Assembly (NCBI GenBank): GCA_027459505.1
Contig: DAIDIE010000041.1
Location: forward strand, 129,252-193,251
DNA: 64,000 nt
Reading direction: 5' to 3'
Source of the DNA: Acidobacteriota bacterium
Lineage (GTDB): Bacteria > Acidobacteriota > Terriglobia > Terriglobales > SCQP01
Shown here piece by piece: positions 1-64,000 of the stretch (position 1 is the first letter of the stretch; each line of letters starts with the position of its first letter). The position numbers and the translations under genes are program-made. Below the pieces are notes generated by a model. That model was not told the DNA's origin. It saw only the letters and a list, made by a program, of their open reading frames with translations, and did not search any database.

Positions 1-1
1 C

Positions 2-634
2 GGCGTTGGCAAATCAGTGACTCTCAAGCTGGTGATGGGTTTCCTCAAGCCCGATAGTGGGCAAGTGATCGTGGCCGGCGAGGATATTGCGCACTGGACG
101 GAAAAGCAACTCACCGAGCTCCATCGCCATGTGACCATGGTGTTTCAGTCAGGCGCCCTGTTTGACTCGCTTTCCGTCGGCGAGAATGTCGCCTTTCCGC
201 TGCGTGAACGCCGTGAGCTCAGCGAGGAAGAAATCGATAAAGTCGTCGAGGGTATGCTCGACATGTTGGAAATCGGCAACTACCGAGACGCGGCGCCCTC
301 CAGCCTCTCCACTGGCCTGAAGCGTGCGGTGGCGATCGCGCGCGCGCTGGTGGCGCGCCCGGAAGCGATTCTCTACGATGAACCCACCACCATGGTGGAC
401 CCGTTGATGTCACAGGTCATTGCCGAGCTGATTGAAAAGGTCAAGCGGCAACTTCACCTTACCAGCATGGTCGTGACCCACGATACCCGGCTGGGGCGGC
501 GCCTCGGCGACCGGCTGGTGTTCCTGCACGAAGGCGAGGTACGCTTTTTCGGCACAGTTGCCGATATGGATGCTAGCGACGATCCCGTGCTTCGCGACTT
601 TCTCGCCGAAGACGAGGTGACGCTGAAGCTGTAA
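2..634 (+). CDS. mlaF: ABC transporter ATP-binding protein, MlaF-like (5' end outside window)
   Basis: The visible 210 residues are the C-terminal part of an ABC ATPase; the first complete codons give the end of the Walker A loop (GVGKS). The Q-loop segment VFQSGALFDSLSVGENV, the signature LSTGLKRAVAIARAL, Walker B AILYDEPTTMVDP and the switch His in VVTHD follow in order. FQSGALFDS and DEPTT are typical of MlaF, the ATPase that powers the Mla/MCE phospholipid transporter with permease MlaE and MCE protein MlaD at the inner membrane. The signature reads LSTGLKR where LSGGMRR is usual, a mild deviation. The partners would be expected upstream and cannot be seen. glpK starts 15 bp downstream, but that looks like chance adjacency. 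A related organic-solvent or MCE ATPase (Ttg2A) is the same family. Confidence 0.85.
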   Translation, partial: GVGKSVTLKLVMGFLKPDSGQVIVAGEDIAHWTEKQLTELHRHVTMVFQSGALFDSLSVGENVAFPLRERRELSEEEIDKVVEGMLDMLEIGNYRDAAPSSLSTGLKRAVAIARALVARPEAILYDEPTTMVDPLMSQVIAELIEKVKRQLHLTSMVVTHDTRLGRRLGDRLVFLHEGEVRFFGTVADMDASDDPVLRDFLAEDEVTLKL

Positions 635-649
635 GCCAAAGAAGACGAC

Positions 650-2140
650 ATGTTTGAATACATTGCCGCGCTCGACCAGGGCACCACCAGCACACGCTTT
701 CTGATCTTCGACCGCACCGGGCGCGTGTGCGGCTCGGCGCAGCGCGAGCATCAGCAGCACTGTCCACGGCCGGGCTGGGTCGAGCACGATCCTAACGAAA
801 TCTGGACACGTTCCATCGAAGTGATGGCGCAGGGCCTGCAGGCGGCGCGCGTCCGGGCGCGCGATATTGCCGCCATCGGCATTACCAACCAGCGCGAGAC
901 GACCCTCGTTTGGGAGCGGCGTAGCGGCCAGCCGGTCAGCAACGCAATTGTCTGGCAGGATATGCGCGTTTCCGCCGAGGTTGAGCTGTTTGCCGCGCAG
1001 CACGGCCCGGATGTGTTCCGCGAGCGCACCGGGCTGCCGCTCTCCACCTATTTCAGCAGTTTCAAGCTGCGCTGGATGCTGGAGAACATCCCCGGCCTTC
1101 GCCAGCGCGCTCTGGCCGGCGAGGTGCTTTTCGGCACCGTGGACACCTTTCTCATCTGGCACCTCACCGGTGGCCCCAAAGGCGGGCGCCATCTTACGGA
1201 TGTCACTAACGCCAGCCGCACGCAGTTGATGAATCTGCACACCCTGGATTGGGATGACGAGATTCTCGGCACGCTCGACATCCCTCGCGCTATCCTGCCG
1301 GAAATCCGCTCCAGCAGTGAAGTGTTCGGCCGGGTTCAGGTGGGGCCGCTGCAGGGCGTGCCGCTCGCCGCTGATCTCGGGGATCAGCACGCGGCGCTCT
1401 TTGGTCAGACTTGCTTTGCCCGCGGAGAGGCCAAAAACACCTACGGGACGGGCTGCTTTCTCCTGATGAACAGCGGCGAGACGCCCCTGCCTTCCAGCCA
1501 CGGGCTGCTGACCACAGTGGCCTACCGGCTGGGGAACGCTCCCGCCCGTTACGCCCTGGAGGGAAGTATTGCGGTGACCGGAGCGGCCGTGCAGTGGCTG
1601 CGAGATCGTATGAATATGATTCGCAGTTCGGCGGAAATTGAGAGTCTGGCGCGGTCCGTGCCCGATAACGGAGGAGTATATTTTGTTCCCGCCTTCGCCG
1701 GACTGTTTGCCCCCTACTGGGATCGCGGCGCCCGCGGCACCATCAGTGGGTTGACCGGGTTTGCTGAACGCGGGCATCTGGCGCGCGCTACCCTGGAAGC
1801 CGCGGCCTTTCAGACGCGCGACGTTCTGGAAGCCATGGAAAAAGACTGCGGCCAGCGACTGCAGGTGTTGGGCGTCGATGGCGGCATGGTCGAAAACGAA
1901 CTGCTGATGCAGTTCCAGGCTGACATCCTCGGGCGCCCGGTGCAGCGTCCGCTGGTGAATGAGACCACCAGTTTAGGCGCCGCCTACGCCGCGGGCCTGG
2001 CTGTGGGCTATTACTACGAGGTTGAGGAACTGCGCCGCAATCATGTGATTGCACGGCAATGGCGGCCATCCTTGCCGGAAGCGGATAAAGAACGCCTGTA
2101 CGCCGGCTGGCAAAGGGCCGTCCGCGCCGCCCGCACCTAA
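650..2140 (+). CDS. glpK: Glycerol kinase
   Basis: The 496-residue product has the usual length of glycerol kinase (about 500). It catalyses ATP-dependent phosphorylation of glycerol to sn-glycerol-3-phosphate in the cytosol. It belongs to the FGGY sugar kinase family: the N-terminal phosphate-binding loop LDQGTTSTR is followed by [11 protein letters not shown], the substrate and ATP-site segment [10 protein letters not shown], and [11 protein letters not shown]. The C-terminal FGGY half contains [18 protein letters not shown] and the [13 protein letters not shown] block. No glpF or glpD is adjacent. It starts 15 bp after the mlaF-like stop, so it may be co-transcribed with it. Identification is secure from whole-length family features. 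Confidence 0.96.
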
Positions 2141-2228
2141 GCTGTCCGGAGCAGTTGTCAACGAAATGTTCAGGGCGGCCGCTCGGGGTTGCGGGAGATG
2201 TTGCCCAACTCAAGGGAGCAAGACCTGC

Positions 2229-3164
2229 TCAACGACTCTGCTGTGGGGTGAGAAAACGCTCGACCTGTTCGCGGTCCGGCAGCGCACTGATCGCGCCCGC
2301 GCGGGTCACTGAAAGCGCGGCGGCGGCGTTGGCAAAGCGCAGCGCGCGCTGCAGCGGTTGTTGCTCCGAGAGCGCGACCGCCAGCGCTCCGTTGAAGGTG
2401 TCGCCGGCGGCGGTGCTGTCCACTACCTCAACCGCAAATCCGGAGGCGATGGTAATTGCGGGCTGACCGCTCGCTTTGGAGGCCATGAGACAGCCCTGCG
2501 CGCCCATTTTCACGATTACGGTGGCGGCGCCGCGCTGGAGCAGCAGTTTAGCCATCTCTTCCGCCTCACCCATATGCTCCACAGGCCGCTGCCGTCCCGC
2601 CAGCAGGGCCGCCTCGGACTGGTTTGGGGTGAGAAAGGAAACCGCTTCGAGCACCTCGCCGGGTAGATTCCGCGCTGGAGCGGGATCAAGGATAGTCCGT
2701 ACGCCTCGCTGATGTGCCGCGTGCAGGGCGGCCGAAACCGTTTCCAGCGGAATTTCCAATTGGCAGAGCAACAGGTCGCCAGGGGCAAGCTGCTCGACCG
2801 CGGCCAGACCAAACTCGGCATCCACGCGTCCATTCGCGCCGGGAGCAAGCACGATGACGTTCTCGCCGCTCGGCAAGACCAGAATGATGGCCGTGCCGGA
2901 GGCGCCATCCGCTTGGGAGAGCAGGCAACAATCGACGCCGCTATCGCGCAGTTCGGCTCTTAACCGCAGCGCTAGCGCATCCGTGCCAGTCTTGCCCGCA
3001 AAGCGCACCTGACCGCCCAAGCGAGCCGCGGCACAGGCCTGGTTGGCGCCCTTACCGCCAACGAAAAGTCGCAGGTCTTCGCCGCCAATCGTCTCCCCTG
3101 GACGCGGAAGGCGGGGAACGCGCTGCACCAGATCGAGATTTATGCTGCCCAGGACAAGGATCAT
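2229..3164 (-). CDS. rbsK: Ribokinase (PfkB family carbohydrate kinase)
   Basis: With the ATG at 3164 the product is 311 residues, normal for ribokinase; a longer reading from 3227 adds 21 residues that do not look like the family, because LVLGSINLDLVQRVPRLP is the expected N-terminus. The first PfkB signature GGKGANQACAAARLGG and the second, DSTAAGDTFNGALA with the catalytic Asp, are both intact. The enzyme phosphorylates D-ribose to ribose-5-phosphate in the cytosol. No ribose transporter or regulator is nearby. It is convergent with glpK (88 bp gap). A different sugar specificity within the PfkB family cannot be excluded, but the SINxD motif favours ribokinase. Confidence 0.88.
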   Translation of the reverse strand: MILVLGSINLDLVQRVPRLPRPGETIGGEDLRLFVGGKGANQACAAARLGGQVRFAGKTGTDALALRLRAELRDSGVDCCLLSQADGASGTAIILVLPSGENVIVLAPGANGRVDAEFGLAAVEQLAPGDLLLCQLEIPLETVSAALHAAHQRGVRTILDPAPARNLPGEVLEAVSFLTPNQSEAALLAGRQRPVEHMGEAEEMAKLLLQRGAATVIVKMGAQGCLMASKASGQPAITIASGFAVEVVDSTAAGDTFNGALAVALSEQQPLQRALRFANAAAALSVTRAGAISALPDREQVERFLTPQQSR

Positions 3165-3277
3165 GTCAGCGAAGCCAAAGACCGCCTGTGGGCACTGTAG
3201 ATCGCCAGAGCGGGAGCGCGCAAGCATGGCCTATACGCCGCGCTGTTGTAACGTTAGAGCAGCCGACGTCTCCCGCC

Positions 3278-4078
3278 ATGCACATGACTCGTCTGCCACG
3301 CCTTTTGTTTCTTCTCGTTTTCCTCCTGCTCCCCGTACGCCGGCTGTGGGCGGGGCCGCCGTTTATCACTGACGATCCCGTCCCCGTCCCCTATCAGCAC
3401 TGGGAGTACTACTTGTCCACCATCGGTACGTCCGCGCCGGGCCAGTTCCTCTTCACCGGTCCGCATATGGAGGTCAATTATGGCGCCGCGCCCGGCCTGC
3501 AGTTGCATATCCTGGCTCCGGTGCTCACCTGGGCCGGAGGAGGAGGTCAGCCGGTTCAAGTTGGCTATGGCGATACCGAGCTTGGGTTCAAGCTCAGCTT
3601 GGTGAACCTCAAGTCGCGAAAATTCGAAATCGGGACATTCCCGCTGGTGGAACTGCCCACCGGAAACGCCGCGCGCGGATTGGGCGCCGAACATACGCAA
3701 GTTTTTGTGCCGTTGTGGATTCAGAAGACCTCCTCCAACGAGCGCTGGACAACGTATGGGGGCGCCGGCTGGTGGCGCAATCCCGGAGCGGGCAACCGTA
3801 ACTGGGTTTACACGGGCTGGGAGATGCAGCGCAACACTGGCTTCGGATTTCTCGGTGGCGAGGCCTACACCTCGACGGCAAACACCATAGGGGGAAAGGC
3901 GAGCACCGGCTTTCAACTGGGCGGTCAGATTGACTTCAGCAAGCTGCAGCACTTCATCTTTGCCGCCGGACACACCTTTACCGGCGCCCCCACCACCACC
4001 TGGTACGCCGGCTATTACCTGACGATTGGAAAACATCCCGCGTCAAGACTGCTGCCAGCAGTCTTGCGGTGCTTCTAG
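3278..4078 (+). CDS. Secreted, probably outer-membrane beta-rich protein
   Basis: The chosen ATG at 3278 begins a classic signal peptide: a short basic start, a leucine-rich core (LLFLLVFLLLP) and a cleavage region near LWAG, followed by GPPFITDDP. The 266-residue product is rich in Gly, Thr and aromatic residues with alternating hydrophobicity (GYGDTELGFKLSLVN, YAGYYLTIG), as in outer-membrane barrel or transporter-like proteins that begin with an FITDDP-type motif. The function is not known to me. It is divergent from rbsK and precedes the DUF1175/alpha-2-macroglobulin pair on the same strand by 65 bp, so it may be part of that envelope cluster. Confidence 0.7.
   Translation: MHMTRLPRLLFLLVFLLLPVRRLWAGPPFITDDPVPVPYQHWEYYLSTIGTSAPGQFLFTGPHMEVNYGAAPGLQLHILAPVLTWAGGGGQPVQVGYGDTELGFKLSLVNLKSRKFEIGTFPLVELPTGNAARGLGAEHTQVFVPLWIQKTSSNERWTTYGGAGWWRNPGAGNRNWVYTGWEMQRNTGFGFLGGEAYTSTANTIGGKASTGFQLGGQIDFSKLQHFIFAAGHTFTGAPTTTWYAGYYLTIGKHPASRLLPAVLRCF
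4044..4066. repeat. Perfect inverted repeat in the 3' end of the preceding gene
   Basis: CAAGACTGCT and AGCAGTCTTG form a 10-bp perfect stem around a three-base loop (GCC). It lies within the last codons of the secreted-protein gene and has no T-run after it, so it is not a standard rho-independent terminator. It may slow 3' exonucleases or be a weak terminator before the DUF1175 gene. Confidence 0.6.
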
Positions 4079-4143
4079 TGCGAGTGAGGCAGCTCTGTGC
4101 GGCTGTGCGGTAAAGCAGTCCTCCTCCTGCTACAATCGCCAGC

Positions 4144-4926
4144 ATGCGCTGGCGGCTGTGGATTGCTGTGGCGGCGGTTTGCGCGGCAACGTCGTGCCGC
4201 ACCCGGCAAAATCCTGCCGCCGTTCAGAAAACCCCGCCTGCCGCCCGGGGATTCATCGATAGCCGCGGCGATGGCTTTCCCGATGCTGCCCACCTGACCA
4301 GCGCGAGTGACCGGCAACTGTTGCGGCGCTGGATCGCGTTCATAGCCGAAGACGAATTTCAGCATCCCAAGCGCTTGGCCACCCAGGTGGATTGTGCGGG
4401 ATTTGCGCGTTTTGTGCTGCAGGAGGCCTTGCGCCGCCATGACTCGCACTGGTGGAGGCAGAGCGGCCTGGAGCCCCTTCTGGTGGCGCGTGACGTCCAG
4501 GCGTGGAACTATCCCCATGGGCCGCTTGGAGCGACGCTTTTTCGAACCGCCCCGGGCGCTTTCCATCCCTCGGACCTCCATAACGGCAACTTTAGTGAGT
4601 TCGCCGATGCCAGGCACCTCATTCTCTATAACACTGTACGAGTGAGCCGGAGCGTGAGTGCCGCGCGGCCCGGCGACTTGCTGTTTTTCAATCAGCCGGG
4701 GCACGTTGAGCCTTATCACACCATGCTGTTCATTGGCCGGTCGGCGTATTTTCCCAATGCAGCCGAACCGTTTGTGGTATACGATACGGGTGCTTCACCC
4801 GGCCAGGCTGCAAAGATACGAATGATTGCGCTCAGCGCCCTGCGCCGTTATCCTGTTCCGCGATGGCGGCCGGTGCGCTCCAATCCCCATTTTCTGGGTG
4901 TATATCGCTGGAAGCTGCTGGATTGA
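4144..4926 (+). CDS. DUF1175 (YfaT-like) lipoprotein, NlpC/P60-like fold predicted
   Basis: The 260-residue product starts with a short hydrophobic signal ending AATSC, so it is probably a lipoprotein with Cys18 as the lipid site. The core carries VDCAGFARF (Cys84), RPGDLLFF (about 176-182) and YHTMLFIG (His192). This is the Cys-His layout of the NlpC/P60 papain-like superfamily and matches DUF1175, known from E. coli YfaT. In enterobacteria yfaT lies beside yfaS, an alpha-2-macroglobulin; here the alpha-2-macroglobulin gene begins two bases after this stop, so the two are almost certainly translated together. A periplasmic role with the macroglobulin, perhaps peptidoglycan or peptide cleavage, is inference; no activity is established for the family as far as I know. 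Confidence 0.82.
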   Translation: MRWRLWIAVAAVCAATSCRTRQNPAAVQKTPPAARGFIDSRGDGFPDAAHLTSASDRQLLRRWIAFIAEDEFQHPKRLATQVDCAGFARFVLQEALRRHDSHWWRQSGLEPLLVARDVQAWNYPHGPLGATLFRTAPGAFHPSDLHNGNFSEFADARHLILYNTVRVSRSVSAARPGDLLFFNQPGHVEPYHTMLFIGRSAYFPNAAEPFVVYDTGASPGQAAKIRMIALSALRRYPVPRWRPVRSNPHFLGVYRWKLLD

Positions 4927-4928
4927 CC

Positions 4929-7900
4929 ATGCGTGCACACGCGAAGAACCCGAGTCCCGCAAGGATTCCCTCCGCCAGACGCTTACAGGGGAAGCTGGCG
5001 GGAGCGCTGGCTTCCGCCTTGCGCACCATTCAGCCCGGTTTCCGCTTGTCCGCCTTGCTGCTATTGGCCGCGATGACCGCGGTTAACGCCGCAGCGCAAA
5101 AGACCCCCTTGCATCCTTCCTTTGTGCTGGAGACCGACCAAGCCTACAGTCCGGCCAAGAGAGCGGAGTTGTGGATACGCTTTCGCGACGTTTCTTACCT
5201 GAACTTTCATGTGTACCGGGTCAAAGATCCGGTGAAATTCTTCGAGCAGCTCAAGAACCCCCACCAATTAGGCGGACCGCCGGCCAAGATCCCGGAGATG
5301 CCCACTCCGCTGGAGCGCTGGCATCGGTGGAAGCGGCGGCTGCGTCTGCGGATCAAGAACTTTTTCCGTTTCCAGTTCAGCTATGCGCTGCGTGCCGATT
5401 GGGTGAGGCGCCATCAGCGGCATTTCACCGCGCTTCAGGTCGGCATCGCCCGCTATGCGCAGGTGCACTCTCTCAACGGAGCGCAGCTTGCCTTGAGCTG
5501 GGTGGAAATGCTCCCGCGCGACCGCGATTGGGAGCAGCGCGTGATTCCCCTGCGGCTGCAGCGGCCCGGGTTATATCTGATCGAGGCGCAGTACGGTTCT
5601 CTTCATGCCAACACCATACTGATGATCACTCATCTGGGGCTGGTGATGAAGTCGGCGCCCGGGCAGATCGTTATCTATGCCGCGCAGCGCGAATCCGGGC
5701 AGCCCGTCTCCGGGGCTCATATTGTGCTGCGGCCTGTACAGAAGTGGCTCGCCAAAATGACTATGCGGGGGGTGACCGGCAGCGATGGCGCGGTGGAGTT
5801 TAGGCTGCCTTCGGGTGCGCCTCAGGATTGGATTGCTTTGGGTACGCAGGGTGACGAATTTGCCGCCACCGACCTGCCATCATGGTTTTTCAATAGCGCT
5901 TCCACGCGCTCTCTAGTCGGCTACGTGTACACCGAGCGCCCCGTCTACCGTCCCGGCGAGACCGTCTACTATCGCGGAATATTGCGTGAGCTCTACCGCG
6001 CCGGCTATGTCCTACCGCGGGTCCATCAGACCCAGGTAAAGTTCACCGACGGTTCTGGGAAGACCCTGACCATCCAGACGGTTGCGGTCTCAAAGCTGGG
6101 TACGTTCAGCGGCAGTCTAATTCTGCCGCAAGATAGCGACCTGGGTGACTACACCATCAACATCAGTCCGGTGGGCATCACCGGCGATGAGTCGGTAAGC
6201 GGCTCGGCCTATTTTTCAGTTAAAGACTACAAGCTGCCTGCTTACCATGTCGATGTGACGCCGGTAGAAAAGCGGGTACTGCAGGGCGCAACGGAGAGCG
6301 TTAACGTGGTCGCCAAGTACTACTTTGGCGCTCCGGTTCCGGGTGCGAAATACACCTGGAAGCTGTTCCGCTCCCGCTACTGGTCGGCTTGGGCTTACCA
6401 GTGGTCTGACGATGCCGGTGAAGACGGTGGCGGAGATTACGACTATGAGGATGGTGATGCGCTGCAGCAGGGACAAGGAAGGCTGGATGCGCAAGGACGC
6501 ATGTCGCTTACGCTGCCCATTTCCGTGGACAGCAAGCAGCACAACTTCCGCTACCGCCTGGTGGTTGGCGTAACCGATCTTTCCAACCGGGAAATAGACG
6601 GTTTTGGCAGCTTCCTTGCGACCTACTCGGACGATCAGGTCGCGGTGCAGGGGGATCAGTACTTTACACAAGTTGGCAATGTCATTCACTTCGGGGTACG
6701 CGCAGCTACCTACGAGAACGCTCCCCTTGCGGTGCCGCTCACTGCGACTGACGCACTCTACGACTGGTCTACTTCAGGTAACCCCAAGCGGCAGGTACTG
6801 TCGACCACAAACCTGACGACTGGTCCGGACGGGACGGCAGCCTTTCAGCTTGAGTGCACCCAGGCGGGCAGCCACGAGGTGAACGTTACCGGCTTGGACG
6901 TGCACGGGCGGCAGTTCAGCGATGAGACTGACTTCTTTTGCACAGGCCCGGCGGCGTCAGGCTTTCGTGAAGGAGCCTCTGTCACTTTGAAGACGGACAA
7001 GAAAAGCTATAAGCCGGGAGATACCGCCAATATCCTGGTGCAGCTGCCCGCCTGGAAGCACCCCTCTCCGGTTTGGCTTTGGATTACGACGGAGCTGGAC
7101 CGCGTACGAACGCATTCCGTCCTGCAGGTGAATGGAACTACCGCCTCATTCCAAGTGCCGGTCACTGCGGCTGACATACCCAACGTCATGGCCGATGTCA
7201 CCTTCCTGCGCAACGGCCAGCTCTACACGGGAGAAGTTCGCATTAATGTCCCCGCTAGCGGTAGCGCGCTGAGCATTCAGGTTCAGCCGGGCAAGCCGGC
7301 GTACAAACCCGGAGACATGGCCAGTGTGGCATTCCTGGTACGGGATGCCGATGGCAAGCCGGTCGCCAATGCCGATCTGGGCGTGGGCGTTGTGGATGAC
7401 GCCATTTACTCTATCGCCCCCGATTCGAGTCCGGACATTTTCAAGTACTTCTACGGCTATCGCTCCAATCAAGTGATCGTGCAGTATTCCAACGATTACG
7501 GTTTTGAGGGCTGGTCCGGTGGACACCGCTTGAAATTGACGCGCCGCCCCTATTTCCATGCGTCGGCCCTGGGCGATGTGAAGCCTGCCGCGCAAGCTTC
7601 GAACCCGCGCGTGCGCAAGGATTTCCGTCCCACAGCGTTTTGGCAGGGCAGCGTTCATACCGACAAGGCGGGCAGGGCGGTGGTTCATTTCAAGTTGCCC
7701 GACAGCCTGACCTCCTGGCGAGTGACAGTCCGGGCTGTCACAGCCGTGACTCAGGTGGGTTCTGCCAACGCGCACTTCGTGACGCGCAAGAACCTCATGC
7801 TGGATCTGGCTTTGCCGCGCTTTGCCGTGCAGGGCGATCAGTGGACAACCTACTCGGTAGTGCGGAACTACCTGCCGGCGGCACAGCAGGTGCGGCTCAC

Positions 7901-9824
7901 GTTGAGGGCCAAAGCAGTGGGCCAACCCGCCGGCGCGCTGCAGGTGAAGGCCACCGGAGCGCCGCGCTTGAGCGTCGCTTCCAACCAACAGGCGCGCTAC
8001 GGCTGGAAGTTAACGGCGCAGCGCGCCGGCACGGTAAATCTGCTTGGGCAGGCGCTGGGCCAGGCCGATTCCGACGCCCTGCAACTGCCTCTCCCAATCG
8101 AGCCTAACGGCATTCCGGTGGAGCAAAGCTACAGCGGTGCTCTGTTGTCGAGTACGTCAACGGCGTTGCAATGGTCGCCGCCAGCCGGCGCCCTTGCTGG
8201 TTCGTCGTATCTGCTGGTGCACTTGACGCCCTCATTGACCGGCAAGGCGCTTGGGGCCTTGCAGCAGATGATCCAGTATCCCTACGGCTGTACCGAGCAG
8301 ACCTCTTCAGTAATGCTCTCGATTCTGGCGGCGCGCGATGCCGTCAACAGCCTGCATCATCCCGAACTGGCCCCCGATAGCGTGCTACTGCCCCGCCTCA
8401 GGACCGGCATTGAGCGCTTGGTAAACAGCCAGAATAACGATGGTGGCTGGGGCTGGTGGCCTGATACGCCCAGCGATCCCTATATGAGCGCTTTGGCGGT
8501 TGAGGCGCTGAGCGGCGCCAAAAGCGCCGGCGCTACGGTGGATGCCACCCGTATCCAGCAGGGTCACGCCTATTTGATTCACCTTTTGAATGCGCATCCG
8601 CGCATGATTCCCGATTTGCAGGCGCCACTGCTGCTGGCTGCGCAAGAAGCGGGTGGCGTTGACGCTGCGCTGCTCAACAACTTGTGGGATCTTCGTTCCA
8701 GACTGTCGCTGCAGGGAAGGGCGGAGTTCGTCCTGTTGCTGGCGGAATCTGGCGATAGCCGCGCCACCGCCGCTCTCGACAGCCTGCTGCAGTCGGCCCG
8801 GCAAGATGCCCTGGAGCTTTGGTTGCCACAGCGCGGCGATTGCTGGCTCGGCTTCGGTAACCTCGACGATGATGACGAGAGCGACTGGTTCATCGATTTC
8901 GATATCGATAACAGCAGCCTTACCACCGCCACCGCCCTTCAGGCCATGCTTCGCCTGCGCCCCAATGATCCCGCTGTGGATAAAGCCATCCGGTACCTGT
9001 TGGATCACAGCGACGACAACTGGTGGATGTCAACCGAGCAGACCGCTGCCGTCATCCAGGCGCTGGCGGCTAGTCTCAACCGCCCGGCGGCTGCCCAGGA
9101 GATGGCGCCCAATTTTACCGCCACGCTTAAAGTGAATGGCCGCCTCGCCGGCAAATACACCTTCACTGCCGCCGATATTCAGGCGCAACAGCGAGAGATC
9201 CGGATACCCTTACCGGACGGCCCTGTTCAGGTGAGTCTTAGCCGTCAAGGGCCGGGTGTGCTCTATTGGGATGCGCGCCTGGTGAGCTACTCCAATGCTG
9301 ATCGCTTTGTGCATCGCGGCGGGTTCCGGCTCAATGTGGTGCGGCAATACTTCCTGTTGCAGGCGGTAAAGACAATCACCGAGGGTGGTGAGCCGGCGCT
9401 TGGCTACCGGCCTGTGCCGCTTTCTGGTTCTCCGCAAGTGGGTGACGTGCTTCTGGTGAAGCTCACGGTCAGCGGTGGGAAACAGTCGCATCTGCTGATT
9501 GAAGACCCGCTTGCGGCCGGCGTGGAGCCCATCGAGAACGATGCCTTGTACCCCCTTTTGAATAAAGACGGCAAGGTGGGTCAGCTTTGGGATGATACGG
9601 ATTTTTATGACTGGTTTGGATACTCGCGTGTCTTTCGCGACGATTGCGTCAGTTTCTTCCAGGACCAGATGCAGCCCGGCCAGCACACCTACACGTACCT
9701 GGCGCGAGTGATTGTGCCGGGCAGCTTTGAGGCGTTGCCACCCCGCGTGCAACCGATGTACGACTCGTCACGCTTGGCTACCGGCGACCGCACACACTTG
9801 ACCTTCCGGGAGGCGCAGCCATGA
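4929..9824 (+). CDS. Bacterial alpha-2-macroglobulin with thioester motif
   Basis: From the ATG at 4929 the product has 1631 residues, the size of bacterial alpha-2-macroglobulins. A basic N-terminus and a hydrophobic stretch (LSALLLLAAMTAVNAAA) indicate export. The middle has the MG-domain signatures YVYTERPVYRPGETVYYRGIL and YKPGD repeats; the segment FRPTAFWQGSVHTD and PDSLTSWRVTVRAVT mark the A2M core. The thioester YPYGCTEQ is intact (Cys1121, Gln1124), followed by an alpha/alpha toroid with GGWGWWPDT. Such proteins sit in the periplasm and trap attacking proteases covalently. The neighbour DUF1175 is like that of thioester-lacking E. coli YfaS, while the thioester is like YfhM; the combination is unusual. 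A longer start at 4863 would overlap the DUF1175 gene. Confidence 0.93.
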   Translation: MRAHAKNPSPARIPSARRLQGKLAGALASALRTIQPGFRLSALLLLAAMTAVNAAAQKTPLHPSFVLETDQAYSPAKRAELWIRFRDVSYLNFHVYRVKDPVKFFEQLKNPHQLGGPPAKIPEMPTPLERWHRWKRRLRLRIKNFFRFQFSYALRADWVRRHQRHFTALQVGIARYAQVHSLNGAQLALSWVEMLPRDRDWEQRVIPLRLQRPGLYLIEAQYGSLHANTILMITHLGLVMKSAPGQIVIYAAQRESGQPVSGAHIVLRPVQKWLAKMTMRGVTGSDGAVEFRLPSGAPQDWIALGTQGDEFAATDLPSWFFNSASTRSLVGYVYTERPVYRPGETVYYRGILRELYRAGYVLPRVHQTQVKFTDGSGKTLTIQTVAVSKLGTFSGSLILPQDSDLGDYTINISPVGITGDESVSGSAYFSVKDYKLPAYHVDVTPVEKRVLQGATESVNVVAKYYFGAPVPGAKYTWKLFRSRYWSAWAYQWSDDAGEDGGGDYDYEDGDALQQGQGRLDAQGRMSLTLPISVDSKQHNFRYRLVVGVTDLSNREIDGFGSFLATYSDDQVAVQGDQYFTQVGNVIHFGVRAATYENAPLAVPLTATDALYDWSTSGNPKRQVLSTTNLTTGPDGTAAFQLECTQAGSHEVNVTGLDVHGRQFSDETDFFCTGPAASGFREGASVTLKTDKKSYKPGDTANILVQLPAWKHPSPVWLWITTELDRVRTHSVLQVNGTTASFQVPVTAADIPNVMADVTFLRNGQLYTGEVRINVPASGSALSIQVQPGKPAYKPGDMASVAFLVRDADGKPVANADLGVGVVDDAIYSIAPDSSPDIFKYFYGYRSNQVIVQYSNDYGFEGWSGGHRLKLTRRPYFHASALGDVKPAAQASNPRVRKDFRPTAFWQGSVHTDKAGRAVVHFKLPDSLTSWRVTVRAVTAVTQVGSANAHFVTRKNLMLDLALPRFAVQGDQWTTYSVVRNYLPAAQQVRLTLRAKAVGQPAGALQVKATGAPRLSVASNQQARYGWKLTAQRAGTVNLLGQALGQADSDALQLPLPIEPNGIPVEQSYSGALLSSTSTALQWSPPAGALAGSSYLLVHLTPSLTGKALGALQQMIQYPYGCTEQTSSVMLSILAARDAVNSLHHPELAPDSVLLPRLRTGIERLVNSQNNDGGWGWWPDTPSDPYMSALAVEALSGAKSAGATVDATRIQQGHAYLIHLLNAHPRMIPDLQAPLLLAAQEAGGVDAALLNNLWDLRSRLSLQGRAEFVLLLAESGDSRATAALDSLLQSARQDALELWLPQRGDCWLGFGNLDDDDESDWFIDFDIDNSSLTTATALQAMLRLRPNDPAVDKAIRYLLDHSDDNWWMSTEQTAAVIQALAASLNRPAAAQEMAPNFTATLKVNGRLAGKYTFTAADIQAQQREIRIPLPDGPVQVSLSRQGPGVLYWDARLVSYSNADRFVHRGGFRLNVVRQYFLLQAVKTITEGGEPALGYRPVPLSGSPQVGDVLLVKLTVSGGKQSHLLIEDPLAAGVEPIENDALYPLLNKDGKVGQLWDDTDFYDWFGYSRVFRDDCVSFFQDQMQPGQHTYTYLARVIVPGSFEALPPRVQPMYDSSRLATGDRTHLTFREAQP

Positions 9825-9858
9825 ACCGCCCACTAAAGTTCCCCAAGGAGATCTCATC

Positions 9859-10674
9859 GTGAGCTGGCGGATCTGGATGCACCCCCAATCTTCACCGGGA
9901 GCCACATCCGGCGTGCTCTCCAGGAGTTATCGCGCTTGGTGTGGCATCGGCCGCCCTACACTCGTGCTTTTTTTCTGCACGGGAGTGTGGGCGTTGGCTT
10001 TGCTGTTAGGGCTGTATGCCTGGCTGGGGGTCGCCGACGCCTCAACCGGCTTACTCGCCGGGCAGGCGCTCCTGGCCTTGGGCCTTCTGCTGTTCCTGGC
10101 ATTAGGACTGGCGTTTCTGGTGCGGAGTAGCGAACACGAACAAGCCGATGCCGCTACGGCTTCTCCCCGCCATTCCTGGTGGGGCGGTGTTGGGAAGGCG
10201 CTGTTAGCCATCTTGCTCTGGGCGTTGCTGGCCTGGCTTATTCTGAGTGCATTTCATTGGCTTCTGCACCGCGCGTGGGCGGCGCAGTCGGAGATCACCT
10301 ATCGCCTCCACGCTCCCATCGCCTTGGCCTGGTTTACCCTCCCGCTCAAGCTCGCGCGCTGGGTGCTGGAATTAGTGGTGCTCCCCGCCTTCGCGATTGG
10401 TTTGTTCGCACGGGCATGGCGGGGTAAGCACACCGCTCAACTGCCATTCAAGAGCTGGTTTTTCTGGATTGTGGCATTGTTGCTGGCGTTGGTGGGCGAC
10501 GAGTTGCCGTGGCTTCTGGCGCTCTGGCGCCCCCACGTCTTTCCTGACTGGCATGAGGTCTTGACGGTCATGGCCCGCCTGCTGATCGCCGCATCGATTT
10601 TTGTCTGGTTCCTGCCGCTGCAGGTAGCCTGGTACGCGCAGCAGCGGCCCGTCTTAACGCAGGATGGAGTCTAG
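9859..10674 (+). CDS. Polytopic membrane protein, about six TM segments
   Basis: The GTG at 9859 is chosen because AAGGAG lies eight bases upstream. The 271-residue product has about six hydrophobic helices (for example LVLFFCTGVWALALLLGLYA, ALLALGLLLFLALGLAFLV, ALLAILLWALLAWLILSAF, LVVLPAFAIGLFARAW, FWIVALLLALVGD and LLIAASIFVWFLPL). I recognise no family. It starts 34 bp after the alpha-2-macroglobulin stop and is likely co-transcribed with it. Its last 21 bp overlap the 3' end of the convergent transpeptidase-SpoIID gene. A role in anchoring or exporting products of the envelope cluster is a guess from context only. Confidence 0.8.
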   Translation: MSWRIWMHPQSSPGATSGVLSRSYRAWCGIGRPTLVLFFCTGVWALALLLGLYAWLGVADASTGLLAGQALLALGLLLFLALGLAFLVRSSEHEQADAATASPRHSWWGGVGKALLAILLWALLAWLILSAFHWLLHRAWAAQSEITYRLHAPIALAWFTLPLKLARWVLELVVLPAFAIGLFARAWRGKHTAQLPFKSWFFWIVALLLALVGDELPWLLALWRPHVFPDWHEVLTVMARLLIAASIFVWFLPLQVAWYAQQRPVLTQDGV

Positions 10675-13125
10675 GAACTGCTGCTTTCCGGTCAGCGCCG
10701 CTCGTGCTGCCACCCAGTCGTAGCAGTCACGGTAGGCCTGTTGCAGCGCTAAATGGGACCTCGCCTGTGACAATGCCGCGTTGAGGATCCGCAGCGGCTC
10801 TCCCGCCGCGCTGTCCTGGTCCTTATACGCCGTCTTCGTCACGCCTTTGGATTCGCCGGTCAACAACAGCACGGCGCCCTCCTGGCGGCAGGGGTCAATA
10901 TGGGGGCGTAGGTAGCCGGCCATCACAACATGCAACAGGTCATGGTGCAGTTGATTCCTCAGTAGTCCTTTGCGCAGCAGCAATGGCTCGGGCTGCAGGG
11001 CAATGCGGTTCTTGTTCGCCGCCGCTCCCAACCAGCCACTCCTGCCACCAGCCGCAAGGAAAGCCGCAGTCGTCGGAAACACGCTCACCAGCACCTTGCC
11101 CCGCAAACGCCGGTGCAACTCTCGCTCGGACTGGCGCAGCAGCGGTCCACAAAGTTGGACGACCTGGCTGGGGCGGCGCCCCTGATAGCGAACTTCGCAG
11201 CGGCCCGATCCGGCGATGTGCCAGCGCCTGCCGTGCTCAGCCGCTGGCTGGAGAGCCGCTTGCAGCGAAACCTGCGCAGTCGGCTGGTCCAGGTATGCGA
11301 TCCGGGTGCCCGGGTAATAGAAGGCCAGAATCGACGCATAGCTGGCGCCGCGGCGCGCCATGCCCGCCGCGCCAGCCTGGCAGAGTCCCGCCCCGTGCCC
11401 CAGTCCGTGGCCATTGAAGATCCAGTCGTTTCCGGTGCGGTGCAGCGTGAACCACGTGCTCTTGAGGCGGCTCCAGCCGAGAGTGCGATCCACGGCGAAG
11501 CGGAACCTGGCGGCGGTGATTGCCATCGGGCGTCCGCCATCCGGCGTGAGCAGGATGCGTGTAGCGCGCCCGTCGCGATCGCGCGCGGCGATTGCCACCC
11601 CCACAGAGCTTGGCCGATGCTGCAGGATGCGCGCTTGCAGCAAGGCGCGGATGAGCGCGGCATTCGACACCCTGCTGCTCCAGTTGCGGTCCGGTGAAGC
11701 CAGGCAGAACGGGTCTGGATGCCCGCGCAGGTAAGGCAGACGCTTCCCGTCCGTGTACCCCGGCGCTACCGTTTCGGTACGTCCCCCGCAGTCTTCGCTA
11801 TAGAAAACCTGCACGGGACGGCCATGATAAAGCAACACTTGGCCGGTGGTGCGGCGGGTGGCGCGCCAGGCGGTCGCCCGAGGCGTTTGCCAGTCCTGGC
11901 AATGGGTGGTGGTGCAGAAGTCGAAGCCGCGCGCGGCGTGGCGCCCGCGATTGGTGAGGACCCAGGTGCGCGCCAATACCGCCATAGCGACCTGGGCGGT
12001 GAAGGGAAGGTCTTGAGCTTCGCCCTGGACTACGCCGGCGACATAGGTTTCCAAGGGCATCTTGACCAGCCGTTTTCCCCCGTGGGACTGGCGGGCCGTT
12101 TCGCGAACCAGAACCGTTTTCGGAAGAAGTCCCGGCGCGTGCGGTGATTGTGCGGGGGGTGCGGCGGCTGCGTTCGCGGAAGGCGGCTGGTTCCAGGAGG
12201 ACGGGTGGCGATGCATCCAGCGCAGGACCTCGCCACCGAGCTTCGCCGCGTCCGCGCTCCCGGTGCCCTTGGGAGTAGCAACCACAATCAAGACGCTTGG
12301 CCGCGCTGCCGGCGCATAGCCGGCAAACCACGCGTGCGTGGGCCCGCCTTGAAGTTCCGCAATCGTCCCCGTCTTGCCCGCCACATTCCACCCGGGCACC
12401 GCCGCCTGCCGGCAACTCCCATAGCGCACACAGCCCCGCAAACCGTTGCCAATCGCGCGCAACTGCCGGTCGTGGGGAGCGCGGCTGATGAGCAGGGCCA
12501 GGCGGCGGTACGCCTCCAGCAGTTGCAGCGCTGTGACGTGAATGCCCTCCGCTCCAATCGCCCGTGTGCCCACGTCCCCCGCCGCGCTTCCACTGGCGCC
12601 GTCGGGAGTCAGGCCGAACTGCGCTAAGGTGGAGCGCCAGCTGGCGTCGCGGAGGCGGCTGCTGACGGTGAGGAAGTAGTAATTGCAGGAGAGCGCCAGC
12701 GCCTGCTCCAGATCCAGCGCGTGCCGCACGCGCGCATGCACGCAGGCGTAGCGCGCGCCATAACGTGGCGTCACCCGCAAGCACCGCAGGCGGCTCGTGG
12801 TCGTGATCGCGCCACTGCGCAACAGCGCCAGTGCCGTGAACGGCTTGAGCGCGGAGCCCGGCAACAGCGGAACTCGCATGGCCTCAGCGCCTCCGGAAGT
12901 TGCCAATAGCTTGCCAGTGTGAATGCTGGCGACCAAAACGGTGGATTGACTGGGACGGCTGAGGCGCGCTAGCGCACTGGCCAAGGTCTCCCCATGCCGC
13001 TTTTTTGCGGAATGAGGCGCCACCCGTCCGGGCGCTGCTCTACGGGGCGCGCTGGCGCTCGCGCTGGTAAGGAGCGCGCCCAGCACCGACAAATGGACCA
13101 TCGCCCGAGTCATTGGGCTGATCAT
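10654..13125 (-). CDS. Penicillin-binding transpeptidase fused to SpoIID domain, with C-terminal HxxxH-like region
   Basis: This 823-residue exported protein (short N-terminal signal) joins three parts. Residues about 45-310 carry all three penicillin-binding motifs: S91-ALK94, S146-CN and K251-TG. No class A glycosyltransferase domain is present. Residues about 335-620 are a SpoIID/LytB domain: LETYVAGVVQGEAQ with the Glu of the SpoIID catalytic motif, SEDCGGRTE, and GHGLGHGAGLCQAGAAGMA. SpoIID is a lytic transglycosylase of denuded glycan. The remaining 200 residues are unassigned; QLHHDLLH (727-732) resembles a degraded metal-binding HExxH. A protein that can both cross-link and cleave peptidoglycan next to an alpha-2-macroglobulin recalls E. 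coli yfhM-pbpC. The frame is open throughout and the parts are colinear, so this is a genuine fusion rather than overlapping genes. Confidence 0.88.
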   Translation of the reverse strand: MISPMTRAMVHLSVLGALLTSASASAPRRAAPGRVAPHSAKKRHGETLASALARLSRPSQSTVLVASIHTGKLLATSGGAEAMRVPLLPGSALKPFTALALLRSGAITTTSRLRCLRVTPRYGARYACVHARVRHALDLEQALALSCNYYFLTVSSRLRDASWRSTLAQFGLTPDGASGSAAGDVGTRAIGAEGIHVTALQLLEAYRRLALLISRAPHDRQLRAIGNGLRGCVRYGSCRQAAVPGWNVAGKTGTIAELQGGPTHAWFAGYAPAARPSVLIVVATPKGTGSADAAKLGGEVLRWMHRHPSSWNQPPSANAAAAPPAQSPHAPGLLPKTVLVRETARQSHGGKRLVKMPLETYVAGVVQGEAQDLPFTAQVAMAVLARTWVLTNRGRHAARGFDFCTTTHCQDWQTPRATAWRATRRTTGQVLLYHGRPVQVFYSEDCGGRTETVAPGYTDGKRLPYLRGHPDPFCLASPDRNWSSRVSNAALIRALLQARILQHRPSSVGVAIAARDRDGRATRILLTPDGGRPMAITAARFRFAVDRTLGWSRLKSTWFTLHRTGNDWIFNGHGLGHGAGLCQAGAAGMARRGASYASILAFYYPGTRIAYLDQPTAQVSLQAALQPAAEHGRRWHIAGSGRCEVRYQGRRPSQVVQLCGPLLRQSERELHRRLRGKVLVSVFPTTAAFLAAGGRSGWLGAAANKNRIALQPEPLLLRKGLLRNQLHHDLLHVVMAGYLRPHIDPCRQEGAVLLLTGESKGVTKTAYKDQDSAAGEPLRILNAALSQARSHLALQQAYRDCYDWVAARAALTGKQQFLDSILR

Positions 13126-13288
13126 AACGGCGGTAGGTTAGCAAGTGAACCAAAATTCGCTTGCTGGGAAGAGCCTAAGCGTTTTCTCGCACAGCCGCGG
13201 CGAACAGCACACGGTTTTTTCCGTCCTGTCCGTTCTCTGAAGCAAACGTACGTCAACCCCTCCATTGCTTACAGGCGATAATCAGGCT

Positions 13289-13705
13289 ATGTTCCTTGGC
13301 GGCGTCATCATTCTGGTATTGATCGTCCTGGCTGCCGTCCATGTCTTTTGGGCGCTAGGGGGCCGGACTGGGCTGAGGTCGGCTATTCCCGAAGGGGAGA
13401 ATGGACAACTGTTGTTTCAGCCACGCTGTCCGGTGACTCTGGCGGTGACGTTTTTTCTGCTGCTGGCTGCCGCTATCGTTGCCGCACAATCGGGGATGAT
13501 CGCGCCCCATCGCCTGGGTCAACTCCCGCGTTTGGCAACCAGCCTGTTGGCCGCACTTTTCGCACTGCGCGCCATCGGCGACTTCCGTTACGTGGGCTTC
13601 TTTAAGCGCATACGGCGGACACGTTTCGCTTACCTCGATTCCATGCTCTATTCGCCGCTTTGCGCGCTGCTGGCTCTAGCGCTGGCGCTTACCGCCAGGA
13701 ACTAA
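13289..13705 (+). CDS. DUF3995 family membrane protein
   Basis: The product from the ATG at 13289 has 138 residues and four hydrophobic helices. The conserved layout of DUF3995 is visible: HVFWALGG after the first helix, an FxPxCP-like loop, then the C-terminal motif RAIGDFRYVGFFKR followed by FAYLDSMLYSPLCALL. The family is widespread in bacteria and has no known function. An alternative start at 13265 adds eight residues; neither has a strong ribosome site. It is divergent from the transpeptidase-SpoIID gene and stands alone. Confidence 0.82.
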   Translation: MFLGGVIILVLIVLAAVHVFWALGGRTGLRSAIPEGENGQLLFQPRCPVTLAVTFFLLLAAAIVAAQSGMIAPHRLGQLPRLATSLLAALFALRAIGDFRYVGFFKRIRRTRFAYLDSMLYSPLCALLALALALTARN

Positions 13706-13930
13706 TGAACCGCGCCATCGAGAGGTTTCACAAGCAGGGCCGAGTCGAGCTGCTCTCGAGCCGCAGGCCGCGATGACAGCCGAATCCGCAAAATGCTCTC
13801 GATCTCGTTGCCAAGGCCGGGCAGCACCACAAATTGACTGCTGCGCCCTGCGGAAAGCCGACAACTGAGAACTGACGCCCCCCGTTCGTAAACTTTTACG
13901 CTCCGCCGCGCTAAACTGATGGAAGCGCCC

Positions 13931-14785
13931 ATGTCAAACCAAATCCGCCGTTTCTGCCTGCTGGCCTGTGCCGTCGGGTTGTTGTTTCCCGCTGCCTACG
14001 CGCAGGCGGCCATTAGCACCGCTTCCGAGACGCTTTGGGCCGCGGTGCGTCCGCCAGTCCCACTTTTTCACCATGGTGTCCGCAGCTCGTACATATTGGA
14101 GCAATCCCAGCCGCAATCGTCGCCACTATCGCCGGCGTCTGGCGGTAGCGCGCCGCCAAGGCAGGGCGGCAAACCCCTGCAAAATCCCAAGCACATCTTC
14201 CTGGTTGTCCCTTCTTACGACGTCACCTACTTCCACAACGCTCCTCCGCTCCGCCCCGAGGAGAAGTTCGAGGAATTCAAGGAAGATACTTACGATCCGG
14301 TTGGCCTGACGTTCTCAGCTTTTGAGGCTCTCGTACTGGAGCACTCCAGCAAAGATGGCTTCTGCGGCTACGGATCGGAGATTGGCGGCTACAGCAAATG
14401 CTTTGGATCCGCCCTGCTCGACGCCAACGTTTCCGGATTCTTCGGCGACTACCTGTTTTCGACCTGGTTGCATCAGGACCCCCGATACTTCCGCCTCGGT
14501 CCTCCAGCATCGGTGCCGCGCCGCATCGTCTATGCCCTCTCGCGCGTGGTCTTCACACGCAGCGACGTCAGCCGCCGACGCGTGCTGGACACTTCCCAAC
14601 TCGGTGGAACGTTGCTGGCAGGTGTTGTTTCCAATCTCTACTATCCCAAGTCGGACCGTGGACTCGGTCTGACCATGAGCCGCATTGCGATCGACCTGGG
14701 CGCCACCGCGGGTTTTAATTTGGAAGCTGAATTCTGGCAGGACATCAAGTCCAAAATATGGAAGCCTCACTACAATCAACCCTAG
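13931..14785 (+). CDS. Secreted protein of unknown function
   Basis: The ATG at 13931 begins a signal peptide (basic NQIRRF, hydrophobic LLACAVGLLFPAAYAQA) of a 284-residue exported protein. The first 90 mature residues are low-complexity and Pro/Ser-rich; the folded part begins at HIFLVVPSYDVTYFHNAPPL and continues through FGDYLFSTWLHQDPRYFRLG and the C-terminal AIDLGATAGFNLEAEFWQDI. I associate such short secreted proteins, beginning with NVVPSY-like strands, with acidobacterial genomes, where they occur in several copies; I know no function. An in-frame ATG at 13919 is four codons earlier. Confidence 0.72.
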   Translation: MSNQIRRFCLLACAVGLLFPAAYAQAAISTASETLWAAVRPPVPLFHHGVRSSYILEQSQPQSSPLSPASGGSAPPRQGGKPLQNPKHIFLVVPSYDVTYFHNAPPLRPEEKFEEFKEDTYDPVGLTFSAFEALVLEHSSKDGFCGYGSEIGGYSKCFGSALLDANVSGFFGDYLFSTWLHQDPRYFRLGPPASVPRRIVYALSRVVFTRSDVSRRRVLDTSQLGGTLLAGVVSNLYYPKSDRGLGLTMSRIAIDLGATAGFNLEAEFWQDIKSKIWKPHYNQP

Positions 14786-15039
14786 CCCGGCTACAGTACG
14801 CGCCAGTAGCTTTGGCCCCGATTGCGGTCACCTCGGGCCGCTGGCCCTCAGCCCTCCAGTTTTGAGTGGGGTGGAGAAGACCAGCCAGACAGCCCCGAGT
14901 TCATTCCAATGACGCACAACTTACGCCGAAGCCGCCTTGAACGACGCCTCGAGTTTCCTACTGCCATGGTGGAATATGCGGCCTCTACGCTACGGCCGTT
15001 ATGATCCATCTGCGCTCCACCTTGAGTTAAAATAGGTGA

Positions 15040-17358
15040 ATGCGGATGAGCCTACGGATCGTCCTGCTGGCTGTAGTGGCTACCGCGGTTGCTGGCTTTA
15101 GTTTTGCGTATTTCCAGACCCGCGCCCAGCAGCGTGCGCTCGGAAACGAGTTGCAGGGGCGCGCGGAGGCGCTCAGTGGTTCTTTGCAGGACCGCATTGA
15201 ATCCGATCTCAAGCCGCTGAACCAGGCGGCGATCTCCAAAATTCTGCTGCAGGTGCAAAACCGCGAGAACCTCCATGGCGTCGCGGTCTTTGACGATCAA
15301 GGGGGCGCGATCGCGCAGACCCCGTCGTTTGCCGCCCAATGGAATCATCTTCCGCCGGCTGTTATCCAAGCGACTGCGGAAAATGGTGGCCGTGGGCAGT
15401 ATCTTCATTCCGCCGGCGACTATCTCTACATGTACGCGGTGCCGCTGCATCATGGTCCTTCCGTGGTGGGCGCCATTGCGGTGGCCTTTGACGCGAACTA
15501 TATCCGGGCCGACATGTCGCGCGCCTGGCGAGTGGCCTTCTGGAACGTTTTTACAGAGATCATTATTGTTCTGCTGATTCTGGCGGCGATTCGCGCCAGT
15601 GTCGCGCGGCCGCTGGCGCGGACCGCGCAATGGATGCGGGAGTTGCGCCGCGGCGGCGCCGTGCCTCCTCCGGTGCCGCTGCCGAAAGACGATCTGCTGG
15701 CGCCCCTCGCCGAGGAAACCCAGCGCCTTATGCAGACGCTGCATGCGGCGCGCGCCGCCGCCCACCGCGAAGCGCGCCTGCGCGACTCCGGGCTTTCCGA
15801 GTGGACCCCGGAACGATTGCGCGTTCACGTCTACAACAAGCTGCAAGGCAGCCCGGTGTTTGTCGTTTCCAACCGCGAACCCTACTCGCATGTGCGTAAT
15901 GGCAAGTCGGTTGATGTCGTCGTTCCGGCGAGTGGACTGGTGACCGCACTGGAGCCGGTATTGCGCGCCACCAATGGCACCTGGATAGCGCACGGCTCCG
16001 GCGACGCCGACCGCAGGACAGTGGACGCCAACGACCGCTTGCGCGTCCCCCCGGATGATCCGCAGTACACGCTTCGCCGCGTGTGGCTGAGCGATGAGGA
16101 GAACGACGGCTACTACTATGGGTTCGCCAACGAAGGCCTTTGGCCGCTGTGCCACATCGCCCACACCCGTCCCCAGTTCCGCGCCTCAGACTGGGAGCAG
16201 TACCAGGCGGTGAACCGCAAGTTCGCCAGCGCGCTGCTGCGGGAGATGGAAGGCACGGTGAACCCCTGTGTGCTGATCCAGGACTATCATTACGCGCTGC
16301 TGCCACGCATGGTGAAATCCGTGCGCCCAGATGCGCGGGTCGCTATTTTTTGGCACATTCCGTGGCCGAATCCGCAGGCCTTCAGCATCTGTCCGTGGCA
16401 GCGCGAACTGCTCGACGGTCTCCTGGGCGCCGATCTGATCGGCTTCCACATCGAGACCCACTGCAATCACTTCCTGGCCACCGTTGATGCCGCATTGGAA
16501 TCGCGTATCGATTGGGACCACTCCACTGTGATTCGCGGCGGTCAGCGTAGCCGCGTGCGCCCCTATCCCATTAGTGTCGAATTCCACGAGCCCCCGGAGG
16601 AGGGATCAACCGCCGAGAACGTGCAGGCCGCCTGCGATGACCGTGCGGCGCTCATGCGCGAACTGGGCGTGCGTACCTTATTGCTGGGCGTTGGCGTTGA
16701 CCGGGTGGATTACACGAAGGGTATTCTCGAGCGGTTGGCCGGAGTGGAGCGCTTCTTCGAGAAGTACCCCATCTACCTGCGCCAGTTTACTTTCGTTCAG
16801 GTCGGCGCCCCAAGCCGTACCCGTATCGGGCGTTATCGCGATTTGATGACCGAGGTCGAGGAGACCACGGAACGCATCAACCGCCGCTATGGCTCCCAGG
16901 ATTGGAAGCCAATTGTGCTGCTCAATCACCAGCATTCGCGCCGTGACGTGGAGCGCCTTTACCGCGCTGCGGACATGTGTCTGGTCACATCCCTGGACGA
17001 CGGCATGAATCTGGTTGCCAAGGAATACGTTGCCGCCCGTACCGACGAGCAGGGCGTGCTCATCCTCAGCCGTTTCACCGGCGCGGCTCGCGAACTGAGG
17101 GATGCATTGATCGTGAACCCCTACGACACCGATAGCATCGCTGAAGCCCTGCGCACCGCTATCGAAATGGATCCCGACGAGCGCCAGGCCCGCATGCAGC
17201 ACATGCGCCAGATGGTGCGCGAGCAGAACGTCTATCGCTGGGCTGGGACCCTGATTGCCGATTTGGCAGACCTGCGCTCCGAACCCGCGCCTGTCCCCGT
17301 GATTGCTCCCCCAACCGCAATCATTCACCAGCGCCAAAGCCGCGCCGCCAGCTCGTAA
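15040..17358 (+). CDS. otsA: Membrane sensor (TM-extracytoplasmic-TM-HAMP-like) fused to trehalose-6-phosphate synthase
   Basis: The 772-residue protein has TM1 at about 5-25, an extracytoplasmic region of about 140 residues, TM2 at about 168-184 and a HAMP-like segment to about 240. A full GT20 domain follows from about 272. GT20 motifs are intact: FVVSNREPY, the HIPWP loop, [32 protein letters not shown] and [18 protein letters not shown]20 enzymes make trehalose-6-phosphate from a nucleotide-glucose and glucose-6-phosphate. Linking it to a sensor suggests that synthesis is switched by an envelope or osmotic signal. No otsB phosphatase is adjacent. AGGTG lies upstream; the second ATG at 15046 is better spaced from it. 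The preceding 254 bp hold no gene that I can support. Confidence 0.92.
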
Positions 17359-17555
17359 ACGCCTTTTGAGGCCGTGGGGCAGCCAAGGCTCTGGCGATCC
17401 CGGAGTGGCTCCAGAATTGGACCGGAATCGGTGTCAGTCCGCGGTCCTGGGTAGCGGGATGTCGAAAATGCCGCTGATCGACGGGCGCTCGTCATGGAGC
17501 GCCGCCTACACCAAATGCAATCCGCGGGAAAGAGCTCCCGTATATTCTTAAAGAA

Positions 17556-18857
17556 ATGTCCGGTACTCCACGAATCGAACTCAGCTTACAGGAGGCGCGT
17601 GCTCGCGTCCTACAGGCGGCGAACGGCTGCCGGCGGGCTTCACAAGAAGCTACTGATCAGCCGGCCGATTCGATCGATTCCAGTGGCGTTTCTGAGACGT
17701 GGGCGCCAGGCACGGAGCGGGTCTCATTTACCAGCTCGCTGGGCCGCGTGCTGGCCCAGGCGGTAGGCGCGGATCGCCCATATCCCCCGTTCCACCGCGC
17801 GATGCGGGATGGCTATGCGGTGCGCTCCTCCGACACGCGCATCGGCGCGAAATTGCGTCGCACCGGTATAGTTCGCGCCGGCGAGCGCAGCGCAGACCAG
17901 GTGCTTCCAGGTACCTGCCAGGAGATCATGACCGGCGCTCCAGTGCCGGAGGGTGCCGACGCGGTCATCATGATCGAGCATTGTGACGAGCGGGGGGAGA
18001 TGGTGAGTTTAGAGCGTGCGGTTAAGGCAGGTGAGAATATCGCCGAGGCTGGGTGTGAAGCAGCCGCTGGCGATGTGGTCCTGCCTGCCGGCCTCCGCAT
18101 TGACGATGCCGTGCTTGCCGTCCTGTCCACGGTTGGCCAGGTGGAGGTGCAGGTCTACCGGCGGCCCAGGGTTGCCATTGTGGCCACTGGAGACGAATTG
18201 GTCGAACCGGGTAACGCTTCGCCGCGTCCCGAGCAGATTCGCAACAGCAACAGTGCCGCCATCGCGGCGCTGGTGCAGCGCTATGGTGGAGAACCGCTGG
18301 TCTACCCCATTACGCCGGACGAGCCGGCTTTGCTGCGCAACCGTATCCAGCAGGCGCTATCGGAGGCGGATCTGCTGGTTTTTTCCGGCGGCGTCTCCAT
18401 GGGCAAATACGATCTGGTAGAACCCGCTCTCGAAGAGCTTGGGGCTGAATTTATTTTCGATGCGGTGCGCATCCGGCCCGGCAAACCCGCCGTATTTGGC
18501 CGTCTTCAGGGGCGCTTTTTTTTCGGTCTGCCCGGCAATCCGCTCAGCTGCGCGCTAACGTTCCGCCTGTTTGCGGCTTCTATGCTGCAGGTCATGGCGG
18601 GGCTAGACCCAGCCCAGGCGGAAAGCCCTTTTCTGAGCGCCGAACTGGCGTTCGATTACGCGGGCAAACCCGTAGGGTTACACCTTTTTCTGCCGGTGCG
18701 TCTGCGCGGCGATTTGACGGCGGCGCGTGTGGAGCAGATTTCCTACCAAGGCTCCGCAGACGTTTCAGCGCTTGCGCGCGCCGACGGCTACCTGGTACTG
18801 CCGCCGGGGACCGGAAACCTGCCGGCGGGCAGCACCGTCGCCTTCTTGCCAAAATAG
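17556..18857 (+). CDS. moeA: Molybdopterin molybdenumtransferase MoeA
   Basis: The 433-residue product is a MoeA/gephyrin E-domain protein that inserts molybdate into adenylylated molybdopterin. The sequence shows LGRVLAQAVGADRPYPPFHRAMRDGYAV near the N-terminus, read as the two blocks LGRVLAQAVGADRPYPPF and MRDGYAV, then IMTGAPVPEGADAVIMIE, VAIVATGDELV, FSGGVSMGKYDLV and FGLPGNPLSCALTF. It heads a molybdenum-cofactor cluster with moaC 28 bp downstream and mogA 1.4 kb on. Upstream, 17484-17503 forms a 7-bp hairpin (GGCGCTC/GAGCGCC) without a T-run, and TATATT at 17540 could be a -10 box; I see no Moco riboswitch. Confidence 0.95.
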   Translation: MSGTPRIELSLQEARARVLQAANGCRRASQEATDQPADSIDSSGVSETWAPGTERVSFTSSLGRVLAQAVGADRPYPPFHRAMRDGYAVRSSDTRIGAKLRRTGIVRAGERSADQVLPGTCQEIMTGAPVPEGADAVIMIEHCDERGEMVSLERAVKAGENIAEAGCEAAAGDVVLPAGLRIDDAVLAVLSTVGQVEVQVYRRPRVAIVATGDELVEPGNASPRPEQIRNSNSAAIAALVQRYGGEPLVYPITPDEPALLRNRIQQALSEADLLVFSGGVSMGKYDLVEPALEELGAEFIFDAVRIRPGKPAVFGRLQGRFFFGLPGNPLSCALTFRLFAASMLQVMAGLDPAQAESPFLSAELAFDYAGKPVGLHLFLPVRLRGDLTAARVEQISYQGSADVSALARADGYLVLPPGTGNLPAGSTVAFLPK

Positions 18858-18885
18858 CCGTTTGACAAAATAATCGAGTACCCGC

Positions 18886-19377
18886 ATGAAACGGCCAACC
18901 CTCTCTCACTATCGTCCGGACGGTTCGGTTCAGATGGTCGACGTCTCCGGCAAAGCGGTGACCAGCCGGAGCGCCTCGGCGCGCGCCCGGGTCAAGCTTT
19001 CCGCGGCAGTGCTGCGCGGGCTAGGCGCCAACCCCAAGGGCGACGCCCTGGAAGTGGCGCGGCTGGCCGGCATTATGGCGGCCAAGAAGACGGCGGAACT
19101 GATTCCGCTTTGCCATCCGCTGCCGCTGCGGCGCATCGAAGTCGAGGCCCGAATCGTGAGGGGAGAGGTGCGATTAACCAGCACAGTTGAGACCGAAGCC
19201 GTGACCGGGGTCGAGATGGAGGCGCTCACCGCGGTGGCGGTGGCCGCCTTGACCGTCTATGATATGTGCAAGGCGCTGGACAAAAGCATCGAAATCCGCG
19301 AAATTGTGTTGCTGGAGAAAACTGGCGGCAAGAGTGGCCCGTTTCGCCGGACAGCGCGCCCGGCGACTGCGCGATAG
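18886..19377 (+). CDS. moaC: Cyclic pyranopterin monophosphate synthase MoaC
   Basis: The 163-residue product is full length for MoaC, which converts the MoaA product to cyclic pyranopterin monophosphate in molybdenum cofactor synthesis. The family motifs MVDVSGK, AAKKTAELIPLCHPLPL, TEAVTGVEMEALTAV and YDMCKALDKSIEI are intact, with the catalytic Lys in the last. It lies 28 bp after moeA and 8 bp before the response-regulator gene, so all are probably one transcript. moaA is not in the window. Confidence 0.96.
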   Translation: MKRPTLSHYRPDGSVQMVDVSGKAVTSRSASARARVKLSAAVLRGLGANPKGDALEVARLAGIMAAKKTAELIPLCHPLPLRRIEVEARIVRGEVRLTSTVETEAVTGVEMEALTAVAVAALTVYDMCKALDKSIEIREIVLLEKTGGKSGPFRRTARPATAR

Positions 19378-19385
19378 AGAATCCT

Positions 19386-20132
19386 ATGCCCCAAAAAGTC
19401 CTTGTCCTGGAGCCCAATTCCCGCATGCTCGAGGTCATTCGCCATGGCATTGGCGATATGGTCGAGCTGCGCGCCGGCGCCTCGCTGCTACATGCCAAGG
19501 CGATCATGAACGACTGGATGCCCGATCTGGTGCTCTCCGAGTACCGTCTGTCGGACGGCACTGGTCTGGAACTGCTCGACCACATGCGGCGCATTGGCGA
19601 GGGGGCGCCGCCAGTGACCATGCTGGCCTCGCGCGCCGACGCCGTGGACCGGCTGGGGCCGCACGTGGCTCACTTTGAAGAGATTATTCAGAAGCCATTT
19701 TTCGCTACCGAGCTGCGCGAGCGGGTAAAGCGGGCTTTGGGCCGGGCCAGCCTGCGGCGCGCCGGTACCGGTGACAGTGGTCCGCTACGTGGCCGTCTGG
19801 AAGATATGAGCGTGGTCGACCTGCTGCAGGCGCTTGATCTCAGCCACAAGACCTGCGCGGTCAGCGTCATCCGTCAGAGCGGCACCCGCCCGGGCGAGCG
19901 CAAGCGCGACGAAGAAACCGCGCTGCTGCTGCTGGTCGATGGCCAGGTCAAAGACGCACAACTGGGCGCGGAACGCGGCGATCAGGTGGTCTACAAGGTT
20001 TTGGGTTGGACCGAGGGCGAGTTTGCTCTCGACTTCAACCGCAAGCCCACGGAAACCACCGTCAAGAATAGTACCCAGGGCCTGCTCATGGAAGGTCTGC
20101 GCCAGTTGGATGAGAGCGCTATGGCGCAATAA
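19386..20132 (+). CDS. Response regulator receiver with C-terminal DUF4388 (PATAN-like) domain
   Basis: The ATG at 19386 starts a 248-residue protein whose N-terminal 120 residues look like a CheY-type receiver: KVLVLEPN, LVLSEYRLSDGTG at the phospho-acceptor strand, and QKPFF with the conserved Lys. The acceptor position reads SEY rather than the usual xDx, and the acidic pair after VLVL is reduced to a single Glu, so phosphorylation is doubtful. The C-terminal half, GRLEDMSVVDLLQALDLSHKT and ALLLLVDGQVKDAQLGAERGDQVVYKVLGWTEGEF, is a DUF4388 domain, common in Myxococcota and Acidobacteriota regulators. It sits between moaC and mogA with 8 bp after moaC; its role there is unknown. Confidence 0.82.
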   Translation: MPQKVLVLEPNSRMLEVIRHGIGDMVELRAGASLLHAKAIMNDWMPDLVLSEYRLSDGTGLELLDHMRRIGEGAPPVTMLASRADAVDRLGPHVAHFEEIIQKPFFATELRERVKRALGRASLRRAGTGDSGPLRGRLEDMSVVDLLQALDLSHKTCAVSVIRQSGTRPGERKRDEETALLLLVDGQVKDAQLGAERGDQVVYKVLGWTEGEFALDFNRKPTETTVKNSTQGLLMEGLRQLDESAMAQ

Positions 20133-20149
20133 GCTGCGGACCAGGGCAG

Positions 20150-20210
20150 CCCTTCAGGGATGCCGTTATTGCTAAAACGGGGCTTCAGTCCCGCTACGTG
20201 GAAGTCCTTC
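20150..20210. repeat. REP-like intergenic palindromic element
   Basis: The gap between the regulator and mogA holds two adjacent imperfect palindromes: one around TTCAGGGATGCCGTTATTGC and one around GGGGCTTCAGTCCCGC. A related GGGCTGAAGTCCC occurs at about 24447-24460 in another intergenic gap. Short GGGxCTGAAGxCCC palindromes of this kind behave like dispersed REP elements. With only two partial copies in view the classification is tentative. Confidence 0.4.
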
Positions 20211-20239
20211 ATCAACACCCGCGCCGTGGCCCCTGAAGT

Positions 20240-20770
20240 ATGACTACCGACTCGGAACCATCAATGCCCGTTGGCAAGCGCAGGTTTACCGCTGCCGTCT
20301 TCACCATCAGCGATCGCTCGTACCAAAAGCAGCGCGCCGACCTCTCCGGACCTCGTGTTGTCCGGCTGTTGGAGGCGGCGGGTTTTGAGGTTGTCCACGC
20401 CGCCGTGCTGCCCGATGAAGCCGGCGAGATCCAACACGCCATTTGCGAGTGGGCGACGCGCGCCTCACTTCTGGTCACCACTGGCGGCACGGGCTGCGCG
20501 CCACGCGACGTCACGCCTGAGGCGACCCTCGCCGCGATGCAGAGCGCCGGGGGCCGGCTGGTGCCCGGTCTGTCGGAGCTGATGCGCAGCCGCGGAGCAC
20601 AATCCAATGCGCGCTCCTGGTTATCACGCGGCGTGACGGCGCTGGTGAGTGGATGCCTGGTCATCAACCTTCCCGGCAGCCCAAAAGGCGCCGAGGAAAG
20701 CCTGGACGTGATCCTGCCGCTGCTGGAGCACGCTCTGGTGCTGGCTCGCGGTGACTCTGCCCACCCATAA
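20240..20770 (+). CDS. mogA: Molybdopterin adenylyltransferase (MogA/MoaB family)
   Basis: The 176-residue product activates molybdopterin by adenylylation before MoeA inserts molybdate. The family signatures are present: AAVFTISDRS near the N-terminus, LLVTTGGTGCAPRDVTPEA, and LVINLPGSPKGAEESLD. Length is normal for MogA/MoaB. It lies 107 bp after the response regulator in the moeA-moaC cluster. The intergenic gap contains the REP-like element. Confidence 0.93.
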   Translation: MTTDSEPSMPVGKRRFTAAVFTISDRSYQKQRADLSGPRVVRLLEAAGFEVVHAAVLPDEAGEIQHAICEWATRASLLVTTGGTGCAPRDVTPEATLAAMQSAGGRLVPGLSELMRSRGAQSNARSWLSRGVTALVSGCLVINLPGSPKGAEESLDVILPLLEHALVLARGDSAHP

Positions 20771-20852
20771 GCGGAAGGGGGTTTCCTGCTCCGCTCCATC
20801 CCGAGCCGATCTCAGCCGCATCTCAAGAAGATAACAGTCCTGATCAGAGGAG

Positions 20853-21788
20853 ATGGCGGTGGCGTTTTCGCCTTTTGCGCGCCTGGGGCACGGTTGGCGC
20901 ATTACCAAACGTGTGGTCAACGAGTCACTGGATGACAACATCCTCGACTACTCGGCGGCGCTTGCCTATTATTTCCTGTTCTCATTATTTCCACTGATCC
21001 TGTTCCTGGCGTCATTACTCAGCCAATTCCATCAACAATCGTTGCTGCAGCGCTTCCTGTGGGCTCTGCAACACGAGTTGCCCTCACAAGCCGGCCAGTT
21101 GGTGATTTCGCAATTGCAACAGGTGTTGAAGGCACGCCACTTGGGCTTGCTGAGCTTTGGAACGATATTGCTGCTCTACTCGGCGTCGCAGGGCTTTTCG
21201 GGATTGATCAACGGCTTGAACGCCGCTTACGAGGTAGTGGAAACGCGCTCGTACCTGCACCGCGTCGGGCTGGCATTGCTATTGACCTGCACAGCGGGCG
21301 TCTTCATCGTCCTGGCGCTGGTGGGCCTGCTGGCCGAACAGACGGTGGTGGCAGCTTTTGCCCGGCCTCTACACTTGAGCTACGCCATTGTCTACGTTTG
21401 GCCGGTGCTGCGCTGGGCCTGGATCATTTGTTTTCTGGTTCTGGCCATTGTGCTGCTGTTCCGCGCCGCCCCTAATGTGCACACAGAGCGTTGCGGGATC
21501 CTTCCCGGCGCGGTCACCGCCCTGGTGCTTTGGTTGCTGACCTCGATTGCCCTGGGCGCTTACATCGACCACGTCAGCAATTATTCAGCGATCTACGGGT
21601 CACTGGGCGCCGTGATCGGGCTAATGATGTGGTTTTACGTGCTGGCGCTATCGCTGTTGCTGGGCGCTGAAGTGCACAGCGAAATTTTGAAAGAGCAGGG
21701 AATTGCTATCGGGCCGCAACGCGTTTTCAAGAGTAATGGAAAGGTGGAGGTGCCGGCGCCGCCTATCCCGCAGCGGCCGGCGGCGTGA
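20853..21788 (+). CDS. YihY/BrkB family inner-membrane protein
   Basis: The 311-residue protein has about six TM helices and the YihY/UPF0761 signatures: NILDYSAALAYYFLFSLFP near the N-terminus and LGAVIGLMMWFYVLALSLLLGAEV at the C-terminus. The family was once annotated as ribonuclease BN, which is wrong for these proteins; the function is unresolved. It stands alone after mogA and is convergent with queF. A 7-bp hairpin (21798-21818, AGCGTCT/AGACGCT) follows the gene but has no T-run. Confidence 0.9.
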   Translation: MAVAFSPFARLGHGWRITKRVVNESLDDNILDYSAALAYYFLFSLFPLILFLASLLSQFHQQSLLQRFLWALQHELPSQAGQLVISQLQQVLKARHLGLLSFGTILLLYSASQGFSGLINGLNAAYEVVETRSYLHRVGLALLLTCTAGVFIVLALVGLLAEQTVVAAFARPLHLSYAIVYVWPVLRWAWIICFLVLAIVLLFRAAPNVHTERCGILPGAVTALVLWLLTSIALGAYIDHVSNYSAIYGSLGAVIGLMMWFYVLALSLLLGAEVHSEILKEQGIAIGPQRVFKSNGKVEVPAPPIPQRPAA

Positions 21789-21933
21789 CGCTTCAAGAGC
21801 GTCTCCGGCGAAGACGCTAATCGCAAAGACGCGGCATGAGCTGTGGCACAGCGTTAAGTCGATCCGCCCGCGCACAGAAAGTGCCCGCGACGAACGAGGG
21901 AGTGGGCTGGAAGCGGCGTGCGGGAGAAAGGGA

Positions 21934-22353
21934 CTAACTCTTTGCCTTGGGCCGTGGCCAGCGGGCGCGAATGGTGCTGGTGATGCCGCCACGCGGGCGG
22001 AACTCGCCTTTTACTTCGGCCCACACCGGCTGGCAGGCCGCGACCAGGTCTTCCAGTATCCGGTTTACCGCGTTCTCATAAAAGATGCCCAGGTTGCGAT
22101 ACGCCAACAGGTATTCTTTGAGCGACTTCAACTCCACGCACTGACGCGCCGGCATGTAGGTGATGGTGAGCGTGGCGAAATCCGGCAACCCCGTTTTGGG
22201 GCACACAGAGGTGTACTCGGGGATCTCAATCGCGATCTCATAGCCGCGGTATTGGTTGGGCCAGGTCTCCAGTGCAGGCAAGAGCGCGTCAATTCCGGCT
22301 GCGGCTTGTTCATCGGTATAGCGGCGGGATGCGGTACGGTTCGCTTTGGGCAT
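21934..22353 (-). CDS. queF: NADPH-dependent 7-cyano-7-deazaguanine reductase QueF
   Basis: From the ATG at 22353 the product has 139 residues, the short unimodular QueF type. QueF reduces preQ0 to preQ1 in queuosine synthesis. The catalytic Cys lies in YTSVCPKTGLPDFATL, the NADPH-binding block is ELKSLKEYLLAYRNLGIFYEN, and the C-terminal FRPRGGI is typical. An earlier ATG at 22368 would add five residues. It follows the histidine kinase-like gene on the same strand (74 bp), but I see no functional tie. No preQ1 riboswitch is apparent upstream. Confidence 0.95.
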   Translation of the reverse strand: MPKANRTASRRYTDEQAAAGIDALLPALETWPNQYRGYEIAIEIPEYTSVCPKTGLPDFATLTITYMPARQCVELKSLKEYLLAYRNLGIFYENAVNRILEDLVAACQPVWAEVKGEFRPRGGITSTIRARWPRPKAKS

Positions 22354-22427
22354 GCGCAAGGATAACAAGAATAGCGGCTGAACTCGACATCAGTTCGACT
22401 CGGCCCTGGCTCACAGGGCGGCGTTGT

Positions 22428-23867
22428 CTAGGCCGGAAGCGTGAAGTAGAACGTGCTGCCTTTGCCGGGCTCCGACTCCGCCCACAAGCGCCCGCCGGCG
22501 CGCTCGACCACCTTGCGGCAGAGCGTGAGACCAATGCCGGAGCCGGGATACTTGGCACGCGGCTGCAGCCGGGCGAACAGTTCGAAGATGTACTGCAGGT
22601 GGACGGGATCAATGCCCAAACCATTGTCGGCAATGGAAAACAGCCACTCGCGGCCGCGCTTGGTGGCGGCAATGTAGATACGCGGAGCTTCCTCGCGGCG
22701 GAAGCGCAGAGCATTGGAGAGCAACTGAAAAAAAACCTGTTCCAGATCGACGGCATCGGCCTGGACTTTGGGCAACGAGCCCTGTTCGATGCGCGCCTGA
22801 CTGGATTCAATCGGTCCGGCAAGCAATCCCTTCACCCAGCGAAGAATGACGTCGAGGTCAATCTTCTCCACCACCGGCGTGCGTTGCAGGATACGGGAAT
22901 AATGTGAGAGGTCACGCAAAGTGGCGCGCAACCCGCGCGTTTCCGTGTCCAGCAGGGAAAGGAACTCAGCGGCTTCACGGTTGAGGCTTTCACCGGCATG
23001 CTCCTGCACCAGTTGAGTGAATCCGGAGATGGTACGGACCGGCGCCTGCAGTTGGCGGCATATGTTGTGCAGCTCCGTTTCGGACTCTGTGACGGTAGGG
23101 GCGCTTGCGCCCATGCCCGGTTCGTTGCTGCGGCTTATATCGATCACAACCAGTTCAATCGCTTCCGGGGCGCTCCAGGCCGCATTGGCCAGCAAGCGGA
23201 AAGGCTTGCGGCCCGCTCCATTGCCCTGCAGCACGCAAGCTTGCAATGAGCCTTTGCGGCGCAAAGCAGCCATGAATTCGGTCCAAGTGGGATGGTGAAA
23301 CTGAATGGCCGAGCCGCCCTCGCGCAACAGGCGGGCGCGGGAGTCGTAACCAGTGCTCAGCGCGAAGACTTCATTGCATTCTCGCATTCTGCCGTTCAGG
23401 TCAATGCGGGCAAAGCCGGCCAGATTGCGTTCCGCTTGCGGCGAAACGCTGCGGGGAATGCTGCTGGCCGTCAGCAGAATGGCGGCGCAGGCGTTGGGTA
23501 AGGGCTGAATCTCCGCCCGCACCCGCTCGAATCGGCCATTGTCCCAAGGGCTCCAGTCCAACTCACTGGCGGAACCATTGTGGAAGGCGCGGTGCACTGC
23601 GTCGAGAAGTTCGGCTTGGAAGGTGGGCGCAAGGCTCTCCAGCACGAGCTGAAATGGGCTACCCGGCTTCCAGGCACTCACAATGTGGGCGGCGCGCGGC
23701 GAGATGGAGAGCAAAGCGGGCATGGCGCCAGCGTCCTGCAGCACGAATAGCGCGCTTTCCTGGCCTTCCTGCGGGCCTCCGGAACCGGATCCGCCTACGG
23801 GTACTTCAATGGCAGCTTGCAAAAGTCGGGGCATTGGCGAACGGTAGTCCACTGAAGGGTTGCCCAC
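22428..23867 (-). CDS. PAS sensor histidine kinase-like protein lacking the phospho-acceptor His
   Basis: The 479-residue protein has N-terminal PAS-like sequence (FARIDLNGRMRECNEVFALSTGY) and a C-terminal HATPase with N box LLSNALRFR, G1 DNGLGID, F box FELFARL and G2 GSGIGLTL, all intact. The dimerisation segment reads ICRQLQAPVRTISGF where phytochrome-type kinases have SHDLQEPLRTI. Aligning Leu-Gln-x-Pro and Arg-Thr-Ile places Arg271 at the phospho-acceptor His, so classical autophosphorylation should be impossible. A His four residues earlier (LHNI) is out of register. No TM segments are evident. The gene is divergent from an Rcp1-like receiver 144 bp away, the usual pairing for this class. 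Confidence 0.88.
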   Translation of the reverse strand: MGNPSVDYRSPMPRLLQAAIEVPVGGSGSGGPQEGQESALFVLQDAGAMPALLSISPRAAHIVSAWKPGSPFQLVLESLAPTFQAELLDAVHRAFHNGSASELDWSPWDNGRFERVRAEIQPLPNACAAILLTASSIPRSVSPQAERNLAGFARIDLNGRMRECNEVFALSTGYDSRARLLREGGSAIQFHHPTWTEFMAALRRKGSLQACVLQGNGAGRKPFRLLANAAWSAPEAIELVVIDISRSNEPGMGASAPTVTESETELHNICRQLQAPVRTISGFTQLVQEHAGESLNREAAEFLSLLDTETRGLRATLRDLSHYSRILQRTPVVEKIDLDVILRWVKGLLAGPIESSQARIEQGSLPKVQADAVDLEQVFFQLLSNALRFRREEAPRIYIAATKRGREWLFSIADNGLGIDPVHLQYIFELFARLQPRAKYPGSGIGLTLCRKVVERAGGRLWAESEPGKGSTFYFTLPA

Positions 23868-24011
23868 TCGTACAGTGCAGTTGTTTGCGGCACCGGGGGA
23901 GTGTGACAGTTCTCACGATTGTACTGCAAAATTGGTTGCCAAGACGAAAATCTCGCCCTCCGCATCCAAAACAATATGCGCCCCTTGTCTGCAAGTACAG
24001 GAGGGTATCCG

Positions 24012-24458
24012 ATGATGGGTCTGAATGTATTGCTGGTTGAAGATGACGCCAACAATGCGCGGCTGCTGCGCGAAGCGGTGAAGGGGCACAGCAGCGTACG
24101 GAGCTTTCAGCAACTCGAAGATCCGGATGGAATTGTGCATTATGTGCGCGCGAAGGCGTCTGAAAAGCCCGATCTGATATTCCTGGACCTGAAGCTTCCG
24201 GCGGGCCGCACGCTGGAGTTGCTGCGCCAGATCAAGAGTCATGAAGACACGCGTGTGATCCCCACCGTGGTGTTTACACCACCGGAGAGTCACGCCGAGG
24301 TGCAGGAGGCCTACAAGCGCTATGCCAACTGCTGCTTGCTGAAGCCGAGCTTGTACCATGATCTGCGTTCCACGGTGGGCGCGGTTCTGGATTTTTGGTG
24401 CGTGTTTGCGGTGTTGGCCGGCTTCCGCAATCCCGTCTGCCGCCCTGATCTGGGCTGA
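24012..24458 (+). CDS. Rcp1-like response regulator (receiver only)
   Basis: The ATG at 24012 has AGGAGG just upstream (about 23997-24005), which decides the start. The 148-residue protein is a stand-alone receiver: LLVEDDANNARLL with the acidic pair, LIFLDLKLPAG with the phospho-acceptor Asp, VVFT, and LKPS with the conserved Lys. The long alpha4 insertion (VPTVVFTPPESHAEVQEAYKR type) is typical of Rcp1-like receivers that partner phytochrome-like kinases. It lacks an output domain, so it probably acts as a phospho-relay. It is divergent from the kinase-like gene. Confidence 0.9.
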   Translation: MMGLNVLLVEDDANNARLLREAVKGHSSVRSFQQLEDPDGIVHYVRAKASEKPDLIFLDLKLPAGRTLELLRQIKSHEDTRVIPTVVFTPPESHAEVQEAYKRYANCCLLKPSLYHDLRSTVGAVLDFWCVFAVLAGFRNPVCRPDLG

Positions 24459-24502
24459 AGTCCCTCACGTAAAACTTGCCGCTTGCTGGCGGTTCCGGGC
24501 TT

Positions 24503-25291
24503 CTAACGCAAGCTCCAATAGGTGAGCAGCGCGTTCACCAGCCCGGCGGTGGTGAAGGTCTCCGCTCGCACCGCGACCGGCAAGCCCAGCCGTTCCAGCG
24601 TAGCGGCGGTGATGGGACCGATCGCGGCCAGAGTGACACCTCCGAGACGCGAGCGGTAGTCGTCGCCGGCCAGTGCCACGAAGTTCTCCGCCGTTGACGA
24701 ACTGGTGAAGAGGATGGCGTCCACCGCGGCACCCGTCCGGGGAAACAGCTCGTCCACAAGCTGGCGCGAAGCCGCCGGCAGAATGGTGCGATAGGCCTCG
24801 ACGACAAAGACCAGTGCGCCGCGCAAGCCCAGTTCGCGCGGCAGCACGTCACGCGCGACACCGGCGCGGGGAATCAGAATGCGGTCAGCGCTTAGGTCAC
24901 GAGCGGAAAGCGTTTCGAGCACGCCTTCGGCTACATAGGATTCCGGGATAAAGTCGCAGCGCCAGCCGTGCTCCCGCAACGCGTGCGCAGTTGCCGGTCC
25001 AATGGCGCACACCCAACTGGCCTCCGGTTGCCGCAAATCGAGCTGCAGGGCCGCGGCGCGTTGGAAAAAGAAGCGGACCCCGTTGGCGCTGGTGAAAATA
25101 AAGCCGCTGAACGTGGCCACCTCTCGCAGGGCATAGTCCAGCAGGGCCCAGTCTTGCGGCGGAGCGAACTCAATTGTCGGCAGGGAGATGGGGATGGCGC
25201 CGAGTCGCCGCAGCTCCCGCAGCAGTGGCTGCGCTTGAGTCTGCGCGCGCGTGACAACGATCCTGCGGCCGTGAAGCGGAGCCTCTAGCAT
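24503..25291 (-). CDS. hemD: Uroporphyrinogen-III synthase
   Basis: The 262-residue product has the weakly conserved HemD layout: GRRIVVTRAQTQAQPLLREL at the start, FIFTSANGVRFFF, WVCAIGPATAHALREHGWR, and near the C-terminus AILFTSSSTAENFVAL and LAAIGPITAATLERLGLPV. It cyclises hydroxymethylbilane to uroporphyrinogen III in the cytosol. It begins 10 bp after the hemAC stop and is the last gene of the haem operon. Context makes the call firm although sequence conservation in this family is low. Confidence 0.94.
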   Translation of the reverse strand: MLEAPLHGRRIVVTRAQTQAQPLLRELRRLGAIPISLPTIEFAPPQDWALLDYALREVATFSGFIFTSANGVRFFFQRAAALQLDLRQPEASWVCAIGPATAHALREHGWRCDFIPESYVAEGVLETLSARDLSADRILIPRAGVARDVLPRELGLRGALVFVVEAYRTILPAASRQLVDELFPRTGAAVDAILFTSSSTAENFVALAGDDYRSRLGGVTLAAIGPITAATLERLGLPVAVRAETFTTAGLVNALLTYWSLR

Positions 25292-25301
25292 GGGGTGACT
25301 T

Positions 25302-27572
25302 TCAGGCGCGGTGCGGCGCTTTCAGTTGGGCAAGCTGGCTGGCGGCGGCGGCGAGAATGCGATCGCCTCCCCGGCGCAGCAGCTCGTGGCCCAGTTGCGC
25401 GCCCGCTTGTTCAGGGGTCTCTTCCGCGCTGCCCAGCAAAACAGTGCGCTGGCCGCGAATGATCTCCTTGCCATCGGCGGAACAGACAAGCGCCTTCAGG
25501 TTGAGCAGTTCGCCGGCGATGCTGGCGTAGGCCGCCACGGGCGCCGTGCAACCCGCGCCCAACTGGTGCAGAAAACCGCGTTCGGCCTCCACGCACAGGG
25601 CGCTGGGGATGTGTTGCAGCGAGCTCAACACCGTGCGCGTGAACTCGTCCTCGTCGCGGCATTCCAGCGCCAGCGCGCCCTGGCCGACCGCGGGACACAT
25701 TAAATCGACGCCGATCCACTCGGTGATCAGGCCGGAATGCCCCAGGCGCTTGAGTCCCGCTCCGGCCAGCAGCAGGGCATCAAACTGCCCTTCCCGCAGC
25801 TTGCGCAGGCGGGTGTCAACATTGCCGCGGATATTCTCGACCACGAGATCGGGACGCAGAGCCAATAGCTGGGCCTGCCGCCGGAGACTGCTGCTACCAA
25901 TACGGCTGCCAGGCGGCAGCGAGCGCAGGCTGGCCTCCGGTTGCAAGGAGACCAGAACGTCGCGCGCATCTTCGCGGGGCAGAATGCAATGGATGCCCAG
26001 GCCGTGTGGCAGTTCGGACGGGACGTCTTTCAACGAATGGACGGCCAGATCGATGCGTCCCTCGATCAGCGCCTCTTCAATTTCTTTCGTGAACAGGCCT
26101 TTGCCGCCAACCGTGGCCAGCGGCACATCCTGGATGCGGTCGCCGGAGGTTTGAATGATTTCAATCGAGCAGGAATGGCCAGCCGCCTCGAGCAAAGCTT
26201 TGACGTGATTTGCCTGCCAGAGGGCCAATTGCGAGCCACGCGAACCGATGCGCAGGGTATCGCCACGTTTCACATGATGTGGGGCCGGAGCTTCTGGTGA
26301 GGAGAGGGCGCTGGAGTGGGGGCTATCCAATCCAAACAGCCGTTGCGCCATATCCACCAGTCCCGCGCCCGCCGGTTCCAGGGCGGCGGCTTTGAGCTCG
26401 GTTACCGGGCGGTGCAGCCACTTCTGCATCAGGCCCCGGGTGAGCGCCTCGACGGCCTGCGTTTGCTGGGGATTGAGGCCATTCAATTTGCCGCGCATCC
26501 GCTCCAACTCGGAGCGGCGAATGGCGTCCATCTGCGTCTGAAGAGCGCGCAGCGTGGGGACCACATCGAGCGTCTTCAGGCGCTGCAGGAACTGCTCGAC
26601 TTCGGCTTCGACGATAGCTTCGGCGCGGATGGCTTCGCGCTGCCGTCCCGCCAGGTTGGAGTCGACCACCGCCTGCAGATCATCGACATTGTAGACGAAG
26701 GCGTTATCGAGTTTGTGTACGTCCGGGTGCACGTCGCGGGGCACGGCGATATCGAGAAACAGCATGGGGCGGTACTTGCGCCGGCTCAAAAAGCCGGCGG
26801 CCTGTTTGGGGGTGATCAGCGGCTGCTGCGCCCCCGTGCAGGTGATGACGATGTCGGCGCGCTCGCCGAGGGTGTTCAGGTCCTCCAGGGGAAAAGCTTC
26901 GCCATGAAACTCCGCGGCCAGAAGCTGCGCGCGTTCCAGCGTGCGGTTGGCGATAAGGATACGGTTGGCGCCCTGGCTGGAGAGGGCGCGGACCGCCAGA
27001 GCGCCCATCTTGCCGGCGCCCACCAACAGAATGGTTTTTCCATGGAGGGCGCCAAAAATCTGGCGCGCCAGTTCGACCGCGGCCTGGCTTACCGAAACCG
27101 GCTGGCTGGCCAGGTCCGTTTCGGTACGCACCCGCTTGGCGACATGGAAGGCGCGCGTGAGCAGGGCATCGAGGCCGCCGCGAATCGCTCCAGCTTCGCG
27201 CGCCACCGCATAGGCTTGCTTGAGCTGTCCCAGGATCTGTGGTTCACCAACAATCAGCGAGTCCAGGCTGGAGGCAACCCGGAAGACATGGCGTACCGCC
27301 TCCCGGTCACGTCTCTCGTAGAGGTGCTTGCGCACTGGCTGCAATTCCAGCCCCGACCAAGTCTGTAAAAATGCGGGCAGCTCTTCGGGCGCTTCCAGGT
27401 CTGCGAGCACTTCCACCCGGTTACAGGTGGAGAGAATCAATCCCTCGCGCACGCTTTCATGGTTCAGCAGGGCATGCAGCGCCGGGCCGAGGTCACGTTC
27501 AGCGATGGCGAGCCGTTCCCGTAGCTCCAAAGGCGCAGTGTGATGGCTGATGCCGAGAAGAACGAGACTCAT
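25302..27572 (-). CDS. hemAC: Glutamyl-tRNA reductase / hydroxymethylbilane synthase fusion (HemA-HemC)
   Basis: One 756-residue frame encodes two successive-pathway enzymes. Residues 1-425 are glutamyl-tRNA reductase: GISHHTAPLELRERLA, the catalytic Cys50 in LSTCNRVE, VGEPQILGQLKQAY, the Rossmann loop LVGAGKMG and the C-terminal dimerisation helices. After a 15-20 residue linker rich in Ser, Pro, Ala and His, residues about 440-756 are porphobilinogen deaminase: LRIGSRGSQLALWQ, SLKDVPSELP, GSSSLRRQAQLL, NIRGNVDTRLRKL, and the dipyrromethane-binding Cys in LGAGCTAPVAA. HemA makes glutamate-1-semialdehyde; HemC makes hydroxymethylbilane, so HemL and HemB act in between. The start overlaps the hemX stop by 4 bp. 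All catalytic residues look intact in both halves. Confidence 0.94.
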   Translation of the reverse strand: MSLVLLGISHHTAPLELRERLAIAERDLGPALHALLNHESVREGLILSTCNRVEVLADLEAPEELPAFLQTWSGLELQPVRKHLYERRDREAVRHVFRVASSLDSLIVGEPQILGQLKQAYAVAREAGAIRGGLDALLTRAFHVAKRVRTETDLASQPVSVSQAAVELARQIFGALHGKTILLVGAGKMGALAVRALSSQGANRILIANRTLERAQLLAAEFHGEAFPLEDLNTLGERADIVITCTGAQQPLITPKQAAGFLSRRKYRPMLFLDIAVPRDVHPDVHKLDNAFVYNVDDLQAVVDSNLAGRQREAIRAEAIVEAEVEQFLQRLKTLDVVPTLRALQTQMDAIRRSELERMRGKLNGLNPQQTQAVEALTRGLMQKWLHRPVTELKAAALEPAGAGLVDMAQRLFGLDSPHSSALSSPEAPAPHHVKRGDTLRIGSRGSQLALWQANHVKALLEAAGHSCSIEIIQTSGDRIQDVPLATVGGKGLFTKEIEEALIEGRIDLAVHSLKDVPSELPHGLGIHCILPREDARDVLVSLQPEASLRSLPPGSRIGSSSLRRQAQLLALRPDLVVENIRGNVDTRLRKLREGQFDALLLAGAGLKRLGHSGLITEWIGVDLMCPAVGQGALALECRDEDEFTRTVLSSLQHIPSALCVEAERGFLHQLGAGCTAPVAAYASIAGELLNLKALVCSADGKEIIRGQRTVLLGSAEETPEQAGAQLGHELLRRGGDRILAAAASQLAQLKAPHRA

Positions 27573-28426
27573 TGCATTAAGAACCGGTGCATTCCAGTCA
27601 GGCTGCTGGAAACCCAGCCCACAACGGCCAGGCTGAAGCAGATGATGGTGAAGTAGGCGGCACGCCGCCCTCGCCAGCCAGCCGACCAGCGGGAGAACAG
27701 CAGCGCCAAATAAAAGCCCCAGGTGAGAAAGGCCAAGAGCACACGTGGGTCGCGCAGCCCAAAGGTGCCAAACTCGGCATCGGCGAAATAGGCGCCGATG
27801 CCCAGTCCCAGGGTCAGTAGAGGAAAGCCGGTCAAGAGGGAGCGGTAGGCGATCTGATCAAGGGTTTCCAGCGGCGGTAGCAGCCTGGTAATGCCCTTTA
27901 CCGGTCGCGCTTTCAGGCCGCGTTCCGCAATCAGGTACAGCACGCCCCCGGCGAAGGCCAGCACCAGCGCGGCGTAGCCCAGGAACACGAAGAGCACATG
28001 CCAGTACACCCACTGATTGTCGAGGCTCGCAACATAATGCGAGGGGCCGGTATAAGCCTGCCCATGCGGGGCATAGATGGAGCTGAAGGTCAGCAGGAAC
28101 ACGCATGGAAAGACGATGACTGATAGGGCAGGAGGGGCGTAAAGCCGGTAGATGGCCAGAAAAAACGCGGTAATGATGAAGGCCAGTAAACTGCTGGCTT
28201 CACTGAACTGAGTAGCCGGGAAATGATGGGCGGCGATGCCCATCTCCACCAGGCTGACGAAATGAAAGATGAATCCGATGCCGACCAGCCCCCGAGCCCA
28301 GCGGGCGGAAGACTCCCGGCGCCGCAGCAGGGCTGCGATGGCAAGGCCAAGTCCCAGAGCGTAGAAGGACAGGGCAACGCGGGACCAGAGCAGGCTAAGC
28401 GTTTCCATTGAAGCGTGAGTTGGCAA
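27569..28426 (-). CDS. hemX: HemX/CcsA-like membrane protein (cytochrome c assembly family)
   Basis: The 285-residue protein has eight predicted helices and the cytochrome c assembly family core: NQWVYWHVLFVFLGYAALVLAF, AYRSLLTGFPLLTLGLGIGAYFADAEFG, RDPRVLLAFLTWGFYLALLF and the final GWVSSSLTGMHRFL. I do not find the WGxxWxWD haem-handling motif as such. Lying directly before hemA with a 4-bp overlap matches HemX of the Bacillus hemAXCDBL operon, an integral membrane modulator of HemA level; CcsA-type haem export is the alternative. Confidence 0.85.
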   Translation of the reverse strand: MPTHASMETLSLLWSRVALSFYALGLGLAIAALLRRRESSARWARGLVGIGFIFHFVSLVEMGIAAHHFPATQFSEASSLLAFIITAFFLAIYRLYAPPALSVIVFPCVFLLTFSSIYAPHGQAYTGPSHYVASLDNQWVYWHVLFVFLGYAALVLAFAGGVLYLIAERGLKARPVKGITRLLPPLETLDQIAYRSLLTGFPLLTLGLGIGAYFADAEFGTFGLRDPRVLLAFLTWGFYLALLFSRWSAGWRGRRAAYFTIICFSLAVVGWVSSSLTGMHRFLMQ

Positions 28427-28545
28427 GGCTAATTATAGCGTGCACGCGGCGGACAGGAGGGTGCGCAGCCGATTCCGCTAAAACTTTACTTAGCAAGTCA
28501 AGAAGCGCTTGCAATCCAGGGGAAAACGCTTACTGTGATGGTAGA

Positions 28546-28633
28546 GGGTCACCCGAGAGCCCGCGGGGGTAGGCCTTCCGGCTGTAGCCCTGTTGCCGGG
28601 ATACGACAACAGGTACGCACTGGAGGGACAACT
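28546..28633 (+). other. Structured 5' leader of the secreted barrel gene, class unassigned
   Basis: The sequence before the ATG at 28634 is rich in self-complementary segments: CCTGTTG (28589-28595) with CAACAGG (28607-28613), GGGTCACCC, CCCGCGGG, and GGC-to-GCC pairing around TTCCGGCTGTAGCC. A ribosome site GGAGGGACA lies at 28622-28630. It could be a cis-regulatory RNA, but it does not match GEMM-I, SAM, TPP, glycine or cobalamin consensus as I know them; only a loose resemblance to the second half of ydaO-type elements was noted. Confidence 0.3.
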
Positions 28634-29695
28634 ATGCGTTCCGCGCGCTTTTCACCGCGATCCACCTGGATCGCCTTCCTGCTGTTCACGTTTCTTTTTC
28701 CCGCAACCGCCTTTTCCCAGAGCTTCTCGACCGCTTCCACCAACGCCTACAACTGGCTAGTGTCACAGACGCTGTCCAGCGGCCTGGTGGTGAGCTATCA
28801 GAAAGGTTCCATATCCTACACCTACGATCAAGCGGTGGCGGTGATCGCCTTCTGTATCCATGGCGATTATGCCCGCGCCAAGACCGTGCTGAGCACGCTG
28901 CAGAAGTTGCAGAATTCGAGCGGTTCCTGGTACGACGCTTACTACTCGAAGAGCCTCGCAGTTAACGACAAGAACCAGGAAGTCGGCCCCAACATGTGGG
29001 TTTCCATGGCGGTGGCCAGCTACGATCACTTCACCGCCGATCATTCCTTTGACGCCATGGCGCAAAAAAACATTAGCTGGTGTTTGCAATTCCAGCAGTC
29101 AGACGGTGGACTCAATGGCGGCATCAGTTCCAGCAATACCGTTCTGACATGGGCCTCCACCGAGCACAACGAAGATTCCTACGCCGTGCTGACGTACTTT
29201 GGCGATACCACCGCGGCCGCCAACGTGAAGTCGTTTTTGGACAACGTGGTATGGAATGCGACCGATGGACGTTTTGACACTGGGCGTGGCGACACCTCGG
29301 TGCATACCGATGTGAACGCCTGGGGCGTTTTGGCTCTCGGCGCCAGCGGCACGCACAACTACTCACTTGGGTTGAACTACAACGAGAGCTGCTGCGAGAG
29401 TCTGCAAAGCAATCGCCGGGCCAGCGTTACCGGCTTTGACTTTGACGGCGACACCAATGATGTGTGGCTGGAGGGAACCGGACAAAACGCCGAAGCCTGG
29501 CTGGTCGCGGGCAACAGCAGCAATTGGAACTACTTCACTGGCCAGATCATTCTGGACCAGGATTCCACCGGCGGCATTCAGTACTCGATGGAGGGGACGA
29601 ACAACGGGTACTTCACCATGTCGACCGCCAATTGCATTTCCAGTACGGGGTGGCTGATCATCTCGGTTGCCCAGTACAACCCGTTCCAGCCTTAA
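28634..29695 (+). CDS. Secreted helical-barrel protein, glycosidase-like
   Basis: The ATG at 28634 follows GGAGGG with good spacing and starts a clear signal peptide (IAFLLFTFLFPATAFSQS). The 353-residue product shows repeating helical motifs typical of six-hairpin (alpha/alpha) toroids: YNWLVSQTLSSGL, YTYDQAVAVIAFCIHGDY, GSWYDAYYS, GPNMWVSMAVASYD, CLQFQQSDGGLNGGI, EHNEDSYAVLTYFGD, DVNAWGVLALG and VWLEGTGQNAEAWL. Such folds occur in glycoside hydrolases and lyases; the Asp/Glu residues in these motifs could be catalytic, but I cannot name a family. It is isolated, divergent from hemX and ends before a strong bidirectional terminator. Confidence 0.78.
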   Translation: MRSARFSPRSTWIAFLLFTFLFPATAFSQSFSTASTNAYNWLVSQTLSSGLVVSYQKGSISYTYDQAVAVIAFCIHGDYARAKTVLSTLQKLQNSSGSWYDAYYSKSLAVNDKNQEVGPNMWVSMAVASYDHFTADHSFDAMAQKNISWCLQFQQSDGGLNGGISSSNTVLTWASTEHNEDSYAVLTYFGDTTAAANVKSFLDNVVWNATDGRFDTGRGDTSVHTDVNAWGVLALGASGTHNYSLGLNYNESCCESLQSNRRASVTGFDFDGDTNDVWLEGTGQNAEAWLVAGNSSNWNYFTGQIILDQDSTGGIQYSMEGTNNGYFTMSTANCISSTGWLIISVAQYNPFQP

Positions 29696-29718
29696 GACAA
29701 CGCGAACAAGGAGCCGTT

Positions 29719-29756
29719 TTGGGGCCGCGCCGCTGGGTGCGGCCCCAATGGTTTTT
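29719..29756. terminator. Bidirectional rho-independent terminator
   Basis: TTGGGGCCGC and GCGGCCCCAA form a 10-bp GC-rich stem around a ten-base loop, followed on the plus strand by TTTTT at 29752-29756 and flanked by TTTT-complementary bases on the other side. It separates the convergent secreted-barrel and ino1 genes and overlaps the ino1 stop codon. Confidence 0.85.
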
Positions 29757-31080
29757 AGTCGTAATATTCCAGGCCGAGGTGGGTGATCATCTCTTCGCCG
29801 CGAATGTGGCGCATGGTGTTCTTCAGCTTCATGAGCTGAATAAACAGGTCATGTTCCGGATAAAGATTGGGGTTGGTCATCGGGCTCTTGAAGTAAAACG
29901 AGAGCCATTCCTGAACGCCGATGTCCTTGAGCGCCGGGGTGCGCTGGGCCAGATCGAGGAGCAGAACGAGGTCCAGGACGATCGGTGCGGCCAAAATGGA
30001 ATCGCGGCACAGGAAATCGATCTTGATTTGCATGGGATAGCCGAGCCATCCGAAGATGTCGATGTTGTCCCAGCCTTCTTTATTGTCGCCGCGGGGCGGG
30101 TAATAGTTAATCCGCACCTTGTGGTAGAAGTTCTTGTACAGATCGGGGTAGAGCTCCGGCTGCAGGATGTGTTCCAGAACGGAAAGCTTCGACTCCTCTT
30201 TGGTCTTGAACGATTCTGGATCGTCGAGTACTTCGCCATCGCGGTTCCCCAGAATATTGGTCGAAAACCAGCCGGAAAGGCCGAGCATGCGCGCCTTGAG
30301 ACCGGGAGCAAGGATGGTCTTCATCAAGGTCTGGCCGGTCTTGAAGTCTTTGCCGCAGGTGGGGGCGGAGTTCTTACGCGACAATTCCAGCAGCGCCGGA
30401 ACATCCGTCGTCAGATTGGGCGCGCCGTTCGCGTAGGGCACCCTCTCCTGGAAAGCGGCGTAAGCATAGATCATGCTGGGCGCGATGTCGGGGTGATTCT
30501 GCCGCAGCCCCTCTTCGAACTTTTCAACGGTGGAGTGAACTTCGCCAGGCTTACGGAACGCTTCTGTTGAGCCGCACCAGATCATGACCAGACGGCTGCA
30601 GTTGTTTTCTTTTTTGAAGCGCTGGATATCGGCGCGCACCTGCTGCGCCAGTTCCCATTTATTGGCGGCCTTCTTGACGTTCTTGCCCTCCAGGCGCTTG
30701 ACATAGTTCTGATCGAAAACGGCGGGCATTGGCTTGATTCCGCTGAGGAAGGGCTTTACTTTTTCCAGGAAACTGGCTTCCAGCACTTCGGCATGGGAGG
30801 CGGCCTGATAACAATCATCCTCGTAGAGATCCCAACCGCCGAAGACGAGGTCGTTCAGGTCGGCCAAAGGCAGGAACTCTTTGATCAGCGGCGAACGCTT
30901 GTCGGTGCGTTTCCCCAGACGAATGGTTCCCATCTGGGTGAGCGAGCCAATCGGCTGCGCCAGGCCGCGACGAATGGCTTCAACGCCAGCTATAAAAGTG
31001 GTGCTGACCGCACCCAGTCCGGGAATGAGAATTCCGAGCTTGCCCTCGGCGGGGGCGATTTGGGCTTGAGAAGATGGCAC
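29755..31080 (-). CDS. ino1: Inositol-3-phosphate synthase (Ino1 family)
   Basis: A GTG at 31080 with AAGGAG six bases upstream gives a 441-residue protein; the longest open frame starts at 31314 but would overlap the phosphoesterase gene and adds an unrelated stretch. The NAD-binding loop is LGILIPGLGAVSTTFIAGVEA; later family blocks are GGWDLYEDDCYQAA, TEVP-type KNSAPTCGKDFKTGQT, LSGWFSTNILGNRDGEVL and KIDFLCRDSILAAPIVLDL. The enzyme converts glucose-6-phosphate to inositol-3-phosphate. It ends the operon acyltransferase-gnd-pgl-phosphoesterase-ino1, whose genes share glucose-6-phosphate chemistry. The product may feed inositol lipids or osmolytes. Confidence 0.9.
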   Translation of the reverse strand: MPSSQAQIAPAEGKLGILIPGLGAVSTTFIAGVEAIRRGLAQPIGSLTQMGTIRLGKRTDKRSPLIKEFLPLADLNDLVFGGWDLYEDDCYQAASHAEVLEASFLEKVKPFLSGIKPMPAVFDQNYVKRLEGKNVKKAANKWELAQQVRADIQRFKKENNCSRLVMIWCGSTEAFRKPGEVHSTVEKFEEGLRQNHPDIAPSMIYAYAAFQERVPYANGAPNLTTDVPALLELSRKNSAPTCGKDFKTGQTLMKTILAPGLKARMLGLSGWFSTNILGNRDGEVLDDPESFKTKEESKLSVLEHILQPELYPDLYKNFYHKVRINYYPPRGDNKEGWDNIDIFGWLGYPMQIKIDFLCRDSILAAPIVLDLVLLLDLAQRTPALKDIGVQEWLSFYFKSPMTNPNLYPEHDLFIQLMKLKNTMRHIRGEEMITHLGLEYYD

Positions 31081-31159
31081 GTCGGGCTCCTTGGATTTCA
31101 GAGAACCCAATAGTTTAAGCCAGAGAGGAAAGCGTTTCCCATCCTTTTTGGCTGAATGG

Positions 31160-31957
31160 TCACCGGCCGAACTCAAGGCGCGCGGCGAGCGGCTCGGGAA
31201 GCCCGGCCAAACGTATGTGCCGCTGAGCGGAGGCGAGGTCGTATGGAATGCGGTAAAACTCCAGTTCAGCGTTCGCAATATCGTAAATTGCGCAGGCGGC
31301 ACGCCAATCTCCATCCCGAGGTTGGCCTACTGATCCCGGGTTAATGAGCAGCGTTTGCTCTGGCGACAGGCGCAATCGCTTCAGCAATCCCTCACCCCAT
31401 CGGCACGAGAGTGATTCGGCGCGATCTTCAAACGCCAAGGGGCGGGCGCCATGCTTCAGCAATTCGAACCCACCTTGGAGATGGGTATGGCCAAAGAAGC
31501 ATAATGCCGGCACACCGTAGGTAGAACGCAGATCCCTAAGCACTTCGTCAGCGGTCTGGGTGTCGCTGACATACTCGTTCTCATCGCGGGGGGATCCATG
31601 CGCCAGGATCATCTGATTGTTCCAGACGAGGGGACCTGCGGGGAGCGTGCCCAACCATGTATGCTCCTCGTCACTAAGCTGGGAATGCGTCCAATTGGCC
31701 GCAGTGGCAGCAAGGGCTGAAAACTCCGTGGGGGGGTTAGGGGAAAGCGCTGCCCGGTCATGGTTTCCCCGGATCGTCGTTTGGGCGTTCTGCTGCACCC
31801 ATTCCAGTACGGGATGAGGGCTGGCGCCATAGCCGACGAGGTCGCCCAGGCACAGGATTGCCGAGTAGCGGCCCTGAAGAGCTTCCAGACAGGCAGACAA
31901 AGCTTGGGAATTGGCATGCAGATCGCTGGCGATCAGCAGCCGTTCACGATCGGGCAT
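31160..31957 (-). CDS. Metallophosphoesterase (calcineurin-like)
   Basis: The 265-residue protein has all metal-binding motifs of the calcineurin-like superfamily: ASDLHANSQAL, CLGDLVGYGASP, IRGNHDRAAL, LAHGSPRDENEY and FFGHTHLQGGFEL, then LLINPGSVGQPRDGD. The set is like the MJ0936/YfcE phosphodiesterase group, which cleaves phosphodiesters or diadenosine polyphosphates; the true substrate is unknown. Its first 14 bp overlap the end of pgl, indicating translational coupling, and ino1 starts 79 bp downstream. An inositol-phosphate substrate would fit the neighbours but is speculation. Confidence 0.9.
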   Translation of the reverse strand: MPDRERLLIASDLHANSQALSACLEALQGRYSAILCLGDLVGYGASPHPVLEWVQQNAQTTIRGNHDRAALSPNPPTEFSALAATAANWTHSQLSDEEHTWLGTLPAGPLVWNNQMILAHGSPRDENEYVSDTQTADEVLRDLRSTYGVPALCFFGHTHLQGGFELLKHGARPLAFEDRAESLSCRWGEGLLKRLRLSPEQTLLINPGSVGQPRDGDWRAACAIYDIANAELEFYRIPYDLASAQRHIRLAGLPEPLAARLEFGR

Positions 31958-32759
31958 TGCGTTCCCGGTCAGGCAGCCGTGCGGCCGCAGGCCCGTCTAC
32001 AAAGCAGGTCACCTTGGTGCGCTGGGGATCAACCGCCAGGCACGGGGCCTCTTTGGGCGTGAGTTTGCGCTGGTAGAGCTTTTCCACCGCTTCCGCCTTC
32101 TGTTCGCCGGTGATGACGAACCAGACCTCGTTAGCGGCATTCATGAGTTTTGGGGTAAAGCTTATCCGGTCGTGAGGGTGGTCGTTGGTTCCATGGACTT
32201 TACGGACCAGTTGGTCGTCTGCTTCGTAGATGTTCGTGCCGGGAAACAGCGACCCGGTATGAGCATCTTCGCCCAGTCCGAGAATCAGGATCGGGAAGCT
32301 GGGCACCGCGTTTTCCAAAGGCAAACGCGATTTCAAAAGTTCGACGTAATCGGAGGCTGGATCGCTGGCTTCCGTGCGGATGCGGTGAGTGTGCTCGGCG
32401 CCGATGTGAGCTGGTTCAAATAGTGTTTCATAGGCGAGGCGGTAATTGCTGTCTGGGTCCTGCGGCGGGACGAGCCGCTCGTCGCTCCAGTAGAACGAAA
32501 AGTACTCGGGCTGCCACCAGGTGAGCGCGGAGTCCGGCCCGGACTGATAGGCGTTCGCGAAGCGGCGGGCCATGGCGCTATAGAACACGCGCGCGGATGC
32601 ACCACCGGTCAAAGCGATTTGGAGTGGCTGGTGGTTGGTGGGGGTACGGGTAGAACCGTCTTCGGGAATTGGGCCGTTGGTGCGCAAGCGATCGCTGATG
32701 GAATCACAGAAGGCCTCGGCGAGCTCGCTGGTCTGGTCGCGGACAATCCAACGCATCAT
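31944..32759 (-). CDS. pgl: 6-Phosphogluconolactonase (DevB/Pgl family)
   Basis: The 271-residue product hydrolyses 6-phosphogluconolactone in the oxidative pentose-phosphate pathway. The family motifs are QIALTGGASARVFYSAM, FYWSDERLVPPQDPDSNY, and ILILGLGEDAHTGSLFPGT, plus the C-terminal VWFVITGEQKAEAVEKL. It lies 113 bp after gnd and overlaps the phosphoesterase by 14 bp. zwf, the expected partner, is not in the window. Confidence 0.94.
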   Translation of the reverse strand: MMRWIVRDQTSELAEAFCDSISDRLRTNGPIPEDGSTRTPTNHQPLQIALTGGASARVFYSAMARRFANAYQSGPDSALTWWQPEYFSFYWSDERLVPPQDPDSNYRLAYETLFEPAHIGAEHTHRIRTEASDPASDYVELLKSRLPLENAVPSFPILILGLGEDAHTGSLFPGTNIYEADDQLVRKVHGTNDHPHDRISFTPKLMNAANEVWFVITGEQKAEAVEKLYQRKLTPKEAPCLAVDPQRTKVTCFVDGPAAARLPDRERNARS

Positions 32760-32872
32760 GGGCTGGTCTCCAATCAGTGCGGAAGGGCGGGAGACGCAAG
32801 CGAAGGCGACGTCCGCCGCTCTCGGGTGGTAATGCGGCGCCGAGTCCTGGACAGCGGCGCCGGGGGTATGAA

Positions 32873-33769
32873 CTACTTCTTCTGAACCGCGTGACCGCCG
32901 AATTCGTTGCGCAGCGCGGCAATGACTTTTGCCGAGAACGACTCCTGCTGGCGGGAGGCAAGCCGCGCTATCAACGAGAGTGTCAATACGGGCGCGGGCA
33001 CATTTTCATCAATGGCCTGCTGCACGGTCCAGCGGCCTTCGCCGGAATCTTCCACATAGCCGCGAACGCTTTCCAGGTGGGCTTCGCGGCCAAAGGCCAG
33101 CTCAGCCAATTCCAGCAGCCAGGAGCGGATCACGCTGCCGCGATTCCAGAGATGCGCGATGGCTTGCAAGTCCAGCTTGTAATCGGACTTTTCCAGAATC
33201 TCGAAGCCTTCGCCGTAGGCCTGCAGCATGCCGTACTCGATGCCGTTGTGGACCATTTTGACGAAGTGACCGGCCCCAGCGGCTCCGGCATAGAGATACC
33301 CGTCGGGCGGCGCCAGTGTCTTGAAGATGGGCTCGACGGTGTCAAATGCGGAGCGGGGGCCGCCAATCATGAGGCAGTAGCCCTCTTTCAATCCCCAAAT
33401 TCCGCCGCTCGTTCCGGCATCGAGGAACTGAATCTGTTTGGCTTCGGCTTCTTTGGCATGGCGAATGGAGTCAGTGTAACGGGAGTTGCCGCCATCGATG
33501 ATGATGTCGCCCGGGGAGAGCAGACTCAGCAACTCGGTTACGGTGCTGTCGGTGGGAGCGCCAGAGGGAACCATGACCCACACAGCACGCGGTGCGGAAA
33601 GCTGACTGACCAGGTTTTGCAGGCTCTTGGCGGCACTGGCGCCCCGCTGCACGGTTGCGGCAACGGCTTCCTGGGAGCGGTCAAAGGCGACCACCTGATG
33701 ACCACCGCGGATGAGCCGCTCGGTCATATTGCCGCCCATCTTGCCTAATCCGATCATGCCAATTTTCAC
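32873..33769 (-). CDS. gnd: 6-Phosphogluconate dehydrogenase, short decarboxylating type
   Basis: A GTG at 33769 with AAGGAG eight bases upstream is the best start and makes a GTGA overlap with the acyltransferase stop; the resulting protein has 298 residues, the short YqeC-type enzyme. VKIGMIGLGKMGGNM is the dinucleotide-binding start, DGGNSRYTDS and FLDAGTSGGIWGLKEGYCLMIGG the substrate loops, and KMVHNGIEYGMLQAYGEGFE the catalytic helix. It oxidises and decarboxylates 6-phosphogluconate to ribulose-5-phosphate; short forms often prefer NAD. Confidence 0.93.
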   Translation of the reverse strand: MKIGMIGLGKMGGNMTERLIRGGHQVVAFDRSQEAVAATVQRGASAAKSLQNLVSQLSAPRAVWVMVPSGAPTDSTVTELLSLLSPGDIIIDGGNSRYTDSIRHAKEAEAKQIQFLDAGTSGGIWGLKEGYCLMIGGPRSAFDTVEPIFKTLAPPDGYLYAGAAGAGHFVKMVHNGIEYGMLQAYGEGFEILEKSDYKLDLQAIAHLWNRGSVIRSWLLELAELAFGREAHLESVRGYVEDSGEGRWTVQQAIDENVPAPVLTLSLIARLASRQQESFSAKVIAALRNEFGGHAVQKK

Positions 33770-34497
33770 GCTGATGTCTCCTTGAAGGTATTGCTTCCGG
33801 CCCAACGCTCAGCTTCCAGCCGTGCCTGCTCCAGCAAAGACTCCAACTGTTGCCGGCACTCTTCCAACTGGGCAGCGCTGCTGCCGGGCGAGACCTCAAT
33901 AGGACCACGCCAGGCCAGATAAAGCCGTGCGCCAGGCTTGGGAATTTTGAAACCGTCCCAGCTTCGAAGCTGCCAGAAGCGATCCGGGGCGATATGAAAA
34001 GCATACAAGGGAAACCCGGTTTCGCGGGCCAGGGCCACGGCCCCGGCCTTGGCTTTGAACCGGGGCCCACGTGGTCCATCCACGGTAAGAGCCACGGGAA
34101 TGCCGCTCTGTAGCGCACTGACCATTTCGCGCAACGCGCCCAGGCCGTTGCGGCTGCTGGAGCCACGGAAAACATGAAAGCCAAGGCGGCGCGCCACCCG
34201 GGTGATGAGTTCGCCATCGAAGTTCTGGCTAACCAGGATGCTGTAACCGCGGCGCTGGTACATGACGGCGCAAGGCAATATGCACTGGTGCCAAAAGGCA
34301 TAGATGATTGGCGGCTGGCGTTTGCTTGCAACAAATTCCGGAAGGGGGGGAAGCACTGGACGCCAAGTGGCGCCCAGCAGGCGCAGCAGCGGGGGCGCTA
34401 TAAGGCTGCTGGTCCCAATCAGAAGCCGTTGTTTTATCGTCCAGCGCCGCCTGGATGGAGCGGCCGGGGGCAGCGAAATGGATGGCTCAGGAGGCAT
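33766..34497 (-). CDS. DUF374 lysophospholipid acyltransferase-like protein
   Basis: The 243-residue protein shows the DUF374 set: IYAFWHQCIL (acyltransferase HX4D-like start), ILVSQNFDGELI, GFHVFRGSSSRNGLGALREM, VALTVDGPRGPRFKAKAGAV and FPLYAFHIAP. A hydrophobic stretch near residue 25-45 may tether it to the membrane. DUF374 proteins resemble 1-acyl-glycerol-phosphate and lipid A acyltransferases. It is the first gene of the minus-strand operon and overlaps gnd by 4 bp (GTGA). The trpE gene is divergent, with 177 bp between; TACAAT at about 34518 could serve as a -10 box. Confidence 0.87.
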   Translation of the reverse strand: MPPEPSISLPPAAPSRRRWTIKQRLLIGTSSLIAPPLLRLLGATWRPVLPPLPEFVASKRQPPIIYAFWHQCILPCAVMYQRRGYSILVSQNFDGELITRVARRLGFHVFRGSSSRNGLGALREMVSALQSGIPVALTVDGPRGPRFKAKAGAVALARETGFPLYAFHIAPDRFWQLRSWDGFKIPKPGARLYLAWRGPIEVSPGSSAAQLEECRQQLESLLEQARLEAERWAGSNTFKETSA

Positions 34498-34674
34498 TCG
34501 GCGATACGGCGCTCATAATACAATGAGAAATCCGGACGGCTTGCGGATTGAGAATTGGAGCGTCTTGTCTTGGCCCCCCCGGGCGCAGTGTTCTGCCGCG
34601 GCAGTTGCGTTGGACGCCGCAGCCGGACCACTGGCGCACAGAACGGTTTTCCCGGACTCCTGAAGACTAAGCTT

Positions 34675-36159
34675 ATGCCATTCACGCTTGCTGAGGCTCA
34701 ACAACTTGCCGCCAACTATAATGTGATTCCGCTGGTGCGGACGCTGCTGGCCGACTTGGAGACACCTGTAGCGGCCTACCTGAATCTGGCGCAGCGCCCC
34801 AGCGCCGAATACTCCTACTTGCTGGAGAGTGTGGAAGGCGGGGAGAACATTGGGCGCTATTCCTATCTGGGCGTGAATCCGTATTTAATCCTGCGCCAGC
34901 GGCAGGGAAAAATCGAGGCCAAGCGGGGAAAAGACTGGAGCCGCGCCGAGGGCGGCCTGGTCGAACTGGCGCGCGCTGAAGTCAATCGGCGGCGGATTGC
35001 TCCCCTGCCGGGGGCGCCCCCGTTTTTGGCGGGTGCGGTCGGCTACTTTGGCTGGGACATGGTGCGCACCTTGGAGCGGCTGCCGGGGCTGGCTAAAGAC
35101 GACCTTCACTTCGATGACGGGCTGCTGATGTTTTTCTCCCGCCAGGTCATCTTCGATCATGTCAAGCGGCAAATGGTGCTGGTGGCTTGCATCATGCTCG
35201 ACGAGGGGGCTGGGCGCAAACAGGTTGCCGAGCAGTATCGTTTGGCCCTGGCAGACCTGGAAAAAATGGAGCGCAGACTGCGGCGTGCTCCCAAAGTTCC
35301 CGCCAGCCCGGTGGAGAAGGGGCCACTGAAGCTCAAGGCCAACATGGATCAGAAGCGCTTCCTGGAGATGGTGCGCAAAGGCAAGGAGTACATCCGCGCC
35401 GGCGACGCTTTCCAGATTGTACTTTCATTGCGGATGCAGGCGCGGACGCGGGTGGCGCCGTTCCAGGCCTACCGCGCATTGCGAACGGTCAACCCATCGC
35501 CTTACATGTTTTTCCTGAAATTGGGCGACTTTCACATGGTAGGCGCTTCTCCGGAGAAGCTGGTTGGAGTGAATGGGCGTCAAATCACCTATCGGCCGAT
35601 TGCAGGAACTTGTCCGCGAGGGGCCAATGAAGATGATGACCGCAGGCTGGCCGAGGCGCTCATGCAGGACGAAAAAGAGCGTGCTGAGCACATCATGCTC
35701 GTCGATCTTGGGCGTAACGATGTGGGGCGCGTGGCAGAAACCGGAACGGTTTCGGTGCCCAAACTAATGTTTGTGGAGCGCTACTCACATGTGCAGCATC
35801 TGGTCAGCACGGTTGAGGGGCAATTGGCTCAGGACACGGATATGTTCGATGCCCTCAACTCCTGTTTCCCGGCAGGCACGCTGAGCGGTGCTCCCAAGGT
35901 CCGGGCGATGCAGATCATTGACGAGTTGGAGCCCACCCGGCGAGGCGTCTACGGCGGGTCTGTGATGTACCTGGACTTTGCCGGGAACCTCAACGCCTGT
36001 ATTGCGATCCGCACGATGGCTATGCAAAAGGGCACCGTTTATCTGCAGGCCGGCGCCGGCATTGTGGCGGACTCGGTTCCCGAGAAGGAGTACCAGGAAG
36101 CCATGAACAAGGCTGGCGCGCAAAAACGGGCCTTGGAGTTGGCGCGTGCCGGATTATAA
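34675..36159 (+). CDS. trpE: Anthranilate synthase component I
   Basis: The ATG at 34675 gives 494 residues, right for TrpE; the longer frame from 34555 adds 40 residues without family similarity. The chorismate-binding domain contains YRPIAGTCPRGANEDDD, EKERAEHIMLVDLGRNDVGRVAETG, VQHLVSTVEGQL, CFPAGTLSGAPKVRAMQIIDELEP and the terminal QAGAGIVADSVPEKEYQE. It forms anthranilate from chorismate with TrpG ammonia. The N-terminal region with LLESVEGGENIGRYSYLG is the tryptophan-feedback site. trpG follows 39 bp downstream. I see no trp leader peptide. Confidence 0.95.
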   Translation: MPFTLAEAQQLAANYNVIPLVRTLLADLETPVAAYLNLAQRPSAEYSYLLESVEGGENIGRYSYLGVNPYLILRQRQGKIEAKRGKDWSRAEGGLVELARAEVNRRRIAPLPGAPPFLAGAVGYFGWDMVRTLERLPGLAKDDLHFDDGLLMFFSRQVIFDHVKRQMVLVACIMLDEGAGRKQVAEQYRLALADLEKMERRLRRAPKVPASPVEKGPLKLKANMDQKRFLEMVRKGKEYIRAGDAFQIVLSLRMQARTRVAPFQAYRALRTVNPSPYMFFLKLGDFHMVGASPEKLVGVNGRQITYRPIAGTCPRGANEDDDRRLAEALMQDEKERAEHIMLVDLGRNDVGRVAETGTVSVPKLMFVERYSHVQHLVSTVEGQLAQDTDMFDALNSCFPAGTLSGAPKVRAMQIIDELEPTRRGVYGGSVMYLDFAGNLNACIAIRTMAMQKGTVYLQAGAGIVADSVPEKEYQEAMNKAGAQKRALELARAGL

Positions 36160-36198
36160 GGCGTGCGGTGGCCGCCTCGCTTTGAAGTGAAGGACCTC

Positions 36199-36768
36199 AT
36201 GATTTTTTTGTTGGACAACTACGATTCCTTTACCTACAACCTCGCGCAATACATCGGCGAACTGGGGCATGAGGTGGTGGTGCGCCGGAACGATCAGACG
36301 ACATTAGACGAGATCGAGGCGATGCATCCGGCGGCACTGGTCATATCACCTGGACCCTGTACGCCCAACGAGGCCGGCCTGAGCATGCCGGTTATCCGTC
36401 ACTTTCAGGGCAAAACGCCGATCCTTGGCGTCTGCCTGGGGCACCAGAGTATAGGCCAGGTTTTTGGCGGAAAGATTGTCCGCGCGCCTGTGCTGATGCA
36501 CGGTAAAACCAGCGATATTCAACACGATGGCCGCACAATCTTCAAAGGGTTGCCACAGCCGATGCGCGCCACCCGCTATCACTCCCTGGTGATCGCTCCA
36601 GAGAGCGTACCCGCTTGTCTGGAGGTGAGTGCGCGCAGCGAAGATCAGACGATCATGGCGGTGCGTCACCGCACGGCGCCGATTGAAGGCGTGCAATTCC
36701 ACCCTGAAAGCGTCCTGACCGAATCCGGCAAGCAGCTTTTGCAGAACTTTTTCGATAGCTATTTGTGA
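36199..36768 (+). CDS. trpG: Anthranilate/aminodeoxychorismate synthase glutamine amidotransferase
   Basis: The ATG at 36199, preceded by AAGGA, gives 189 residues. It is a class I glutamine amidotransferase that feeds ammonia to TrpE or PabB: FLLDNYDSFTYNLAQYIGELG, VISPGPCTPNEAGLS, catalytic Cys in LGVCLGHQSIGQVFGG, and the His-Glu pair in GVQFHPESVLTESG. The missing pabB suggests it may serve both pathways. A strong terminator follows. Confidence 0.95.
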   Translation: MIFLLDNYDSFTYNLAQYIGELGHEVVVRRNDQTTLDEIEAMHPAALVISPGPCTPNEAGLSMPVIRHFQGKTPILGVCLGHQSIGQVFGGKIVRAPVLMHGKTSDIQHDGRTIFKGLPQPMRATRYHSLVIAPESVPACLEVSARSEDQTIMAVRHRTAPIEGVQFHPESVLTESGKQLLQNFFDSYL

Positions 36769-36823
36769 GGTGGTTGCGGGCTGCGTCCGGGGATTGGCAG
36801 GGGCCGCGGCAGTATGGGTGAAG

Positions 36824-36851
36824 AAAAATGGCGCCAGGGGGCGCCATTTTT
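36824..36851. terminator. Bidirectional rho-independent terminator after trpEG
   Basis: AAAAATGGCGCC and GGCGCCATTTTT form a perfect 12-bp stem with a four-base loop (AGGG). A-runs and T-runs on each side let it work on both strands. It separates trpG from the convergent CtpA gene. Confidence 0.92.
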
Positions 36852-36874
36852 GCGTTCTGGGTTACGCAGGTTCC

Positions 36875-38488
36875 TCACCGCGGGTGGGGCGGGTGGTTCG
36901 CGGCGTTTTGCCGCGCGGCTAAGATTTCCCGGGCGTGTTGTGCAAGAGCCTCGGCCTGGGGCAGCAGGTCCACCGCCTTAATGACTTCCGGATCGGCTTT
37001 GGTAAGCACTTCCAGCCCTTGGTTTTCGCCGTAGAGGTTGGTGATGACCTGCTTCCGGATTTGCAGCTTGATCCAGTCCAGATTGTTCTGGATGTCATTG
37101 GCCGTAAAATCGATGTGCTGTTGCGTCAAGAACTTCTCGAAGGCGTTAATCGTATTCGAGTCCGGATGCCAGGAGCGGGGGACTGAACTGTTGGAGCTGA
37201 GGAAATAATCGGCGAAGTCGAAGAACGCGCTTCGTTCCGCCAGCGTTTTTTGGAATTCGTTCAGCTTAATTTTGGGCAGGATCACGTCCGGGGTGATGCC
37301 GCCGCCGCCGTAGACGGTGCGGCCACTGTCGGTCATGCGGACTTCCCGGTTCTTGGTGGAATCGGTACGGTTCTCACCCCAGTAGTAGTCGTAGAGCGAT
37401 AACCCGTTGTAGGGGCGCTGGATCAACCGGCCGCTGGGCGTGTAGTAGTGGGCGGTGGTCAGTGCCAATCCGGTGTCGTCGCTGAGTTGGAAGACGGTCT
37501 GTACCAGGCCTTTTCCAAACGTGGTCTGCCCCACAATGAGACCACGGTCATGATCCTGAATGGCGCCCGAGACGATTTCAGAAGCGCTGGCGGTCATGTT
37601 GTTGACCAACACTACCAGCGGGAAGTCGTAGCCGTGATTGCCGTCCTCGGCACGATAGGTGTGTTCGGCAGAGCTGCGGCCGTGATGGCTGACAATCACC
37701 TGGCCCTTGGAGAGAAACCGGTCGGCGATCTCCACCGCCTGGCTGAGCAGACCGCCGGGGTTGCCGCGCAAATCGAGTACCATGCCCCGGATATTGCGCT
37801 CGCCTCCCATGTCGCGGATGATGTCGTTGATTTCGCGCCCGCTGGTTTCGGTGAATTCGGAGAGGTGAATGTAAGCAACGCCGGGCTGGATCTGGTAGAA
37901 GCAGTCCACGCTATTGTGGTGAACCTCGGCGCGGACCAATGTGAACTCGATGGGCTTGGGATGGCCTTCACGAACGATGGACAGGTGAACGGTCGTCCCC
38001 TTGGGCCCTTTCAGCAGTGATGCGATTTTGTTCGTATCCATGCCCTTGGTGGACTTGCCGTCGATGGCGGCAATGACATCACCCGGGCGCAGTCCGGCCC
38101 GGTAGGCCGGGGTGCCCTCAAAAGGCTGCAGCACGATGGTGTGGTCCCCGTGCTGCTGAATCGACATGCCGACGCCATAGTAGCGACCGCTCTGGTTTTC
38201 GCGCATGCGCGCGAACTCCTGCGGATCGAAAAAGGTCGAGTGCGGATCCAGCACGCGCAGCATTCCCGGTATGGCGCCGTCGTAGATGGCCTTATCCGCT
38301 TTGACCGGGGTGGCGTAGTTGCTCTGCACGAGGCTGTAGACGTGCGCGAAGGATTTGAGATCCTGCTGCATCTGCGCTTGCGAGCCGGCCTGGTTGGCGG
38401 CGACTTTGGGCCCGTAAATGCCACCCAAAATGGCGCAAGCGGCTATGGTAAGCGGAATAACGAGGATGCTGCTGCTGAGTTTTCGCAT
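36875..38488 (-). CDS. ctpA: C-terminal processing peptidase (S41, CtpA/Prc-like)
   Basis: The 537-residue protein has an N-terminal membrane anchor or signal (SILVIPLTIAACAILGGIYG), a PDZ domain at about 105-175 (FEGTPAYRAGLRPGDVIAAIDG) and an S41 protease domain. RGNPGGLLSQAVEIADRFL is the family strand, VNNMTASASEIVSGAI carries the catalytic Ser and TTFGKGLVQT the catalytic Lys326. CtpA proteases trim or degrade periplasmic and envelope proteins. It is a single-gene unit on the minus strand, divergent from tatB, with the terminator at its 3' side. Confidence 0.95.
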   Translation of the reverse strand: MRKLSSSILVIPLTIAACAILGGIYGPKVAANQAGSQAQMQQDLKSFAHVYSLVQSNYATPVKADKAIYDGAIPGMLRVLDPHSTFFDPQEFARMRENQSGRYYGVGMSIQQHGDHTIVLQPFEGTPAYRAGLRPGDVIAAIDGKSTKGMDTNKIASLLKGPKGTTVHLSIVREGHPKPIEFTLVRAEVHHNSVDCFYQIQPGVAYIHLSEFTETSGREINDIIRDMGGERNIRGMVLDLRGNPGGLLSQAVEIADRFLSKGQVIVSHHGRSSAEHTYRAEDGNHGYDFPLVVLVNNMTASASEIVSGAIQDHDRGLIVGQTTFGKGLVQTVFQLSDDTGLALTTAHYYTPSGRLIQRPYNGLSLYDYYWGENRTDSTKNREVRMTDSGRTVYGGGGITPDVILPKIKLNEFQKTLAERSAFFDFADYFLSSNSSVPRSWHPDSNTINAFEKFLTQQHIDFTANDIQNNLDWIKLQIRKQVITNLYGENQGLEVLTKADPEVIKAVDLLPQAEALAQHAREILAARQNAANHPPHPR

Positions 38489-38697
38489 GCTGAGGAGAGA
38501 TGGTCCCCTTTTCAGGGCAGTATAGCAGAAGGGTTCATCAGCGAACTGATTCGTAGTGGAACTTCCCCCCTTGGGACAAGCTCACAACCTCCCGGGAAAT
38601 GCCCCTTTATTCAGAGCAGGCGGCGGGCAAAGCGGTTGCACCCTTTTCCGGAGTGTTTGACGCTCCGCCGCCATCTTCCTATTATCGAAGAGGCCCC

Positions 38698-39168
38698 ATG
38701 GAACTCATCTTCCTTTGTTTTATCATTTTGCTCGTATTCGGACCGAGGCAACTGCCAGAGATCGCTCGCGTTGTGGGCAAGACGCTGGCCGAGTTGCGGC
38801 GTGCCAGCAACGAGTTCCGCTACTCGTTGGAGGAAGAGGTCCGAAACCTTGAACTGCAGGAACAGAGCCGCGACCGCGCCCGAAGCCTGGCGGCGGCGCA
38901 GGTCAGCGAAGTCGAGCCGGAGCCCATGCCGGAACTGCACGAGTTGGAGGCGCAGCAGCCGGAACCGGAACTGGCTGAAATACCGCCAGAGGAAGAGGGC
39001 TCGCAGCCCGAGGCGCTGCGGAGCGAAGGGGCTGACCAAGTCCAGGCGGGCGAGCCGCATGATTCCGGGACTGCCGCAACGCTTGAGAATGGCGAGGAGC
39101 TTCCAGAGAAATCCGCGCCCGCCGGGCTGCCGGGCACGGTGCCTTCCCACGATCCCTGGCGGCACTGA
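38698..39168 (+). CDS. tatB: Sec-independent translocase subunit TatA/TatB-like, long acidic tail
   Basis: From the ATG at 38698 the product has 156 residues. It starts with one TM helix (LIFLCFIILLVF), the hinge FGPRQLPE and an amphipathic helix (IARVVGKTLAELRRASNEFR), which is the TatA/B layout. The following 90 residues are very rich in Glu, Pro and Ala and look disordered. The Glu early in the TM region and the length favour TatB. TatC lies 205 bp downstream on the same strand, but no separate TatA is visible here. Confidence 0.88.
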   Translation: MELIFLCFIILLVFGPRQLPEIARVVGKTLAELRRASNEFRYSLEEEVRNLELQEQSRDRARSLAAAQVSEVEPEPMPELHELEAQQPEPELAEIPPEEEGSQPEALRSEGADQVQAGEPHDSGTAATLENGEELPEKSAPAGLPGTVPSHDPWRH

Positions 39169-39373
39169 CGGGATCGTTGCGGGTTGCGGCGTTGATACGG
39201 TTGTTCTGTCGAGAGCCCAACGCGGCTACAATAACCCATTCAGCCACTCCCGAACGACCGCAGCAGCCGAATCGAAGGAGTTTCGTTGGGTTCAAGGCGA
39301 GATGCGAAACGCCACCGTCGCGGAGAATGGCCTGCAACGCGAGGAACGAAGCTCGGATGAGCCGCTATAAGCT

Positions 39374-40159
39374 ATGCCATTTTTGCGACCCCCCGAAACC
39401 GATTCTGAGGCGCTGGGCGCCAGCATGTCTTTTTTGGAGCACCTGGAAGAACTGCGCAAGCGAATTTTTTGGGCACTGATCGGCGTCGTCATTGGGTTTT
39501 TGGTCTGCTTTAAATTCGCGGACCAGATTTATGGAGTGATGGAGCGGCCGCTGAAGCAGGCATTTGCCGCCAACGGCATGGCTGGTCAAAAGTTGACCTA
39601 CCTGAACCCCATTGACCCCTTCAACCTTTACGTGAAACTGGCGATTATTGGCGGTCTGTTCCTGGCATCGCCTTGGGTGCTGTACCAATTATGGCTGTTC
39701 ATCTCGCCCGGGCTTTACAAACGTGAGCGGCGCTTTGTGATTCCGTTCGTTTTGTGCACCTCAGGTCTATTCATGGCAGGCGGATACTTTGCGTTCCGTT
39801 TTGCCTTTCCGCTGGCGCTGAATTTTTTGGTGGGCTTCGCTCATCGCTTTCAGCCCATGGTCACCATTGACGAGTACTTCGACCTTTTTGCGACGGTGGT
39901 GCTGGGGCTAGGTTTGGTCTTTGAGCTCCCTACGCTGATCTTTTTTCTGTCGGTTTTCGGCTTGGTGAACGCACGCTTCCTGATCCGCAACTTCCGTTAT
40001 GCAGTGCTTATTATCTTTGTGATTGCCGCCGCCATCACGCCAACGGCCGATATTACGACCATGCTGGTGTTTGCTAGCCCCATGCTGTTACTGTACGTAG
40101 TGAGTATCGGCATTGCCTTTATCTTTGGCAAAGACCGCAAATTGAGGGCTTCGAGCTGA
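39374..40159 (+). CDS. tatC: Sec-independent translocase subunit TatC
   Basis: The 261-residue product has six TM helices and TatC signatures: MSFLEHLEELRKRIFWAL at the start with the signal-recognition Glu, YLNPIDPFNLYVKLAIIGGLFLASPWVLYQLWLF split across TM2, FVLCTSGLFMAGGYFAF, and the C-terminal AAAITPTADITTMLVFASPMLLLY. It is the core receptor for twin-arginine signal peptides at the inner membrane. It follows tatB; the 205-bp gap between holds no credible gene. Confidence 0.96.
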   Translation: MPFLRPPETDSEALGASMSFLEHLEELRKRIFWALIGVVIGFLVCFKFADQIYGVMERPLKQAFAANGMAGQKLTYLNPIDPFNLYVKLAIIGGLFLASPWVLYQLWLFISPGLYKRERRFVIPFVLCTSGLFMAGGYFAFRFAFPLALNFLVGFAHRFQPMVTIDEYFDLFATVVLGLGLVFELPTLIFFLSVFGLVNARFLIRNFRYAVLIIFVIAAAITPTADITTMLVFASPMLLLYVVSIGIAFIFGKDRKLRASS

Positions 40160-40175
40160 TGCTGTTGCTCACCGG

Positions 40176-40823
40176 TTGCAGAAACAACATCGGATAATTA
40201 TGCTGAGCCCATCTCCAGCCGGTGGCGGAACACTGAAGGTGCTGCTGTCGTTGGCGCACACGTTGGGTTTAGCGGGCGTTTTTGGACTGGCCTTTTTCGA
40301 TAGCTCGCTGCTGTTTGCTCTGCCCGGCATCAATGATTTCGTTCTGATCAGCTTCGTCATCAGCAAGGACGAGTGGATTTGGGCGGTGCTGGCGGCGGTC
40401 GCGGCGACGGCGGGCTCGGTGTTTGGCGCGCGCCTGACCTATCGCATTGCGCACCGCAGTGGCGCTGAACAGTTGAAGAAGAGGGTGCCGGCGGCGTTCC
40501 GGGAGAGGATTTTGGGATGGACGGCCCGCTATGGAGCGTTGCCCGTGGGGATTGCCGCGCTGCTGCCTCCGCCGTTCCCCTACGCTCCGTTTGTTCTTTC
40601 CGCCGGGGTGGTCGATGTACCCTCTCGTCGCTTCAGCCGCTCAGTGGCTATCGGCCGGGGCATACGCTACTTGTTGGAAGCGGTGCTGGCGGAAGAGATT
40701 GGCCGCCGTCTGCTGCATCACACGCGATCCTATTACATCATTGCTTTGAAGGATCTGGGCCTGGCCCTTTTGGTGTTGCTGTCATTGTGGTTGCTGCACC
40801 GTATGCGTTCTTCCGAGCAATAG
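40176..40823 (+). CDS. DedA/VTT-domain membrane protein
   Basis: The 215-residue protein has about five hydrophobic segments and the VTT (SNARE-associated) layout: LFALPGINDFVLISFVIS, then a re-entrant region GSVFGARLTYRIAHRSG and the conserved Gly/Pro loop LLPPPFPYAPFVLSAGV, followed by SRRFSRSVAIGRGIRYLLEAVLAEEIG. DedA-family proteins affect lipid flipping and membrane energetics; the substrate here is unknown. It starts 16 bp after tatC, so they are probably co-transcribed. Confidence 0.87.
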   Translation: MQKQHRIIMLSPSPAGGGTLKVLLSLAHTLGLAGVFGLAFFDSSLLFALPGINDFVLISFVISKDEWIWAVLAAVAATAGSVFGARLTYRIAHRSGAEQLKKRVPAAFRERILGWTARYGALPVGIAALLPPPFPYAPFVLSAGVVDVPSRRFSRSVAIGRGIRYLLEAVLAEEIGRRLLHHTRSYYIIALKDLGLALLVLLSLWLLHRMRSSEQ

Positions 40824-40911
40824 ACCAATACTGCTGCGCGCTTTACGCCAGAGCGCTTGCCAAGCGCGCCAAGGCCGACGAGTCGAACTGATTTCGGGTT
40901 CGAGATCGCAG

Positions 40912-40990
40912 AATGAAGTGCGGGGTTGCCGAGGAGGTTCCGCACCGCGGGCGACTAGTGAAGTGCGGCCGCCATCCGAGAGGTTCGGCC
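40912..40990. repeat. Imperfect tandem repeat in a convergent intergenic gap
   Basis: The 224-bp gap between the DedA gene and the M28 peptidase gene holds two related units about 45 bp apart. Each begins TGAAGTGCGG (40914 and 40959) and runs into CCGAG(G)AGGTTC. The first also forms an inverted pair GTGCGG/CCGCAC. No terminator-like T-run is present and no gene is supported in this gap. Confidence 0.4.
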
Positions 40991-41047
40991 GGATACCGAA
41001 GCAGTGGAATAAAAGCGGCCGTGCCGCCCTGAAGCCCCCCGATTACT

Positions 41048-42058
41048 CTACTGCCGCTCCAGGAGCGCCAGCGTTTTTAGAATCACGCTGCCAACGATCT
41101 TGAAGCTCGTGGGGCTGAGCTTGTCCATGGTGTCCTGGGGTGTATGCCAATAGCCGAGGCCATGGTCGCCGGGACCGTAGGTGAAGTCGATGAGGTCGAC
41201 GGAGGGAATTCCGGCCGCCAGAAAGGGGCCATGATCATCGCTGATGTCCATGCGCGACTTGAAGAAGTAAGCCTGATCCCCCAGGCTGGTCTCCGCCGTG
41301 CGGACGAAGTCGACCAGCCAGGCAGTGGAATTGGTTTCGCGTGTGATGTCGAGTGAGCGATCGCCAATCATGTCGGCGAGGATGAAGCAGCCAATGCGCG
41401 GCACCATGTTTCGCTGCTGCAGCAATTGGACGAAGTGTTTGCTGCCGTAGACACTGTCGGCGTCGGTCCATTCGTTGTGGATCGCCTCCTCGCCGTCAAG
41501 AAAGACCAACCAAACTTGTTTTTGAAGTCGCGCCTTGCTGAGCACGTCAGCCAATCCCAGGAGAATCCCAGTACTGGAACCTCCATCGTTTGCCCCCACG
41601 AAGCCTGGCAGGAATTTCGTATCGTAATGGCCGCCCACCAGCAGAATCTGTCCGGGGCCCTGGCCAAACTTCGCAACGATGTTGGTCATAGGCATCGGAC
41701 CACGCGGGGTGGCGGCAGTGAACGAATCTAATTGCACACGGGCCGAGGTGGATTTCAGACGGCGCAGGATGTAGTCGACTGTCTTCTTGTGAGCTGGGCT
41801 TGCCGGAGGACGAGGGCCGAACGCAACGACCGCTCGAGTGTCATCAAATGAGGGTTGCCCGGAAAAGGCCTGCGCTAATTGATCGAGGGTTTCGGGCCCT
41901 TGTTGCGCCGGAGCGGCTGCTGTCGTGGGTGCGGGACTGGGGGTTGCAGCCGGCGCCGCGGCTTTTGGCGTGCTGCTTGCCGTTGTGCCCGTAGGTGAGC
42001 TGCAGCCAAAAGAGAGGAGCAAAAGGACAAGTAATCCGCCGCGCAATCCCATTCTCAA
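41048..42058 (-). CDS. M28-family zinc peptidase / glutaminyl cyclase-like lipoprotein
   Basis: The 336-residue protein has a signal ending LLLLSFGCSSP, so it is likely lipid-anchored, then an Ala/Pro/Thr linker. The folded part has metal ligands of the M28 family: LVGGHYDTK, GANDGGSSTGILLGL, VFLDGEEA, and the C-terminal SDDHGPFLAAGIPSVDLID and YWHTPQDT. The order matches bacterial and animal glutaminyl-peptide cyclotransferase-like proteins as well as aminopeptidases; which reaction is catalysed cannot be told. It is the last gene of the operon nadB-exchanger-peptidase, starting 6 bp after the exchanger. Confidence 0.88.
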   Translation of the reverse strand: MRMGLRGGLLVLLLLSFGCSSPTGTTASSTPKAAAPAATPSPAPTTAAAPAQQGPETLDQLAQAFSGQPSFDDTRAVVAFGPRPPASPAHKKTVDYILRRLKSTSARVQLDSFTAATPRGPMPMTNIVAKFGQGPGQILLVGGHYDTKFLPGFVGANDGGSSTGILLGLADVLSKARLQKQVWLVFLDGEEAIHNEWTDADSVYGSKHFVQLLQQRNMVPRIGCFILADMIGDRSLDITRETNSTAWLVDFVRTAETSLGDQAYFFKSRMDISDDHGPFLAAGIPSVDLIDFTYGPGDHGLGYWHTPQDTMDKLSPTSFKIVGSVILKTLALLERQ

Positions 42059-42064
42059 ATCCTA

Positions 42065-43210
42065 TCAGAGGAGCACGGGGTTGCCAGTCCGTGGCCGGCG
42101 CAGAAGTTGCAGCGCGGCGATGACCGCCCAGATCGCAAAGGCGGCGGTTGTCGCTGTACGGACCAGCGCGGAATACGGAAACGGGGAGGTGAAGAATTGG
42201 GCGCCCCACAAGCCAAACAGCAGGCTCGCTTCCCACGTGCGCATGACGCCTCGGAAGAGAAGGACGAGCAGGACCGCGCTTTGGGCCAGCGTGAGCCACC
42301 ATTCCGCCATTTGTTCGGAGCTCATGGGAATCCGTCCCATCCAATTTGCGTGGGGTGAAAGAGCGAAGATCAGTGGCAAGCTTCCCGCCAGAATGGTCCA
42401 TTGGCTGAGGTTGGAGCTAGCGACATTGCTGAGCGCCAGGGCGGCTTCCCTGGGCTTGGCCGCCCAGCGGAGTGAGGACATGGTTTCCGGAAACTCGCTG
42501 ATCAGCGGCGCAATCCATTGCAGGCTTACAAATGCAGGAATACCGATGACCGCGGAAGTGCGCAGAATTCCGTCCAGCAGGCGCGGCGAGCTGAAGTAGA
42601 TGAGGAAACCTCCCACCGCCAGCATCACCCCGAGCAAGGCCGCGCGGTGGCCGGAAGCCATGGCGCAAACGCGTTGCAGCCAAGATTCAATGTTTTCTGC
42701 CTGCTCAGGTTTCGAAGATTGACGACGGAGCGTCCAAACGTACCAGGCGTATAAAGCCCAAAGCACCAGTCCATCGGGGGTGGAAAGCGCGCCGCGTATG
42801 CCGAGCGACACGGCGTAGAGCCAAGCGGCCAGCCAGGCGTAGAGCAGGTTGCGTTGCGTGGCGGGCATTCTGAACTGCAAAGAACTGTGGCCGCGGAGTT
42901 TTGTCACCGCAAACGAGGCGGGAACAGTGAATCCGATCAACAGACGGATGGCTCCGGTGAGACCCGCGAGAAGAAGATGAACTCTGCCGTGCCAGGCCAG
43001 GATGGATTCGACAGACAACTCGGGCAGAGTCTGAAAAAAGGCGAGCAGCGCGAAAGCAAGCCCGGGAGGCATAAACAGTTGCATCGCCTCCGTGGCCCAA
43101 AAGACCAGAAGCGTGGCAACGAGCATGAGAACCGCCGCCCATGCAAGTAGGGCGCCGGGGTGAGAGGCGAAAAGCAGCAGAACCGCGGGGCTCGGGATAA
43201 CCGCGCTCAT
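42065..43210 (-). CDS. Sodium/calcium exchanger family membrane protein
   Basis: The 381-residue protein has about ten helices in two halves, each with an alpha-repeat-like motif: FFQTLPELSVESILAW with GLTGAIRLLIG in the first, and APLISEFPETMSSLRW with ALSNVASSNLSQWTIL in the second. These correspond to the GTSLPE and GNVVGSN motifs of NCX/CAX exchangers, but with substitutions (for example FQTLPE for GTSLPE), so ion specificity is uncertain. It starts 3 bp after nadB and is followed by the M28 gene by 6 bp. Confidence 0.75.
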   Translation of the reverse strand: MSAVIPSPAVLLLFASHPGALLAWAAVLMLVATLLVFWATEAMQLFMPPGLAFALLAFFQTLPELSVESILAWHGRVHLLLAGLTGAIRLLIGFTVPASFAVTKLRGHSSLQFRMPATQRNLLYAWLAAWLYAVSLGIRGALSTPDGLVLWALYAWYVWTLRRQSSKPEQAENIESWLQRVCAMASGHRAALLGVMLAVGGFLIYFSSPRLLDGILRTSAVIGIPAFVSLQWIAPLISEFPETMSSLRWAAKPREAALALSNVASSNLSQWTILAGSLPLIFALSPHANWMGRIPMSSEQMAEWWLTLAQSAVLLVLLFRGVMRTWEASLLFGLWGAQFFTSPFPYSALVRTATTAAFAIWAVIAALQLLRRPRTGNPVLL

Positions 43211-43213
43211 AGT

Positions 43214-44836
43214 TCAGGGCCGGCAATCCAGCGGGCGGTGAAAGGGGGCTAGCCATGCCGGGACGCCTTCCAAGAGGAAGGTGTGATGGCCCTCGAGGGC
43301 GGGAACGTGGCGCGGGAAATCTTCCCGGAAATGGCTGCCGCGGCTCTCTTCGCGGCGCAGGGCGCTGATCAGTATGGCGCGTGCTGTGGTTCTGGCGTGC
43401 GCCTGCTCGACGTCTGCGACAGGCAGGCTCGCACTCAAGTTGCTAAGCAGATCGGAAAGGTCAGCGGCGTTGCGCCGTATTCCCGCTTGCCGCCACATGC
43501 GCTGTCGGAGCGCTTCAAAATCCATCTGCGAACCGTACATCAGTCCGGTTCCCAAATGGGTGCCATTTACGGGTGTTGACGATTGTTTCTGAGCTGCCAT
43601 GGCGCGACCGGCGCGCGCACCAAACACCAGGCCCTCCAGAAGAGAGTTGCTGGCCAGGCGGTTCGCACCGTGTACGCCGGTACAGGCAGTCTCTCCGGCG
43701 GCAAAAAGATTCGGGACCGAACTGCGGCCGTCGGCATCGGTCCACACGCCTCCCATGGCATAGTGCGCCGCCGGCCGGATAGGAATGGGGGTTTTCGTTA
43801 AGTCCAGCCCCACTTCCCGCAGCGTGGAGACAATGCGCGGAAAACGTTTTTGCAGATAGCTGGCAGGAAGCGCAGTGGCGTCCAGAAAACAAGTGACAAA
43901 AGCGTCGGGTTGGAGACGCTGGGCAGAGCGAATCTCCTGATCAATGGCGCGCGCGACGACGTCCCGCGGGGCCAGTTCGGCGGCAGCGTGATATTCCGGC
44001 ATGAAGCGCTTCTTTTCCGGGTTCAGCAGTAACGCCCCTTCGCCGCGCAGCGCTTCAGAGATCAGAAAGCGAGGTGCACCTGCGAGCGCTAAAGCGGTGG
44101 GGTGAAACTGAACGAATTCCATGTCGGCCAGAAGCGCGCCGGCGTTAAAGGCCAGCGCTGGGCCGGCACCGGTGGCAACCTCGGGGTTGGTGCTATCGGA
44201 GAAGAGCTGGCCCAGTCCCCCGGTGGCCAGCAGGACGGAACTGGAACAGACATAGCGGAGCGTTTGCTCCGCACCGGAAAGGTCCAGGTATTGAACGCCG
44301 CAAACTGCGCGCTGGCCATCCTGGGCGCGCGTAAGGAGAGCTGTTACCTGCGCATGAGGCCGGATTTGTATATTTTTCTCCTGCCGGGTCCGGCGGGCCA
44401 GAGTGTGGGCAATTTCCCGGCCGGTGGAGTCGCCATGGGCGTGCAGAATGCGGGAGCGGCTGTGGGCGCCTTCGCGTGTGTATTGCAGTTCCTGATTGAT
44501 GCGATCAAAGGCTGCGCCCCATTCCAATAACTCGCCAATCAGAGCCGGGCCTTCCTCCACCAGAATACGGACAGCCGCAGCGTCGCACAGACCATCGCCG
44601 GCCGCCAGCGTGTCGCTCAGGTGCAATTCCACCGTGTCATCCTCGGCGAGCGCGGCGGCAATGCCGCCCTGGGCGAAATGAGTGGCGGAGTCGGTGATCT
44701 CTCCTTTGGTGAGAATCCAAACGGAACCAAAAGAAGAGAGTTCCAGTGCGGCGCGCAGACCGGCGATTCCAGAACCGATGATAATGAAGTCAGCGCGTTC
44801 GAACTGCGTGCCAGAAGGAATGGGCTCAAGAGCCAT
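43214..44836 (-). CDS. nadB: L-aspartate oxidase
   Basis: The 540-residue flavoprotein oxidises L-aspartate to iminoaspartate, the first step of NAD synthesis. It begins ADFIIIGSGIAGLRAALEL (FAD-binding), then ATHFAQGGIAAALAEDD, HGDSTGREIAHTL, FVQFHPTAL, RDVVARAIDQEI and HYAMGGVWTDADGRSSVPNLFAAGE. It heads the minus-strand operon with the exchanger and M28 peptidase. nadA and nadC are not seen. It is divergent from the selenoprotein candidate with 57 bp between. Confidence 0.96.
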   Translation of the reverse strand: MALEPIPSGTQFERADFIIIGSGIAGLRAALELSSFGSVWILTKGEITDSATHFAQGGIAAALAEDDTVELHLSDTLAAGDGLCDAAAVRILVEEGPALIGELLEWGAAFDRINQELQYTREGAHSRSRILHAHGDSTGREIAHTLARRTRQEKNIQIRPHAQVTALLTRAQDGQRAVCGVQYLDLSGAEQTLRYVCSSSVLLATGGLGQLFSDSTNPEVATGAGPALAFNAGALLADMEFVQFHPTALALAGAPRFLISEALRGEGALLLNPEKKRFMPEYHAAAELAPRDVVARAIDQEIRSAQRLQPDAFVTCFLDATALPASYLQKRFPRIVSTLREVGLDLTKTPIPIRPAAHYAMGGVWTDADGRSSVPNLFAAGETACTGVHGANRLASNSLLEGLVFGARAGRAMAAQKQSSTPVNGTHLGTGLMYGSQMDFEALRQRMWRQAGIRRNAADLSDLLSNLSASLPVADVEQAHARTTARAILISALRREESRGSHFREDFPRHVPALEGHHTFLLEGVPAWLAPFHRPLDCRP

Positions 44837-44893
44837 GCCCTTTCAGTATAAAGTTCAATACACATACCGCGGCGCGCTAATCATGGGAAGCCT

Positions 44894-45448
44894 ATGGATA
44901 AGGAAGCTTTGACAACACGGCTGCCCCTGCTCGAACGGGAGCAGGTGCCGGAGGCCATCCGGGAACTGTTCGACTGGCTGGAGAGGCAACGCGGCACGGT
45001 GCCGTACATGTTTCGTACCCTGGCGCACGCTCCGGAACTGGCTCTAGGGGTTGCCGCCTTTCTCAAGCCATTGATGGGAGATGGAGCGTTGGCCGGCTGG
45101 TACAAGGAACTCATTGCTACCCGGGTCGCGGTGCTGAACCATTGCGATTATTGAATCAGCTCGCATACTGCTTTGGCAAAGCAGAAGGGCGCGACGAAAG
45201 CACAGCTTGAAGCGGTTTGGAATTTCGAGACGGAGGTCTTCTCGGAGCGGGAGCGCCGCGGTTTTCGATGCGCTGACCGGCTGCACGAGAGTGGTGAAAA
45301 GATCGATGAGGTCTTTTTTGCGGAATTGCGCCAGCACTTTGGTCCCGCGGAGATCGTGGAACTAATGGCGGTGGCGGGAGCCTTTGAGTTCTTTACCCGC
45401 TTTGTTGACGGCCTGCGCATTCCCGTTACGCCGCAGCCCTCACAATGA
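44894..45448 (+). CDS. Candidate selenoprotein: AhpD-like (carboxymuconolactone decarboxylase family) with CxxU
   Basis: A single frame runs from the ATG at 44894 (GGGAAG upstream) to TGA at 45446-45448, interrupted only by TGA at 45152-45154. Reading it as selenocysteine gives 184 residues with HCDYU-ISSHTALAKQKGAT: Cys84, Sec87 and His91 sit exactly on the CxxCxxxH redox motif of AhpD-type alkylhydroperoxidases. The sequence after the TGA (ATKAQLEAVW) continues the family without any frame change, and codon use stays normal. A hairpin of SECIS geometry follows the TGA. The family reduces peroxides through a thiol pair. The alternative is a nonsense mutation or base error (TGT/TGC to TGA), but that would not predict the hairpin. 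Confidence 0.87.
45152..45194 (+). promoter_or_regulatory. Putative bacterial SECIS element after in-frame TGA
   Basis: Directly downstream of the TGA, CTGCTTT (45168-45174) and AAAGCAG (45178-45184) form a perfect 7-bp stem with a three-base loop GGC. TCGC (45161-45164) and GCGA (45191-45194) add a lower stem. The apical loop begins 20 nt after the TGA and its first two bases are G. Known bacterial SECIS rules ask for a loop about 16-37 nt after UGA with a G in its first two positions, so this fits. Confidence 0.8.
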
Positions 45449-45454
45449 ATGCGC

Positions 45455-46279
45455 TCAGCGCAGGAACTGGGGCTCGGTTTCAGGAACCGCCATGGGCCGC
45501 AGGGAGTAGCGGCCGCGAAGGTGATTCCAACGGATGCTGGCGACCTCCAGGACCGAGCGGATGCCGTCGCTGAGCGCGTGGATCTTGGCGCCTTCCGCAT
45601 GCGCCCAAACCACCGGCACTTCCGCCACCTGCAACCGGCGCAGGCGAGCGATAAAGAGGAGCTCGGGGTCGAATCCCCAGCGCTCAATGCGCTGGTAAGG
45701 AAATACCTGCAGCGCCGCTTCCCGGCGGAACAGCTTGAAGCCGCATTGTGTGTCCTTGAAGGAGAGGCCGAGCAGCCCGGTCACCACGCGATTGAACATG
45801 CGGCCGCCCCATTCGCGGAAAGCGCTTTGGTGCGCCTGGATGAGTTCCGCTTTGGAGCGGCTGCCAATGGCGATATCGGCGCCGGCGGCAAGCGCGGCTT
45901 CCAGTTTTGTCAGTTCTTCGATCGGAGAAGACAAATCCGCGTCGGAGAATAGCAGCAACGTTCCTCGTGCCTGCAACATCCCGTGGCGAACGCTGTAGCC
46001 CTTGCCGCGATTGCCGGGATTATGGAGCAGATAAAGGCGGCTAGCGGGCGCCCGTTGCGCGAGCGGAAACGAACTGGCTACCATGCACGTTCTATCGCGC
46101 GAGCCGTCATCGACGACCAGGAGTTCGGCTTTCAGTTGCCGGGCGTTGAGGTAGGCCGCAATCTTCTCCAGGGTTTGCGGCAGGCGGCTTTCCTCGTTGT
46201 AGGCGGGGATCACGATGCTCAGCGAGGGGCGAAAGCCATCGCCTGGCAATTCGCGGCCAAAGGTCGGGTCGATGTTCAT
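45455..46279 (-). CDS. Family 2 glycosyltransferase, dolichyl/polyprenyl-phosphate sugar synthase-like
   Basis: The 274-residue protein begins LSIVIPAYNEESRLPQTLEKI, with LLVVDDGSRDRT, a DXD-like LFSDADLSSPIEEL, and DTQCGFKLFRREAALQVF, all signatures of GT2 enzymes like dolichyl-phosphate mannose or glucose synthase. They transfer a sugar from a nucleotide donor to polyprenyl phosphate at the inner membrane. There is no C-terminal TM pair. It is convergent with the AhpD-like gene (6 bp). Confidence 0.9.
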   Translation of the reverse strand: MNIDPTFGRELPGDGFRPSLSIVIPAYNEESRLPQTLEKIAAYLNARQLKAELLVVDDGSRDRTCMVASSFPLAQRAPASRLYLLHNPGNRGKGYSVRHGMLQARGTLLLFSDADLSSPIEELTKLEAALAAGADIAIGSRSKAELIQAHQSAFREWGGRMFNRVVTGLLGLSFKDTQCGFKLFRREAALQVFPYQRIERWGFDPELLFIARLRRLQVAEVPVVWAHAEGAKIHALSDGIRSVLEVASIRWNHLRGRYSLRPMAVPETEPQFLR

Positions 46280-46348
46280 GCGCAGATGCTAGTTTATAGC
46301 GGACGGTCAATGACATCCACCGGAAGAAGGAAAGTAGGAGAGAGCAGA

Positions 46349-47479
46349 TTAAGGCAGGTTTTGGGCTTCCAGGCTGGAATGGGTCTCGGGTAAGTGAGCA
46401 TCCTTGATCCGGTCGCCAATCATTTTAAGGAAGAGCGGCATGATTTCCGGGTCCCACCAGCCGCGTTCGGTCTCGTCGAGCAAGGCATCCGTGGTTGCCT
46501 GGTGGTCCCAGGCGTTCTTGTAGGGCCGCTCGGTGGTGAGCGCATCATAGGCGTCCACAACTTGAAGAATGCGCGCCAGCAATGGAATTTCGGCGCCTTT
46601 CAAGCCGTCCGGATACCCCATGCCGTTCCAATGCTCATGATGATGGCGGATGATGGGCAGTACTTGGGCCAGCGAGCGCAGTGGGCGGCAGATCTGTTCG
46701 CCGACGAGCGGATGTTGCCGGATGACGTTCCACTCGGTTGCGTCCAGTTCACCTGGTTTTTTCAGGATGGCATCGGGAACGCCGATCTTGCCGATATCGT
46801 GCAGGACGCCTCCGCGGCGGAGTGCGGTCAGTTCCGGTTCGCCCAGGCCCATATGGCGGCCGAGTTCCTCGGCGTAGCTGGAGAGCCGCGCGCAATGACC
46901 CTCCGTGTAGGAGTCGCGCGCCTCGACGCCGAGCGCGAGGGAGAAGAGAACGGTTTCGGCGTTTTCCAATTCATCGGTAAACTGCTTAAGTTTCAACAGG
47001 CTCTTGACGCGGGCAAAGAGCTCCTGCGAATCCATGGGTTTGTTCAGGAAGTCGTCGGCTCCCGCCTCGATGCCTTTGAGTTTGGCATCCCGCTCCGTCA
47101 GGCCGGTAACGAGAATAATCGGAATCAAGCGGGTCTGCGGATCTTCCTTGAGTTCCCGGCAGAGGTCGATCCCGCTGCCTCCTGGCATGACCACGTCCAG
47201 CAGGATCAGGTCGGGGGGCTGCTGGTCGACGGCGGCGCGGCCAGCTGCCGCGCTGCCGGCGGTGACCACTTCGTAGCCGCGCAAGGAAAGCATGTCGCGG
47301 GTAAGCATCTGGCTGAGCTCGTCATCATCAATGACAAGGATGCGCCGCCGCGCCAGGACGAACTGAAAAGGTGCCGGAGCCGTCACATCTGCCTGCGTAA
47401 GAGTATTCGGGCGTGATTCGAGCGAGAAGCGAGCCGTTTCCCTTAGCTTGCCATAGTCCTCGCCGGGCGGGGAGCCCAA
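46349..47479 (-). CDS. Response regulator with HD-GYP phosphodiesterase domain
   Basis: The 376-residue protein has a receiver (RILVIDDDELSQ, LILLDVVMPGGSG with acceptor Asp, ADDFLNKPMD with Lys) and a C-terminal HD-GYP domain: HCARLSSYAEELG, GVLHDIGKIGVPD, HHHEHWNGMGYPDGLKG and VVDAYDALTTERPYK. Both HD and GYP residues are intact, so it should cleave cyclic di-GMP (or a related dinucleotide) upon phosphorylation. No partner kinase is adjacent. The start at 47479 adds a 40-residue lead before the receiver, and no good internal start is seen. Confidence 0.92.
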   Translation of the reverse strand: MGSPPGEDYGKLRETARFSLESRPNTLTQADVTAPAPFQFVLARRRILVIDDDELSQMLTRDMLSLRGYEVVTAGSAAAGRAAVDQQPPDLILLDVVMPGGSGIDLCRELKEDPQTRLIPIILVTGLTERDAKLKGIEAGADDFLNKPMDSQELFARVKSLLKLKQFTDELENAETVLFSLALGVEARDSYTEGHCARLSSYAEELGRHMGLGEPELTALRRGGVLHDIGKIGVPDAILKKPGELDATEWNVIRQHPLVGEQICRPLRSLAQVLPIIRHHHEHWNGMGYPDGLKGAEIPLLARILQVVDAYDALTTERPYKNAWDHQATTDALLDETERGWWDPEIMPLFLKMIGDRIKDAHLPETHSSLEAQNLP

Positions 47480-47545
47480 TCCCGCCCCACTTTATGATTG
47501 GATGCAAGCGAGTGGAATAGGCTGTACTCCAAATATCAGGCGCCA

Positions 47546-47824
47546 CTACTGAAGCAATGCCGCCTGCCCGGCCGGGGTGATGTGAAAACGTTCAAGTCCA
47601 GGCTGGAGGTCAGGAGATTCCACCACGGTACCGTCGGCTAGAGTAGCTTGCAACTCGCCTCGCGCTGCCAGTGCTCGCAGTGCGGAACGGATCTGCTCCT
47701 CGCTATAGCGGTCCTGGTAATGCCCGCCCGCGACGGTGTTCAAGAGCATGAAGACCGCCACGAAATCGATAGGGGCGGCAGGGCCGTGCTGGGAGATGAG
47801 TTGGAGGATTTCGCGTTCCAGCAT
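47546..47824 (-). CDS. Small hypothetical protein, winged-helix-like
   Basis: The 92-residue product (LEREILQLISQHGPAAPID, then RYSEEQIRSALRALAARGELQAT and a basic-poor C-terminus with FHITPAGQAALL) has the helix-helix-helix-strand pattern of a small winged-helix domain. No DNA-binding residue pattern is obvious and I recognise no family. It lies between the HD-GYP regulator and the arginine decarboxylase on the same strand, 66 bp before the former. Confidence 0.55.
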   Translation of the reverse strand: MLEREILQLISQHGPAAPIDFVAVFMLLNTVAGGHYQDRYSEEQIRSALRALAARGELQATLADGTVVESPDLQPGLERFHITPAGQAALLQ

Positions 47825-47902
47825 AGCAGGCCTCCGGGCGGCGCTTCATCGTATGCGAAGCTACGGCTGTTTGTAAGGATGCCGCAGGGCGAAGATGGAA
47901 AA

Positions 47903-47930
47903 GGGCCGGATCCCCACGGAGATCCGGCCC
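47903..47930 (-). terminator. Rho-independent terminator after arginine decarboxylase
   Basis: On the minus strand GGGCCGGATC and GATCCGGCCC form a 10-bp stem with an eight-base loop, followed by TTTTCC. It lies 12 bp past the pyruvoyl-dependent decarboxylase stop. Confidence 0.85.
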
Positions 47931-47942
47931 GCAACGCTCGCG

Positions 47943-48488
47943 CTATTCGCCAATGAGAATGGCGCAGCTCAGCACGGTGGTCCACAAGCCGCGCTTGTCG
48001 CCCACGGCGGACTGGCTGATGTTGATAGTGCGAATGATTTTGTTGGAGATGCGGTAGATCTCCTTCTTCTCGTCCCAGGAGCGGTCCGGATCGAAGTCGA
48101 CGTCCAGGGTGGTGGCCAGCATCTCAGCCGCCAGTTCCTCGGCGTACTCACCCGCCTCGCTTTCGGTCTGTCCGAAGGAATGGTGCTCGGACAAATAGCC
48201 GTAAGTGTTGCGATCGGCGGGCAGGGCGGCGCCGATGGAGGCCGCAATCAGACGGTGCGGCTCGCGTGTGGAGTTTTCGCTCAACACGGCGAAGACCACC
48301 TGTCCATCCTCGAGCAGCTTCAGGCCCGCGGAACGGGAGATCAGTTCGCAGCGCGGCGGGAAGATGCTGGAAACGCGAACCAGGTTACAGGCGGCGATGC
48401 CGGCATCCCGGAGCGCCAGCTCAAAGCTGGTGAGGCGCTCGCGGTGTTTGCCCACACCTTTGGTGAGAAAAATCTTTTTAGCAATCAT
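47943..48488 (-). CDS. Pyruvoyl-dependent arginine decarboxylase
   Basis: The 181-residue product is a PvlArgDC: the self-cleavage site VSSIFPP lies at residues 39-45, and cleavage between Ser40 and Ser41 would make the pyruvoyl cofactor. Other blocks are [40 protein letters not shown], and [25 protein letters not shown]. The enzyme makes agmatine from arginine for polyamine synthesis. It has its own promoter, TTGACG and TACGGT 17 bp apart upstream, and its own terminator, so it is a single-gene unit. Confidence 0.93.
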
Positions 48489-48552
48489 TTCAGGCTAGTT
48501 CCCGGCGGATGGCGCACGCGGCGCAACTTCGCCACTGTTCAGGGGAACTTCG

Positions 48553-48581
48553 ACCGTAGCAAATCGTGCGGTGAGCGTCAA
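48553..48581 (-). promoter_or_regulatory. Sigma-70-like promoter for arginine decarboxylase
   Basis: On the minus strand TTGACG (48581-48576) and TACGGT (48558-48553) are separated by 17 bp, close to sigma-70 consensus. The decarboxylase ATG is 65 bp further on. The -35 box lies just past the stop of the MoaD-like gene. Confidence 0.65.
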
Positions 48582-48605
48582 TAGTTTGCCGCCGGCGGCG
48601 GGGTG

Positions 48606-48884
48606 TCAGCAGCCGCCAGCGATGGAGGGCAGGATGAGGACGTCATCGCCTTCCTTGAACTGGTAGGTGGAGCCGCCCAGAAAACGGATATCTTCCTCGT
48701 TCACGTAAACGTTGAAGAAACGGCGCGGCTGGCCATCGGCCTCGCAAATTCGTTCCTTAAGTTCGGGAAAGCGGCTGGAAAGCTCCGCCAGCAGGGCAGA
48801 CAGGTTTTCCGCCTGGCAGGCGACGCTGTCAGCGCCGCCGGTGTACTTCTGTAGAGGGGTGGGAATGCGAACGGTGTAAGCCAT
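48606..48884 (-). CDS. MoaD/ThiS-like sulfur-carrier protein ending in Gly-Gly-Cys
   Basis: The 92-residue product is a ubiquitin-fold sulfur carrier: VRIPTPLQKYTGG at the start, LSALLAELSSRFPELKERI, FFNVYVNEEDIRFLGG, DDVLILPSIAGGC at the end. In MoaD, ThiS and CysO the chain ends at Gly-Gly; here a Cys follows, as in carriers that a JAMM-type peptidase trims (for example QbsE, or HcyS with one extra residue). It starts 33 bp after the threonine-synthase-like gene with GGGAG upstream, so both are under the SAM-I riboswitch. Sulfur delivery to that enzyme is the likely task. The usual MoaD role is possible but the Moco genes lie elsewhere. Confidence 0.9.
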   Translation of the reverse strand: MAYTVRIPTPLQKYTGGADSVACQAENLSALLAELSSRFPELKERICEADGQPRRFFNVYVNEEDIRFLGGSTYQFKEGDDVLILPSIAGGC

Positions 48885-48917
48885 GATCAGTAATCTCCCA
48901 TCGTAACAGCGGCCAGT

Positions 48918-50204
48918 TTACTTGGCGAGGGCCGGTTCCGGCTCAACTTCGGGTGTGGCGCCCTCGCGCACCAGTTCGGCTTCGAACTCGCGCATGCGGG
49001 GGGCGATGATGGGCGCTTCAGCCTGCGAGGCGATGATGGCGTCCAGTGTCTTCAGGCCATTGCCAGTGATTACCAGCACAATTGGCTGTTGCGGGTCAAT
49101 GCGGCCTTGCTGCAGGAGCTTGCGGGCGCAGGCCACCGTCACCCCACCAGCGGTTTCGGTGAAAATGCCTTCGGTTTCGGCCAGCAGGCGCATTCCTTCC
49201 AAAATCTCGTTGTCGGAAACGTCTTCCGCCCAGCCGCCAGTAGCGCGAATGGTGCGCGCGGCATAGAAGCCGTCGGCCGGATTGCCGATAGCCAACGAGC
49301 GCGCGATGGTTGATGGCCGTTGCGGCTCAATGTCTTTGCGGCCTTCCTTAACGGCGCTGCTGATCGGCGAGCAGCCGGTGGCCTGGGCGCCAAAGATGCG
49401 GGTATCTCCCGCCGCCCAGCCCAATTGCCGCAGGTCATCAAAAGCGCGGGCAATCTTGCCGATCAGCGAACCACCCGCCATCGGGCAGACCAGGGAGGAG
49501 GGGAGCTTCCAGTCGAGCTGCTGGGCGATTTCGTAGCCCACCGTTTTGGAGCCTTCCGCGTAATAGGGCCGCAAATTGACGTTAACAATGCCCCAGGGGT
49601 AGCGCTGCGCGATTTCAGAACAGAGGCGATTGACCTGATCGTAATTGCCGCTGATTTTGATGAGCTTGGCGCCATAAACGAGCGTGCCGGCGATTTTGGC
49701 CGCCTCCAGATCGGAGGGGGTAAAGATATAGGCCTCCAGGCCAAGCGCGGCGGCCTGCGCGGCCACCGAGTTGGCCAGATTGCCGGTCGAGGAGCAGGCC
49801 ACGACCTTGAAGCCGAATTCAATGGCTTTGCTGAGCGCCACCGCGACCACACGATCCTTGAACGAGAGGGTGGGGAAATTGACGGCGTCGTTTTTTACAT
49901 ACAGTTCACGCACCCCCAACTTGCGCGCCAGGCGCGCCACTGGAACCAGCGGGGTGCCGCCGACGCCCGCCAGGCTGGTGAGGCGGGGATTGTCGAGCGG
50001 AGTTGAGTTGAGAGGGAGGAACTCGCGGTAGCGCCACATGCTGGATGGGCGGCGCTCCAGCAACTCCGGCGTGATCGCCTTGCCGATGGCCTGCAGGTCA
50101 TAGTAGACCTCCAGAGGCGCAAAGCACTCGTCACAGCCAGCCAGCGGTTCGGATTTGAAGTGTTTCCCGCAATCGCGACAGCGCAGTCCCAGCTCGAAAT
50201 TCAT
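48918..50204 (-). CDS. Threonine synthase-like PLP enzyme, SAM-riboswitch controlled (candidate homocysteine synthase)
   Basis: The 428-residue protein has a zinc-ribbon-like N-terminus (Cys9, Cys12, Cys24, Cys27) and a fold-type II PLP domain: VNFPTLSFKDRV with Lys116, VVACSSTGNLANSVAAQAA, VCPMAGGSLIGKI and the C-terminal GGVTVACARKLL. The canonical thrC in this window reads GMNPTGSFKDTG at the lysine; this paralogue has AVNFPTLSFKDRV. The SAM-I riboswitch, terminator and MoaD-like partner argue for a role in sulfur amino-acid synthesis, perhaps O-phosphohomoserine to homocysteine; that is inference. By sequence it would be named threonine synthase. AGGATAGGAC precedes the ATG. Confidence 0.9.
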   Translation of the reverse strand: MNFELGLRCRDCGKHFKSEPLAGCDECFAPLEVYYDLQAIGKAITPELLERRPSSMWRYREFLPLNSTPLDNPRLTSLAGVGGTPLVPVARLARKLGVRELYVKNDAVNFPTLSFKDRVVAVALSKAIEFGFKVVACSSTGNLANSVAAQAAALGLEAYIFTPSDLEAAKIAGTLVYGAKLIKISGNYDQVNRLCSEIAQRYPWGIVNVNLRPYYAEGSKTVGYEIAQQLDWKLPSSLVCPMAGGSLIGKIARAFDDLRQLGWAAGDTRIFGAQATGCSPISSAVKEGRKDIEPQRPSTIARSLAIGNPADGFYAARTIRATGGWAEDVSDNEILEGMRLLAETEGIFTETAGGVTVACARKLLQQGRIDPQQPIVLVITGNGLKTLDAIIASQAEAPIIAPRMREFEAELVREGATPEVEPEPALAK

Positions 50205-50262
50205 GTCCTATCCTCGTTCACCCAGGTTCTGGACCGACGGCGAGAGCGGTGAAGAGGGCATT

Positions 50263-50290
50263 AAAAAACCTCTTCCGCGGGTGAAGAGGT
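50263..50290 (-). terminator. Rho-independent terminator of the SAM riboswitch
   Basis: On the minus strand ACCTCTTC and GAAGAGGT form an 8-bp stem with a seven-base loop, followed by a run of T. It lies 27 bp after the P1 helix and before the threonine synthase-like gene, so transcription can be stopped when SAM is bound. Confidence 0.88.
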
Positions 50291-50317
50291 GTGGCTGAGC
50301 TACGGCTTACAGCCCCA

Positions 50318-50434
50318 ATCTCATCTTTCCCCTTGCGGGCAGGATTTGGCACCTTGTCATTGTGCGCCGCAAGGCGGACAACCGGTTGCCGTGGTTTCTT
50401 CGGGCCTGATCCCTCAACCACTCTCGATAAGATC
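50318..50434 (-). promoter_or_regulatory. SAM-I (S-box) riboswitch
   Basis: Read on the minus strand, the element has the conserved core of SAM-I: P1 5' strand ATCTTATC, GAGAGTGG, GAGGGATCAGGCCC, then GAAACCACGGCAACC and GGTGCCAAATCCTGC, and a P1 3' strand GATGAGAT that pairs with the 5' strand (one G-T pair). It is followed by a terminator and then the threonine synthase-like gene. By the known mechanism, SAM binding should favour the terminator and turn off the operon. Confidence 0.95.
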
Positions 50435-50471
50435 CAGGGTCACTGAATCGGTGTATTCAATTGTCAAAGCC

Positions 50472-50501
50472 ACTATAGCGTTGATGGAAGGGCGTGGTCA
50501 A
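50472..50501 (-). promoter_or_regulatory. Sigma-70-like promoter upstream of the SAM riboswitch
   Basis: On the minus strand TTGACC (50501-50496) and TATAGT (50477-50472) are 18 bp apart. The riboswitch P1 begins about 38 bp downstream, as expected for transcription of the whole aptamer. Confidence 0.6.
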
Positions 50502-50594
50502 GGGCTGAGCCGGGCGGGGGTCCAGATTCCTGCTTAGGCGGGGCGCGAGGCCGCCCGCGGCAAGGCGGTCAAGCGGGCCAGGGAAGTCGCCGCT

Positions 50595-50623
50595 TTCACG
50601 CTTGCGGCCGATTGACTTACAAT
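50595..50623 (+). promoter_or_regulatory. Sigma-70-like promoter for the ilvE leader
   Basis: TTCACG (50595-50600) and TACAAT (50618-50623) are separated by 17 bp on the plus strand. The leader-peptide start is 60 bp downstream. It is divergent from the riboswitch promoter. Confidence 0.6.
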
Positions 50624-50682
50624 AGTTTTTTCATCGGCCTGCATGTGAACCCATTTGCATGCCGGGCTGGCTAGGAGTCTAC

Positions 50683-50805
50683 GTGGCAGGACGCACCTCA
50701 GCTCTCGCATCGCTTCTTGTCGTCTCGCGCACGGTCCTGCAGGTCACCACCGTCCAGGTCACGAGCGTCCGGGGAGAGACCGTCCAGGTCAACACCGGCG
50801 GCTAG
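50683..50805 (+). CDS. Valine-rich leader peptide of ilvE attenuator
   Basis: A GTG at 50683 with AGGAG five bases upstream opens a 40-codon frame closed by TAG at 50803. After the start codon the peptide has nine Val and four Leu with many Thr (for example LLVV and VTTVQVTSV), so ribosomes would stall on valine-tRNA shortage. The transcript just after it can fold into a terminator at 50832-50861, in front of ilvE. This is the layout of enterobacterial ilv and leu attenuators. The Val codons are all GTC, which sharpens a response to one tRNA pool. The peptide itself is unlikely to have another job. Confidence 0.8.
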   Translation: MAGRTSALASLLVVSRTVLQVTTVQVTSVRGETVQVNTGG

Positions 50806-50831
50806 GGGGCGAGCTCATTGGAAGTAGCGCG

Positions 50832-50861
50832 GCCCTCCTCCCCCGGGATGAGGGCTTTTTT
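50832..50861 (+). terminator. Attenuator terminator before ilvE
   Basis: GCCCTC and GAGGGC pair with a short inner extension (TCC/GGA after one mismatch), followed by TTTTTT at 50856-50861. The GGGGGCGAG stretch at the leader end (50805-50813) can pair with the C-rich 5' arm and act as antiterminator when the ribosome stalls. Confidence 0.87.
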
Positions 50862-50885
50862 GTTGCAGCAACAAGGAAAAGGCAC

Positions 50886-51824
50886 ATGAAGAAAACGGAA
50901 TGGATCTGGTTCAACGGCAAGCTGGTTCCCTGGGCAGAGGCCAACATTCACGTCAGCACCCACGCGCTGCACTATGGCACGGGAGTTTTTGAGGGGATCC
51001 GCTGCTATGAAACCAGCCAGGGGCCGGCGGTTTTCCGCCTGCGCGCGCACATTGAACGGCTCCTGAACTCGGCCTCCGCTTACTTCAAAGTTCCTTTCAC
51101 TGGCGAGCAGATGGAGGCGGCGTGCCTGGAAGTGATTCGCGCCAATCACCTGACATCCTGTTATCTGCGCCCGATCGCGTACCTGGGGGCCGGCAACCTG
51201 GGAGTGGGGCGCTCGGATAATCCCGTCGAGGTGGCCATCCTGGCCTTTCCGTGGGATACCTACCTGGGCGACGAGGCGATGCGCGAAGGCGTCCGCATCT
51301 GCTTTTCCCGCTGGCACCGCATTGCGTTGTCTTCGTTGCCGATGAACCTGAAGGCTTGCGGTCAATATCTGAACTCCTACCTGGCGGTGACCGAGGCGCA
51401 TCGCCGCGGCTTCAACGAAGCGATCATGCTCAACGATTCCGGCAACATTGCCGAGGGCTCAGGAGAGAATCTGTTTCTGGTGCAGCATGGCCGGCTGGTG
51501 ACCAATGGGGCGGAATCGGCAATTCTTCCAGGCATCACCAGGGATTCGGTGCTGCGGATTGCGCGCGAACAGGGCCTGGAGATCGAGGAGCGGCCGCTCC
51601 ACGTCAACGACCTGAAGCAAGCGCAGGAGGCGTTTTTTACCGGTACGGCGGCGGAAGTGACTCCCATCCGGGAGATCGACAGCCGCCTGGATGAAGCTTC
51701 CCAAGGCGAGGTGTTTCGCTTTGAGGTTCCGGGGCCGGTGACGCAAAGGCTGCAGAGCGCCTACTTTGACGCGGTGAAAGGGCGGGCGGAGCGGCACCAG
51801 GACTGGTTGACGCGGGTTCAGTGA
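50886..51824 (+). CDS. ilvE: Branched-chain amino acid aminotransferase
   Basis: The ATG at 50886 (AAGGAAAAGG upstream) gives 312 residues, typical for class IV IlvE. WIWFNGKLVPWAEANIHVSTHALHYGTGVFEGIRCYE is the family start, read here as WIWFNGKLVPWAEA and HALHYGTGVFEGIR. The PLP Lys is in LKACGQYLNSYLA, and NIAEGSGENLFLV and GITRDSVL follow. It transaminates leucine, isoleucine and valine with 2-oxoglutarate. It is controlled by the Val-rich attenuator just upstream and closed by a terminator. The longer frame starting at 50655 includes the leader region in another frame and is not real. Confidence 0.95.
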   Translation: MKKTEWIWFNGKLVPWAEANIHVSTHALHYGTGVFEGIRCYETSQGPAVFRLRAHIERLLNSASAYFKVPFTGEQMEAACLEVIRANHLTSCYLRPIAYLGAGNLGVGRSDNPVEVAILAFPWDTYLGDEAMREGVRICFSRWHRIALSSLPMNLKACGQYLNSYLAVTEAHRRGFNEAIMLNDSGNIAEGSGENLFLVQHGRLVTNGAESAILPGITRDSVLRIAREQGLEIEERPLHVNDLKQAQEAFFTGTAAEVTPIREIDSRLDEASQGEVFRFEVPGPVTQRLQSAYFDAVKGRAERHQDWLTRVQ

Positions 51825-51842
51825 TGCGGATTCAGGCGCTGC

Positions 51843-51861
51843 GGCGCACCGCGCCTTTTTT
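51843..51861 (+). terminator. Rho-independent terminator after ilvE
   Basis: GGCGC and GCGCC form a 5-bp GC-only stem with a three-base loop, followed by TTTTTT. It separates ilvE from the lysC-thr operon. Confidence 0.75.
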
Positions 51862-51916
51862 ACAACGCGAGCTGAGGTAAAGTGACGGGCCGACCAGCGG
51901 CGTGGGAGAAACAACG

Positions 51917-53386
51917 ATGAGTTTGATCGTGATGAAATTCGGCGGAACCTCGGTGGGCACCGCTGAACGCATCCGCCAGTCGGCGCGCCTGGTGGTCGAA
52001 GGCGCCCAGCAACATCAGGTAACGGTGGTGGTATCAGCCCTCTCCGGAGTAACCGATTTGATTCTGCGCAGCGTGACGGCGGCACGCAAGGGAGCCGAGA
52101 GCGACGTTGAATCGCTGCTGCGGGAAATGGAAGTGCGCCATCAGACGGTGATGGACGCACTGCTGGAAGGAAGCGAACGCGAGCCGGTCCGCAAGCAGGT
52201 GCATGGGGTTATCGACGAGTTCCGCAGCTTCTGCCGCGCCGTGCTGTTGCTGCGTTCAACCACGCCGCAAGTGCTCGACGTGGCTCTGCCCATGGGCGAG
52301 GAGATGTCGGCCTACATCTTTGCCGCTACCCTGCGGCAGTTGGGGGCCAAAGGCGAATTTGTGGACTCCAGCCGCGTTTTGTTGACCGACGACCGTTTTG
52401 GCGACGCCAGCCCGGATATGGAAGGCACCCGCCGCAATGCCGTGGAAGTGCTGCTGCCGCTTTTGCAGGCGGGTTCGATTCCGGTGGTCACCGGATTCAG
52501 CGGCGCCAATAGCAAAGGGCAGCCGACCACTTTGGGACGAGGGGGGTCGGATTCGTCGGCCACGATTATCGGAGCGGCCCTGGACTGTGATGAAGTCTGG
52601 ATCTGGACCGACGTGGACGGCGTGCTCACCGCCGACCCGCGCATTTGTCCTGGAGCGCGCAGCCTTCCGGAGATTACCTACGCCGAGGCGATTGAGCTCT
52701 CTTATTACGGTGCCAAGGTCATTCACCATAAGGCCATGCGGCCAGTAATGGATGCCGGCATTCCGATATGGATCAAGAATTCTTTCCAGCCGCGGGCGGT
52801 GGGCACGAAAATTGCGGCGGTACGCACGGCGGATCAGGCCGCCAGTTCCCCCGTCAAGGCGGTGACCGCGGTGGTTCCGGCCAGCTTGGTGACGCTGACA
52901 ACCCGCTCCGACATGCATTACGCGGAGGTTTTCGGGCGCCTCTTTCTCCGCTTTGGACACGACAACACCGACGTTCTGTTTTCAACCCAATCCTCCTCGG
53001 AAAACTCGCTGGGTCTGGTGCTGCGCGACGCGGAAACCGAACACGTCTCAGCAGCCCTGCACAAACTTTTCCGAGTGGAACTCAAGCACGGTGTGCTGGA
53101 TCCCATTCGCATCCGCAGGGACATCGCTGTCATTGCCGTGCTGGGCGAGACGATGCGGGGAACGGCGGGCGTTTTAGGCCGGCTGTTTACGGCGGTGGCG
53201 GGACGCAACGTCAGCGTGATCGCGGTCGCGCAGGGCGCCAGCGAGTTGAATATTTGTTTCGCGGTGGAGGCGCTGCGCGCGGCCGACGCGGTGCGGGCGG
53301 TGCATGATGAGTTTCTCGGCCGGGATGCCGGCCAGGAACAGCGCTGGGGTTTGGGTTCTTCTCAAAGCCTGAAGAGCGGGGTGTAA
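51917..53386 (+). CDS. lysC: Aspartate kinase
   Basis: The ATG at 51917 (GGGAG upstream) gives 489 residues. The kinase domain begins LIVMKFGGTSVGTAERIRQSA and contains TGFSGANSKGQPTTLGRGGSDSSA (two blocks, FSGANSKGQPTTLGRGGSD and SATIIGAAL) and DVDGVLTADPRI. Two ACT domains follow at about 320-475, including VIAVLGETMRGTAGVLGRLF and NVSVIAVAQGASELNICFAV, for lysine or threonine feedback. It heads the operon lysC-thrC-thrB-hom; thrC starts 2 bp after the stop. Confidence 0.95.
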   Translation: MSLIVMKFGGTSVGTAERIRQSARLVVEGAQQHQVTVVVSALSGVTDLILRSVTAARKGAESDVESLLREMEVRHQTVMDALLEGSEREPVRKQVHGVIDEFRSFCRAVLLLRSTTPQVLDVALPMGEEMSAYIFAATLRQLGAKGEFVDSSRVLLTDDRFGDASPDMEGTRRNAVEVLLPLLQAGSIPVVTGFSGANSKGQPTTLGRGGSDSSATIIGAALDCDEVWIWTDVDGVLTADPRICPGARSLPEITYAEAIELSYYGAKVIHHKAMRPVMDAGIPIWIKNSFQPRAVGTKIAAVRTADQAASSPVKAVTAVVPASLVTLTTRSDMHYAEVFGRLFLRFGHDNTDVLFSTQSSSENSLGLVLRDAETEHVSAALHKLFRVELKHGVLDPIRIRRDIAVIAVLGETMRGTAGVLGRLFTAVAGRNVSVIAVAQGASELNICFAVEALRAADAVRAVHDEFLGRDAGQEQRWGLGSSQSLKSGV

Positions 53387-53388
53387 GG

Positions 53389-54723
53389 ATGAGTGTTTCC
53401 GCCAAGAGCGCAACCAGCTTTGCCCTGCGCTGTATTCAGTGCCAGGCCGAATGCGAACAGCCCAGTCCGGACTTCCGTTGCGCCGCCTGCCGGAACCTGC
53501 TGCAGGTGGTTTACCAATGGCCGGAAGCGCTGCGCGGGCAGCAACTCCGCAAGCTCTGGCTGGAGCGGCGGCTTTCGCCAATACCCGCGGATCAGAGCGG
53601 CGTCTGGCGCTTTCGCGAACTGCTGCCCATTCTGAGCCGTCCGCTGGACCCGGTCACGCTGCGTGAGGGCAATACGCCGATTTACGATCTGCCGCGCTGC
53701 GCTCAGGCTGCTGGTATGCGCCATTTACTGGCCAAGCACCAGGGCATGAATCCCACCGGATCTTTTAAGGACACTGGGATGACGGCAGCGATTTCGCTGG
53801 CGCGGGAACGGGGCTTTCAATGGGTCGCCTGTGCATCCACCGGAAACACCTCGGCCTCCATGGCGGCCTACGCGGCGCGTGCGGGCATGGGCAGTCTGGT
53901 GCTGATTCCGGAAGGTAAGATTGCCTGGGGAAAGCTCGCCCAGTCGCTGGAATACGGCGCCGTAACCTGCCAGTTAAGGACTGATTTTGACGGTTGCGTG
54001 CGGGTACTGAGCGAAGTGGTCCAGCGTCTGCCGATTTATCTGGTCAACTCCGTAAATCCGTTTCGTGTGGAGGGGCAGAAGACGATTGCCCTGGAAATGA
54101 TGGAGCAGTTGAACTGGGAAGTTCCCGACCATGTGATTGTTCCCGGCGGCAATCTGGCCAACAGCTCGGCTTTAGGCAAAGCCTTCCTGGAGATGCGGGA
54201 ATTGGGGCTGATCAGCCGTTTGCCCCGGATCTCCATCATTCAGGCGGAGGGCGCCAACCCGCTGGTGCGCAGCCTGCGGGAAAATCAGGGGCGCGAACTC
54301 CAACCGGTGCAGGCCGAGACATTGGCTACGGCTATTCGCATTGGGAATCCGGCCTCCTGGAAGAAGGCATTGGCGGTGCTGCGCGCCACCGAGGGCGCCT
54401 GCATTGACGTGAGTGAAGGGGAAATGGCGGTTGCCAAAGCTGAAATCGGAAGTGATGGCATTGGGTGCGAACCCGCTTCCGCCGCGACTCTGGCCGGATT
54501 GAAACGCCTGGTGCGCGACGGCTTTGTCGGACCGGAGGATCGCGTGGTTCTCATCCTGACCGGGCACATGCTGAAGGATCCGGAATACACGCTGCTGTTT
54601 CATCGCGGAGAGCTGCTTGCCGAGTACGCCGAGGCGCAACCGTCGCGCCGTCCGCCGGTGCTGCTCGACGCTAACGCCGATTCAGTGTTGCGGGTGTTGG
54701 AGACACATCGCCAGCCCGCGTGA
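53389..54723 (+). CDS. thrC: Threonine synthase (canonical)
   Basis: The 444-residue protein converts O-phosphohomoserine to threonine. It has a zinc-ribbon-like N-terminus (CIQC, CAAC), and the PLP domain GMNPTGSFKDTGMTAA with Lys127, ACASTGNTSASMAAYAARAG, SVNPFRVEGQKTIALE and VPGGNLANSSALGKAF. It sits between lysC (2 bp) and thrB (4-bp overlap or 5-bp gap), which supports the threonine role and makes the second paralogue at 48918 a likely specialist. Confidence 0.95.
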   Translation: MSVSAKSATSFALRCIQCQAECEQPSPDFRCAACRNLLQVVYQWPEALRGQQLRKLWLERRLSPIPADQSGVWRFRELLPILSRPLDPVTLREGNTPIYDLPRCAQAAGMRHLLAKHQGMNPTGSFKDTGMTAAISLARERGFQWVACASTGNTSASMAAYAARAGMGSLVLIPEGKIAWGKLAQSLEYGAVTCQLRTDFDGCVRVLSEVVQRLPIYLVNSVNPFRVEGQKTIALEMMEQLNWEVPDHVIVPGGNLANSSALGKAFLEMRELGLISRLPRISIIQAEGANPLVRSLRENQGRELQPVQAETLATAIRIGNPASWKKALAVLRATEGACIDVSEGEMAVAKAEIGSDGIGCEPASAATLAGLKRLVRDGFVGPEDRVVLILTGHMLKDPEYTLLFHRGELLAEYAEAQPSRRPPVLLDANADSVLRVLETHRQPA

Positions 54724-54728
54724 AAGAT

Positions 54729-55685
54729 ATGAGCAAGCGATCCGGAAACCGCGAGTTTCACCTGCGCATTCCCGCCACCACGGCCAATCTGGGGCCCGCC
54801 TTTGACGCGGCGGGTTTGGGGTTGGCAATTTATCTGGATGTTGCGGCGCGTCCGGCGGCAGAGTTCAGCGTACGAGCCCAGGGGCGCGATGCCGATGTGT
54901 GCGGCACGCTGGAAAAGCATTTGATTCTGGAAACCTACCGCGCAGTGCTCGCCGGCGCCGGTCACGAGCCACTTCCCTTGGCATTGGAAATCAACAATGC
55001 GATGCCGATTGGCAAGGGTTTCGGATCGTCGTCAGCGGCGCGCGTCGCGGGTGTGGCTCTGGCCGACCTGGTGGGCGGCCTGGGTTTCAACAGCGAAGAT
55101 ATCCTGGCGCGGGCGGCGGCGCTCGAGGGGCATCCGGATAATGCGGCTGCCTGCTGGCTGGGCGGATTTGTGATTGCCCGTGGCCGCTCAGAGGCTGAGC
55201 ATCCGCGGCAGTATCCGCTCACGTTCCGGGTGTGGCCGCCGCTGGAGTGGCCGCTGTTGCTGGCCGTTCCGGAAGAGCCCTTGTCCACGGAAGCCGCCCG
55301 CCGGGTGCTGCCACCCGCCTACTCGAGAGCGGACGCCATCGCCAACGTTCAGAACAGTATGTTGCTGGCGGCGGCTTTTATGCAGGGTGATAGCGCCGCA
55401 CTGCGCGCCGCGCTTCACGACCGGTTGCACGAACCCTACCGCGAGCCGCTGTGTCCGCTGTTGGGAGCGCTGCGCGCGTACAAAACGCATCCGGAGGTCG
55501 TGGGCGTTGCGCTGAGCGGCGCTGGGCCTTCTGTGTTGATGGTACTGGAGCCGGGTGCGGATATGGAGCGGCATCGCGTGGCCACAGCGGAATTTCTGCG
55601 GCAGCGCGGATTGTCCGCGGAACTGCTGGCGACCAGGATGGATCATGATGGGGCGGTGAAAAGTTGGGAGAGGGCGCTGGCCTGA
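54729..55685 (+). CDS. thrB: Homoserine kinase
   Basis: This GHMP kinase (318 residues from the ATG at 54729; a GTG at 54720 overlaps the thrC stop as GTGA) phosphorylates homoserine. RIPATTANLGPAFDAAGLGL is the start, MPIGKGFGSSSAARVAGVAL the ATP-binding motif, EGHPDNAAACWLGGFVI and ALSGAGPSVLMVLEPG the later family blocks. Its product O-phosphohomoserine is the substrate of thrC, and possibly of the riboswitch-controlled paralogue. hom follows 24 bp later. Confidence 0.95.
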   Translation: MSKRSGNREFHLRIPATTANLGPAFDAAGLGLAIYLDVAARPAAEFSVRAQGRDADVCGTLEKHLILETYRAVLAGAGHEPLPLALEINNAMPIGKGFGSSSAARVAGVALADLVGGLGFNSEDILARAAALEGHPDNAAACWLGGFVIARGRSEAEHPRQYPLTFRVWPPLEWPLLLAVPEEPLSTEAARRVLPPAYSRADAIANVQNSMLLAAAFMQGDSAALRAALHDRLHEPYREPLCPLLGALRAYKTHPEVVGVALSGAGPSVLMVLEPGADMERHRVATAEFLRQRGLSAELLATRMDHDGAVKSWERALA

Positions 55686-55709
55686 TCCGGCCGCGCGTTG
55701 GGAGGCCCA

Positions 55710-56993
55710 GTGAAGACAGTTGGAATCGGTATTGTCGGCTACGGCACGGTCGGGCAGGGGACGGCGAGTGTTTTGCGGGACCACGCCGAAGATATTACCC
55801 GCCGCTGCGGCGCTCGGCTCGAGGTGCGGATAGTTTGCCGCCGCTCTCCCGTGGCGCAACCGCCGGCCGGGGTGAAGGTCGTCTCGGACTGGAACGCAGT
55901 GGTGAATTCCCCCGAAGTGGACGTCATCGTCGAAACCATGGGGGGCACCACTCATTCCCGCGAAGTCGTGTTGGCGGCGTTGCGGAGCGGCAAGCCGGTG
56001 GTCACCGCCAACAAGAACCTTTTGGCCGAGCACGGCGAAGAACTGTTTGCGTTGGCCCGGGAACAGCACCTGCCGCTGGGCTTTGAGGCGACGGTGGCGG
56101 GCGGCATTCCCGTGATTCGTGCGATTGCGGAAGGAACGGCGGGGGACCGGCTGCGCGCCATCCGCGGCATCCTCAACGGAACCGCCAATTACATCCTTAC
56201 GCAAATGGAATCGCAGGGGCTGGACTTTGCCGACTGTCTCGCGGCCGCACAGAAGGCCGGCTACGCCGAGCCCGATCCCACCTTTGATGTGGAGGGGATT
56301 GATGCGCGTGACAAGCTGGCCATCCTGGTACGGCTGGCGTTTGGTGAGCGGCTGCGGGCGCAGGATATCCCCACTATGGGGATCAGCTCTATTTCCGCGG
56401 TGGACATTCACTACGCACGCCGCCTAAGCGGCACGATCCGGCTGATTGGGGCGGCGGAAAGCAATGGTTCCGGAATAGAAGTGTCGGTGCGGCCCTGGCT
56501 GGTCAGCAATAAATCGATGCTGGCCAAAGTGGAAGGGGTTAATAACGCGGTATTTCTGGAAGGCGAAAAAGTCGGGTTGCAGATGTTCTACGGTCGCGGC
56601 GCGGGCGGCGAAGTGACCGGAGTAGCGGTGGTTTCCGATCTGATGGAAATCGGCGGCGACTTCAGCGTGGGCAGCCTCAGCCCGAAATTGCTGAGCGGAT
56701 TTCTGGGGGGTAAAGAACTGCAGGTATGCCGTGAACCACGCCCCTGCAGTTGGTATCTGCGCCTCACGGTCCATGATCAGCCGGGCATTATTGCCCGGAC
56801 GGCGGAGATCATTGCGCGGCATGGCATCAATATCGATTCGGTGGTGCAGGAGCCGCATATGGAGAAGGCGCGGCTGTCGTTCGTCATCACCGTCGAGCCC
56901 GTCTCCGAACCGGCACTGCAGTCGGCGGTGAAGGAGATCGACCGCTGCCCATTTATGCTGGAGCCGGTTTTGGTGCTGCGGATGGAAGCGTAA
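55710..56993 (+). CDS. hom: Homoserine dehydrogenase
   Basis: A GTG at 55710, four bases after GGAGG, gives 427 residues. VGIGIVGYGTVGQGTASVL binds NADP, TANKNLLAEHGEELF and EATVAGGIPVIRAIAEGTAG are catalytic-domain blocks, with GILNGTANYILTQME. A C-terminal ACT domain (LTVHDQPGIIARTAEIIARHG) suggests threonine feedback. It reduces aspartate semialdehyde to homoserine. It ends the thr operon in front of a strong terminator. Confidence 0.96.
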   Translation: MKTVGIGIVGYGTVGQGTASVLRDHAEDITRRCGARLEVRIVCRRSPVAQPPAGVKVVSDWNAVVNSPEVDVIVETMGGTTHSREVVLAALRSGKPVVTANKNLLAEHGEELFALAREQHLPLGFEATVAGGIPVIRAIAEGTAGDRLRAIRGILNGTANYILTQMESQGLDFADCLAAAQKAGYAEPDPTFDVEGIDARDKLAILVRLAFGERLRAQDIPTMGISSISAVDIHYARRLSGTIRLIGAAESNGSGIEVSVRPWLVSNKSMLAKVEGVNNAVFLEGEKVGLQMFYGRGAGGEVTGVAVVSDLMEIGGDFSVGSLSPKLLSGFLGGKELQVCREPRPCSWYLRLTVHDQPGIIARTAEIIARHGINIDSVVQEPHMEKARLSFVITVEPVSEPALQSAVKEIDRCPFMLEPVLVLRMEA

Positions 56994-57018
56994 CCGAGGC
57001 AGTGTGGTTGCGGGAAAC

Positions 57019-57049
57019 GAAAGGGCCCGCCATTGTGGCGGGCCCTTTC
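57019..57049. terminator. Bidirectional terminator between hom and CheX-like gene
   Basis: GAAAGGGCCCGCCA and TGGCGGGCCCTTTC form a perfect 14-bp stem with a three-base loop. Runs of three A and three T flank the GC core on each strand, and it lies between convergent genes. Confidence 0.85.
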
Positions 57050-57051
57050 AC

Positions 57052-57528
57052 TTACCGGTTTTCAATGCCGGCTTCGGTCAGCAGCATGACGCGGAAGACC
57101 CCGGCAGGGCTGTCGAAGGTGACCCAATGTACCGGGTCGCCGCCGCAAAACCAGAGGCGGAAATCGTGCCCTTCGACCACGGTCGGAATGGATAGGTTGG
57201 TTCCCGGCGGTAGCATGGGCTGCAAATTGCCGCCGATCATGTTGGCGAGCTCACCCAAACCGTCGCGCACTTCGTCGTTGACCTGTGGTGCGGCATCGGA
57301 ACACATCAGTTTGCCGACGAAGTAGCAAGCCTGGGGCCGGGTACAACTGATCGACAAGGCGCCGCGCCAATCTCCGGCATAGAAGACGACCGCGGTCAGG
57401 TGCGGTTCGTTACTGGGCCACTCGGTTTCGAGTGCGCGAACTTCAGTGGCCAGCATAGTGGAGAAGATTTGCGTAACTATGCTGATGGTTTCGGCGCGAT
57501 AGGCGTCAACGGATGGCTTGGGTAGCAT
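57052..57528 (-). CDS. CheX-like chemotaxis phosphatase-family protein
   Basis: The 158-residue protein has the CheC/CheX alpha-helix signature NDEVRDGLGELANMIGGNLQP: the Glu-xx-Asn pair (ELAN) matches the active site of CheX phosphatases that dephosphorylate CheY-P. It starts IFSTMLATEV and has a beta-rich core (LTAVVFYAGDWRGALSISC). No chemotaxis cluster is adjacent, so it may regulate other receivers. It is convergent with hom. Confidence 0.82.
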   Translation of the reverse strand: MLPKPSVDAYRAETISIVTQIFSTMLATEVRALETEWPSNEPHLTAVVFYAGDWRGALSISCTRPQACYFVGKLMCSDAAPQVNDEVRDGLGELANMIGGNLQPMLPPGTNLSIPTVVEGHDFRLWFCGGDPVHWVTFDSPAGVFRVMLLTEAGIENR

Positions 57529-57628
57529 GGGTGAGATTCAGCTCTCCACGATCTTTGGCTCAGGGCATTCTAGCGAAAACGACACCGGTTGCAAAGCCGG
57601 CAGTGAGTGAATCGGCGTTTTTTGGCAG

Positions 57629-57895
57629 TCACTTTAGCGGCGGAGCTGCCGGATTCGACGGCGCGGGGGCGCCCGGCGGCGGCTCACCGGCTGCCGTTGC
57701 CAGTGGACTCTGCTTGAAGTAGGCGAGAACGGCGACCAGCGCTCCCATGAGCACGGCGCCGGCATCGCGGCGCAACAGTTCCGCGCTGAGCGGCGCGGGA
57801 GGTGCGGCCAGTAATTGCGCCAACGCTGTTGCGGCGCCGCCAAAGGCGGCTGCGGCGAGGCCATGGAGCCAGATTCTCGAGCAAGCCATAGTCAT
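57629..57895 (-). CDS. Small holin-like membrane protein at end of phage block
   Basis: The 88-residue protein has two hydrophobic segments (GLAAAAFGGAATALAQLLA and GAVLMGALVAVLAYF) separated by a polar turn, then a Pro/Ala-rich hydrophilic tail. This layout and its place next to the large terminase suggest a holin or similar lysis protein. No sequence family is recognised. It starts 9 bp after the terminase stop. Confidence 0.5.
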   Translation of the reverse strand: MTMACSRIWLHGLAAAAFGGAATALAQLLAAPPAPLSAELLRRDAGAVLMGALVAVLAYFKQSPLATAAGEPPPGAPAPSNPAAPPLK

Positions 57896-57904
57896 TCCTT
57901 TCCA

Positions 57905-59362
57905 TCACGAGACGGTGCGGCGTCCCGCGTTGGGACGCATGTAGCGGACCGGAAGCGACTGCAGTTGGTGTTCCGCCCGCCGCCGCTGCAGCATGGCAAT
58001 CGTGGGGTCGGCGCTGATTTCGTTGGGAGCACTGGCATTGCGGGCGGGCTGAATGTAGCTATAGGCGCCGTAGCGCAGCGCATCAATGCAGTCGTCAAGC
58101 GGATCGCCATGGATTTTCAGGATGTCGTCAGGGCGCTTGGGGTCGTGAATACGTGTGGGAATGGACTCGATGAGTTCCCGGCAGGAGTCGGCGATGAGCA
58201 GCTCGCCACTATCCAGTTGGCTATAAAGCAGCATGGCTCCGCCCAGGCGGTCGTTGCTGGCCGGTTCGAAGACAATGCCCGAAGCCTGCCGCATTTGTTC
58301 GGCGAGGCTGAAATCGTCACCACGCCGGTTCCAGGCGTCGGGTGATAAATACCAGGCGCTGATCTGCCGCTGCGAAGCTTCCGGGACAAAGCGGCGGCGC
58401 AGTTCGCGGGCGAAGTCGCCGGCCTTTTGGTGCTTGGCGGTGTACTCCTCGACCACACAACTGCGTCCGTGTGGAAACTCCGGCGTAGCAGGACTCTTGC
58501 AAAACAGGTAGGCCGCTGCCTGGCTGCCATTGAAGCCATAATCCGCACCCACCCAGTAGGGCCAGCTGGGCTGCTCAGCCAGCAGCGCGCGCCGCACCAC
58601 CATGTCATCGGGGCGCCAGTTGTCGAAGTACTGTCCTTCGAAGACCTCCCAGCACCCCTCCAGCAGCGCTTTACGGAACGAGCCGGGAAGCGCCGCCAAG
58701 GCATCCTGGTAGGACCCGCTGAGCAGCGAGTGGTCCTGTATGCGGCCGGGAATAAAACAGGTGGACTTGCGAATGGGCTGGAGGTCGCTGGGCCAGACGG
58801 CGTCCTGGTAGGTCACACCGGGCTGCCGGGATTGGGAAGTGATACGGCAATGGGTGCAACTCGGGCCATGAAAAATGGCTTTATGAAAACTGTGGCCGAC
58901 ATTGCCGGGATTGGTGGCCAGGCGCACCCGGAGTTGCAGGGAGGGTTCAGTGGAGCGCAGGCGCGACATCATGTAGCGAATGGGAAACTCTTCAAAGTGC
59001 GTGGATTCATCAAAGCCGATGAAGGAGTACTCCGCACCCTGGTAGCGGTAAATGTCCTTTTCCCGCTCGCAATAGGCAAATTCCAGCGTGCCGCCGGCAG
59101 GGAAGCTCCAGCGGCGCTTCTGCTCGTTATAGCGCGCGCCGAAGGAGGGCAGCACCTCATGACTGCGGCGGATGAGACTCTTTTCGAGTTCCGGGAAGCT
59201 GCGCCGGAAGAGGACTGCGCGCAACTGCCCGTTCTCAAGTTCCCGGCAGGCGTCCATCAGCATGGTTTCCGATTTCAACGAGCCTGCGGCCCCGCCAAAA
59301 AGCAGGAAATCAGCCCCACAAGAAAGCGCGAGGGCCTGTGGCTTGCTTCTGGGTTCCCACAT
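57905..59362 (-). CDS. terL: Phage terminase large subunit
   Basis: The 485-residue protein has an ATPase domain with Walker A GGAAGSLKSE (residues 23-32), a coupling segment FRRSFPELEKSL, Walker B YSFIGFDESTHF, and ATNPGNVGHSFHK. The nuclease domain begins VGADYGFNGSQAA with metal-binding Asp, and ends in DDCIDALRYGAYSY. It packages phage DNA into the prohead. The gene is complete. It follows the 116-residue gene by 2 bp and precedes a holin-like gene. Confidence 0.9.
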   Translation of the reverse strand: MWEPRSKPQALALSCGADFLLFGGAAGSLKSETMLMDACRELENGQLRAVLFRRSFPELEKSLIRRSHEVLPSFGARYNEQKRRWSFPAGGTLEFAYCEREKDIYRYQGAEYSFIGFDESTHFEEFPIRYMMSRLRSTEPSLQLRVRLATNPGNVGHSFHKAIFHGPSCTHCRITSQSRQPGVTYQDAVWPSDLQPIRKSTCFIPGRIQDHSLLSGSYQDALAALPGSFRKALLEGCWEVFEGQYFDNWRPDDMVVRRALLAEQPSWPYWVGADYGFNGSQAAAYLFCKSPATPEFPHGRSCVVEEYTAKHQKAGDFARELRRRFVPEASQRQISAWYLSPDAWNRRGDDFSLAEQMRQASGIVFEPASNDRLGGAMLLYSQLDSGELLIADSCRELIESIPTRIHDPKRPDDILKIHGDPLDDCIDALRYGAYSYIQPARNASAPNEISADPTIAMLQRRRAEHQLQSLPVRYMRPNAGRRTVS

Positions 59363-59364
59363 GC

Positions 59365-59715
59365 CTAGTCCTGAGCTTCAGGACGCACAGCCTTGGGCGC
59401 GAGGCCGCGGCTGGGCTGGGCCGGGGCCGGTACCCCAAAAATCCACTGGACCGCATGCTGCGGAAGCCTATTGTCGGCGGCATGAAACTGCGCATTGCCC
59501 TGATTCACAACATGGCCTTGATGGATTTCTCCGGAGACCGGTTGATCGGCATTGGGGGCGAGCACGGTGAGATTGATGCCAGCCAATTCCGGGGCGCGAT
59601 GGCGGCCGAAGCCGGCGGCAATGGTTGCAAGAATGCGGCTGATATTTCCGGCCAAGCCGGGCTTTCGAGGATTGGCCAGCAACTGATCGATGAGGTCCTG
59701 GTAGTCCATAGTCAC
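59365..59715 (-). CDS. Small phage protein, possibly small terminase or head-associated
   Basis: The 116-residue product (YQDLIDQLLANPRKPG at the start, then NISRILATIAAGFGRHRAPE and LTVLAPNADQPVSGE) has no recognised domain. It ends 2 bp before terL, the usual position for a small terminase subunit, but I see no helix-turn-helix. The C-terminal 40 residues are Pro/Ala-rich. Confidence 0.55.
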   Translation of the reverse strand: MTMDYQDLIDQLLANPRKPGLAGNISRILATIAAGFGRHRAPELAGINLTVLAPNADQPVSGEIHQGHVVNQGNAQFHAADNRLPQHAVQWIFGVPAPAQPSRGLAPKAVRPEAQD

Positions 59716-59786
59716 TCCTGAAGTAAAAAAAACGCTTGCGGAATATTCAGCCCAGAGGAAGTGCTCGGTGGTTGAGCTTGTGCGGC

Positions 59787-60344
59787 TTAACTCCTGCCGC
59801 CCGAGCCGCCGATGGCGTGCAAGCCCGCGAGAGCCAGTTGGGTCCCGATCGCAGGCGTCGCCGCCAGACGCGCCTGATCGCCGATCAGCCCAGTGCTGGA
59901 GGCCAGCGAAGATTGCATCAATGGTGTCGCGCTTTGCATCAGTCCGGCCAGGCCGTTCAGGGCAAAGTCGCGTTGCTGGATGGCGGCATCGGCGAAGTTC
60001 TTACTGAGTGCGGCATTGGTGGCGCTCATCTGTTGCGCCTTCAGCCGCCCCATTTCCTCTTCCGCGGGAATCAAACCTGCCGCGTTTCCGGTGCGGCTGG
60101 CACGGCTTGCAAGCTGTTGCTGGGCATCACCAAATGAGCCGCCAATGCCGGCATCCGTGGCGCCCAGAATGCGCTGCTGTTCGCTATCGGAGTAACCAGG
60201 GTGAGCAAGGATATCCTGCAGTTGAGGCATGAGCAGGCCACGCGCCGCGGCACGGTCCTGGGCGGCTTGCCCGAGAATTTCGTTGTTGGCTTGCAGTTGC
60301 GCCTGTTGTTCCTGGTTGAATCGTGTCTTATCGGCTCGTCCCAT
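59787..60344 (-). CDS. Phage virion-associated protein, helical
   Basis: The 185-residue protein is rich in Ala, Gln and Leu and probably helical: NQEQQAQLQANNEILGQAA, then DILAHPGYSDSEQQRILG, LKAQQMSATNAALSKN and RDFALNGLAGLMQSA. It resembles internal virion or minor structural proteins seen next to GNAT-like genes in podovirus-like elements, but no domain is recognised. Its start overlaps the GNAT-like gene end by 17 bp. Confidence 0.6.
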   Translation of the reverse strand: MGRADKTRFNQEQQAQLQANNEILGQAAQDRAAARGLLMPQLQDILAHPGYSDSEQQRILGATDAGIGGSFGDAQQQLASRASRTGNAAGLIPAEEEMGRLKAQQMSATNAALSKNFADAAIQQRDFALNGLAGLMQSATPLMQSSLASSTGLIGDQARLAATPAIGTQLALAGLHAIGGSGGRS

Positions 60345-60822
60345 GATTTTTGTCCTCGGTTTCTGGTTCGCTGACCGTACATGTGGTGGAGAGCGAACGG
60401 TAAAATGTCCTGCACGTGGCGGAGGTGGGCGCCATTCCCATGCGCTTAAGAAACTGCCGCATCCGGCTGAGCATGCTCACTGGTACGAAGGCATGGAGTT
60501 CGTCCGCGCCGGCGGCCGCCAGTTCGCACTCCAGACGGCGCTTGCGCCGCAGCAGTGCCCGCAGGATACGCGGCCGGTCGGCGATCACAAACAACTCCGT
60601 TGTGGCATGCGCCACCAGCGAGCCTTGGACCTTGCCGTCCAGTTCCAAAACGTAAACGCGAAAATAGCGCGGATCGGTGAACAGCTCCGGCCAGGCGTAC
60701 TGAAAGCCGGTATAACGCAGTTGACGCGCATGGATGGCGCGCAAGCTTGGTTCATCGGCGGCGGTGGCCAGACGCAAGGCGAAGCCGTCTCGCACCGCGA
60801 CATCGGTCTCCAGGGAAGGCAT
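60328..60822 (-). CDS. GNAT-like acetyltransferase-fold protein in phage block
   Basis: The ATG at 60822, one base after the preceding stop, begins a 164-residue protein. It shows a GNAT-like order of elements: DGFALRLATAADEPSLRAIH at the start, FRVYVLELDGKVQGSLVAHATTELFV as strands 3-4, then a basic helix and HAFVPVSMLSRMRQFLKRMG. The acetyl-CoA loop (Q/RxxGxG/A) is not convincing. Similar proteins occur among podovirus internal virion genes. A longer frame up to 61155 overlaps the previous gene and is not used. Confidence 0.65.
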   Translation of the reverse strand: MPSLETDVAVRDGFALRLATAADEPSLRAIHARQLRYTGFQYAWPELFTDPRYFRVYVLELDGKVQGSLVAHATTELFVIADRPRILRALLRRKRRLECELAAAGADELHAFVPVSMLSRMRQFLKRMGMAPTSATCRTFYRSLSTTCTVSEPETEDKNHGTSR

Positions 60823-60823
60823 T

Positions 60824-61060
60824 TTATCGGCGCGAACGCGTTTGCTCCTGGCGCAATATGGCTTCGTAATGGCGCACTGTATCTTTTTCCGCCTGAGCCC
60901 GAAGCTGCGGATAGTCGCAATCATGTGAATAGTGGAACTGGCCCAGTGCACCCAGCCCCTTGAACCGCCCCTGCTCATCGAGTTCGACGGCCATGAGCTC
61001 AAAACTGCCCATGCCCGACTTGCGATCAAAATGCTGTGATACTTCGTACGGAATAACCAT
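60824..61060 (-). CDS. Small phage protein of unknown function
   Basis: The 78-residue product (VIPYEVSQHFDRKSGMGSFE, then GQFHYSHDCDYPQLRAQAEKD) is hydrophilic. It ends one base before the GNAT-like start, so it is translationally coupled. No family is recognised; place and spacing are the main support. Confidence 0.6.
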   Translation of the reverse strand: MVIPYEVSQHFDRKSGMGSFELMAVELDEQGRFKGLGALGQFHYSHDCDYPQLRAQAEKDTVRHYEAILRQEQTRSRR

Positions 61061-61117
61061 AGTGGTGTCTCGCTGCGGAGAAGCCGGTCTTCAGTATTAC
61101 CTTGGTCCTCGTCCTCG

Positions 61118-62041
61118 TCAGATGAATGTGTAGCGGCCGCCATTGGTGGTAACACCTAAACCTGTGGCGCCACCGCCGGCGCTGCTGGCCGCATCGCCGC
61201 TGGTCGCCGGCGTCTGCACGGTCGCAAGATAGATCTGTGTGTCCGCCAGTGCCGAGGATGCATTGGTGAGGAGACGAGCGGTCGCCGCGGAGCTGTCCCA
61301 AAGCACAGCGTATGTGGTGTTGACGGCCAAGCCACGAATGGTGGTTTTTGGAACGCTGATCTGGCCGGTTCCGCCGTTATTAAAGATGGTTGCCGCACTC
61401 CAGTTCACGGTAGGTGTGCCGTCGCTTGTGTCGCCATTCGACAATGCGCCGCCGCTTGCCACAAATTCCGCCCAGACCACAAGCGTGTGCGCCGAACGCT
61501 GTTGGCGCACGGATGTGGATGAGCTGCGCAACAGCCCGGCGCTTATTGGCGCCGGAGATGCTGGCCCATTGGGGGCGTAGAGAGTGCTGCCGAATCCGGA
61601 GTTGTAAAAGCGTGAGCGCAGCCGCCAGTAAAACGTGGCTCCCGGGGCGGCAATGTCCCACTCGAGTCGGCTTTCCGGGCCATAGGTCGTCGTGTTCTCC
61701 GGCGGAAACGTGGAGTCGGTCGATGAAGCCAGCTCATGAAGCACCGGAGCACGGTTGCCGGAGTTGTTGGCAATGCTGATGTGAAAGTGACCGTCGACGC
61801 CCGTTACCGCAAATGAGTTAGCTGGCAGAGGCGGTGGTATCGATTGCGACTCCGCAACCTGGGCGGCCGGACGGGGCTCGACACCCAGTTGCGTTGCCAT
61901 GTGCTCCACATAAGTCACCAACTCGTCAAGGCCGCGGTAAACCAGCGGTGCGGTGTTGCGGAGAGGCAAGAAATAATGCCGGTCGAAAGGCATAACGATG
62001 TTCAGGACTGCGTTCTTGTCGTCCAGGCGGTGCGCAGCCAT
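61118..62041 (-). CDS. Phage tail-fibre-like or tail-associated protein
   Basis: The 307-residue protein has an N-terminal segment (IVMPFDRHYFLPLRNTAPLV and LDELVTYVEHMATQLG), a Pro-rich linker and a long beta-rich part with FYWRLRSRFYNSGFG, ATIFNNGGTGQISVPKTT and a Gly/Ala-rich end. This resembles fibre or adhesin-like virion proteins. The start at 62041 overlaps the 659-residue gene by 40 bp; an ATG at 61993 would leave no overlap. Confidence 0.6.
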   Translation of the reverse strand: MAAHRLDDKNAVLNIVMPFDRHYFLPLRNTAPLVYRGLDELVTYVEHMATQLGVEPRPAAQVAESQSIPPPLPANSFAVTGVDGHFHISIANNSGNRAPVLHELASSTDSTFPPENTTTYGPESRLEWDIAAPGATFYWRLRSRFYNSGFGSTLYAPNGPASPAPISAGLLRSSSTSVRQQRSAHTLVVWAEFVASGGALSNGDTSDGTPTVNWSAATIFNNGGTGQISVPKTTIRGLAVNTTYAVLWDSSAATARLLTNASSALADTQIYLATVQTPATSGDAASSAGGGATGLGVTTNGGRYTFI

Positions 62042-63981
62042 AATGCCAGCCGCTGAACCTCAAAATGAGCCCCGGGTTCCGTGACTCTCATGCGCAGTGC
62101 GATGCGTTCGCCGCGAACACGGCAGCCTATGCGTTGGTCGCCGGGCAGCACCGGTGTAAGCGGCAGGTTGCGCAGGAGGCGTGGAGTGTCAGCGTCGTTG
62201 CTGATCGCTTCCACGCACAGGTTGCCCTCGCCTTGAGCGGAAACCGTTACGCCGCCCAGGTCAAGCATTCCCAAAGAGCTCCCTGTCTGGTTTTGCGTGG
62301 CATTGAGAAAAGCGGTCTGATAAAACGCCTCGATGGGCGCTCCGTTGTCGGTACGACTTGTGGGATCAATCTGATGGACTGCCGCTTCAGTGGAGGAAGC
62401 GACCAGGAGCTGGGAGGTGGACAGTTGGCTGTCGATGTCACTGGGAGCAAACGCGCCGGGAAGAGGGCCTTCGGGTACAGTGCGTTCCAGGCGCAGCAAT
62501 TGAAATGCGGCAATGCTGTCCCGGCTCCATTTGCGTCCCGGGTAGGCGCGCTCAATACCCGCGAAACGGCTGAAGACAACGGGCGGATTCCAGCCCTCGC
62601 TGAAATCGACTTTGAAGACCTCACTGGGCGCGGTGGAAGCGCCCATTGGCACGCCGATGCGGGCCTGTTGTGTTTCCGCGTCAATATCTGCCCAGATAGT
62701 GTGGCCATAGCGCCAGTTGACCTGCTTCCAGAGATTGTCGATTTCCAGCGAAATCAGAGTTGGGTCGCCCCCGTTAAACAGGTAGACGCCGCTGCGATGC
62801 GCAAAAATGGCGATATCGTTGCTGATGGCCAGGGCGCGCGGACCGCAGATCCCAATCTTCTGCGCAATACAACTGACGCTCCAGGTGGCAGGATCGCCGC
62901 TGTTTGGTGTCACAAGGTAAATTGAGTGTTCTTTGCCGGCGATGATCTGGCTCCGGTACTCGAAGCAGCAGGTGAGGCGTTCCCCATTGTTTTCCGCAAT
63001 CAGCACAAAGCCGGTGTCGCCCAGGTAAGTTTCCGGATCGTCGGGTTCGCTGACACGCAGCAGGCTGGGTTGCGCTGCTTCTCCCCACCACAAAAGCCGG
63101 CGTGTGGTGGGCGAGTAAATTATACCCGTCTCCGCAACCAAAACGATTTTGCGGAAGGCGACTGTGCAATCGGTTGAAGCGGCCAGGAAGGCGTCATCGA
63201 AATTAAAAGTCGCCTGGGTGGTGGTGTTGTCTTCAACAACGGTCGAGGTCTCTTGTACCCCATTGATAGTGTCGGAGGCGCCAATATAAAAGTAGGGGCC
63301 TGCGCTGGAGCCGCCCGCGACTGTGAAGGCGACCACGCGTGCGGTGACCTGTGGCGGCCCCAGCGGCAGCGATGAGATTGCCGCCTGTTTGCCACCCGCC
63401 GCCGTCCATTGAAATGGAGCCTGGGGCGCGCTCAGGTATCCACTGCGCGTACGGAACAGAACCACTCCGTAGCGCAATCCGGCGGCGATGTTGCCCGCGT
63501 CAGGCGAGTCACCCGCGTTCGCCGATCCCGCCGCCGCCGCTACTCCCACCGAGTCTACATTCACACCATCAAATTCAACTGGCGCAACCACGCCCGTACG
63601 GCCATCTGAAATGGCCATGTAAGCGTGCCCATAGGCGCTGGCGCAATTCATAAATGAGCCACCCGGAACCGCGTCCGGTGGATGGAGCGCCGTAAGGGTG
63701 CCGCTGCCGGGCGTGGATTCCTGATACAGCTCTCCGGTACTGTCCAGCACCATTGCGCACTGCCGCCCCGTGGCGGTGATCAATCCTCCCAAGCCAAGCA
63801 CTGGCCCCTGCAACGGCGCGCTGAACACACGCGTGAGCCCTTCCCTGGTCATCACGCTGGAGGGCGTAAACCGGACGTTGCGGCAGTCAGGGGAAACGCC
63901 ATTGGGCAGCTTTTCCGCCGGCCAAAGAGTGACCAGGCTGCCAAACCGTTCCACCGGCACAGGAATGAATCCTTCAAACAT
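62002..63981 (-). CDS. Large phage virion structural protein, tail-tube-like
   Basis: The 659-residue protein is beta-rich with repeated short strands, for example FGSLVTLWPAEKLPNGVSPDCRNVRF (read as FGSLVTLWPAEKLP and NGVSPDCRNVRF), VLGLGGLITATGRQCAMVL, GKEHSIYLVTPNSGD and GPRALAISNDIAIFAHRSGVYLFNGG. Together with its place in front of a fibre-like protein it suggests a T7 gp12-type tail nozzle or a beta-propeller head-tail component. The gene is complete, with its ATG at 63981; the next gene upstream lies outside the window. Confidence 0.65.
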   Translation of the reverse strand: MFEGFIPVPVERFGSLVTLWPAEKLPNGVSPDCRNVRFTPSSVMTREGLTRVFSAPLQGPVLGLGGLITATGRQCAMVLDSTGELYQESTPGSGTLTALHPPDAVPGGSFMNCASAYGHAYMAISDGRTGVVAPVEFDGVNVDSVGVAAAAGSANAGDSPDAGNIAAGLRYGVVLFRTRSGYLSAPQAPFQWTAAGGKQAAISSLPLGPPQVTARVVAFTVAGGSSAGPYFYIGASDTINGVQETSTVVEDNTTTQATFNFDDAFLAASTDCTVAFRKIVLVAETGIIYSPTTRRLLWWGEAAQPSLLRVSEPDDPETYLGDTGFVLIAENNGERLTCCFEYRSQIIAGKEHSIYLVTPNSGDPATWSVSCIAQKIGICGPRALAISNDIAIFAHRSGVYLFNGGDPTLISLEIDNLWKQVNWRYGHTIWADIDAETQQARIGVPMGASTAPSEVFKVDFSEGWNPPVVFSRFAGIERAYPGRKWSRDSIAAFQLLRLERTVPEGPLPGAFAPSDIDSQLSTSQLLVASSTEAAVHQIDPTSRTDNGAPIEAFYQTAFLNATQNQTGSSLGMLDLGGVTVSAQGEGNLCVEAISNDADTPRLLRNLPLTPVLPGDQRIGCRVRGERIALRMRVTEPGAHFEVQRLALWLRTAWTTRTQS

Positions 63982-64000
63982 GGCAAAGGCAAGTGACGAA

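Follow-up and report, generated by a model that had tools for sequence, protein, structure and literature searches.

An AhpD/CMD-like gene with a probable selenocysteine codon and a conserved bacterial SECIS-like hairpin in an acidobacterium

The AhpD-like gene and its in-frame TGA

The window, meaning the whole stretch of 64,000 nucleotides analysed here (G000:C19:129252-193251), comes from a 4.06-Mb assembly that is 97% complete, and it contains a gene of the AhpD/CMD superfamily with a single internal TGA (Table 1). Read codon by codon, the frame 44894-45448 has this TGA as codon 87, sense codons at all other positions and a terminal TGA at 45446-45448. The codon lies in the motif NHC84-D-Y-U87-ISS-H91, in which Cys84 and His91 are present and the TGA takes the place of the second Cys of CxxCxxxH. 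The PF02627 (CMD) profile spans residues 47-127, across the TGA, with 60.2 bits (2e-16; cut-off 23). Mechanical ORF calling returns two pieces, 44894-45154 (86 aa) and 45173-45448 (91 aa). The sequence-only reading had described this same arrangement: one frame with TGA87 as its sole interruption at the second Cys position, family similarity that is unbroken across it, and two truncated fragments as the product of automatic callers; our results agree on each of these points. It had also proposed an alignment of homologues at residue 87, which does have Cys or Sec there, with Cys in 27 and TGA in 44 of the 90 rows used for the tree described below. A consensus scan for a sigma-70-like promoter found none, which says little for this organism.

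The gene stands alone between nadB and a glycosyltransferase gene, outside the operon in which its Sec and Ala relatives are found (see below). This operon was therefore dropped as a direct clue to the function of the window copy. Elsewhere in the window, a SAM riboswitch (RF00162, 50318-50433, minus strand, 80.5 bits) lies upstream of a threonine synthase ORF (48918-50204, minus strand).

Table 1. Features of the locus, and members of the S-x-Y-A clade of relatives
Feature	Position in window	Strand	Remarks
L-aspartate oxidase NadB	43214..44836	-	Divergent, left border, no functional part; TIGR00551 516.5 bits, over cut-off
Predicted AhpD/CMD-like selenoprotein gene	44894..45448	+	184 aa, putative Sec at residue 87
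Active-site segment with the AhpD proton-relay residues E72, C84, Y86, U87, H91	45107..45166	+	Spacing as in PA0269
Putative Sec codon 87, in-frame TGA	45152..45154	+	Second residue of the CxxCxxxH active site
Candidate bSECIS hairpin	45168..45184	+	7-bp stem, GGC loop, loop start 20 nt past the TGA
Family 2 glycosyltransferase	45455..46279	-	Convergent, right border, no functional part; PF00535 89.6 bits
S-x-Y-A clade members			L068, L072, L073, L075, L076, L084, L085, L087-L096, L040

A hairpin at a fixed distance from the TGA

Downstream of the TGA, the arms CTGCTTT (45168-45174) and AAAGCAG (45178-45184) enclose the loop GGC (45175-45177) and form a stem of exactly 7 bp. The bSECIS rule (PMC13188914) specifies a loop of 3-9 nt, a stem of 4-16 bp, a G in the first two loop positions, a spacing of 16-37 nt and an MFE of at most -7.5 kcal/mol. 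The element satisfies it on all counts, with a 3-nt loop (GGC), a 7-bp stem, a spacing of 20 nt and an MFE of -11.1 to -12.3 kcal/mol for regions of 44 to 57 nt, and so both its coordinates and the rule bear out the earlier claim of a perfect 7-bp hairpin with a GGC loop inside the bacterial SECIS window. Chance was gauged with 100,000 shuffles that kept the protein fixed and drew synonymous codons anew according to local usage. Stems of 7 bp or longer that obeyed the loop and spacing rules arose in 1.7% of them, and a stem at the exact observed place in 0.1%. The plain folding energy of the hairpin region is nothing unusual (z = -0.39), and the evidence from the hairpin therefore lies in its geometry and conservation rather than in its stability.

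This conservation was assessed in 101 relatives, gathered by an order-wide search and from a species-genome collection, in which the codon for residue 87 is TGA in 49 and encodes Cys, Ala or Gly in 52. A stem of at least 7 bp fitting the bSECIS rule is present in 47/49 TGA genes versus 1/52 non-TGA genes, and a stem of at least 6 bp at the identical offset with a GGC loop is present in 48/49 TGA genes. Among 38 distinct elements, 97.7% of the stem cells are paired, and six of the seven stem pairs are altered on both sides with pairing kept. The covariation score is 0.607, as compared with 0.236 +/- 0.022 in shuffles (0/500 as high) and 0.09-0.24 in slid controls, and RNAalifold finds the same stem in the alignment. 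A covariance model run against the host genome gave only two strong places, namely its two TGA-bearing AhpD genes (E values of 4e-13 and 1e-11, against 0.2 for the place ranked third), and the training set had included the elements of both. One TGA relative without the standard stem (L051 of G063) has an alternative 5-bp hairpin, CTGCC-AGTT-GGCAG, with its loop 16 nt past the TGA.

Selenocysteine machinery and other TGA genes of the host genome

Absence of the sel genes had been named in the sequence-only reading as evidence against a selenoprotein. We looked for them in the same genome, and all are present: selB (671-aa ORF, C18), selA (471 aa, 543 bits, C24), selD (351 bits, C24) and tRNA-Sec (79.7 bits, anticodon TCA, C44). 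In the SelB ORF (L021 1938-3953), the GTPase domain is followed by an unusual run of some 30 residues, SLQDGGFAQQERRHPALPGGLERSLARP. The frame is open throughout, and the run may have arisen by insertion in this lineage or through two frameshifts that compensate each other. Judged from its sequence, selD (L028, G000:C24:313736-314662) is itself a predicted selenoprotein gene, with a single in-frame TGA near its start (AAGUAGKMGP) and a hairpin, GGTCCAAC-GGT-GTTGGACC, that has an 8-bp stem and a loop starting 20 nt past the TGA. A second AhpD-like paralogue (L003/L023, G000:C44:38900-39418, minus strand) has one TGA at the CxxU site, followed by a 7-8-bp stem with a GGC loop 20 nt past the TGA, and the genome's two remaining CMD genes are uninterrupted. 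The hallmarks of a bacterial selenoprotein gene, namely a TGA aligned to Cys, a bSECIS and selA, selB, selC and selD, thus occur together in this genome.

Across 150 genomes of the order, tRNA-Sec was found in 20/23 genomes with the TGA form versus 37/127 without it (Fisher p 2e-7, which is only indicative since the genomes share ancestry and are not independent). Three TGA-bearing genomes, G003, G012 and G100, have no tRNA-Sec match at the strict threshold and so count against the Sec reading; two of them are incomplete (89% and 73%). G100 (~2.2 Mb) is listed as complete, and its TGA AhpD relative (L050) has a perfect hairpin.

Active site and the reading of UGA87

From these sequence features, we consider it almost certain that UGA87 encodes selenocysteine and that the gene specifies a functional AhpD/CMD-like selenoprotein. 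With the codon, the hairpin, its covariation and the machinery genes all observed, we infer that SelB with Sec-tRNA(Sec) would bind the GGC-loop hairpin just past UGA87, and that Sec would be put in at the second position of CxxU.

The AlphaFold model of the protein (mean pLDDT 91.7, pTM 0.86) matches the crystal structures of the AhpD-like proteins 2PRR, 2PFX, 6K40 and 2OYO with a TM of ~0.85. The AhpD-like protein PA0269 of Pseudomonas aeruginosa, whose peroxidase activity is weak and depends on cysteine, has a proton relay of Glu36, Cys48, Tyr50, Cys51 and His55 (PMC3141380). The spacing of E72, C84, Y86, Sec87 and H91 is identical, with Glu, Cys, Tyr/His, Cys (Sec) and His all found, and in the folded protein these residues would form an AhpD-type proton-relay site. 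Mycobacterium tuberculosis AhpD also shares the five-residue spacing and the CxxC-xxx-H site; unlike the window protein, however, it and PA0269 have Cys for Sec, a low overall identity and another chain length, and M. tuberculosis AhpD has a different topology. The identical spacing places Sec87 at the position of M. tuberculosis AhpD Cys133, which we take to be the residue that attacks the peroxide. By analogy with AhpD, the Sec selenol would be the likely attacker of a peroxide or other reducible substrate, Cys84 would resolve it as a selenenylsulphide, and this would be recycled by a thioredoxin- or lipoyl-type donor.

A peroxidase-type catalytic role is fairly probable on this comparison, but peroxidase chemistry is not assured, because relatives with the AhpD fold include the debrominase Bmp8 (6OHI/6OHJ). 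A genuine selenoprotein with a different reductive chemistry, for example dehalogenation or the reduction of disulphides, is a less probable alternative that still deserves weight; it competes with the catalytic part of our explanation only and leaves Sec insertion unaffected. Besides Bmp8, it draws on Sec orthologues of other genomes, whose operon also encodes a TonB-type outer-membrane protein, a PLP aminotransferase and an amidohydrolase, a gene setting suggestive of the breakdown of one particular compound, whereas the retention of five of five AhpD proton-relay positions and the annotation of the closest structures as AhpD-like antioxidant proteins favour the peroxidase-type role.

For the insertion of Sec itself, a pseudogene or sequencing error, that is, a nonsense mutation or a miscall of TGC or TGT in an ordinary Cys enzyme, is very improbable. 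A single base separates TGA from a Cys codon, and Cys forms (TGC/TGT) are common among the orthologues; these Cys forms, however, lack the hairpin, and TGA together with the hairpin recurs in five further orthologues, which come from four independent assemblies (L063/L034; L066 and L074; L069; L070), which makes a miscall in one assembly implausible. The frame is otherwise undisrupted, and the genome has the Sec machinery. Compared with four Sec, two Cys and one Ala orthologues, amino-acid identity is 63-69% before the TGA and 48-55% after it (65-69% and 52-55% for the Sec orthologues only); conservation is a little weaker downstream of the TGA than upstream of it, and third codon positions hold an excess of differences on both sides of the TGA in these seven comparisons. 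The kept identity and the third-position excess past the TGA are unlike those of a decayed gene. With conservation running on beyond this codon, and with Sec, Cys or Ala at the site in close homologues, decay or error is a very improbable explanation. Least credible of all is that UGA is a true stop, with an 86-aa truncated product and merely historical conservation downstream: mechanical ORF calling does end the frame there, but the 97 downstream codons hold the identity and third-position excess given above for the Sec orthologues, and truncation would remove the catalytic His91 and half of the fold.

Family placement and evolution

The predicted selenoprotein passes the cut-offs of the AhpD/CMD superfamily (PF02627 as above; TIGR00778, 51.5 versus 27.8 bits). 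For TIGR01926 (peroxidase-related enzyme) it scores 70.2 bits, below the cut-off of 81.8; its close orthologues score 65-78 bits, and the C44 paralogue passes with 101.4 bits. It is also no member of two related models that include Sec members, NF053654 (YciW-related (seleno)protein; 67.5 versus a cut-off of 310 bits) and NF041238 (alkylhydroperoxidase-related (seleno)protein; 50.5 versus 175 bits), and it reaches the cut-off of none of the NCBIfam selenoprotein models, including these two and NF041047.

That the family includes selenoproteins elsewhere, as the sequence-only reading held, has been in print since 2005, when 27 sequences of AhpD-like CxxU selenoproteins were described (PMC1088965). 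Larger numbers followed in 2008 (AhpD-like 1, 299 sequences; AhpD-like 2, 70 sequences; PMC2398784), and a review of 2026 lists AhpD-like selenoproteins in a table (PMC13188914). AhpD-like 1 corresponds to COG2128/TIGR01926 and AhpD-like 2 to PF02627, both from Sargasso Sea and GOS metagenomes (PMC1088965, PMC2398784, PMC13188914). A few selenoproteins had already been recorded in Acidobacteria, with 3 families and 4 proteins (PMC1794560). The window gene is like AhpD-like 1 and 2 in its family, in having CxxU at the same active-site position and in its bSECIS just downstream, but its subfamily is mainly from Acidobacteriota and it falls under the TIGR01926 cut-off; nearly all of its named relatives belong to Acidobacteriota (Terriglobia) and some to Chloroflexota, which points to an acidobacterium as the host. 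The C44 paralogue shares the CDYU motif and the GGC loop at 20 nt, but it is only 38% identical and, being over the TIGR01926 cut-off, belongs to the known subfamily. The kind of protein is already known, and what is added here is a subfamily that current naming models miss.

The tree of 90 rows was built without residue 87, as a quick tree with a midpoint root. The orthogroup of the window gene comprises 41 rows (support 100), with Sec in 6, Cys in 16, Ala in 18 and Gly in 1, and the Ala rows form one clade (support 98). Forcing a single Cys clade on the whole tree was rejected (p-AU 4e-103), and Sec and Cys were therefore exchanged more than once in the family. In nearly all members of the Ala clade, Ser replaces Cys84 (mostly S-x-Y-A; Table 1), so that both redox residues are lost. 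The Ala clade and several of the Sec members, the window copy not among them, have in common an operon in which the AhpD-like gene is accompanied by genes for a TonB-type outer-membrane protein and a class I/II aminotransferase and by an amidohydrolase-like gene. One possible history, which we put forward tentatively, is that Sec was ancestral in the orthogroup and that, besides changes from Sec to Cys, one lineage lost both residues, with Ser taking the place of Cys84 and Ala that of Sec87, and kept the same operon. The order, Sec before the other states, depends on the midpoint root and the quick tree and is not secured. Bases resembling a SECIS in the Ala clade encode the conserved peptide LSARQKGA, and they are for this reason not independent evidence of a relic SECIS.

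Since the naming models miss this subfamily, its genes probably appear in annotations as truncated fragments. More of them could be sought with the fixed geometry, a GG[C/U] loop 20 nt past the UGA that is common to the AhpD-like genes and to selD of this genome and that serves as a sharp SECIS rule at the local level. If the proposed history is true, a selenoenzyme would have turned into a non-redox protein in place. The Sec/Cys/Ala orthogroup offers a natural experiment on what Sec buys in an AhpD-type site.
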